Below, piece after piece: positions 1 to 27,736 of a DNA stretch of 27,736 nt. Every line of letters begins with the position of its first letter. Position 1 is the first letter of the stretch. A program made the position numbers and the translations under genes. The stretch comes from a virus. The notes beneath the pieces are model-generated. The model was not told the origin of the DNA, did not search any database, and was given only the letters and a program-made list of their open reading frames with translations. The stretch is from IMG/VR virus record IMGVR_UViG_3300020162_000792, positions 1 through 27,736 of that record; one strand, given 5' to 3'.

Positions 1-60
1 CTTCATCAAATCTTTTTTCTTCTCGTATTTCTTTTTTCTTGACTCTGGACTGTATGCCAT
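1..60 (-). CDS. Partial hypothetical protein, N-terminal 20 residues
   Basis: An ATG at 60-58 opens a frame that stays open to the window edge. It encodes a very basic start (MAYSPESRKKKYEKKK...). A purine-rich site (AAGGGA) lies a few bases upstream, supporting this start. The gene follows the 120-668 gene after a 59-bp AT-rich spacer. Twenty residues are too few to name a family; the Lys/Arg-rich start would suit a nucleic-acid-binding protein. Confidence 0.55.
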   Translation of the reverse strand, partial: MAYSPESRKKKYEKKKDLMK

Positions 61-119
61 TTATTCCCTTTTATATATGATAAAAATATTGTTGATATAT
101 TAGTTTTTCCTAATGATAA

Positions 120-668
120 TTATAGCTCTATCCTAGGATAGTTTCCTAAGTTATATTCTTCTAGTTTGAGGTTATCTTTAAACCTTGTTAATGTCTGAGC
201 ATAAGGCGAAGCTGATTCAGAACTCATTATTGATCTACCATCAAATTCATCTAGAATCTGTCTTCTGACATAAAGGAAATTGCTTTCCCATTTCTCAGGC
301 TCAATCATATCGTGAATCCTTTGAAGGACTTTTAACATACCCAATGAGTTATCTGTAAACTCCCAGTTTTCACAAGATACTTTTACAGCATCAATTACAA
401 ATGTATTATCAACAGTTTGCGATTCTAATTGATCATCATAAGCCTCATCACTAATGATATGACCAACGGCACACTTAAGGGTATCAATAATCTGACCGTC
501 ATCATTTCTCTTATAACCACGATAAGCACAATCCCCACTCACTTCATATTGTTCAGTATCATAATTCATGTAACTCTCTTGTGATTTTTTACCTTGCTTC
601 AAAAGGCTTGAAACAATATAATCCATCACCTTCATATCGTTGTCTAAATCACTCAATTGCATAACCAT
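120..668 (-). CDS. Conserved phage protein of the CxYRG...CAVG family (paralogue of 3196-3585)
   Basis: 182 residues. The core has a Cys-x-Tyr-Arg motif, then CAVG, then D-x-x-Y and E, an NW pair, a leucine-rich stretch ending in an IHD triad, and an EPxxW motif. The same ordered motifs occur in the 129-residue protein at 3196-3585, so the two are paralogues. I recall this pattern from small proteins common in phages and bacteria, but no function is known to me. The ATG at 668 is chosen because GGAGG lies 9 bases upstream; a second ATG at 662 is less well placed. The C-terminus is about 25 residues longer than in the paralogue. A hairpin at 719-756 precedes the gene. Confidence 0.85.
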   Translation of the reverse strand: MVMQLSDLDNDMKVMDYIVSSLLKQGKKSQESYMNYDTEQYEVSGDCAYRGYKRNDDGQIIDTLKCAVGHIISDEAYDDQLESQTVDNTFVIDAVKVSCENWEFTDNSLGMLKVLQRIHDMIEPEKWESNFLYVRRQILDEFDGRSIMSSESASPYAQTLTRFKDNLKLEEYNLGNYPRIEL

Positions 669-687
669 ATTAAAATGCCTCCATTTA

Positions 688-706
688 GCTCTATTTGGCT
701 CTATTT
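688..706. repeat. Two direct copies of a 9-bp repeat in a gene leader
   Basis: GCTCTATTT occurs at 688-696 and again at 698-706, a 10-bp period, just upstream of the ribosome binding site of the 120-668 gene. It could be a regulator site or chance in AT-rich DNA. Confidence 0.35.
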
Positions 707-718
707 TCGTTTTTAAAG

Positions 719-756
719 GTTAAAAACCCCAGATATACTTACCTGGGGTTTTTAAC
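719..756 (-). terminator. Probable Rho-independent terminator
   Basis: A 14-bp perfect stem (719-732 with 743-756) has a 10-nt loop. Its core is CCCCAG/CTGGGG followed by five T on the minus strand. It starts 6 bp after the stop of the 762-959 gene, so it would end the transcript from the right. The arms are symmetric (A-run and T-run), so it could work on both strands. The 120-668 gene beyond it would then need its own promoter or readthrough. Confidence 0.75.
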
Positions 757-761
757 AAAGA

Positions 762-959
762 TTAAGCTTTTATATCTGCTTGATATTCAGCGTGAATGTA
801 TTTCCAATATTTATTCAATTCGGCAGTAGTAGCTTCAGATGAATCTATACCGTTAGACACAGTATGCTGATAATTCAAAAGAATATCGGCATAATCATCA
901 TCACAGCCTAAAGCATCTTTTACCATGCTTCTCCAATAATGATTATATTTATGTATCAC
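762..959 (-). CDS. Small hypothetical protein, 65 aa
   Basis: I do not recognise this protein. It starts with GTG at 959, in a GTGA overlap with the stop of the 956-1585 gene, which points to coupled translation. It is rich in Tyr, Trp and Asp in its first half and appears mainly helical. It is the last gene before the hairpin terminator at 719-756, so it likely ends an operon. Confidence 0.7.
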   Translation of the reverse strand: MIHKYNHYWRSMVKDALGCDDDYADILLNYQHTVSNGIDSSEATTAELNKYWKYIHAEYQADIKA

Positions 960-1585
960 GATACTACCGCTTCTTTCATAGTGTAATGTGGTTCATTATC
1001 ACAGTCAGCCAAACCAATTTCTTCATTCATAATTCTAGTCAATACATCAACTGCTGTTAGATAATCAATTGTATTAAAATCGGCATACAAATCTTCACTA
1101 TCCCAACACATATCACCGTCTTCGTAAGCGTGATCAATTGATGAATAATCTTCCAATCCCAATTGTGGATATCTATCTTCCTCTACATACTGCAACCATT
1201 TCCAAATACTTCTGCCATCTGCAAAGTAAAGATTTCTTCCTTCTTCATATGTAAATCCAAGAAAATTATTTGCGTCTTGTTCAAACATTCCTACATGCAT
1301 AGAAGCATTATCTTCTGCTAACCAATTAGGTGATTTCCAATCATGAAGTAAAGCTGTAGCAAAACCTGCAATACAACCCATTGAAGTACAATTAAACATA
1401 TTTGTACCTTCTTCAATATAACTAACTCTAGTTGGCTTGTATTTACTAGCCAATTGTCCATGTTCAAATACTTCTTTTACCAAGTAATCATTCTCAAGCT
1501 TACCGATAAACAGGTTCATATTGAACTTCTTTTGTCCATCAAACTTGATTGCATCAATCAATCTTTGAATATTTTGCTTATTCAT
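956..1585 (-). CDS. Conserved phage protein with a C...GCIAG motif
   Basis: 209 residues. An N-terminal FNMN motif is followed by CTSMGCIAGFA, a FLGF segment, a LYFADG segment with tryptophans, and a C-terminal helix with a DYLTAVDVLTRI pattern. This order (FNM, CIAG, LLG, LF, W, ITA..A..VL) matches a family I recall from many phages and some bacteria; no function is known to me. The many acidic residues are typical of this cluster. Start and stop overlap both neighbours by 4 bases, so it belongs to the same translationally coupled operon. Confidence 0.85.
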   Translation of the reverse strand: MNKQNIQRLIDAIKFDGQKKFNMNLFIGKLENDYLVKEVFEHGQLASKYKPTRVSYIEEGTNMFNCTSMGCIAGFATALLHDWKSPNWLAEDNASMHVGMFEQDANNFLGFTYEEGRNLYFADGRSIWKWLQYVEEDRYPQLGLEDYSSIDHAYEDGDMCWDSEDLYADFNTIDYLTAVDVLTRIMNEEIGLADCDNEPHYTMKEAVVS

Positions 1586-1728
1586 TTCATCTCCTTGTAA
1601 TTTCCGTTAGTTGTTTCTTTTAGGTTTGTATAAATAATAACTTGACCTTCATTATCTTCATCAAAAGAACAGTTAGGCAAAAGCTTTTCTATCTTTGACC
1701 GCAACTTATTTCCATTTATTTTACTCAT
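1582..1728 (-). CDS. Small conserved phage protein, 48 aa
   Basis: This frame fills the space between two larger genes. The ATG at 1728 overlaps the stop of the 1725-1961 gene (ATGA) and its TGA overlaps the ATG of the next gene in the same way. It has a basic N-terminal helix, then a LPNCSFDEDNEGQVIIYTNL segment that resembles the end of a small beta-rich phage family I have seen (LP.asf.eDn.GQiviYTnl). Both junctions and this motif make it a real gene although it is short. Confidence 0.75.
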   Translation of the reverse strand: MSKINGNKLRSKIEKLLPNCSFDEDNEGQVIIYTNLKETTNGNYKEMK

Positions 1729-1961
1729 TCTTTCCACCCATCATATTCATTTATTGCTTCTACTATTTTGTTATATATTAACTCTTGGTAATACTCTGTC
1801 ACACCATCAAACTCTGATACAACATTTCCCCAAACTTCTTCTTTTATATCTTTGTCATATGCACCTTCAAATAATTCTTTAGCCCACCATGCAATACAAA
1901 TTTCTTCATCTTGGTCTAAATAATCATTTAACATCTTGATTGCTTCTTTTACTGTTGTCAT
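1725..1961 (-). CDS. Small acidic hypothetical protein, 78 aa
   Basis: The start is placed at the ATG at 1961 (MTTVKEAIKMLND), which overlaps the stop of the 1958-2284 gene by 4 bases (ATGA); a GGA site lies upstream. A longer reading from 2015 would overlap that gene by 58 bp and is less likely. The protein is acidic and helical, with a VKEAIKML start followed by a D-rich linker and a W-containing segment, a layout common in phage early proteins. No function recognised. Confidence 0.75.
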   Translation of the reverse strand: MTTVKEAIKMLNDYLDQDEEICIAWWAKELFEGAYDKDIKEEVWGNVVSEFDGVTEYYQELIYNKIVEAINEYDGWKE

Positions 1962-2284
1962 GCAATAAATTCCAATGCATTCTCTACTCTGAGGAAATCT
2001 AATATCTGGAGCCATTTCTCATTATTAAGCGCACCCAAATCAATGAAGTCTTTTTCCAACTTATCATTCAGCCCAAGCTCAGCTAATTCTTTTACATAAG
2101 AAACAAACTCAGGCTTATTTGTTTGGAAGTGAGCAATTTTACCTGTAAGCGGATTTCTTACATAAACAAATTCCGCACCCTTACAAGGAATCAATAGGCT
2201 ATAGTTTCCGTTAATAGCTCCCTGAATCAATTGTTCTTGCTCTGTCTTTTTGTCTACTTTTACTGCTGCTTTTTTAGTTGCCAT
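1958..2284 (-). CDS. Hypothetical protein with Lys/Ala-rich N-terminus, 108 aa
   Basis: The first 15 residues are Lys- and Ala-rich (MATKKAAVKVDKK), followed by a region that alternates short strands (LLIPCKG, EFVYVRN) and a helical, Leu-rich C-terminal half. The charged start could be a flexible nucleic-acid-binding tail. It overlaps the next upstream gene by 11 bp and the downstream gene by 4 bp. No family recognised. Confidence 0.75.
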   Translation of the reverse strand: MATKKAAVKVDKKTEQEQLIQGAINGNYSLLIPCKGAEFVYVRNPLTGKIAHFQTNKPEFVSYVKELAELGLNDKLEKDFIDLGALNNEKWLQILDFLRVENALEFIA

Positions 2285-2525
2285 TATTAATACTCAATCT
2301 TTCCTGTAGTAGTTGTAGCATTCTTGTATCATCTTCCATAATCTTACCGCTATCTAATTTCACCCATTCACCAGTACCCATATTGAAAACTGGGGTTGGA
2401 TAAAATACTTCAACATTTTCTAGATCCAAATCAAAGTTAATCTTGTCATCTTTATCAAGCCATGCTTTTACAATAAAGTGATGTTCTTTTCTATGGATAT
2501 CTCCGTGTCTAATGTCTCTCGTCAT
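2274..2525 (-). CDS. Hypothetical protein, 83 aa
   Basis: The start is set at the ATG at 2525 because AAGGAAAG lies just upstream; an upstream ATG at 2546 has no comparable site. The N-terminus is His-rich (RHGDIHRKEHHF), with four His in 12 residues, followed by an acidic strand-rich middle and a helical end. It overlaps its upstream neighbour by 17 bp. The His cluster could bind metal, but nothing identifies a family. Confidence 0.7.
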   Translation of the reverse strand: MTRDIRHGDIHRKEHHFIVKAWLDKDDKINFDLDLENVEVFYPTPVFNMGTGEWVKLDSGKIMEDDTRMLQLLQERLSINNGN

Positions 2526-2913
2526 AATCTTTCCTTTGCATAGCAATAAGCATATTCTTAGCTACATCCATAGCTTCATAGATATCGTAAAGAACAATAT
2601 CTAAGTGTTCCCCATCTTGATCATAAAGATCAAACCAGGGATTCATCTGAACCTTATTCTGATCGTACAATTCATTTAAATCATCATCAGTTTTGATATC
2701 ATTGTTGATCAGCTCAATGTAATCTGCAATCTGTTCTCCATTGTGATTAATGCGCATTTCACCATCACAATAAATACTGATAGACTTACCTTTAAGATCT
2801 GCATTGCTAACAGTAATTGCTAAATTAGATCCCAAGCCTTCACAAAAGAATTCTGGATTCTTTTGATCTTCAGATATATCAAATTTAGTTTCAAACATTG
2901 TTATTGCGCTCAT
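2509..2913 (-). CDS. Acidic hypothetical protein, 134 aa
   Basis: The start is placed at the ATG at 2913 (MSAITMFETKF), preceded by AAAGGA; earlier in-frame ATGs lie inside the upstream gene without a good ribosome binding site. The sequence is strongly acidic with a predicted strand-rich first half and a C-terminal helix. Not recognised. It sits in the coupled run of small genes. Confidence 0.75.
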   Translation of the reverse strand: MSAITMFETKFDISEDQKNPEFFCEGLGSNLAITVSNADLKGKSISIYCDGEMRINHNGEQIADYIELINNDIKTDDDLNELYDQNKVQMNPWFDLYDQDGEHLDIVLYDIYEAMDVAKNMLIAMQRKDYDERH

Positions 2914-3193
2914 TATGTATCCTTTCAACAGCTTCATGAAATGCAATAAGTTTTTTTGCAACCGCTTCTATTTCTTTTTGATTTAAGATTTCAACTGCTT
3001 CATTGAATGATTCAATCAATCTCTCAGCATCTGATAAATAGATACCGTCACCTTGATACTCAGATATATACTCTTCATATTTGGTATTGAATACTGTTTT
3101 ACCTTCCATAAAATCAGATTCAGCATCAACATTATGAAACCATGTATTGTCTTCTGTATCGTAACCCAAGATATAGTTATATATTAATCCCAT
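2891..3193 (-). CDS. Hypothetical protein, 100 aa
   Basis: Not recognised. The first half is aromatic and acidic (YNYILGYDTED); residues from about 52 to 95 form a probable long helix with heptad-like spacing. The start at 3193 has CAGG upstream and begins 2 bp after the stop of the 3196-3585 gene. Confidence 0.75.
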   Translation of the reverse strand: MGLIYNYILGYDTEDNTWFHNVDAESDFMEGKTVFNTKYEEYISEYQGDGIYLSDAERLIESFNEAVEILNQKEIEAVAKKLIAFHEAVERIHNERNNNV

Positions 3194-3195
3194 AA

Positions 3196-3585
3196 TTAAC
3201 CTGCCTGTATATATTCATTGTCTTCGTTAAAGTAACTTTCAAGATGTTCAAAACCTATAGCCCAATGATAAGGTTCACGCTCATCATGAAGATTTTGCAA
3301 TTCACTAAGCAAATCTACATTGTAAGCCCAATTAGGAATTGAATTTTCAATTGCTTTTCTAACTCTTATATCGCTTGGTGAACTATTTTCAAATTCATCT
3401 GAATAGAAATCATCATCCATTAAACAACCAACGGCACACATCAATACATCACCGTTTTCTTTTTGCGCACGATAATAGCAAGATAATGACCAAGGGTCTA
3501 CCGATTTTTCATTCTGTTTTAGAAGATGTTCTTTAACATAGTTAAATACATCATAATCAGTTTTTAAGTTTATAAGTACCATCAC
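3196..3585 (-). CDS. Conserved phage protein of the CxYRx...CAVG family (paralogue of 120-668)
   Basis: 129 residues. It shares, in order, a LLKQ..KS helix, a Cys-x-Tyr-Arg motif, G-x-x-L-x-CAVG, a D..Y.D..E segment, an NW pair, a LL..LQ..HD..EP stretch and a final W with the protein at 120-668. This shows a duplication inside the window. The start is GTG at 3585 or the adjacent ATG at 3582; either overlaps the stop of the upstream gene, and AAGG lies upstream. The family is common in phages; I know of no assigned function. Confidence 0.85.
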   Translation of the reverse strand: MMVLINLKTDYDVFNYVKEHLLKQNEKSVDPWSLSCYYRAQKENGDVLMCAVGCLMDDDFYSDEFENSSPSDIRVRKAIENSIPNWAYNVDLLSELQNLHDEREPYHWAIGFEHLESYFNEDNEYIQAG

Positions 3586-3965
3586 TTAACCTTTCCGTAT
3601 TTGATTTTTGTAACAATATCATTAGCCCATCTTTCAGCGTCACTATGAGCAGTTTCGCCAAGAAATGCATCTTCCCAAAAATTACCAGTTAGTTTATCAG
3701 TAATTTCAACTCTTTGATATCCACCAGCCATAATGTGTTTATTAGATTTTGCTAATTCAGGACTTAAAGTACTAGTAATTGTTGCACCAGATCCCATATC
3801 ATGAACGGTAGTTTTTCCATAAGAGTATTCTGCATCTGCTTCATAATAAACAACTTCTATATACCATTTATCAAAAACAGAATTTTCTCGGTATTCAACA
3901 ACATTTGTTTCATACCAATCTGAAACTCTTGGATACATATTAATCTGACTTGGTTTGATACTCAT
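3582..3965 (-). CDS. Hypothetical protein, 127 aa
   Basis: Not recognised. It has an aromatic, strand-rich middle (WYIEVVYY), a Gly/Ser/Thr segment (DMGSGATITST) and a short helical end with W and basic residues. The ATG at 3965 overlaps the stop of the upstream gene (ATGA). No transmembrane segment or signal peptide is visible. Confidence 0.75.
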   Translation of the reverse strand: MSIKPSQINMYPRVSDWYETNVVEYRENSVFDKWYIEVVYYEADAEYSYGKTTVHDMGSGATITSTLSPELAKSNKHIMAGGYQRVEITDKLTGNFWEDAFLGETAHSDAERWANDIVTKIKYGKVK

Positions 3966-4411
3966 GCGAATACTTCCTTTTCAAATTGTTCTTCTAATTT
4001 CTTCAAACGATATTGCATTTGTGTAGCTGTAAGTTTAACTGTTTGATTACGCTTTACATTCTTAATCCATTGACCTCTAGTAATGGTTGAATGGTTTGTA
4101 TGCAAACCAATATACTTAACCAATTCTTTTGCTTCTAATGGCTTATCTTTGTAAGTATCTTCTTCTTCAACATATTCAGATGTAAGATATGTGCTATACA
4201 TTTCTTCACACAATTTCAATCTTGCATACCATTCACTTACATTTTTGTAATTGATTGAGCCAAGCGCAACCATACCACCAGCAAAAATCAATCCTTTAAG
4301 GAAAGGTTTTACATCCTTATAGGTATCACCAAACTGTTTGTATTCTGTATATGCTTCATCATAGTTATCTTTGTACATTGCAATATCTGATATGTCATAA
4401 TTTAATGGCAT
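3962..4411 (-). CDS. Conserved phage protein with a YIGLHTN motif, 149 aa
   Basis: The protein has a hydrophobic stretch at about residues 40-55 (LIFAGGMVALG), short for a membrane helix, and a C-terminal half with YIGLHTNHS followed by TRGQW and a basic coiled segment. The I.L.TN....tR..W pattern recurs in small phage proteins I have seen; no function is known to me. The basic, helical C-terminus could bind DNA. It begins 1 bp after the upstream stop. Confidence 0.75.
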   Translation of the reverse strand: MPLNYDISDIAMYKDNYDEAYTEYKQFGDTYKDVKPFLKGLIFAGGMVALGSINYKNVSEWYARLKLCEEMYSTYLTSEYVEEEDTYKDKPLEAKELVKYIGLHTNHSTITRGQWIKNVKRNQTVKLTATQMQYRLKKLEEQFEKEVFA

Positions 4412-4412
4412 T

Positions 4413-4658
4413 TTAGTTTCCTTCTTTGTTTTGTTGATCGTATTGTTCTATTACTTTAGGTAATGCTGTTTGAATATCGTAGGATTTCATAAATCCAACC
4501 ATGTTGTAATCACCATTGTTTGGTAAATAATCACCTTCACTGTTTGCTATAAGGTTTGTAAGACCTCTCACTTGATCTAATGTTGAAGTTATTGAACTAA
4601 CACCGACCACTTTCTTTCCTTTATAAAATAGTATTGAGTATTCATTCATATCTGTCAT
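4413..4658 (-). CDS. Hypothetical protein, 81 aa
   Basis: Not recognised. The first 25 residues look like two strands (YSILFYKGKKVVGV), followed by a Gly/Asn loop and a short helix. GAGGATC lies just upstream of the ATG at 4658. It starts directly after the stop of the DUF3846-like gene. Confidence 0.7.
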   Translation of the reverse strand: MTDMNEYSILFYKGKKVVGVSSITSTLDQVRGLTNLIANSEGDYLPNNGDYNMVGFMKSYDIQTALPKVIEQYDQQNKEGN

Positions 4659-5045
4659 TTATTGATCCTCATTTTTCTCTGTCAAAACTTTAAAAGCTAC
4701 TACAAATGCTTCAAAATCAAGAATATCATTTTCAGTTAGTGAACAATCCTCCCCATCTTCATCCGTTTTTATATAAACAACATCACCTGAAATAAAATCA
4801 TTAAATCCATTCAGGGAATCTCTTTCCTTAAGAATATTCCAATACCACCATTTAGTAGCAAGTTCATTCATTCCCTTATTAAATTTACCTTCTTCGTTGA
4901 CATAATATCCAGTGCTATTCTTAGGATCAATCGTAATCCATTCAATATAGCCATCTACTTTTTCTTGCAATTCTTCAAGACTCATTCTCTTACTTGTATA
5001 AATCATTTCTATTTCATTATTTTCTTTAATTAATATTGCTTTCAT
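4659..5045 (-). CDS. DUF3846-like protein
   Basis: 128 residues from the ATG at 5045 (MKAILI), preceded by AAGGAG. The layout fits the DUF3846 family found in phages and plasmids: an N-terminal MKAIlI strand, a helix ending in LQEKVDGYIEWI, then VNEEGKF and N-x-L-A-T, and a GDVVYI strand near the end. The longer reading from 5162 would add a hydrophobic leader from the noncoding spacer and is rejected. The biochemical role is unknown. It is the first gene after the tRNA in transcription order and has a 170-bp leader behind it. Confidence 0.8.
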   Translation of the reverse strand: MKAILIKENNEIEMIYTSKRMSLEELQEKVDGYIEWITIDPKNSTGYYVNEEGKFNKGMNELATKWWYWNILKERDSLNGFNDFISGDVVYIKTDEDGEDCSLTENDILDFEAFVVAFKVLTEKNEDQ

Positions 5046-5070
5046 CTTTACGATGCTCCTTGTTTTGTGT

Positions 5071-5077
5071 TTATATA
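5071..5077 (-). promoter_or_regulatory. Possible -10-like TATATAA element
   Basis: TATATAA on the minus strand lies about 25 bp upstream of the ATG of the 4659-5045 gene. The same heptamer appears at 10797-10803 and 71-77, each in one of the few intergenic leaders. No convincing -35 box is visible, and such strings are common in AT-rich DNA. Confidence 0.25.
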
Positions 5078-5218
5078 CGACAAAAGAGATAAGCAAAAAA
5101 CATTTATGAAGTACCAATGAAACTAAAAACTCCATATTTGACATTTCCCATTCATACCCCAAATGAGCAAATGCATATTTTTCTTAACCCGAAAGGTTGG
5201 GCTTAGCTTATCTCTTAG

Positions 5219-5292
5219 CGTATCCGATAGGACTTGAACCTATAACCTAAACATTAGAAGTGTTTTGCTCTATCCAATTGAGCTACGGATAC
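5219..5292 (-). tRNA. tRNA-Arg (anticodon UCU)
   Basis: A full cloverleaf is visible on the minus strand. The acceptor stem is 7 bp (GTATCCG with CGGATAC), the D arm GCTC/GAGC has a 9-nt loop containing GG, the anticodon stem AAACA/TGTTT encloses a CTTCTAA loop with anticodon TCT, the variable loop has 5 nt, and the T arm ATAGG/CCTAT encloses TTCAAGT. The discriminator is G, and CCA is not encoded. It reads AGA, a favoured Arg codon in AT-rich genes, so it may supplement the host tRNA pool (inference). Confidence 0.95.
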
Positions 5293-5366
5293 ATAAACAT
5301 ATTGGCTAAACTCGGCTTTTGCATATGTCAGACAAATAGTTTTTTCCAGGCTTTAACCAAACCTGC
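5293..5366. other. Noncoding spacer with short inverted repeats beside the tRNA
   Basis: No gene is visible. ACATAT at 5297-5302 pairs with ATATGT at 5323-5328. A second hairpin at 5347-5365 has a CAGG/CCTG stem extended by TTT/AAA around a 4-nt loop and is followed on the plus strand by CTTTTT. These could be transcript-processing or termination structures around the tRNA. Confidence 0.4.
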
Positions 5367-5452
5367 TTTTTAATATCAGAGTATAATCAGATATGAGGAT
5401 TATACATACTATTACAATGACCAAAAAGAACAGCATTTCCTGATATTAAAAA
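5367..5452. ncRNA. Candidate structured RNA A, closed by a 13-bp stem
   Basis: The ends 5367-5379 and 5440-5452 are perfect complements over 13 bp (AATATCAG/CTGATATT plus five T-A pairs). Inside, 5381-5388 pairs perfectly with 5398-5405 (GTATAATC/GATTATAC) around a 9-nt loop. The rest of the interior, 5406-5439, has no gene. It is not a tRNA: stem sizes and the T loop do not fit. The strand is undecided; the transcribed strand nearby is minus. Transcription is inferred, not seen. Confidence 0.4.
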
Positions 5453-5453
5453 A

Positions 5454-5541
5454 TTGGTATTAGAATACAGCCTTATACAAAGGCTATACCAAAATAGTAA
5501 AACCGTTCCCACTAGAATTACCATTCTGTTTCTAATACCAA
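5454..5541. ncRNA. Candidate structured RNA B, closed by a 12-bp stem
   Basis: The ends 5454-5465 and 5530-5541 are perfect complements over 12 bp (core GGTATTAGAA/TTCTAATACC). Inside are two hairpins: AGCCTT/AAGGCT at 5469-5485 with a 5-nt loop, and AGAAT/ATTCT at 5514-5527 with a 4-nt loop. On the minus strand this gives a cloverleaf-like outline with a GGTA D-like loop and a 17-nt T-arm-sized hairpin, but no T-loop consensus and an over-long acceptor. It begins 5 bp after the stop of the lysozyme-like gene, so it may also act as a 3-prime structure of that mRNA. Confidence 0.4.
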
Positions 5542-5546
5542 ATCTT

Positions 5547-6083
5547 TTAGTTAGAAATCTTCCAATTCATTAGTTTGCCTTTTGAATTATCCATGATATA
5601 TTTTGCAACACTTAAGTTGCAATCTAATTCTAATAGACCATCCAAATCCGTTCCGCAAACATTTTTAGTTACTGTTTTCCATGAACTATTAATTTGAACT
5701 AATCCTCTGTCAATAGAACCATTCTTATTCAAAGTCCAAATAACATTTCCATTTGCATCAAATTTTGCATTTATTGCTTTAGGATTACATCCACTCTCTC
5801 TCCAAGCAATATATGAAAACACCTGCACAGGTAATTTATATTCTTTGAATTTAGAATGAAACTGAGGACAACGCTTATTCTTATCCGCAGGAACTCTATG
5901 ATCCAACCAATCAGGTCTATCAATAGCCATTGGCTTAGTATTAAGCTCAACGACATCAATAACCACTGAATATGAATTTGTATTAACAACATTCATTTCA
6001 TCACTAGAAGCGTAAGCTATTGAGCCTACGATTCCTATATACATACTTATAATTACACTTATTAAAGAACTTTTTGTCTTCAT
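5547..6083 (-). CDS. Secreted lytic-transglycosylase/lysozyme-like protein
   Basis: 178 residues. A signal peptide covers about residues 1-25: basic KTK, a hydrophobic core, and AYA as a likely cleavage site. The domain from about residue 85 has the SLT/goose-lysozyme pattern: ES at 96-97 with Glu96 as the likely catalytic acid, P101 and N105, then NGS.DRGL.QIN at 121-132 and W135. Four Cys (72, 99, 143, 155) could form two disulfides outside the membrane. It would cleave glycan strands of peptidoglycan, for lysis or as a secreted cell-wall enzyme. GGAGG precedes the ATG. It lies far from the structural genes; a small membrane protein is encoded about 570 bp upstream. Confidence 0.85.
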   Translation of the reverse strand: MKTKSSLISVIISMYIGIVGSIAYASSDEMNVVNTNSYSVVIDVVELNTKPMAIDRPDWLDHRVPADKNKRCPQFHSKFKEYKLPVQVFSYIAWRESGCNPKAINAKFDANGNVIWTLNKNGSIDRGLVQINSSWKTVTKNVCGTDLDGLLELDCNLSVAKYIMDNSKGKLMNWKISN

Positions 6084-6225
6084 TTTGCCTCCATAGTTTA
6101 GGTTTTGCGATTTATTCGCATTAGCATAGCTTTAGATGCAAAACGAGGGCAATCTACAAACTTGCTCACTCGCTTTACAAAGTTTTTACCTTATAAAACA
6201 ACCTCCAATTTTAACAAATACAATC
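6084..6225. promoter_or_regulatory. 142-bp leader of the lysozyme-like gene
   Basis: No gene is supported here. A short hairpin, TGCGA/TCGCA with a 5-nt loop, lies around 6104-6119 about 20 bp upstream of the start codon and just before GGAGG. A plus-strand reading frame crosses the region but lacks a ribosome binding site and opposes all other genes. The length suggests a promoter or mRNA control, but no clear -35/-10 pair is visible. Confidence 0.3.
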
Positions 6226-6579
6226 TTAATTACTCTCTTTTAAGATTTTTGCATACATTTCTTTTGCAAGATCTTGATGCAAAGCTGGTATTTTAGCCAT
6301 CTGTTCTCTGAATTGCATATTATACACCGTTGCATAATGTCTCAATGCCTCATCTATAGAAATATCTGAAGCCTCAGCTATTGCGCTCAACAAAATACTT
6401 AGATGCATCATTGATGCAAATATTAATCCAGGCATAAATGTAGGATCATCATCATTAGATGATGCATAACCATTTATTAAATCCGATGTTGCTTCCTTAT
6501 CTCCATTTACATATGCAGAAAGCATTTGTAATGCAATATCGGTATACAACTCATCATTGATGTCTAACTCTTCTTTCAT
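6226..6579 (-). CDS. Acidic helical hypothetical protein, 117 aa
   Basis: Not recognised. It is almost entirely helical in appearance, acidic at the N-terminus, with a Met/Leu/Ile-rich amphipathic or hydrophobic stretch around residues 50-70 and a C-terminal helix with charged spacing. AAGGA lies before the ATG. It lies between the 45-residue membrane protein and the lysozyme-like gene, so a role in the same process is possible but unproven. It has a vague similarity in composition to the 11741-12127 protein. Confidence 0.75.
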   Translation of the reverse strand: MKEELDINDELYTDIALQMLSAYVNGDKEATSDLINGYASSNDDDPTFMPGLIFASMMHLSILLSAIAEASDISIDEALRHYATVYNMQFREQMAKIPALHQDLAKEMYAKILKESN

Positions 6580-6653
6580 TTCAAATCCTTATCTGGCTAT
6601 CAGCCTGTTAAATATATCCTTCTATCATATCACATATTTTCTATTTTAGAAAA

Positions 6654-6791
6654 CTAAACAATAACTGCAGCTATCATAAGAATAAGAATAATTGGAAGTG
6701 TGATAATAATAATAGGCAATGCAATTATTGATGTTATTCCAAGTACAATACATATCCAAACAATCCAAAACCAATATTGTGTTTTAGACAT
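6654..6791 (-). CDS. Small hydrophobic membrane protein, 45 aa
   Basis: The ATG at 6791 lies inside the last codons of the HNH gene (8-bp overlap) and the frame ends in TAG at 6654. After a short polar start (MSKTQYW) the whole protein is hydrophobic, with Ile, Leu and Val dominant and a proline near residue 26, so it has one long or two short membrane helices. Size, position and hydrophobicity would fit a holin-like protein, and a secreted muralytic enzyme is encoded downstream. No charged C-terminal tail is present, which is unusual for holins. A small membrane protein of another role is equally possible. Confidence 0.65.
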   Translation of the reverse strand: MSKTQYWFWIVWICIVLGITSIIALPIIIITLPIILILMIAAVIV

Positions 6792-7212
6792 TAGTTAAAA
6801 CTCCTTTAGTGTAATCCGTAAACAATTTGATAAAATTTTCTGCTCCTTCTTGATGAACTCTTACATGACAATTAGTGCATAATGTAATTAAATTAGTTAG
6901 TTCATCTCCACCGCCATATGAAACTGGCACTATATGATGAACGGTTAGGCAATCTGATTTTGCAGAACAAGTCTTACAGCAATTCTCATCTCTTTCAAGA
7001 ATAATACTTTTAAGGTCAGAACGAACTCCTCTCCGATGTGTTCCATTAGCAAATTTCCTACGCTGTTTCAAATAATTTCTGTGCTTTATTTTTGTGTCAA
7101 TAACCGTAATACAATCATCTAAACCACAACATCTTTTGTTACGATAAAAATGAGTTTTTTCTGCCTGATATATTTGACTACATCCAGCACAAATTACTTT
7201 CCTATTTGTCAT
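6784..7212 (-). CDS. HNH endonuclease with N-terminal zinc ribbon
   Basis: 142 residues from the ATG at 7212 (MTNRKVICAGC), which has GGAAGAG upstream; a longer start at 7296 would lie inside the upstream gene. The N-terminal part has C8-x2-C11 and C29...C34, a likely zinc ribbon. The HNH domain follows: C79-x2-C82, HHIVP at 92-96, N107, and C112-x2-C115-H116...H120, that is, the ββα-metal core with its structural zinc site. It would cut DNA, as a homing-type enzyme or in genome processing. No intron is seen around it. It could also be a free-standing mobile gene. Confidence 0.9.
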   Translation of the reverse strand: MTNRKVICAGCSQIYQAEKTHFYRNKRCCGLDDCITVIDTKIKHRNYLKQRRKFANGTHRRGVRSDLKSIILERDENCCKTCSAKSDCLTVHHIVPVSYGGGDELTNLITLCTNCHVRVHQEGAENFIKLFTDYTKGVLTNV

Positions 7213-7213
7213 A

Positions 7214-7552
7214 CTAGTTCTCTTCCAGAAGTGTTTTAATAATTTTCTTATTATTCTTTTTAAGATCTGGAGATAAACCTTTATGAACCATCTCATTGAA
7301 ATATTGTATATTCTTAGTTATTTCACGATGTGTTGCTGAATGAGGATTGTAAAAATATTCTTTAACATGACCGACTTCATCAGTACCAGTCTGATATTCA
7401 AATATTCTTGCATACCAATTATCAGGCTTAAACCCATGTTGATTCTCACATATTTGTCCAGCAATACTCAAAGCTTCTTGAATTGTATTTACTGTATCAA
7501 CTTGGATCGGAAACCTAAACTCAACAACGAAATAATTTCCATACTTTGGCAT
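7214..7552 (-). CDS. Conserved phage protein with W-A-R-I-F-E-Y and EYFYNP motifs, 112 aa
   Basis: The protein begins with a strand-rich part and a helix, then has DNWYARIFEY and KEYFYNPHSATHR. I recall this pattern (W.ARvFEYttG...vkEYFYNP.S.t.R) from small actinophage proteins of unknown function. The C-terminal third is Lys/Asn-rich. AAGGAG lies just before the ATG. It abuts the gene for the large ATPase/peptidase-like protein (8-bp spacer) and the HNH gene. Confidence 0.8.
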   Translation of the reverse strand: MPKYGNYFVVEFRFPIQVDTVNTIQEALSIAGQICENQHGFKPDNWYARIFEYQTGTDEVGHVKEYFYNPHSATHREITKNIQYFNEMVHKGLSPDLKKNNKKIIKTLLEEN

Positions 7553-7560
7553 GATTCTCC

Positions 7561-9192
7561 TTAGTGAATAATACTAATAGTGAATGGTTCAGCAATTTCA
7601 ATAAAGAAGCGTGTGCCGTTATCAATTGCAATTGCGCAACCAACACCAGTATCTAATCCATGAGAATGGATTTTGTAAGCTCTTTTACCAATTGACATTA
7701 CAAAACACTCTAGCACTCTTGACCATTCAATATTATATTGAATCCCACCTAATTCAGAAATGCTTTCTAATGGAATATATATACCATCTTTCCCAACTTG
7801 AATCAACTCTGGGCGATAGAATTCGCACATCATTTGTCCAATTCTTCGGTCAGCTAAATCCCTAAACTTTCTACCGATCACATCTCCATCTGAATATCCA
7901 GTTTCATAGTGATCGTATTCATGAACAACGGTTGCAACTATTTCATTTAGCTCACCGTTAAGCGCATGATTTCTATCAATCAAAATTTGCTTGTCATCTG
8001 TATCTGGATTAATTACAACACCGAGGTAGTGATCTTTTTGCTTAGGAATAAAGCAAGCAATTGGCTTTTCCAATTGCAATAAACCTGGTTCAAATCTTGC
8101 TGCAATTTCAATTGCTTTAATCAGCTTTGGATACTTACTAATATCATGATCAATATCATAATTAATAGCTTCTCCAGCAATACTGTCAATTGTTTGAATT
8201 CCAGCCTTCTTCAAAACCCAAAAGAAAAAGCTGGAACTAATCATCTTAAAGTCCAGACCTTTTTCTTTAATGAAAGACACATACGCTTGATTTAAAGATT
8301 GATCAGGCGTAACCATAATGCATTTCTCACCATAAAGCTCTGTCCAAGCTTCATGCCAAGTGTTATCAACATCATGCATTGAACCAGTAAATTCAAATTC
8401 AACATAATTCTTAGTAGAATTTGATAGCTGAATGATATTCTTTACAATTGAAATATCATTACACTCACAGATAGCCTGGGCAATTCTATAATTCATTGTC
8501 CATTCATCTGCTACTGTACGCATTTCATTTAGTTTGATATTCTGAACTTCATAATCAAACATTGATGTATACTCTTCATTTTCATAAACCATTACTTGCT
8601 TGTGATAAACATGAGTATTTTTATCAAATGGCTTGTAGAAGCTAACTTTATTATAATTTGGTTCGTTGGTATATAACGCTTTGCGATTTTCAAGAAAATA
8701 CTTATCGTGATCGTTATAAATTTCCATCATATTAGGTGACGCAGTGATATAAACAGAAAATTCATTCAAGTTAGAAGCAACATCTTTTGCATCAACTATT
8801 TCACGACTCCATGTCGTTCCTGAAGTCTTAGCTTCATCCATAGCATTTGCAATTGCTTCTCTATAAATTTGAAATTCATCTTCCCAACTCAATACACCAG
8901 CATCAACCGTAAACGAAGACGATTTCTTATAGTCACCGTAATCGTAAACGATACAGTCAACTCCATCTTCCTTCTCTACTTTATACTTAAGGACATACTG
9001 ACCCTTATCGTCTTGACCAGTAAAAATCCAATCCAATCCCATACGCAAAGCTGCAATCGGAGCATATTTAATACCTGAACCGAATTGACCAATCGTATCT
9101 GGATCATTTCTTTTAGTAGATAGCCCTAGTTTTTCTAGGGCTATCCGACTAACATTCTCTGATTGATTAGAGATTTTAATATACTTTGACAT
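7561..9192 (-). CDS. Protein with GHKL-like ATPase motifs and an HExxH metalloprotease motif, 543 aa
   Basis: The largest gene of the left part. Residues 34-44 (IGQFGSGIKYA) match the glycine-rich ATP-lid box of GHKL ATPases. Residues 112-120 (EAIANAMDE) match the N box, with N116 and D119 where Mg-ATP ligands would lie. The order, glycine box before N box, is reversed from the usual GHKL order. Residues 424-435 are HEYDHYETGYSD, an HExxH zinc motif followed by G and D, as in small metallopeptidases. The middle (about 150-400) is not recognised. It may use ATP and cut a protein, host or phage; both activities are inferred. AGGAAGG precedes the ATG. Confidence 0.75.
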   Translation of the reverse strand: MSKYIKISNQSENVSRIALEKLGLSTKRNDPDTIGQFGSGIKYAPIAALRMGLDWIFTGQDDKGQYVLKYKVEKEDGVDCIVYDYGDYKKSSSFTVDAGVLSWEDEFQIYREAIANAMDEAKTSGTTWSREIVDAKDVASNLNEFSVYITASPNMMEIYNDHDKYFLENRKALYTNEPNYNKVSFYKPFDKNTHVYHKQVMVYENEEYTSMFDYEVQNIKLNEMRTVADEWTMNYRIAQAICECNDISIVKNIIQLSNSTKNYVEFEFTGSMHDVDNTWHEAWTELYGEKCIMVTPDQSLNQAYVSFIKEKGLDFKMISSSFFFWVLKKAGIQTIDSIAGEAINYDIDHDISKYPKLIKAIEIAARFEPGLLQLEKPIACFIPKQKDHYLGVVINPDTDDKQILIDRNHALNGELNEIVATVVHEYDHYETGYSDGDVIGRKFRDLADRRIGQMMCEFYRPELIQVGKDGIYIPLESISELGGIQYNIEWSRVLECFVMSIGKRAYKIHSHGLDTGVGCAIAIDNGTRFFIEIAEPFTISIIH

Positions 9193-9204
9193 TTCCTAAC
9201 CTTC

Positions 9205-9864
9205 CTATTTTAGTGATAGTGATGTGAGAATACGGCTCTTATTGTATTCAGTATACTGAAGTGCATCTAGAACTTCATTAATTTCTAGAAGAGAATACGA
9301 ACGCAGAACAGTTTGGTTATCCACAACAATAGTTGGTTGGACAACACCTTCTGTTTGCTTCTTCATATAGCCTTCAATAATCGCTTCTACTGATTTGATA
9401 TATAGACTACCAGTATGACAAGGACTATCGTAATTAAAAGATGAAAGCAATTCATCAGCCAATGCCATAGCATCAGGCTCATCTAAATGTTCTTTAACTT
9501 CACGAGCAATATCGCTATAATCAAGGCTTTCAGTTACTTCATCAACAATACTTGTTGTACTAAAATAGTCTGTAATATCAATATCACTAAGAACATCTGT
9601 AACCTTATCATTCCAGTCAATATTCTCAACTGCTGATTCAATTACATCTTCAAAATCATAACCTGCAATCAATTCCTCAACTGCTTCTCCAGTCATTGTA
9701 TAGTCTTTAAACATTTCAATTAACTGTTCTGCTGGGAATGTCATTGTTGCAACGACATCCTTGTTCTTTGTTTGTACTGGTTCCATATTTATTTTTTCTC
9801 CTGTTTTAGTTGTGTATATAATATTTCCAGCTGCATCTGTTTTTTCAAGAAATTCTTGAGTCAT
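9205..9864 (-). CDS. Acidic hypothetical protein, 219 aa
   Basis: The start is placed at the ATG at 9864, sharing one base with the upstream stop (TAATG) and preceded by AAAGGT. The first 35 residues are Thr/Lys-rich; residues about 60-140 are very acidic with repeated D-x-x-D/E and I/V spacing, as in a series of short amphipathic helices; the end is helical and basic. Such a charge pattern could mimic DNA, but this is only a suggestion. It lies directly upstream of the ATPase/peptidase-like gene (12-bp spacer), so the two are probably co-transcribed. Confidence 0.75.
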   Translation of the reverse strand: MTQEFLEKTDAAGNIIYTTKTGEKINMEPVQTKNKDVVATMTFPAEQLIEMFKDYTMTGEAVEELIAGYDFEDVIESAVENIDWNDKVTDVLSDIDITDYFSTTSIVDEVTESLDYSDIAREVKEHLDEPDAMALADELLSSFNYDSPCHTGSLYIKSVEAIIEGYMKKQTEGVVQPTIVVDNQTVLRSYSLLEINEVLDALQYTEYNKSRILTSLSLK

Positions 9865-10256
9865 TACATGTACCTTTCTGCTTCCCATTGAACATACCTA
9901 AACATTGCTGAATCTTCAGATATTTTTCTTGTTGCACCATCAAACCAATCTAGGAAGTGATATGTTGCTGATTTCACATATCCATCTTCATCTATAATTG
10001 CTTCTATATGCGAAGATGGACCACCACCACTCAATACAATTGTTAGAAGTTTTTCCATACTTGTACCTGCAGCGTATTCATGAATTGTTCCTTCATCAAT
10101 ACCATCATCTTCAATTTCTTGCAATTGCTTCTTTTCATCTTCATCGTCTTCATCAAACTCATAGTTATCTAACACCTTGAACATAAGTTCAATATAATCA
10201 TCAGCTCTACGATATTCATCTTCAATACGATCTTTGCAACTCAACTGCTTACTCAT
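9864..10256 (-). CDS. Conserved phage/plasmid protein with LSGGGP motif, 130 aa
   Basis: An acidic first half with long runs of Asp and Glu (residues about 33-55) is followed by TIVLSGGGPSSHIEAIIDEDG and a YHFLDWFDGA segment. This matches a family I recall from plasmids, phages and bacteria (lstGGP...i...ld.dG.v....Y.F.DWfdg), often near antirestriction-type genes. No activity is assigned here. The start overlaps the upstream stop by 4 bases (ATGA) and AAGGAG precedes it. Confidence 0.8.
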   Translation of the reverse strand: MSKQLSCKDRIEDEYRRADDYIELMFKVLDNYEFDEDDEDEKKQLQEIEDDGIDEGTIHEYAAGTSMEKLLTIVLSGGGPSSHIEAIIDEDGYVKSATYHFLDWFDGATRKISEDSAMFRYVQWEAERYM

Positions 10257-10759
10257 AGGCTTTCAATCTCCTTGACTAGTTCTTTTAATTGTTCGTGTGT
10301 TGTTATTTTTTGCATTTCAACCAAGATCAATCTATGCAATTGTTTTACATAGAATGAAAATGAGTTAAATCTTTCAATCAAGATAATGTCTTTCAAAGGC
10401 ATATCTGTTTGACCATTCAATACTGGAGGCTTAATGTAATAGAAACGCTTACCATATTGATCATCTGTATAAAAATTACCAGGACAAGCCCAACCTTCAC
10501 TTCTACCTGATATCTGAACATGATCGTAACCACAAGCGTAACCAATTTCTTGAACCTTATTCCAAAAGCTGGAATGAAGCCAATTATAAATATCATCATC
10601 CAATTTATTCTCAATCGCAACTGGATTGAAACGCATTGTGTGATTCTTTACATTTACACCACAATTTCCTTCTTGTGTTATAAAAGCATCAGGAATAAAA
10701 TCACAATTGAAATTTGAATTCCTAATCCCTTTAAAACTAATTTCTTCACTTATACTCAT
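10253..10759 (-). CDS. Conserved phage protein with SGRSEGW motif, 168 aa
   Basis: The central part has FWNKVQEIGYACGYDHVQ followed by SGRSEGW, which resembles the SGRsGGW motif of small phage proteins of unknown function. The N-terminal part is Asn/Phe-rich and the C-terminal part is helical. GGGGAGGT lies 6-8 bases before the ATG, the strongest ribosome binding site in this region. It is the first gene after a 95-bp leader, so it probably starts an operon that runs on through 9864-10256. Confidence 0.8.
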   Translation of the reverse strand: MSISEEISFKGIRNSNFNCDFIPDAFITQEGNCGVNVKNHTMRFNPVAIENKLDDDIYNWLHSSFWNKVQEIGYACGYDHVQISGRSEGWACPGNFYTDDQYGKRFYYIKPPVLNGQTDMPLKDIILIERFNSFSFYVKQLHRLILVEMQKITTHEQLKELVKEIESL

Positions 10760-10772
10760 ATTCTTACCTCCC

Positions 10773-10785
10773 CGATGTAAAACAT
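10773..10785 (-). promoter_or_regulatory. Small hairpin in the leader just before a strong ribosome binding site
   Basis: GATGT/ACATC pairs around AAA, next to GGGGAGGT of the 10253-10759 gene. With the AT-rich TATATAA at 10797-10803 upstream, this 95-bp leader (10760-10854) is a reasonable place for a promoter, but no -35 box is clear. Confidence 0.3.
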
Positions 10786-10854
10786 CAGATAATCGTTTAT
10801 ATAATGAAACACCAGTTTTCTTTTAACCAATCTATTAGCGAATTTGAGTATGCG

Positions 10855-11238
10855 CTACTCACCGTCATACTTAGACAGTTTGTATTCATAATCCTTATCG
10901 CATTTTGGACAATTAACCGAAACATAACCTTGGTACTCTTCTTTTAGAACAACACCACTAAAATTGCAATCACTATCGTATGTTTCAAATGAATTAGCAT
11001 ACCCATTGATATCACGCATCAAAGGCTTTAGGCGTTGCTCAATCCAATACTCAGTGATATTACCACTTCTTTTAAATTCATTAAATAAAGCTAATGCATG
11101 ATCAGCAAGATCATGCATTTCATGCTTTGTAATACTAACATAAGTTGTTGTTCCGTTACACTCAAACCATTCTTCAAATTCATTCCCGCCAGCAATTTCA
11201 TATTCATTGCCAGTAACCCCAGGTGGATAATTACTCAT
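10855..11238 (-). CDS. Conserved actinophage protein starting MSNYPPGVTGNE, 127 aa
   Basis: The start is set at the ATG at 11238, with GGAGAG upstream; an ATG at 11250 falls before this site. The start MSNYPPGVTGNEYEIAGG is a pattern I recall at the N-terminus of many small actinophage proteins. The C-terminus has CPKC, a single Cys pair, and an aromatic end (YEYKL). The function is unknown. A 9-bp hairpin lies in the spacer upstream. Confidence 0.85.
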   Translation of the reverse strand: MSNYPPGVTGNEYEIAGGNEFEEWFECNGTTTYVSITKHEMHDLADHALALFNEFKRSGNITEYWIEQRLKPLMRDINGYANSFETYDSDCNFSGVVLKEEYQGYVSVNCPKCDKDYEYKLSKYDGE

Positions 11239-11262
11239 AACTCTCTCCAATCTTTTCTTAAT

Positions 11263-11294
11263 GGGGTTAGGCTAGTGATCAGCCTAACCTAACC
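11263..11294. terminator. GC-rich hairpin between two genes
   Basis: GGTTAGGCT (11265-11273) pairs perfectly with AGCCTAACC (11281-11289) around a 7-nt loop. A repeat of CCTAACC on the right gives a second possible pairing register with GGGG. There is no T-run on the minus strand, so it is a weak terminator at best and may be an RNA-processing or control hairpin between 11304-11486 and 10855-11238. Confidence 0.5.
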
Positions 11295-11303
11295 CCAAAT
11301 CCA

Positions 11304-11486
11304 TTAAACTTCTGTAACTTCTGTGTAAATAGAAGTCATACTGCCAAGTGTTGTTATTTTAGATTCTCTTGATGAAATCAAATCAGCAATCTGTTCTGCT
11401 TCATCAATATTTAACAAATCCAAATAAATATCCTTAACAATTCTTACCTTAAATGATTTTTCTCTATCCAAGTATTTTGTTACCAT
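11304..11486 (-). CDS. Small hypothetical protein, 60 aa
   Basis: Not recognised. It has a basic first part, then a strand-helix pattern (VRIVKDIYLDLLNIDEAEQI) and a Thr/Ser-rich end. It overlaps the end of the WhiB gene by 23 bp and should be translated from the same mRNA. The hairpin at 11263-11294 lies 10 bp after its stop. Confidence 0.7.
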   Translation of the reverse strand: MVTKYLDREKSFKVRIVKDIYLDLLNIDEAEQIADLISSRESKITTLGSMTSIYTEVTEV

Positions 11487-11751
11487 GTTTTACTACAATC
11501 TCTTTCGCTTGATTAATCTCCATTTTATTTTGATATAGCCGATGATACTTTCGTCTTTCTCTTTGTGAAAGCCCACCCCAAACGCCATAAATTTCATCAG
11601 CTCTAATTGATTGATTTAAGCATTCTGCTGCGACAGGACATCTTTCACAAACTTTCTTAGCCCTTTGTATTGCATTAATATCTTCGGCAAAGAAATCAAT
11701 TCCTTTAACTATTCTACAATTTGCTCTTTCACTCCAATGTTCATTCGTCAT
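11464..11751 (-). CDS. WhiB-like (Wbl) Fe-S transcription factor
   Basis: 95 residues. The four Wbl cysteines are present: C12, then C35-x2-C38-x5-C44, which hold a 4Fe-4S cluster in the family. The GVWGG turn follows at 56-60, then a basic RERRKYHR segment that is the usual DNA-contact region. Wbl proteins bind the host principal sigma factor and change promoter choice; they occur only in Actinobacteria and their phages, so this gene is the best host marker in the window. It could redirect host transcription or regulate the phage. GAGGAAAC precedes the ATG, which lies within the end of the upstream acidic gene. Confidence 0.95.
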   Translation of the reverse strand: MTNEHWSERANCRIVKGIDFFAEDINAIQRAKKVCERCPVAAECLNQSIRADEIYGVWGGLSQRERRKYHRLYQNKMEINQAKEIVVKHGNKILG

Positions 11752-12127
11752 CTGTTTCCTCTAAGTCCCAATAAGGCAATGATGCTACATCATCTTTAAT
11801 CTGTTGAAGAACTTCATTCTTAGCGTAATTGAAATACTCTTCACGACTTTCTTCATCTAGATTATTCATCATATTTACAAAGTGAAATGATAAAGCAATA
11901 ACAACACCAGTTACTCGTTCTGAATTCATGTCTCCATCATCATCATATGTTGAATTCATAAGATTCATCATTCCATGCATTCTTGAAGTCATATCATCAT
12001 AATCAATTCCAGCCAATATATTAGTAACAACTTCCATGTCATTATAATAATCACTTGCATCAATTATGCCATCTGGTACTTCATTATTAGTATCACCCAT
12101 TTTCTCAAAATCATCCATATTAAACAT
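11741..12127 (-). CDS. Acidic hypothetical protein, 128 aa
   Basis: Strongly acidic, Asp/Asn/Met-rich, with a hydrophobic helix around residues 75-90 (VVIALSFHFVNMM). AAGGAG precedes the ATG at 12127. It overlaps the WhiB gene by 11 bp, so the two are likely co-translated. Not recognised; the composition resembles the 6226-6579 protein but I cannot show homology. Confidence 0.75.
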   Translation of the reverse strand: MFNMDDFEKMGDTNNEVPDGIIDASDYYNDMEVVTNILAGIDYDDMTSRMHGMMNLMNSTYDDDGDMNSERVTGVVIALSFHFVNMMNNLDEESREEYFNYAKNEVLQQIKDDVASLPYWDLEETDDE

Positions 12128-12148
12128 TTAATCTCCTTTGTTTGTTAA

Positions 12149-12637
12149 TTAATACCAAATTGCTGAACCTTCACAAAATTCACCTGCAAACTCTAACCAC
12201 CAAGTTGCGTACATCCAATCTTTAATTAATTCCTCATAATTATCTGGATGTAATTGCTTAGCTTGAAATGCAAACTTTTCTGCGTTATCTTTCATAACAT
12301 TAGCTATATGAAAACATTCATCTGAGTCAATACCTTCGTCACCATTAGCAAAACCATTTCCATAAAATGAAATGCCAAGTGAAGATTCATGCCACATGTT
12401 ATCTACACCATCAAGCATAGATATTAGTCCATTTCCATATTTACCTCTATACCAACAATCAGTTCCCATAATTCCTGTTGTTGGAACTGAATGCTTAACC
12501 ATTGGGTTAGATTCATATTCATTCTTCCATGTACATTTACCACAAGCTTGTGTTTCAATGCAATCAATACGACCATCATGATCTTTAATTGCAACATCAA
12601 TACATGGATATTCTTTAGGTATATTGTCTAGTCCCAT
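12149..12637 (-). CDS. Conserved phage protein starting MGLDNIPKEYPC, 162 aa
   Basis: The start MGLDNIP..YPC, the GRIDC..TQ segment and a CGKC pair near residues 32-35 fit a family of small phage proteins I recall (MGLDn..h.YPC...GRIdC..tq...CpW). Cys residues at 12, 26, 32, 35 and 61 could bind zinc. The second half is Gly/Asn-rich, then helical with several Trp. GGAGAAT lies before the ATG. Function unknown. Confidence 0.8.
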   Translation of the reverse strand: MGLDNIPKEYPCIDVAIKDHDGRIDCIETQACGKCTWKNEYESNPMVKHSVPTTGIMGTDCWYRGKYGNGLISMLDGVDNMWHESSLGISFYGNGFANGDEGIDSDECFHIANVMKDNAEKFAFQAKQLHPDNYEELIKDWMYATWWLEFAGEFCEGSAIWY

Positions 12638-12639
12638 TA

Positions 12640-13248
12640 TTATTCTCCGTATAAATCAAAGTCAATATCATTTACATCATCATAAGATTGATGAAATTCC
12701 CATTGATCATGTTGTTTAATTTCACCATTAGCAAATATCAATTGTCCAGCAAATGCCATTCCTGGTTCTTCATATGATATAAAACCACTCAGTGTTGGAA
12801 ATCTATTTACAATTGCATTTGCTAATTCATCACAACCTGGACCCCAAGCAGTATCATAATCAAAATGAATACTTGATTCACCAGACAATGTTACAACTGG
12901 ATTCTCATAATCTGTTTCACCATTTTCAAGAGTTGAATACGCATAATTTTTCTTATGAGTAATGCCACTTGTTGTCAAACTATAATCACCCCATTTAGTT
13001 CCCCAATTAGCATTGCACCAATCATACCAATTATCATGTCCATACTTATCAACTAAATCTATATCGTTTTCTCTTCCAAATGATGATGTTGTTCCAACTA
13101 ATTCTTTTGGCATTGGTATTAAATTTTCAAATAACTCATATGGATTAGCTTCTTTATCTAAACCGTTGTTTTCAACTGTTTTAATAAAGATTTCAATATC
13201 TTCAGTTGGTCCAGTAATACCTAATTTACTATTGCAATGATTTGGCAT
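12640..13248 (-). CDS. Api92/DUF1281-like ferredoxin-fold protein
   Basis: 202 residues. The start MPNHCNSKLGITG, an early F-I-K-T helix, LIPMP, YDWCNANWGTKW and a FDYDTAWGP segment followed by ANAIVNRFP and FANGE are the recognised order of motifs in the Api92-like/DUF1281 family, found in phages and mobile elements. The family has a ferredoxin-like fold but no agreed function. The start overlaps the stop of the upstream KTSC gene by one base. Confidence 0.9.
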   Translation of the reverse strand: MPNHCNSKLGITGPTEDIEIFIKTVENNGLDKEANPYELFENLIPMPKELVGTTSSFGRENDIDLVDKYGHDNWYDWCNANWGTKWGDYSLTTSGITHKKNYAYSTLENGETDYENPVVTLSGESSIHFDYDTAWGPGCDELANAIVNRFPTLSGFISYEEPGMAFAGQLIFANGEIKQHDQWEFHQSYDDVNDIDFDLYGE

Positions 13249-13499
13249 TAGTATTCTCCTTTTTGTGCTTTGTCATAATGTGTATATTTTTGCTCAATAA
13301 TTGCTTTGAATTGTTTTCCAGGAGTTGAACCTGGAGTATTTATTAATTTATTAAAATCATCTACATATATTTGTTCATAATAATATGTAGTACCATTTTT
13401 AAACATAGCTGATAATTCACCGTACATTGAATCGTTATCCCGTTCATAAGTTAACTTTTCAAGCATTGATGAATTAAGATTTGTTGCTGTTATAATCAT
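13248..13499 (-). CDS. KTSC-domain-like protein, 83 aa
   Basis: From about residue 30, FKNGTTYYYEQI..DDFNKLI is followed by TPGKQFKAII and a final Tyr-rich helix. This fits the KTSC domain (L.v.F.nG..Y.Y..V....y..l..a.S.G.yfn..I), a small domain found alone in phages and next to lysyl-tRNA synthetase in some bacteria. Its role is not known; RNA binding has been proposed for the family. It overlaps both neighbours by 1-4 bases. Confidence 0.75.
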   Translation of the reverse strand: MIITATNLNSSMLEKLTYERDNDSMYGELSAMFKNGTTYYYEQIYVDDFNKLINTPGSTPGKQFKAIIEQKYTHYDKAQKGEY

Positions 13500-14188
13500 C
13501 CAAACTCCAATTCTGATTGAGTTGTGTCATATTTAGATATTTCATTAGCAGTAAATGGAGGTCTTTCCATTCCATTTTGATCACAGAATGCATACCATTC
13601 CATAAACAATTCTGAACTCCAAATCTGGAGATTATAGATTGCCATTAGAATATCATTATCTTTAAATCCTGAATGTCTGACATCAATATCCATATTTACT
13701 TCTAATTCATGATAAACTTCAGAAGCCCAATCTGGATTATTAACGATATCCACATAGCCAGGATTTAGATAATTCCAAAAGTCAATACTGTCAATATTGT
13801 CATCATCAATAAATTTGCTATATGTTTCTTCATCAGCAACTGGATAATCATCCAATTTGTCTAACCATTCCATTGCTAGATAGAATGAAGATGCAATAAC
13901 TTTTTTATCGGTATCATCTTCATAAACACGACAAACTAACCTGTCAACTGAACCTACAGCCCAATGATTATAAGTTTCAATTCTATAATCTTCAGGGAAA
14001 AGACCCATCAACTCTTCAGTAATATATTTGAAGTTTGCTTTTTCTAATGGATCAGAATCTCTATTCTGATCAATTTTAGTAAAACCCCAAGTATCAAACA
14101 TATCTGAATTACCCCAGTATCCAAAATCCTGGGGTTTTTCAGTTGCCATTTCTGCATACTTTTCAATATTTGAAACAAAATCACTCAT
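13496..14188 (-). CDS. Conserved phage protein with HWAVGSVDRL motif, 230 aa
   Basis: The sequence GFTKIDQNRDSDPLEKANF, then HWAVGSVDRLVCRVYED, then PVADEETYS, matches a phage family I recall (HWavGwvd.i.Vrv......pvaDEe.ys). It is acidic and rich in Trp and Tyr. No function known. The gene overlaps both neighbours by 4 bases. Confidence 0.8.
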   Translation of the reverse strand: MSDFVSNIEKYAEMATEKPQDFGYWGNSDMFDTWGFTKIDQNRDSDPLEKANFKYITEELMGLFPEDYRIETYNHWAVGSVDRLVCRVYEDDTDKKVIASSFYLAMEWLDKLDDYPVADEETYSKFIDDDNIDSIDFWNYLNPGYVDIVNNPDWASEVYHELEVNMDIDVRHSGFKDNDILMAIYNLQIWSSELFMEWYAFCDQNGMERPPFTANEISKYDTTQSELEFG

Positions 14189-14655
14189 TGAAGTTCATTT
14201 CCTGCAATCATCAATTCCTTAACTGCTTCTGCAAGCGCACCTCTAGCATCACCATAATCGTAAACTGGATTCTCTATGTCATCACTAAATGAAATAGAAC
14301 TTGCAAATTGAAGGTGACTATTAGCTGAAACTAAAAGACGAACTCTACGCCTTTCTGGATGTTGAGATGGAGCCAAATCATTATCTTCATCATTACCATC
14401 TTTAATAGGTGCAGCCCAACCAGTTGTTGCAATAGTAATGAAATCATAATTTTTCACCTGACTAGTAAGTGCTGGATTATCATAAAGCATATCGTAAATA
14501 TCTCCATTAGATGCAATTTGTTCCATTTGCACAGTCAAATTGTTATTTACCATGACACCATATGCTATTGCTGTACCCATATTAAAATCTGGATCAACTG
14601 CATCATGAATATATTCTGATAGAATCTTTAGTGTATTTTCATCTACTTTTTTCAT
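14185..14655 (-). CDS. Conserved actinobacterial/phage protein with TTGWAAP and HPERRRVRL motifs, 156 aa
   Basis: After an N-terminal helix comes a strand-rich core with ATTGWAAP, an acidic insert (DGNDEDND), then PSQHPERRRVRLLV and a serine-rich strand, ending in a helix. I recall this TGWAAP...SqHPerRRVRL arrangement from actinobacterial and actinophage proteins of unknown function, which also supports the host assignment. AAGGAG lies upstream of the ATG at 14655. It is preceded by two tiny zinc-ribbon genes with overlapping junctions. Confidence 0.8.
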   Translation of the reverse strand: MKKVDENTLKILSEYIHDAVDPDFNMGTAIAYGVMVNNNLTVQMEQIASNGDIYDMLYDNPALTSQVKNYDFITIATTGWAAPIKDGNDEDNDLAPSQHPERRRVRLLVSANSHLQFASSISFSDDIENPVYDYGDARGALAEAVKELMIAGNELQ

Positions 14656-14807
14656 TTTACTAGCTCCTTATTCGTTGTTTTGTTTGTATACTCTTCATTT
14701 GCGCATGGATAACAGATATTTTCTGTAGTTTCTTGACCTAAAATAAAAGCGTCAATTCCACTATAAATAATCTTTTCTGTTGTATTACATACTCTACATT
14801 TACTCAT
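14652..14807 (-). CDS. Tiny zinc-ribbon protein, 51 aa
   Basis: The frame runs from the ATG at 14807 to TGA at 14652-14654. Its start overlaps the upstream stop (ATGA) and its stop overlaps the downstream start. Cys pairs at 4/7 and 32/35 (CRVC, CYPC) fit a zinc ribbon over its whole length. No DNA-recognition feature is visible. Overlaps on both sides and the paired Cys make it a real gene. Confidence 0.75.
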   Translation of the reverse strand: MSKCRVCNTTEKIIYSGIDAFILGQETTENICYPCANEEYTNKTTNKELVK

Positions 14808-14953
14808 TTTTGTTCTCCTATTGTTTTATTTGTATAAAAAGGTTGCATAACTAAACATGTTGGGCATATAAATTTTTCATCTAATGTTTTCATACATTGC
14901 TCATCTTTTTCTTTGCAGTAATAACACTCTTCATTGTAAAATTCAAGATACAT
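14804..14953 (-). CDS. Tiny zinc-ribbon protein, 49 aa
   Basis: The ATG at 14953 shares a base with the stop of the 14953-15273 gene (TAATG), and the TGA overlaps the next ATG. Cys at 10, 13, 20, 30 and 33 (CYYC, CPTC) suggest a compact zinc ribbon. It is unrelated in detail to its neighbour at 14652-14807 except for the Cys spacing. Function unknown. Confidence 0.7.
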   Translation of the reverse strand: MYLEFYNEECYYCKEKDEQCMKTLDEKFICPTCLVMQPFYTNKTIGEQK

Positions 14954-15273
14954 TAATGACCGAACAATTCTTTCATTGCTTCCTTATCCCAATAAGTTGG
15001 GGTATTCCATTCAATTTCAATTGCTGTTGCTGCTTCCAATTCATTGTCAGCATCATAAACAATTACAATTTCACCATATGAACCAAAATCATGCGGAAAC
15101 CACACTTTTTTGAATTGCATATTCTTATGTGTTTCTAATCCTGGAAACATACGCTCAAGTTGAGCTTTATATGCATCCAATTGCCTATTCGCTCTTTCTT
15201 CATAATTAGGACTTCCAACTTGAGCACAATCTTCATTTACAGGTGTTGGTCCTAAAACAAGATAATCTAACAT
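14953..15273 (-). CDS. Conserved phage protein starting MLDYLVLGPTP, 106 aa
   Basis: The start at 15273 has GGAGAGG upstream and overlaps the previous gene region closely; a longer reading from 15288 is less likely. The order MLDYLVLGPTP..EDCAQVG, then Y...LERMFPG, then FPHDFGSYGEIVIVYD is a pattern I recall from phage proteins (LGPsP.dEdCAQvG...FpHDFGsYrEvVv.YD). Function unknown. Confidence 0.85.
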   Translation of the reverse strand: MLDYLVLGPTPVNEDCAQVGSPNYEERANRQLDAYKAQLERMFPGLETHKNMQFKKVWFPHDFGSYGEIVIVYDADNELEAATAIEIEWNTPTYWDKEAMKELFGH

Positions 15274-15274
15274 G

Positions 15275-15415
15275 CTATTCCTCTCCAATTTCTACTATTT
15301 TCCAATATTCTTCTGGTATATCTTTTTTATTTTTCCAACCATTTTTTTTAGTCCAATAATATTGAGGTTCAGATTTTACTTTGACCCATTCCAATATCTT
15401 AACTTTCTTTTTCAT
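15275..15415 (-). CDS. Small basic protein, 46 aa
   Basis: The ATG at 15415 overlaps the stop of the 22-residue gene (ATGA), and the TAG lies just before the next start. It is Lys- and Trp-rich (MKKKVKILEW, WTKKNGWKNKK), with an acidic end. The basic aromatic make-up would fit nucleic-acid binding, but no family is recognised. Confidence 0.65.
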   Translation of the reverse strand: MKKKVKILEWVKVKSEPQYYWTKKNGWKNKKDIPEEYWKIVEIGEE

Positions 15416-15480
15416 AATTTATCCTTAATTAATATTGTGAATATTAACAACAACATTGCTAAAAGCAAAATGTGATCCAT
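15412..15480 (-). CDS. 22-residue single-helix membrane peptide
   Basis: The frame starts with the ATG at 15480, immediately after the stop of the 15481-15612 gene, and ends with TGA overlapping the next ATG. Between a polar MDHI start and a basic KDKL end lies a run of about 15 Leu, Ile, Ala, Met, Phe and Thr residues, enough for a short membrane helix. Such micropeptides are known in other phages as membrane effectors. The size means chance cannot be excluded, but both junctions are tight. Confidence 0.5.
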   Translation of the reverse strand: MDHILLLAMLLLIFTILIKDKL

Positions 15481-15612
15481 TTAGTAACCATCATCCCAAT
15501 CAGTTTGAGAACTAATAAAATCAACTGGAATCACAACTTCACTTCCACAAATAGGGCAAGGCATAACACCTTCTTCAAAATATTCAAAACATTCTTGACA
15601 TTGATAATCCAT
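15481..15612 (-). CDS. Tiny rubredoxin-like zinc-ribbon protein, 43 aa
   Basis: The ATG at 15612 shares a base with the upstream stop (TAATG). Cys pairs at 5/8 (CQEC) and 19/22 (CPIC-G) fit a zinc ribbon in a knuckle-like layout, followed by an acidic, Trp-containing tail ending in WDDGY. It is part of the run of tiny Cys-pair proteins between 14.6 and 16.4 kb. Confidence 0.75.
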   Translation of the reverse strand: MDYQCQECFEYFEEGVMPCPICGSEVVIPVDFISSQTDWDDGY

Positions 15613-15989
15613 TACCAACCCCATTCACAACACATATCGCCAGTCTTATCTGAAGGATGAAGACCACGCAAATGCTTAGTTTTACTATAAAATAAATTGA
15701 ACATTTTTATCATACATTCATGACAAGCTGTTATTTTAATTACATCATCTTCTGACATGCAATCAAAAAACTCACCATAACCACCACACAATTCAAAAGT
15801 CAAACCTTGACTTATTTGTTCTACAATAAGGTCAGGTTCTCTACCTTCAAAATTAAATTCCATAGTCTCATTATCTGAATATGTTTTTGTTTCTTTATTG
15901 AATGTTCTATTCCAGAATACGGGAGCGATTTTTTTACCACAACCGTCACATTCAACCCAATCGTTTTTTGTTAAGATAATTGTATCCAT
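15612..15989 (-). CDS. Zinc-binding hypothetical protein, 125 aa
   Basis: Cys pairs CDGC (about 14-17) and CHEC (about 89-92) could hold one zinc. Between them a strand-rich segment has FELCGGYGEFFDC, and the C-terminus has MCCEWGW. The LeL.GGYGmF.D followed by a lCHdC pattern recurs in small phage proteins of unknown role. The start overlaps the upstream stop by one base. Confidence 0.75.
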   Translation of the reverse strand: MDTIILTKNDWVECDGCGKKIAPVFWNRTFNKETKTYSDNETMEFNFEGREPDLIVEQISQGLTFELCGGYGEFFDCMSEDDVIKITACHECMIKMFNLFYSKTKHLRGLHPSDKTGDMCCEWGW

Positions 15990-16180
15990 TACCTATTCCA
16001 TCCTGAATTACCGAAGTAATCATTCATTTCATTCTGCCATATTTTCCAATCTGGATTCAAATCAAGATCCAATGCCCAATCGTAAATTGCAACCTTTTCA
16101 TGATTTTCACGAGTAAGTTTATTTGCATTTTTCATTGCAGGGTGATTATTTCTTTTTTCGTTTTCTTCAAACCAATTCAT
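15989..16180 (-). CDS. Small Asn/Trp-rich protein, 63 aa
   Basis: The start is placed at the ATG at 16180 (MNWFEENEKRNN), with an AGAGAG site upstream; a longer reading from 16252 would run into the upstream gene. The protein is polar and rich in Asn, Trp and Asp, with a basic N-terminal helix. Not recognised. Confidence 0.65.
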   Translation of the reverse strand: MNWFEENEKRNNHPAMKNANKLTRENHEKVAIYDWALDLDLNPDWKIWQNEMNDYFGNSGWNR

Positions 16181-16194
16181 TTCAATCTCTCTTT

Positions 16195-16416
16195 CTATTC
16201 TAATAGGTCGGCTCTTACATTTAATGATTTTAATTCTGTTTTCTTTACCCAAAAGTAATTGGATTTGTGAAGCAAAGCAGGAGTATAAATCTTTCTAAAT
16301 TCCCGTTCTGAAACATCAAGCCCAATCTTTTGACATTTCTCATCTAAACAATAGTTATAACCAGATTCATATCGTTCGTCAATATATTCCGACAAACAAT
16401 AAATGCACTCAGCCAT
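16195..16416 (-). CDS. Small Cys-pair protein, 73 aa
   Basis: Cys at 4, 7, 23 and 28 (CIYC, then YNYCLDEKC) fit a zinc ribbon; the CIYC...ERYESGYNYCL pattern recurs in phage proteins I have seen. The second half is basic and helical. The ATG at 16416 overlaps the end of the upstream coiled-coil gene by 8 bp. Confidence 0.75.
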   Translation of the reverse strand: MAECIYCLSEYIDERYESGYNYCLDEKCQKIGLDVSEREFRKIYTPALLHKSNYFWVKKTELKSLNVRADLLE

Positions 16417-16684
16417 TCTTTTCTTCTTTCATTTCTCGCATTTCTTTGTTTTGTCTTGCAATAAACTGCATCAATTCCCAATTCTCATCACGCAGTTGTT
16501 TGAGTTGTTTGTGATAATCACTAATCATATTTTCCATTCTAAGAAATTCATCAATTGCAATTTCATATGCTTTTGCATGAACTTCATATTCAGGATTATT
16601 TAGAAATGAAATTGCATCCATTCCTTTTGATGCATAGTATTTATAAATACCATCTGTATCTTTATAAGGCATATTAGATTTCAT
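16409..16684 (-). CDS. Coiled-coil protein, 91 aa
   Basis: Residues about 40-90 form a likely long coiled coil with regular hydrophobic spacing and high Glu/Lys/Gln. The N-terminal part (YKYYASKGMDAISFL) is unknown. The start is ATG at 16684, overlapping the upstream stop; a second ATG at 16672 just after that stop is also possible. No enzymatic motif. Confidence 0.7.
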   Translation of the reverse strand: MKSNMPYKDTDGIYKYYASKGMDAISFLNNPEYEVHAKAYEIAIDEFLRMENMISDYHKQLKQLRDENWELMQFIARQNKEMREMKEEKNG

Positions 16685-16856
16685 CTTTCATTAGTAGTTG
16701 ACAAATGCTAATTACTTTTTTTATTTTTTTATCATCCGTATTGTTTATTGCAACATTACGCATAATCCAACGATAATCCCTTCTGCGAGCAAAAGGTATA
16801 TCTAAAAGGCTTGATAATTTCTCAAGCTCATCTAATAGTTGTGCTTTATATTCCAT
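16674..16856 (-). CDS. Small hypothetical protein, 60 aa
   Basis: Helical, with a basic middle (ARRRDYRWIMRNVAINN) that could contact nucleic acid. GAGGAATAA lies before the ATG, which directly follows the upstream stop. Not recognised. Confidence 0.7.
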   Translation of the reverse strand: MEYKAQLLDELEKLSSLLDIPFARRRDYRWIMRNVAINNTDDKKIKKVISICQLLMKDEI

Positions 16857-17237
16857 TTATTCCTCTCCGTAAACACTAAAGTTATAACCAACATTATTGA
16901 AACTCTCAACCAATTGTTCACGAGCAACTTTCTTCAAAAGTCTAAACTCACGAATATCGTCAAGAATAACTTCTTGCTTTTTCCTATTCATTCGCTGAAC
17001 CTTGACGCTAACTAATGACATAAGAAAATCTTGATCATTATCTTCCCAGTAAGTCCTATATGTTCTTTCTTTTGAATATGAACCATAAGGAAAAAACGCA
17101 TCTATTTTCTTTTTGCGTTCAGGAACAATAACTTGATCTGCATCAATAACTTCAAATTCAAGTTCACCTGAAATCTCAAAGTTAGTCAATGTTTTAGGTA
17201 ATTCAATTACTGAAGCATCTACAATTTCAAATTCCAT
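16857..17237 (-). CDS. Hypothetical protein with two similar N-terminal segments, 126 aa
   Basis: The segment FEIVDASVIELP near the start is echoed by FEVIDADQVIVP at about residues 28-39, a small internal repeat. The rest is basic, with a possible helix (LLKKVAREQLVESF) near the end. It overlaps the 17237-17452 stop by one base. Not recognised. Confidence 0.75.
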   Translation of the reverse strand: MEFEIVDASVIELPKTLTNFEISGELEFEVIDADQVIVPERKKKIDAFFPYGSYSKERTYRTYWEDNDQDFLMSLVSVKVQRMNRKKQEVILDDIREFRLLKKVAREQLVESFNNVGYNFSVYGEE

Positions 17238-17452
17238 TATTGTAACTCACTTTCTATTTTTAATAAATAAGATTCTTGAATATCTTCATCAATCTTTTGA
17301 TGAACACTATGCTTGATGTTATTACTAAACTCAAGTAATACTATTTGTTGTTGATTAGCAAATTCAGTAAAGGTAATCAAACCCTTATACTTTTGCCTAT
17401 ACAATTCATTTAGGCTAGTAATTACATTATCGTAAATCTGTTCCATTGTCAT
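17237..17452 (-). CDS. Small helical protein, 71 aa
   Basis: Nearly all helical, with alternating hydrophobic residues (MEQIYDNVITSLNELYRQKY); probably a small helical bundle or oligomer. Overlaps the upstream gene by 4 bases (ATGA). Not recognised. Confidence 0.7.
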   Translation of the reverse strand: MTMEQIYDNVITSLNELYRQKYKGLITFTEFANQQQIVLLEFSNNIKHSVHQKIDEDIQESYLLKIESELQ

Positions 17453-17862
17453 TTGCTTTCTCCCATTGTTTGTTTATTATAATAAACTGGATTACCTGAA
17501 CTAATATGAGAAGTGATATTTATTTTCTCATCACCAAAGTCTGCCGTATTATTTATATTACCCGTAACACAAGGTGAAACAATACGCTTACGCTGAGGAC
17601 CAAATTTAGCCTTAGATACATACGCATCTTTAGTAAAAGCGTAAACAATAAATTCATCACCACGCCTACGCAAATATAAATCACTTTGCGCAAACATTTT
17701 AGCGAGAATAGACAATTTTATAGCCTTACCCGTATCTAATAACGCAATAAATACATTACTATTGTCAATAGTAACTTCACGAATTTCTATTACCTTACCG
17801 TAACATTTATTTTTATCTTGAACGGTATGCCCAACCAATGAACCAAAAGTAGAATTACTCAT
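17449..17862 (-). CDS. First gene of the left cluster; hypothetical basic protein, 137 aa
   Basis: The ATG at 17862 follows AGGATATTGTT and lies next to the 420-bp noncoding region, so this is the first gene of the leftward operon. A strand-rich first half (VGHTVQDK.KCYGKVIEIREVTI, with a G-x-V pattern like a small beta barrel) is followed by a basic, Arg-rich stretch (RRRGDEF, QRKRIV) and a Ser/Asn tail. An SH3-like nucleic-acid-binding fold is possible but not shown. Confidence 0.75.
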   Translation of the reverse strand: MSNSTFGSLVGHTVQDKNKCYGKVIEIREVTIDNSNVFIALLDTGKAIKLSILAKMFAQSDLYLRRRGDEFIVYAFTKDAYVSKAKFGPQRKRIVSPCVTGNINNTADFGDEKINITSHISSGNPVYYNKQTMGESK

Positions 17863-17919
17863 AACAATATCCTATTCTTTATCTGATTTTTTATCTGGTA
17901 CAAATGCGTAGAGATATAC

Positions 17920-17937
17920 TCATATTTAGAAATATGA
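17920..17937. promoter_or_regulatory. 18-bp palindrome, possible operator
   Basis: TCATATTT-AG-AAATATGA is a perfect inverted repeat of 8 + 8 bp with a 2-bp centre, about 60-75 bp upstream of the ATG of the 17449-17862 gene. Its size and place fit a dimeric repressor site near a promoter. Confidence 0.5.
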
Positions 17938-18080
17938 ATATATATATAAATTGTTTTTAGATATGGTTCACGCATTGAGTAATAATGCTATCGGCTGAAT
18001 TGGTAAGAAAAAACCTGAGAAAAAAGAAAAATGAGATTTTTTTATTGATCAGAGAATAGGCGAGAAAAGCTGTCACGAAT

Positions 18081-18110
18081 GATCTAATTTTTTATCTAAA
18101 ATTTTAGATC
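18081..18110. repeat. Inverted repeat with symmetrical internal loop
   Basis: GATCTAA (18081-18087) pairs with TTAGATC (18104-18110). After a 2 x 2 T mismatch, TTTT pairs with AAAA around a 4-nt loop. It can fold as a 30-nt hairpin on either strand. Ends in GATC, so methylation could affect it. Confidence 0.5.
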
Positions 18111-18122
18111 GCAGGGTGAGGC

Positions 18123-18162
18123 TGTAATATTACAGGTGTAATGTTACAAGTGTAATATTACT
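18123..18162. repeat. Three tandem 14-bp repeats, each a 12-bp palindrome
   Basis: TGTAATATTACA (18123-18134), TGTAATGTTACA (18137-18148) and TGTAATATTACT (18151-18162) occur at an exact 14-bp period. The first is a perfect 12-bp palindrome; the others differ from it at one position each. A regular array of palindromes suggests cooperative binding of a dimeric protein (operator array) or iteron-type origin repeats. Confidence 0.7.
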
Positions 18163-18181
18163 AAGCGTCTATTGTGAAATA

Positions 18182-18248
18182 AAAAATTGACTAAAAGATT
18201 ACCTAATGAATCACCAAGCATCTTTTAGCCAATATTTTATCAATTTTT
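18182..18248. repeat. Long interrupted stem-loop (18 bp of pairing)
   Basis: AAAAATTGA (18182-18190) pairs with TCAATTTTT (18240-18248), and the adjoining CTAAAAGAT (18191-18199) pairs with ATCTTTTAG (18220-18228). Together this gives 18 bp with an 11-nt one-sided bulge and a 20-nt loop. An alternative pairing of TTG with CAA at 18230-18232 exists. It lies 34 bp after the stop of the GT-A gene, so it may end its transcript or belong to the repeat region. Confidence 0.55.
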
Positions 18249-18282
18249 AGTATATGTTTTTTAACCAGTTATGGTCTTTATA

Positions 18283-19110
18283 TTAACCCTGAATTTCAGC
18301 TGGTTTTTGAGAAATAGAGATTAGGTAATCCATCATATTTCCCTCATAGTTAAATCTACCTAGATGTTGAATTTCAATTGCTGGATCAACCCAAACTTTA
18401 CCTTCAAGCTTTTGCCAATACCTACAGAATCCATAATCTTCAGATACAAATCTACCATCATCATCTACATAAGAATTAAAGAAAGCATATGTCCAGTTCT
18501 TTTCTTCATCACTCATTGAACCTGTATCATCATTAAACTTTAATTCAGGATATGCTTCAATGAGCTTTTCAATAACCGATCTTTTAATGCACATAAAACC
18601 AGTACCAGCATCATGAACAGCAATTGCACCATTATCTGTTTCAATTGTATTATTCCCAGCACGAACAGGATTTACTACAAACCTTGTAGATTTCTTTGCC
18701 AATTCTTTTGCAGGAACATCTTTACCAACATTTTCTACAACTTTATCCCAGTTGATATCCTTAATCGGATACGATCCAGTAATGATTTCCTTATCATGCC
18801 AAAGAAGCTTTACAATATCTTCAGGTCTAAACGCAAGATCAACATCAAGAAAAATTAAATGAGTAAACTGTGGATTAGCCATAAACTTAGCGACAAGGTT
18901 ATTCCTAGCTCTGTTGATAAGAGAATCCGTAATTGTACTCACTGCAAATTTGCAATTGATTTCTTTTAGATACATCACTGTCTTCATAAAAGACATAAAG
19001 AAAGGTTCAGTCAATGATCTATCGTAACATGGAAGCCCAAACATTGGACACCACGAATCAATATCTTCTCTATCAATTTCAATATTCTGTTGTTCAATTT
19101 CTATTGTCAT
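18283..19110 (-). CDS. GT-A fold glycosyltransferase
   Basis: 275 residues. The pattern is that of phage GT2-like enzymes: an N-terminal strand region with ITDSLINRARNNLV, then THLIFLDVDLAFRPEDI holding the DxD motif (D89-V-D91) that binds the metal and nucleotide sugar, GTGFMCIKR, SEDYGFCRYW with an acidic catalytic residue, and a final H-x-G near the C-terminus. It would transfer a sugar from a nucleotide donor to DNA, protein or cell-wall glycan; the acceptor is unknown. The ATG at 19110 has no clear ribosome binding site and lies only 17 bp after a strong terminator. An internal ATG at residue 23 is possible. Confidence 0.85.
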   Translation of the reverse strand: MTIEIEQQNIEIDREDIDSWCPMFGLPCYDRSLTEPFFMSFMKTVMYLKEINCKFAVSTITDSLINRARNNLVAKFMANPQFTHLIFLDVDLAFRPEDIVKLLWHDKEIITGSYPIKDINWDKVVENVGKDVPAKELAKKSTRFVVNPVRAGNNTIETDNGAIAVHDAGTGFMCIKRSVIEKLIEAYPELKFNDDTGSMSDEEKNWTYAFFNSYVDDDGRFVSEDYGFCRYWQKLEGKVWVDPAIEIQHLGRFNYEGNMMDYLISISQKPAEIQG

Positions 19111-19126
19111 GCATCAATTATGACAT

Positions 19127-19162
19127 AAAAAAAAGCCCCCCGCAGTTTATGCGGGGGGCTTT
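19127..19162 (-). terminator. Strong Rho-independent terminator
   Basis: A 10-bp perfect stem GCCCCCCGCA/TGCGGGGGGC (19135-19144 with 19150-19159) has a 5-nt loop and is followed on the minus strand by eight T (19134-19127). It lies 22 bp after the stop of the 19184-19546 gene and would end leftward transcription from the terminase side. It is the most GC-rich point in the window. Confidence 0.95.
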
Positions 19163-19183
19163 ATGGAATAAATTTCTAAATGT

Positions 19184-19546
19184 TTATTTAGATACTTTTG
19201 TCTTTGACTTCACGCCAGTAACTTCATTTGCATTTGCAGAAAGTTTATCTGCACTAATGCCAGTGATCTTTTCAGTTGTCACACCACTTGCTTGAAAGAA
19301 TAGTGTTTCATTAACCGAATCAAAGCGGATAACAATTTTGTAACCCAACTTCTTAGCCTGAGCACGAATTCTCTGTTGCATTGAGTTGTAAGCATTACCA
19401 GGCTTAATACCAACAATATTAAACACTGCATTGCTATTTACTGACTGCTTAAGCGCATCAATAATCATATTCAATTCCTCAGACTTACGACCTGCTCGTG
19501 AAATTTCAGGAAGCTTATCTACTTTATTTACCATGAATGCTGACAT
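19184..19546 (-). CDS. Small basic protein, possible DNA-binding, 120 aa
   Basis: The start is set at the ATG at 19546 (MSAFMVNKVDKLPEISRAGRKS), with AGGAG 7 bases upstream; the longer reading from 19636 has no such site. Residues about 45-90 have a helix-rich, basic stretch (MQQRIRAQAKKLGYKIVIRF) followed by a strand pair ending in LFFQASG, a shape like a small winged or ribbon DNA-binding fold. The C-terminus is a Lys/Ser/Thr tail. It has its own leader and terminator, so it may be expressed as a single unit, which fits an abundant small protein. Confidence 0.75.
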   Translation of the reverse strand: MSAFMVNKVDKLPEISRAGRKSEELNMIIDALKQSVNSNAVFNIVGIKPGNAYNSMQQRIRAQAKKLGYKIVIRFDSVNETLFFQASGVTTEKITGISADKLSANANEVTGVKSKTKVSK

Positions 19547-19671
19547 ATTATTTCTCCTATTTATGATTTGTAGTGTAAGGACTGGCGATTTACCAGCCGT
19601 TATTTCGTTTGTAACGATATCAGCTACATGATACAAAAACCTGTTCTCAGGGTAGAAATATATAATTTTTT
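19547..19671. promoter_or_regulatory. 125-bp leader with a hairpin, possible promoter
   Basis: On the minus strand TTGTAT is followed 17 bp later by TACAAA, a weak -35/-10 pair. A GGCTGG/CCAGTCC hairpin (about 19577-19599) lies before the ribosome binding site. At the upstream end CCTG-AGAA-CAGG is followed by five T, a weak terminator for the 19672-19860 gene. Confidence 0.4.
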
Positions 19672-19860
19672 TTATTTCTTATTCAAATCCTTGTCATTAA
19701 CAGGTGAGGAGTTAAGGTAATCACTCAAAAATTCTTTCAACTTTTGATTTTCAAGTTTTACGACAGTAAGCTCCATGTTTATGGCAGCCATTTGCATTGC
19801 CATAGTGTTAATAACTTCTTCATGAGTAACCTTTAGATTTTCTAGAGATTTTCCAACCAT
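19672..19860 (-). CDS. Short coiled-coil protein, 62 aa
   Basis: The ATG at 19860 lies inside the last codons of the large terminase gene (19-bp overlap). The protein is one long helix with heptad spacing (INMELTVVKLENQKLKEFL), then a polar end. It could be a small oligomeric structural or chaperone protein, perhaps linked to packaging by its position. No family recognised. Confidence 0.7.
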   Translation of the reverse strand: MVGKSLENLKVTHEEVINTMAMQMAAINMELTVVKLENQKLKEFLSDYLNSSPVNDKDLNKK

Positions 19861-21572
19861 TGTTCTGCATCCACCTTTGTTTCACCATATCCTGGAACGA
19901 ATTGCCCAATATTATCATTATACACTCTTACAGTCCCAAATTCAGGCATATCCTCATTATCTTCATAATATTTATCTGGAGCGAGGATTTCTATTTCTAC
20001 TTCCGCATCAATTACCATATTCTCAATACAAACAAATGTCGCACCAGTAACAGCATCGGCTAAGTCTTTTGATCCAGAATTTGGGTGATCAATTTTATTA
20101 TTTCCAAATAATCTAAGCTTTAGCAATTCTTCTTCAACTAATAGCTCATTCCAATAACCACGCAATCTCGTATCATAAATAGCAGTCATTAAAGTATCAT
20201 AATCCGTTTTCTTTACGGAATGGAAATCAGCATTAATACCTTGACTCCTTAGGCTTTGAATCATTTCAATTGATTGCCAACGGTCAAATGTAACCTTAGC
20301 TACATCAAATTTCCTACACAGATCAACAATCATTTGTCTAATTGAAGCAAAATTAATTTCTTTATTAATTGATGCTTCCCATGAGTAAACAAGATCAACA
20401 TTAACTACTGGTAATTGTTCAACGCCATTTAATGTTTTAACTTCTTTTACACCAGTACAATGCACCATACTAAGCGCAGCTCTATCTCGTTTCAATGCCA
20501 AGTCAATATGTATAAACCTAACTTGACCATCAGTATTATTAAACCAATTTTTAAAATTACCATTTTCATCAATTGGGTCTTCACCATACATAAACGCTTT
20601 TCTTACCAGTTCTGGATCTCTAAAGTAAGCATCTTCCATGTTTGGAGGCTCACATTCAAATCTAGCCCTAGCTTCAACAGGATTTCTAATGTATTCTGAT
20701 TCTAATTGTTCACGCTTAATCGTAGGATTAACTTCCCATGTTGCAGCTTTAATAGTCCAAGTCTTAGGTTCTTTCTTTTCTCTAGAGTTAAAATATCTCT
20801 GTTGAATAAAGTCACCTTTATAACGAGGGAATGACAAAAGAATTACTTTACCTATTTCTGGAAAGCGAGACATAATAGAAAGCTTAGACATGTTATAAAT
20901 TGCAGAAGCAGATCCTTTTGATCTTGTTTCTCCACGCAATTCCGCATCAGTTTTAAAAGCTGCAATTTCATCCAAAATAATAGTCATTACTTCATAGCCT
21001 TCCCAACCTTCAGATTCAGAGTGACCAGAAAAACATCTAACAGGGCGTGAAAAGAAAAATATTTCTGATACTCTTGGTTCAAATCCAACTCTATTGAAAT
21101 AAGGAGATCTTAACAATAAGTTTTTAAATGGTTCAAAGAATACTCTTTGTGCTTGCTGAGCATTAACAGCTAGGTTTAGCAAGTCTATATACACACCATG
21201 AGCCTTACCGTAATAAATTAATGGATCTCTAAGGCAATGAATTAGATATACTGTATACGCCATAGATATTCTTGCACAATGGTCTTTTCCAGAACCTTTT
21301 CCAAGCATACAAATAACTTCATTATCTGTATATTCTTTATACCATCTCTTTCCTTCTTCTTCTCCATGAATCGCAATCAATGTACGCTCTTTAAAAATTT
21401 GTGTAGAATGTCTTACAATTTCCAATTGAATATCAGAAAGCGGAGGTAAACCTAAATATTCTTTATCTTGTACAAATGTTTGAATATCAACAGGAGTTTC
21501 TGTAAGATCATCTTGGCGCAAAAGACGATCAAAGTCTTTTAGCTCAAGATTCATTCCCATAAATTCACTCAT
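19842..21572 (-). CDS. Large terminase subunit (packaging ATPase/nuclease)
   Basis: 576 residues, normal for TerL. The N-terminal ATPase has a Walker A variant LGKGSGKD (90-97) and Walker B IILDE (198-202) with E202 as the catalytic Glu, preceded by a Gln-rich adenine-type region. The C-terminal RNase H-like nuclease has HIDLALKRDRAAL (D357), FDRWQS (D430) and DHP..GSKDLADAV (D503/D506), the expected acidic metal ligands. It cuts concatemeric DNA and drives it into procapsids. AAGGTGG precedes the ATG. It follows the candidate small terminase and a 36-codon frame. Confidence 0.95.
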   Translation of the reverse strand: MSEFMGMNLELKDFDRLLRQDDLTETPVDIQTFVQDKEYLGLPPLSDIQLEIVRHSTQIFKERTLIAIHGEEEGKRWYKEYTDNEVICMLGKGSGKDHCARISMAYTVYLIHCLRDPLIYYGKAHGVYIDLLNLAVNAQQAQRVFFEPFKNLLLRSPYFNRVGFEPRVSEIFFFSRPVRCFSGHSESEGWEGYEVMTIILDEIAAFKTDAELRGETRSKGSASAIYNMSKLSIMSRFPEIGKVILLSFPRYKGDFIQQRYFNSREKKEPKTWTIKAATWEVNPTIKREQLESEYIRNPVEARARFECEPPNMEDAYFRDPELVRKAFMYGEDPIDENGNFKNWFNNTDGQVRFIHIDLALKRDRAALSMVHCTGVKEVKTLNGVEQLPVVNVDLVYSWEASINKEINFASIRQMIVDLCRKFDVAKVTFDRWQSIEMIQSLRSQGINADFHSVKKTDYDTLMTAIYDTRLRGYWNELLVEEELLKLRLFGNNKIDHPNSGSKDLADAVTGATFVCIENMVIDAEVEIEILAPDKYYEDNEDMPEFGTVRVYNDNIGQFVPGYGETKVDAEQWLENL

Positions 21573-21679
21573 GATTGATCACCACCTTGAGATATTGATT
21601 GATCTGGGTTTTTAAAACCTTTATGAAGGCTTAAAAAGGGTCTCATTGTATAAACCTTTATGGTAGGGGTGCTGGTCAT
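21569..21679 (-). CDS. Possible 36-aa protein between terminase genes
   Basis: An ATG at 21679, 2 bp after the upstream stop, opens a frame that ends in TGA overlapping the TerL start (ATGA). It is polar with Ser, Gly and Pro and no recognised motif. The upstream site is weak (GGA), and a second ATG lies at residue 12. The overlap suggests coupling to TerL, but it may be only leader. Confidence 0.4.
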   Translation of the reverse strand: MTSTPTIKVYTMRPFLSLHKGFKNPDQSISQGGDQS

Positions 21680-21681
21680 CA

Positions 21682-22230
21682 CTATGCATCCGCATTCATA
21701 ATTTCAAATGCGATTTCTAATTCTTTACGAACCTCATTTGCAATTTCTGGATGAAGACCAATAACATCACGCAGCACCTTAGACAAAATTTGATTCACAT
21801 TTTCTGCCTTCTGCATTCTTGCAATGTACTGGTTATCAGTAGTATTTCCAGTCAATAGTTTATGCAGCTGTGCTTTTTTAGTAGCTAATTCACCCGCAAG
21901 TTTGATTGCTTGAATTCTTGCAGGAATCATTCCGTGATCGGTTGCGATATTGACTGTTTCCCAAGCCTCTTTGCTTAATTGATCAAATTCTTGCAGCGCT
22001 TTGATTGTATTGAATTGCAACTTCTCAAGAAAGTATGGATCATCCTCAGCCTGGCGGTTGAGAATCTTCTTATATTCTTTTACATGACTCTTTGTTTTAT
22101 CAATAGGTAACGAAAGAAGGGTTGAGATTTCAGAATAGTTGTAGCCTTTTACAAAGAGCAAACCAACTTCTTCAACCTTCTTTAACTCATCTAGGAGAGT
22201 TTCTCCCGTGAATACTTCAATATCTGCCAT
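21682..22230 (-). CDS. Candidate small terminase subunit
   Basis: 182 residues. An N-terminal helix-turn-helix (residues about 22-55, with GYNYSEISTLLSLP as the turn) is followed by a long helical region with an ATKKAQLHKLL segment and a C-terminal helical part. Size, fold order (HTH then oligomerising helices) and position immediately before the large terminase fit TerS, which binds the packaging site on the genome. There is no diagnostic motif, so this rests on context. The start overlaps the end of the GT4 gene by 40 bp; no other Met lies near. Confidence 0.7.
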   Translation of the reverse strand: MADIEVFTGETLLDELKKVEEVGLLFVKGYNYSEISTLLSLPIDKTKSHVKEYKKILNRQAEDDPYFLEKLQFNTIKALQEFDQLSKEAWETVNIATDHGMIPARIQAIKLAGELATKKAQLHKLLTGNTTDNQYIARMQKAENVNQILSKVLRDVIGLHPEIANEVRKELEIAFEIMNADA

Positions 22231-23255
22231 AATCTATCTACATAGTCCTTTGAAACTTTTTCCCAAGTCATATTCTCATGAATATACTGGGCAGAAGTAA
22301 ATGTCTTATTAGACACTTCTTCATAGTTGTTTACAACATATAACATTTTATCACATAAATCATCAAAATTTGGCTTTGCCCATAATCCAGCACCTTCGTA
22401 TATACCACTCATCTTCTCATTACTCCACTCATAATCAAGAGGAACAGACATATCCGCAAACTCTTCACACGCTGTTGCGTTAGTGCAAATGGTTGGAATA
22501 CCTTTTGCTATAGCTTGAAATGGAATTAATCCCCACCCTTCACCACTGGTTGGGTACAATAGACAGTCGGCACAATCATAAATGCGACCTAGCTCTTCAG
22601 TGCTAACTTCCCAGTCAATTATTTCTATTTGCGGATGAGATAACCGATCCTTCATACCATTACTAATACTCCTGGCATCTGGAGGACCGTTTGATTTATA
22701 TATCAAGCGATACCCTTCCTTACCGCCAAACACCTTTATAAAAGCGTCTACAGATGTCTGAGAGTTCTTTCTGGTTGAGGGAGAACCAATGCTTAGGAAT
22801 GTAAATGGGGTATGCGGATGTCGCTTTACTGGAAAGAATATGTCTGGATTAACACCGAGGTTGAAAGCATATACTGGAACCGTCACTCCAGAATTTATAA
22901 ATACATCACGCATAAAGCGAGATGTGGTCCAAACCTCATCCATTTTATTACAATCAACAACCCATGAATCTGGCAGCTTATTTGTTTCCCAGTATGTAAG
23001 CCCAATTGAATATATGCTTGATCCTATAAAAAATTCTGGCATTGAATGATTGATGACAATTTCATCATAAGATTCTCTAGTTGTCATGTAACCAAAAGAA
23101 AAACCATCAAGCAGGGTCTGAATTTCTGACGGAGCAGTAGAGTTATTTTTTCTTATCGGTAGATCACTTTTTGATATCTGACCGTACAGGTTATCTGGGA
23201 CATATCCGTAACCAACACTTACCGATGCAGCTTGGTTATCTGACCATACAATCAT
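22191..23255 (-). CDS. GT4-type glycosyltransferase (GT-B fold)
   Basis: 354 residues. The first half has a Rossmann-like region with WETNKLPDSWV and NKMDEVWTTSRF, the usual acceptor-side linker. The second half has FLSIGSPSTRKN and a nucleotide-sugar binding end with YPTSGEGWGLIPFQAIAKG (about 234-252), the E-x7-E-like signature region of GT4. It would move a sugar from a nucleotide donor to an acceptor. Its place between a YkgJ protein and the terminase genes is not explained. The start overlaps the upstream stop by one base. Confidence 0.9.
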   Translation of the reverse strand: MIVWSDNQAASVSVGYGYVPDNLYGQISKSDLPIRKNNSTAPSEIQTLLDGFSFGYMTTRESYDEIVINHSMPEFFIGSSIYSIGLTYWETNKLPDSWVVDCNKMDEVWTTSRFMRDVFINSGVTVPVYAFNLGVNPDIFFPVKRHPHTPFTFLSIGSPSTRKNSQTSVDAFIKVFGGKEGYRLIYKSNGPPDARSISNGMKDRLSHPQIEIIDWEVSTEELGRIYDCADCLLYPTSGEGWGLIPFQAIAKGIPTICTNATACEEFADMSVPLDYEWSNEKMSGIYEGAGLWAKPNFDDLCDKMLYVVNNYEEVSNKTFTSAQYIHENMTWEKVSKDYVDRLWQILKYSREKLS

Positions 23256-24019
23256 TATTCAACTGGGTCGTGTTGGGGGAATCTTAGCTCTACCTTAACA
23301 GCGTCAGCTTCTTTCTTAAGAGTGTCGTAGTCATACCCATGCTCTTTTGTAAACTGAACTCTATAATTAAACCAGCCTTCAACACCCTTCCAAAATTTAG
23401 AATCAGTGGTCTTCTCTAGTTCAATCAATTCTTCTGGCTCAAGCAGAAAGCTAAGAACACCCAATGGCATATAAACAGTCATGTTATACCCCATATCTTT
23501 TCCATTTGTATACTCTTTCAACAAGTCCTGGAACTGCATGATTACTCTTCTTACAGTGTCGCCAGTAAAATAATCAATTGATCCATTAGCGTTTCTAATT
23601 CTTGGGCAGTAATTATCTACTGTTGAGATAGTGCCAAATGTTCTGCATACCATTGGTCTGTACCCATAGATGGTACATCCACCTTTATAGAAGGCGCAGA
23701 ATTTTTTTGACTCACCACCAGGCTGCCAGGTTTCATCATACATTGCTTTTTTCAAATCTTCAACTACGCCATCAATCCATTCATCAGCAAAAGTCTTACC
23801 CTTGTCTTCCCAGTAAAGATAGTATTGCTGCCTTAGTTTAAAAGCAATGTTTGCACACTCTGTCATGTGAATAACAAGCCCAATATGGCAACACTCACCA
23901 GAGCCAAGACACTTATACTTTGTTTCATTTTGCTTTGCTTCAATAACTCTTACTTGGTTATACACCATATCAAGCTTTGCAAATGTATAAATATCTTTTG
24001 CTGTTACACTTCTTCTCAT
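23255..24019 (-). CDS. YkgJ-family cysteine-cluster protein
   Basis: 254 residues with the YkgJ pattern: GSGECC (C43, C44) with C37 before it, C55, then C108 and FYKGGCTIYGYRPMVCRTFG (C115, C125), and C138. The family binds zinc or an Fe-S cluster; its function is unclear, and it occurs in bacteria and phages. The C-terminal 100 residues are helical and not recognised. It overlaps the HTH gene by 4 bases and the GT4 gene by one. Confidence 0.85.
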   Translation of the reverse strand: MRRSVTAKDIYTFAKLDMVYNQVRVIEAKQNETKYKCLGSGECCHIGLVIHMTECANIAFKLRQQYYLYWEDKGKTFADEWIDGVVEDLKKAMYDETWQPGGESKKFCAFYKGGCTIYGYRPMVCRTFGTISTVDNYCPRIRNANGSIDYFTGDTVRRVIMQFQDLLKEYTNGKDMGYNMTVYMPLGVLSFLLEPEELIELEKTTDSKFWKGVEGWFNYRVQFTKEHGYDYDTLKKEADAVKVELRFPQHDPVE

Positions 24020-24312
24020 CTTCCCATCCTCTTTCTTTGTAATTCACTTCTCTTGCGCAATTCTCTTTTACGCTTCTCAGCATCAATCTGAGCCGCTGAC
24101 TTTTCTCTTTTAGGACCAGCCTTTGTAAGACTTCTTCCTTTTCCTCTAAACTTAAGCAAATCGTATTTCTTTACCCAGTTATAAATAGCTTGCGGAGTAA
24201 CCTCAATATTATAACTTTCTTTCAAATGCTTACAGATATCGGTAAGGTTCATTCTTCTCTGAACATACATTTCATAAAGAAAAGATTTATCTTTATAGGG
24301 TTCATTAGCCAT
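24016..24312 (-). CDS. Helix-turn-helix protein with basic tail, 98 aa
   Basis: Residues about 20-55 (LTDICKHLKESYNIEVTPQA followed by IYNWVKKY) form a helix-turn-helix like those of MerR/resolvase-type or transposase-like DNA-binding regions. The C-terminal half is extremely basic (many Lys and Arg, KRKRELRKR). It would bind DNA or RNA; a role as regulator or recombination accessory is possible. It overlaps the RuvC gene by 8 bp and YkgJ by 4. Confidence 0.8.
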   Translation of the reverse strand: MANEPYKDKSFLYEMYVQRRMNLTDICKHLKESYNIEVTPQAIYNWVKKYDLLKFRGKGRSLTKAGPKREKSAAQIDAEKRKRELRKRSELQRKRMGR

Positions 24313-24901
24313 TAACAGACCCCTGTATCTTCTTTAAAGCAAACCATAAACCAATCCCTGCAGCATCTATAATATCATCATCGTCAATACCGATGTCGCC
24401 TTTATCAAAATATTTACTTACGATATTTCTAACTCTTTTCTTTCTTTCGTTCTTTTGCTTGATCTGGAGAGAACCTTTCTCACCATCATTTTTAAATGCC
24501 TCAGTATCCTTCTTTGAAAGATTTTTATACCCGATGCCAGACTTCCACATTAACGGGTTGACATCTGTAACCAGGCAGCCTCCAGCGCTGAGTACTCCCC
24601 AACTGTAGCCAATAACATACGAGATAATCCTGCTCGTTTCAAAATTTTGTACATAAATAGATTGTTCAATAATCGCATTTTTCGGTCTATACTCCTTGAT
24701 TATTTCATTCAAACCAATGTCAATAGCTTTAAATTTAAGTGAAACATCTTTATCTTTTTTATAATCAATTTTACCATTCGCTACGAGATCAATCTTGTCT
24801 AGGGTTACATCATAAATAACCCAAGCAAGAGAATGCGAGGATGGGTCTATAGCAACAATTCGCTCAGATTTAATTGATGAAACAAGTGATCTTACACTCA
24901 T
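24305..24901 (-). CDS. RuvC-like Holliday junction resolvase
   Basis: 198 residues with the RNase H fold pattern of phage RuvC proteins: AIDPSSHSLAW (D19), an acidic AIIEQS (E79), a basic middle, and the final DDDIIDAAGIGLW (D176/D179). These four acidic residues bind two metals and cut four-way DNA junctions symmetrically. In phages such enzymes resolve branched replication DNA before packaging. The gene shares overlaps with a zinc-ribbon gene upstream and a DNA-binding gene downstream. Confidence 0.9.
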   Translation of the reverse strand: MSVRSLVSSIKSERIVAIDPSSHSLAWVIYDVTLDKIDLVANGKIDYKKDKDVSLKFKAIDIGLNEIIKEYRPKNAIIEQSIYVQNFETSRIISYVIGYSWGVLSAGGCLVTDVNPLMWKSGIGYKNLSKKDTEAFKNDGEKGSLQIKQKNERKKRVRNIVSKYFDKGDIGIDDDDIIDAAGIGLWFALKKIQGSVNG

Positions 24902-25209
24902 TCCATACCACGCCTAACATTGTCTTCTGACCAGCCCCAAGAGACAAGTCTTTTTACATAGCGCTCTCTTTTACAAGATTCACAAATGGTTTCTTTATTA
25001 TACCTTGATAAAACAGTTTTACAATTTTTTGTCTTACAAGTTCTTTTTTTATTTTTATTAGCTTTTTTTTCATAATAACTTGCTAATAAATTTCTATTTG
25101 TTACAATCTTTCTACATTCTGCGGAACAGTAGATGGCATTGTAAACTTTTGCACAGAATTCTTTTCCACATTCTTCGTATGCACAAATCCTATGCTCGTC
25201 ACTAGCCAT
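24898..25209 (-). CDS. Double zinc-ribbon protein, 103 aa
   Basis: Two Cys clusters: CAYEECGKEFC...YCSAECR (about 9-32) and, after a Lys-rich linker, CKTKNCK...CESCKRE (about 57-79). The first looks like the zinc ribbon at the start of HNH-type or transcription-related phage proteins, but no nuclease residues follow. It probably binds nucleic acid. A GGGTAG site precedes the ATG. Confidence 0.8.
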   Translation of the reverse strand: MASDEHRICAYEECGKEFCAKVYNAIYCSAECRKIVTNRNLLASYYEKKANKNKKRTCKTKNCKTVLSRYNKETICESCKRERYVKRLVSWGWSEDNVRRGME

Positions 25210-25232
25210 CTACCCGTTCACATAAATTAAAT

Positions 25233-25982
25233 CTAGAAGGGCTCTTCCCCTTTTCCTTCATAATCCTGCACTCCTTCTGCCCAGCAGAGAGCAGCCAAAT
25301 CACAAGAGTTACAGTTAGCCGATGTCCTCTTGTAAGGCTGGACAGGAATTTCTTGACTCAAATATGAGCCATAGAACTTCCTATACTTTTTAAATAGTTT
25401 GTCAATAAAAGGCTGATCCCGCTCAATAAAGATAGGGAGAATCTCTTGATTGTTTTTGTTTTCGTAAATCACAAAGCCAGAATCTAAGTTCAGGCATTCC
25501 ATATAAATTTGGGCTTGTCGGTAATGTTCATCTTTTGGCTTATTATGTAATTGTCTATAGTGAAAACCTTCTTGACTGATTGATTTCAGCTCAATTAGTT
25601 TTTCACCATACCAATTAATTATACCATCCGCAGTACCTTCAATTGGTGGATCTGTATGAGTTACCTTAATTTCTTCAGCAATTAGAATACCCATATCCCT
25701 GAGATAACTATAAAGTCTTTCATGAACAGCATGTCCATTATCAAAAATACGATATGTCTGAGAGCTAAATGACGGTGTTACATTTGCTCCTTCAAACATG
25801 TAATACCAATACCTAGCGCACTGATTAGTATAGCTAGGATGAAACCCATTAACTTTCTTAAAGTTTGTTGTGTTTCTAAGAGCTAAGTGATCATTAATCG
25901 CCTCAACTAGATCCTTCATTACAACCTCACCACCTTCGGGAGCTACCGCTTTTGGTGTTCTTAATTGCTTTAGTGCCTTCAT
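25233..25982 (-). CDS. Cas4/RecB-like PD-(D/E)XK exonuclease with Fe-S motif
   Basis: 249 residues. The nuclease core has GTADG (D119) and KLIELKSIS (E131, K133), the D...ExK metal site, then HYRQAQIYM, the QxxxY motif of RecB-type nucleases. Cys55 and C-terminal C224-x2-C227-x5-C233 match the four ligands of a 4Fe-4S cluster as in Cas4 and AddB. No CRISPR array or other cas gene is seen, so it likely acts in phage recombination or DNA end processing. The ATG follows AAAGGGAG. Confidence 0.9.
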   Translation of the reverse strand: MKALKQLRTPKAVAPEGGEVVMKDLVEAINDHLALRNTTNFKKVNGFHPSYTNQCARYWYYMFEGANVTPSFSSQTYRIFDNGHAVHERLYSYLRDMGILIAEEIKVTHTDPPIEGTADGIINWYGEKLIELKSISQEGFHYRQLHNKPKDEHYRQAQIYMECLNLDSGFVIYENKNNQEILPIFIERDQPFIDKLFKKYRKFYGSYLSQEIPVQPYKRTSANCNSCDLAALCWAEGVQDYEGKGEEPF

Positions 25983-26300
25983 TTAATTTACTCCCTTTGC
26001 TGCCAGTTTTAAGGCATTGATGTTTTCAGTTAGTGCTTCGTACATTGTTTTCCAAATATCATTAACAAACTTATCTTGTTCGCTCATAATAGTAGATCTT
26101 CTCTTAAAAGCTTGTGATTTCACAATCATAAGCGTTCTGTATCCAGCCAAGATGTTTGCATACTTAATAGCCTGCATACCAATGTAATCTTGCGGATTCT
26201 CAATAATGTCTTGGACAATACCCAAGCATTTAATAAATTCTTCTGACTTATCACCCATCTGCGCTGCAAGAACATCAGGGTCAACAATAATATCTGGCAT
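25983..26300 (-). CDS. Helical hypothetical protein, 105 aa
   Basis: All helical, with residues about 20-60 hydrophobic and moderately acidic and a basic stretch (FKRRSTIM) in the middle. It is encoded directly before the Cas4-like nuclease. No motif; a subunit or partner of the nuclease is possible but unproven. The start shares a base with the stop of the upstream 58-aa gene (TAATG). Confidence 0.75.
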   Translation of the reverse strand: MPDIIVDPDVLAAQMGDKSEEFIKCLGIVQDIIENPQDYIGMQAIKYANILAGYRTLMIVKSQAFKRRSTIMSEQDKFVNDIWKTMYEALTENINALKLAAKGVN

Positions 26301-26476
26301 TAGATATCCTTTCTTAGATCTTCTGTTTTAACCATAGCTTGGTATGGTGGATAAACTTTTGCAATCCCAACAAACCAAAATATAAGATTTACACCAATAG
26401 CAAACTCATCATGATCTAGGTTTATGCCAAGACTTTTATGACCAGATAATTTATCGCAACAAAATTTAATCTTCAT
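26300..26476 (-). CDS. Small protein, 58 aa
   Basis: A frame from the ATG at 26476 (MKIKFCCDKL) to TAA at 26300, overlapping both neighbours. GGAAGCG lies just upstream. There is a CC pair near the start, an acidic middle, and a hydrophobic run NLIFWFVGIA around residues 30-39, too short for a sure membrane helix. It fills a 165-bp gap in a tightly packed region, which supports its reality. Not recognised. Confidence 0.7.
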   Translation of the reverse strand: MKIKFCCDKLSGHKSLGINLDHDEFAIGVNLIFWFVGIAKVYPPYQAMVKTEDLRKDI

Positions 26477-26768
26477 ATTCGCTTCCTTTAATTAGATCCT
26501 GGAATACTTCCCAGTCAATTATAGCGACCTTTGACTCAGAGTTCTCTCCGAAAACAACAGAAATGCATGGATATTTATAGTTCGCATTCCATGCGTCTTT
26601 TCTCATCTTAGTCCAAGCTTTAAGCGTTAGCGTAAAAGTTTTTTCATTATGCTTGTAATCAACCAAAAACTTATGAAGAGAAGCATCCCCTTTCCTAAGC
26701 CCCCGCCCAGAATTCTTGACAGCCTTGGCGTTGTCACGCTTTATCTCTTCCTTCTCTGTTCTCTTCAC
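26466..26768 (-). CDS. PD-(D/E)XK resolvase-like (Hjc/Hjr-type) protein, 100 aa
   Basis: Residues about 11-50 show RDNAKAVKNSGRGLRKGDAS (GD28) followed by FLVDYKH (D37, K39), a D...DxK arrangement typical of small junction resolvases and VRR/Hjc-like nucleases. Later come a W, and PCISVVFGE and VAIIDW strands. I recall a very similar arrangement in phage proteins. It would cut DNA junctions; RuvC nearby would make two such enzymes. The motif is short, so homology is not certain. The start overlaps the upstream gene by 35-bp. Confidence 0.65.
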   Translation of the reverse strand: MKRTEKEEIKRDNAKAVKNSGRGLRKGDASLHKFLVDYKHNEKTFTLTLKAWTKMRKDAWNANYKYPCISVVFGENSESKVAIIDWEVFQDLIKGSEYED

Positions 26769-26910
26769 CCAATTCTTCTTTCAGACGATTGCGATCTGCT
26801 CTTATCAAGATGTATTGTACACGAATAGCAAGCAGTTTGCTTTCAGTTTCTCTAAGCTTTTTTTCTAACCTAGAGACTTCTTTGATTAATTTCTTTTTTG
26901 ATGTAACCAT
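26734..26910 (-). CDS. Small coiled-coil protein, 58 aa
   Basis: From the ATG at 26910 (MVTSKKKLIKEVSRLEKKL) the sequence is a continuous charged coiled coil with heptad spacing. A longer version from a TTG at 26949 is possible, since AGGAG lies about 13 bases before it, but the extra 13 residues do not fit the coil. It lies between MazG and the resolvase-like gene. No function recognised. Confidence 0.6.
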   Translation of the reverse strand: MVTSKKKLIKEVSRLEKKLRETESKLLAIRVQYILIRADRNRLKEELGEENREGRDKA

Positions 26911-26952
26911 AAGTAGATATAGGATCCCATAACTACTGTAATCGTGCAATAA

Positions 26953-27294
26953 CTATCGGTTATCTCCTGAACCTTGAATTTTACCACGGTTCATGCGATC
27001 CTCTAATTTATCTATATTTCTCATGGCAGCATAGCCAAGAGTAATTCCTAATTCATCAGCAAACATTGCGCAATACCACAACACATCACCGATCTCATCC
27101 ACGAGCTGTTCGTGACGGTCTGGGGAAATAACGCTCTGATCATCACGGAGAATCTTTTTGACCTTCCCAGCGACCTCACCAGCCTCTGATACAAGCCCCA
27201 GAGAGGTGTATAAGAGCCCCTGTAAGCCTTCTTTAGGGTAAATGGCGGTCTTTGCCGCACGAAACTGATAATTATTAAAATCCATATTGATCAT
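26953..27294 (-). CDS. MazG-like nucleotide pyrophosphohydrolase
   Basis: 113 residues. The MazG metal site is visible: SEAGEVAGKVKK (E37, E40) and DEIGDVLWY (E67, D70), with a basic loop between. MazG-type enzymes cleave nucleoside triphosphates to monophosphate and pyrophosphate; phage versions are thought to affect (p)ppGpp or modified-nucleotide pools. GGAGG lies 6 bases before the ATG at 27294; a second Met at 27285 is less well placed. The gene overlaps the end of the upstream gene by 20 bp. Confidence 0.9.
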   Translation of the reverse strand: MINMDFNNYQFRAAKTAIYPKEGLQGLLYTSLGLVSEAGEVAGKVKKILRDDQSVISPDRHEQLVDEIGDVLWYCAMFADELGITLGYAAMRNIDKLEDRMNRGKIQGSGDNR

Positions 27295-27736
27295 TATAGC
27301 CTCCTAAGTGTTTTGCAATCTCTTGATCTGTTGGTTTTCTGAAATTAGAATTTCTAATTAAAGAATTATACTCATCATCGGAAACCTTTTGCAACGGTTC
27401 CTCTCTTGAGAATTTTATATCAGTTCCTGTGCTGTATCCAGCCCCGCTCTGAAGATAGATGTACTTATCCCTAACAATGCCCTTAACTGGCTCAAACATA
27501 CCTACCCCGACACGCTTAATTAAAGATTTAAGCATCTTATCGCACTGAGACTGCCAGTTGTATTCTTTAATAACCTTAGGAGCTTGCTTGTAATAGTAAT
27601 CACATTGAGCATCAAAGTTATCAACTGCGTTTTTCATAAGCTCAACAGTTGAATCAAAGTCTGGAAGGATGACATCACCAGTGTGATAACCAGAGTGTTG
27701 TGTTTTACCAAGTGTTGATTCAATAATATTACTACC
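27275..27736 (-). CDS. Partial protein, C-terminal end, possible glycosyltransferase
   Basis: The reading frame has no start in the window: it is open for 33 codons before the first Met at 27637 and runs off the right edge, so only 153 C-terminal residues are seen. The visible part has GSNIIESTLGKT, a DVILPDFDSTVELM helix and KEYNWQSQCDKML, resembling the last part of GT-B glycosyltransferases (a closing helix with a YNW.....KML pattern). After that a Gly/Ser/Arg-rich tail follows. The call as a glycosyltransferase rests on weak similarity only. Confidence 0.55.
   Translation of the reverse strand, partial: GSNIIESTLGKTQHSGYHTGDVILPDFDSTVELMKNAVDNFDAQCDYYYKQAPKVIKEYNWQSQCDKMLKSLIKRVGVGMFEPVKGIVRDKYIYLQSGAGYSTGTDIKFSREEPLQKVSDDEYNSLIRNSNFRKPTDQEIAKHLGGYNDQYGF

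Follow-up and report, generated by a model that had tools for sequence, protein, structure and literature searches.

A widespread phage protein family with an apparently reordered Hsp90-like ATPase and a zincin-like domain

Hsp90, gyrase, MutL, MORC proteins and histidine kinases are built on one ATP-binding fold, the segments of which normally follow each other in a fixed order. The phage protein analyzed here resembles Hsp90 (HtpG, TRAP1, Hsp82) in its G2 box (IGQFGxG), its N-box (RExxxNxxD), the LNxxR sequence of its middle domain and the fold of the N and M domains, but differs in that its N and G segments appear to have exchanged order, its G1 box carries Asn in place of Asp, and a zincin-like domain sits where Hsp90 has its C-terminal dimerization domain. 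The best sequence match is to MORC2 (E = 0.003), a member of the MORC/paraMORC group of GHKL-S5 proteins, in which an S5-like domain follows the GHKL domain (PMC2292703). These proteins, too, differ from the phage protein in segment order, and their C-terminal domains are of other kinds.

For the C-terminal half, the best domain matches are the minigluzincins (jannalysin, abylysin, selecase) and the aspzincins (Grifola frondosa zinc peptidase), which have a small zincin fold and are stand-alone peptidases, unlike the fused phage domain. Asp is the third metal ligand in aspzincins, and in both groups the spacing to the third ligand differs from that in the phage protein. The M35 aspzincin motif is HExxH with the Asp ligand contained in GTxDxxYG; in our protein an Asp does follow the second His at x6, but GTxDxxYG is absent from the translation. 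Wss1 and SPRTN (WLM, SprT-like) share with it the zincin fold and an HExxH carried on a helix and give weak profile and Pfam matches; they differ in the third ligand, which in the phage protein is probably an Asp located one residue past the third His of Wss1. The literature searched names no Wss1/SPRTN protein with a fused ATPase of this kind.

Among phage proteins, those of the T4 rIIA type are likewise GHKL proteins with a variable C-terminal part, according to PMC7824862; their structural similarity to our protein is weak, and the literature searched does not mention reordered motifs or a zincin in rIIA. True homologs are Yuavirus YuA gp29, M6 ORF071, AN14_30 (annotated 'metallopeptidase') and Epa38 'HATPase', which belong to PHROG 8203. 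The PHROG 8203 proteins share the reordered ATPase, the arginine loop and the zincin-like C-terminal domain; they differ in their length (about 392 amino acids), in having EExxHx6D for HExxHx6D, and in lacking a long C-terminal tail.

The gene, its motifs and its family

The window, that is, the whole stretch of DNA analyzed (27,736 nucleotides, IMG/VR record IMGVR_UViG_3300020162_000792), carries on its minus strand a gene whose product, judged from an AlphaFold2 model and the family alignment, consists of a reordered Hsp90-like ATPase, a middle domain, a zincin and a C-terminal beta tail. The features are as follows.

7561 to 9192, minus strand: whole gene, 543 amino acids, ATG start (open reading frame, family alignment, AlphaFold2 model)
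8698 to 9192, minus strand: GHKL (Bergerat) ATPase domain with a probably relocated N-box helix, residues 1-165 (MORC2 profile match, order test, fold comparison)
9166 to 9168, minus strand: codon of N9, the putative G1-box Asn (column counts)
9061 to 9093, minus strand: G2 box, residues 34-44, close to Hsp90 IGQFGVGFYSA (Hsp90 alignment)
8821 to 8877, minus strand: N-box helix, residues 106-124 (R111-E112-x3-N116-x2-D119), behind the sheet (model helix, N-segment score)
8317 to 8697, minus strand: Hsp90-type middle (S5-like) domain, residues 166-292 (Hsp90 profile alignment, VIA rows)
8518 to 8532, minus strand: arginine loop LNEMR, residues 221-225 (profile alignment, column counts)
7822 to 8154, minus strand: zincin-like metallopeptidase domain, residues 347-457 (VIA, weak SprT-like/WLM matches)
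7888 to 7923, minus strand: putative metal site HExxHx6D, residues 424-435 (50/50 conservation)
7561 to 7821, minus strand: beta-rich C-terminal tail, residues 458-543 plus stop (lengths, sequences, model secondary structure)
7214 to 7552, minus strand: conserved downstream gene, 112 amino acids, a neighbor only (directly 3' in 60 of the 62 loci holding it)

A first-pass annotation had noted three motifs in the 543-residue protein, and in the translation of the 7561-9192 gene each lies exactly where it was placed: IGQFGSGIKYA at residues 34-44, EAIANAMDE at 112-120 and HEYDHYETGYSD at 424-435. When the window protein was shuffled at constant composition, HExxH arose in 2.2% of shuffles, [IL]Gx[FY]GxG in 0.19% and RExxxNxxD in 0.57%; 0 of 200,000 carried the complete set. 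Column counts over 50 aligned IMG/VR relatives from the same clade (clade A, 33-87% identity to the window protein) showed that I34, G35, F37, G38, G40, R111, E112, N116 and D119 of the ATPase part and H424, E425, H428, D435, F443, R444, A447 and D448 of the C-terminal part are identical in 50/50, indicating that the sites are constrained. Conservation and shuffle counts together led us to reject a chance match of the motifs.

The window protein matches PHROG 8203 (E = 4.7e-23) and PHROG 6077 (E = 2.5e-11), both listed there as of unknown function, and so do 50/50 members of the YuA-type alignment. A tblastn search with the window protein returned 63 annotated phages, mainly of the Pseudomonas Yuavirus type, and also phages of Bordetella, Bradyrhizobium and Dinoroseobacter as well as two huge phages that are uncultured. 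With YuA gp29 as the query, phages of Stenotrophomonas, Synechococcus and Brevundimonas were added. Scans gave 329 loci for clade A, to which the window belongs, and 287 for the YuA-type clade B, numbers that are not exact clade sizes since the scan patterns can overlap. A pattern scan from the huge-phage LR756511 member found no relatives, and a plasmid search found no plasmid-borne homologs of YuA gp29. When genome contigs were scanned, only two loci appeared, both on contigs with phage-like gene content that had been assigned to MAGs (Kapaibacterium and an archaeon). Most relatives carry the gene, and the five phages checked (100-109 kb) have one copy each. The peptidase motif is absent from the members in Brevundimonas MaInes, Dinoroseobacter R26L and huge phage LR756500; in the wider family, the ATPase part is constant, and what varies is the protease part, which carries HExxH, carries a fixed EExxH or is missing. 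The family is widespread among phages and uncharacterized. Single members are annotated 'HATPase' or 'metallopeptidase' in scattered phage records, so each half has been noticed before; mention of the arrangement was not found.

The small neighboring genes had been put forward as accessory. The 112-amino-acid product of the downstream gene is conserved (50-100% identical in most of its 62 loci). Close relatives have 12-14 bases between this gene and that of the ATPase, and most of the other loci have roughly 110-210. As an obligate partner it was rejected and is left out of the mechanism, because it is unrelated to YuA gp30 despite equal length and is displaced in two related loci (L086, L090).

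Elsewhere in the window, a WhiB-like transcription factor gene (11464-11751, minus strand; Pfam Whib, E = 4.7e-20) has homologs in 70 related loci. WhiB proteins are rarely found outside Actinobacteria and the phages that infect them, and the gene suggests actinobacterial hosts for these phages. The genes at 120-668 and 3196-3585 (minus strand) appear to be paralogous, with homologs in the same 21 related loci. The product of 5547-6083 (minus strand) is a small lysozyme-like protein (Pfam SLT, E = 1.1e-6) that looks secreted, its start resembling a signal peptide, and a tRNA-Arg(TCT) lies at 5218-5292. The region 18283-27294 (minus strand) holds ordinary phage genes: large terminase, a GT4-type glycosyltransferase (Pfam GT4-conflict), a CxxCxxCC protein, a RuvC-like nuclease and MazG.

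The order of segments in the ATPase half

Searches with the window protein gave zero matches in Pfam and, by phmmer, in the PDB; NCBIfam gave no curated match, a sacsin-type model (E = 0.0075) being the only one. The absence of significant Pfam and NCBIfam matches indicates that the reordered family escapes standard domain models. A diverse seven-member profile matched MORC2 (E = 0.0031), the sole GHKL protein recovered by sequence. The 'GxSxKR...IGQFGxGLK' stretch of the family profile is colinear with MORC2 80-146 (G1-lid-G2), a stretch that the N-box precedes in MORC2. In the phage family members examined the N-box always lies behind the G-box, and this holds also for gp29 of Pseudomonas phage YuA and the proteins related to it.

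For an order test, eight aligned HtpG/Hsp90-like sequences were divided into three: an N segment comprising the N-box helix with the strand after it, a G segment (G1 to sheet) and the rest. Only the reference was rearranged, the phage sequence being left intact at all times, and the E-values are those of single pairwise profile comparisons with no database search behind them. Against natural-order Hsp90, the clade A profile scored 45.9, and the G part alone aligned. Moving the N segment behind the G segment raised the score to 63.0 (E = 5e-8), and both parts aligned; with the N segment placed last the score was again 45.9, and 40 shuffled N inserts gave 42.2-45.1. MutL and GyrB favored the natural order in this test (65.8 vs 52.0 and 33.0 vs 23.2, respectively). 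The clade B profile scored 28.2 with both orders and is too weak to discriminate; in the clade B sequences themselves, the N-box motif likewise follows the G-box. The N segment alone scored 33.9 against a joint A+B profile, compared with 8.0-18.5 for shuffles.

The R-E-x3-N-x2-D pattern is invariant in both clades, as are the G2 glycines (IGQFGSG in clade A, IGFFGTG in clade B). The G1 box departs from DxGxG: Asn occupies the Asp position and the second Gly is missing, clade B reading NxG. This Asn is found in 50/50 clade A sequences (N9) and in 49/50 of clade B (N6). Strand position and pattern suggest that N9 is equivalent to the G1 Asp of other GHKL proteins, and the change could alter nucleotide contacts or choice.

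AlphaFold2 models of the window protein and of a clade B protein 97% identical to YuA gp29 (L096) reached mean pLDDT values of 88.0 and 90.5, from alignments that have no sequence in common. In VIA, rows for the window model cover its residues 1 to about 290 against Hsp90, TRAP1, MORC2 and GyrB. For both models, residue 1 falls on Hsp90/TRAP1 positions about 69-88 and 150-168, and for the clade A model also on MORC2 54-60 and GyrB 65-71. These template positions lie around the G1 strand, so that the template N-box helix falls before the aligned range. The ATPase-part matches of both models (Z = 4.5-7.4, below 8) would be modest taken by themselves; their weight comes from their agreement with the profiles. 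In Foldseek, the best PDB matches of the window model were Hsp90 middle/C fragments and GRP94 (E = 2e-5 to 3e-4).

The middle domain contains an invariant loop, LNExR in clade A (221-225; E223 and R225 in 50/50 relatives) and LTEDR in clade B, which aligns with Hsp90 LPLNVSRE in a profile alignment to the Hsp90 middle domain, scoring 24.4 (shuffles, 8.5-20.1). In Hsp90 the Arg at this place is the catalytic-loop arginine. In GHKL-S5 ATPases, a conserved basic residue comes from the S5-like domain (PMC2292703). The N-terminal half thus reads as a compact rearranged Hsp90-like N+M module.

We conclude that the N-terminal domain is almost certainly of GHKL type and that its N-box segment has very likely been relocated; a specifically Hsp90/MORC-like ATPase is supported. 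The first-pass annotation had read a glycine box ahead of the N box as a permuted or novel arrangement. The permuted order extends to the whole family, with scores (63.0 vs 45.9) and models in agreement; the arrangement is more specific than had been thought, being Hsp90/MORC-like with an LNExR middle domain that was then overlooked. Simple end-to-end circular permutation is not quite the right description: strand 144-150, the final one ahead of the middle domain, appears to be in its natural place. Transposition of the N-box helix and next strand to just before strand 144-150 appears to fit better, a reading based on the order of secondary structure in the window model and on profile alignment. 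We found no description of a rearranged GHKL/Bergerat domain in the literature searched, most subscription journals lying outside it.

The zincin-like C-terminal half

In VIA, yeast Wss1 is matched by residues 347-460 with Z = 6.9 (98 residues, 3.4 A), and the same region matches minigluzincins (Z = 6.7). A second family profile also put Wss1 first, weakly (E = 0.065). Pfam SprT-like is matched by 6/50 members (best E = 0.0013) and not by the window protein, which is below a reliable level. For the clade B domain, the best structural match in VIA was a fungal zinc peptidase (1ge6, an aspzincin; Z = 8.6, 96 residues). Some VIA rows span Hsp90 C-terminal parts in the region that carries the zincin, at rmsd 7-15.

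Position 434, where Wss1 has its third His, is variable (G, T, S and others), and the next residue, D435, is invariant, for which reason it is probably the third metal ligand. Clade B has EExxHx6D, with E356, E357 and H360 in 49/50 sequences and D367 in 50/50 (residues 355-367 of L001 gp29). The clades thus differ at the first ligand position, with the rest of the site fixed, a pattern that points to a site modified yet still in use. The EExxH of clade B, together with members without the peptidase, indicates that some members can do without proteolysis, which may have been lost in clade B. We consider that there is little doubt about the zincin fold of the C-terminal domain; that its metal site is active in the window's clade is quite likely, and that proteins of this clade are proteolytic is probable.

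The tail is missing from shorter members. In one relative (L013, 4956-6635), the protein is near-identical to the window protein to about residue 453 and continues into a different tail of similar length, which reads as an exchanged end module.

The union of a GHKL-like ATPase with an HExxH domain, as first proposed, is borne out by profiles, two models and fold comparison; structure prediction and fold search, recommended at the time along with a search for homologs, make the ATPase half Hsp90-type and the C-terminal half zincin-like. The homologs answer in two ways, the motif residues being retained throughout the clade A set and those of the HExxH motif departed from in clade B and in the members lacking the peptidase.

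A model, its alternatives and their meaning

The three-part architecture is well supported. The best supported reading is an ATP-dependent Hsp90/MORC-type clamp, with one segment relocated, that drives or gates a minimal zincin. In residues 1-165, the helix with E112, N116 and D119 would have left its usual position ahead of the G1 strand and would now lie behind G1, lid, G2 and central sheet, just ahead of the domain's last strand. ATP binding would make two ATPase halves close and pair in the manner of Hsp90, MORC and MutL, and R225 of the middle domain (166-292) would complete or sense the active site. The movement would present a substrate to the metal site, or open that site, and the substrate would be cut there; possible substrates are DNA-bound proteins as well as regulatory or defense proteins of the host. 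We infer ATP binding, zinc binding, dimerization, cleavage and coupling of the halves, as well as the target. On balance, we favor a three-part, ATP-gated, metal-dependent protease made of a reordered GHKL domain, an Hsp90-type middle domain and a zincin, and gating of its proteolysis by ATP seems to us somewhat the better bet. The two-activity model of the first-pass annotation is strengthened in its motifs, conservation, segment order and fold similarity, and ATP binding, zinc binding, proteolysis and ATP control of the protease would be its conjectural parts. More tentatively, the transposed-N-box Bergerat fold may form the core of phage-wide ATP-gated metalloproteases, half of which would have been converted to a fixed EExxHx6D with altered chemistry or peptide binding; the G1 Asn may alter nucleotide choice.

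An alternative, which we regard as unlikely, is that a MORC/MutL-like ATP clamp works with a Wss1/SPRTN-type protease to clear proteins on DNA (crosslinks, host nucleoid or blocking proteins). The standing of MORC2 as the only GHKL sequence match and of Wss1 as top of the other profile and among the best structural matches would agree with it, and so would the position of the gene after primase or polymerase genes in YuA-type phages and a few kb from ERF and YqaJ genes in a Bradyrhizobium phage. However, we found no DNA-binding motif in the window protein. Its gene is surrounded in the window by an HNH endonuclease gene, a lysozyme-like gene and small genes of unknown function; the structure fits Hsp90 relatives no worse than MORC2, and the invariant LNExR is Hsp90-like.

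Somewhat less probable is an ATP-driven chaperone or binding machine in which the zincin is non-proteolytic, serving peptide binding or other metal chemistry. HExxH folds are capable of other chemistry, as in the HExxH oxygenase domain of ChlB, which appears as a Foldseek row for the window model; the first His of clade B is fixed as Glu in 49/50 with the remaining site kept, and the domain is absent from some members. Against this, the closest folds are peptidases, and HExxHx6D is invariant in the window's clade, as expected under selection on a working metal site.

The original suggestion of counter-defense gained no positive evidence: among PADLOC defense models, the sole match of the window protein is TmtA (E = 0.024 over 24 residues), and no link to defense or anti-defense genes was seen. 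A protein that degrades or disarms a host defense factor, in a role comparable to that of rIIA-type GHKL proteins, is doubtful also because the gene occurs once in each of the five phages checked and is carried by most relatives, the pattern expected of a core gene. For such a role speak the tail that differs between close relatives, as a target-facing part might, and the presence of rIIA proteins among the weaker structural matches of the window model; PMC7824862 lists rIIA among poorly understood counter-defense systems. Least probable of all is a GHKL-derived domain without ATP binding, in which helix 106-124 matches an N-box by accident: the changed G1 Asp and the uninformative clade B profile would allow it, but both clades keep the N-box pattern without exception, no shuffle scores as high as the N segment, and the reordered reference leads by 17 score units for clade A.

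If the clamp-and-zincin reading is true, pocket residues have been kept while the N-box helix moved, and the Bergerat fold tolerates rearrangement; a reordered ATPase joined to a minimal zinc protease would constitute an ATP-gated protease outside the AAA+ world. The clade-wide exchange to EExxHx6D suits a test of altered-site function. Because gp29 from Yuaviruses propagated on laboratory Pseudomonas aeruginosa PAO1 belongs to the family, ATP binding, metal dependence and the target are directly testable.
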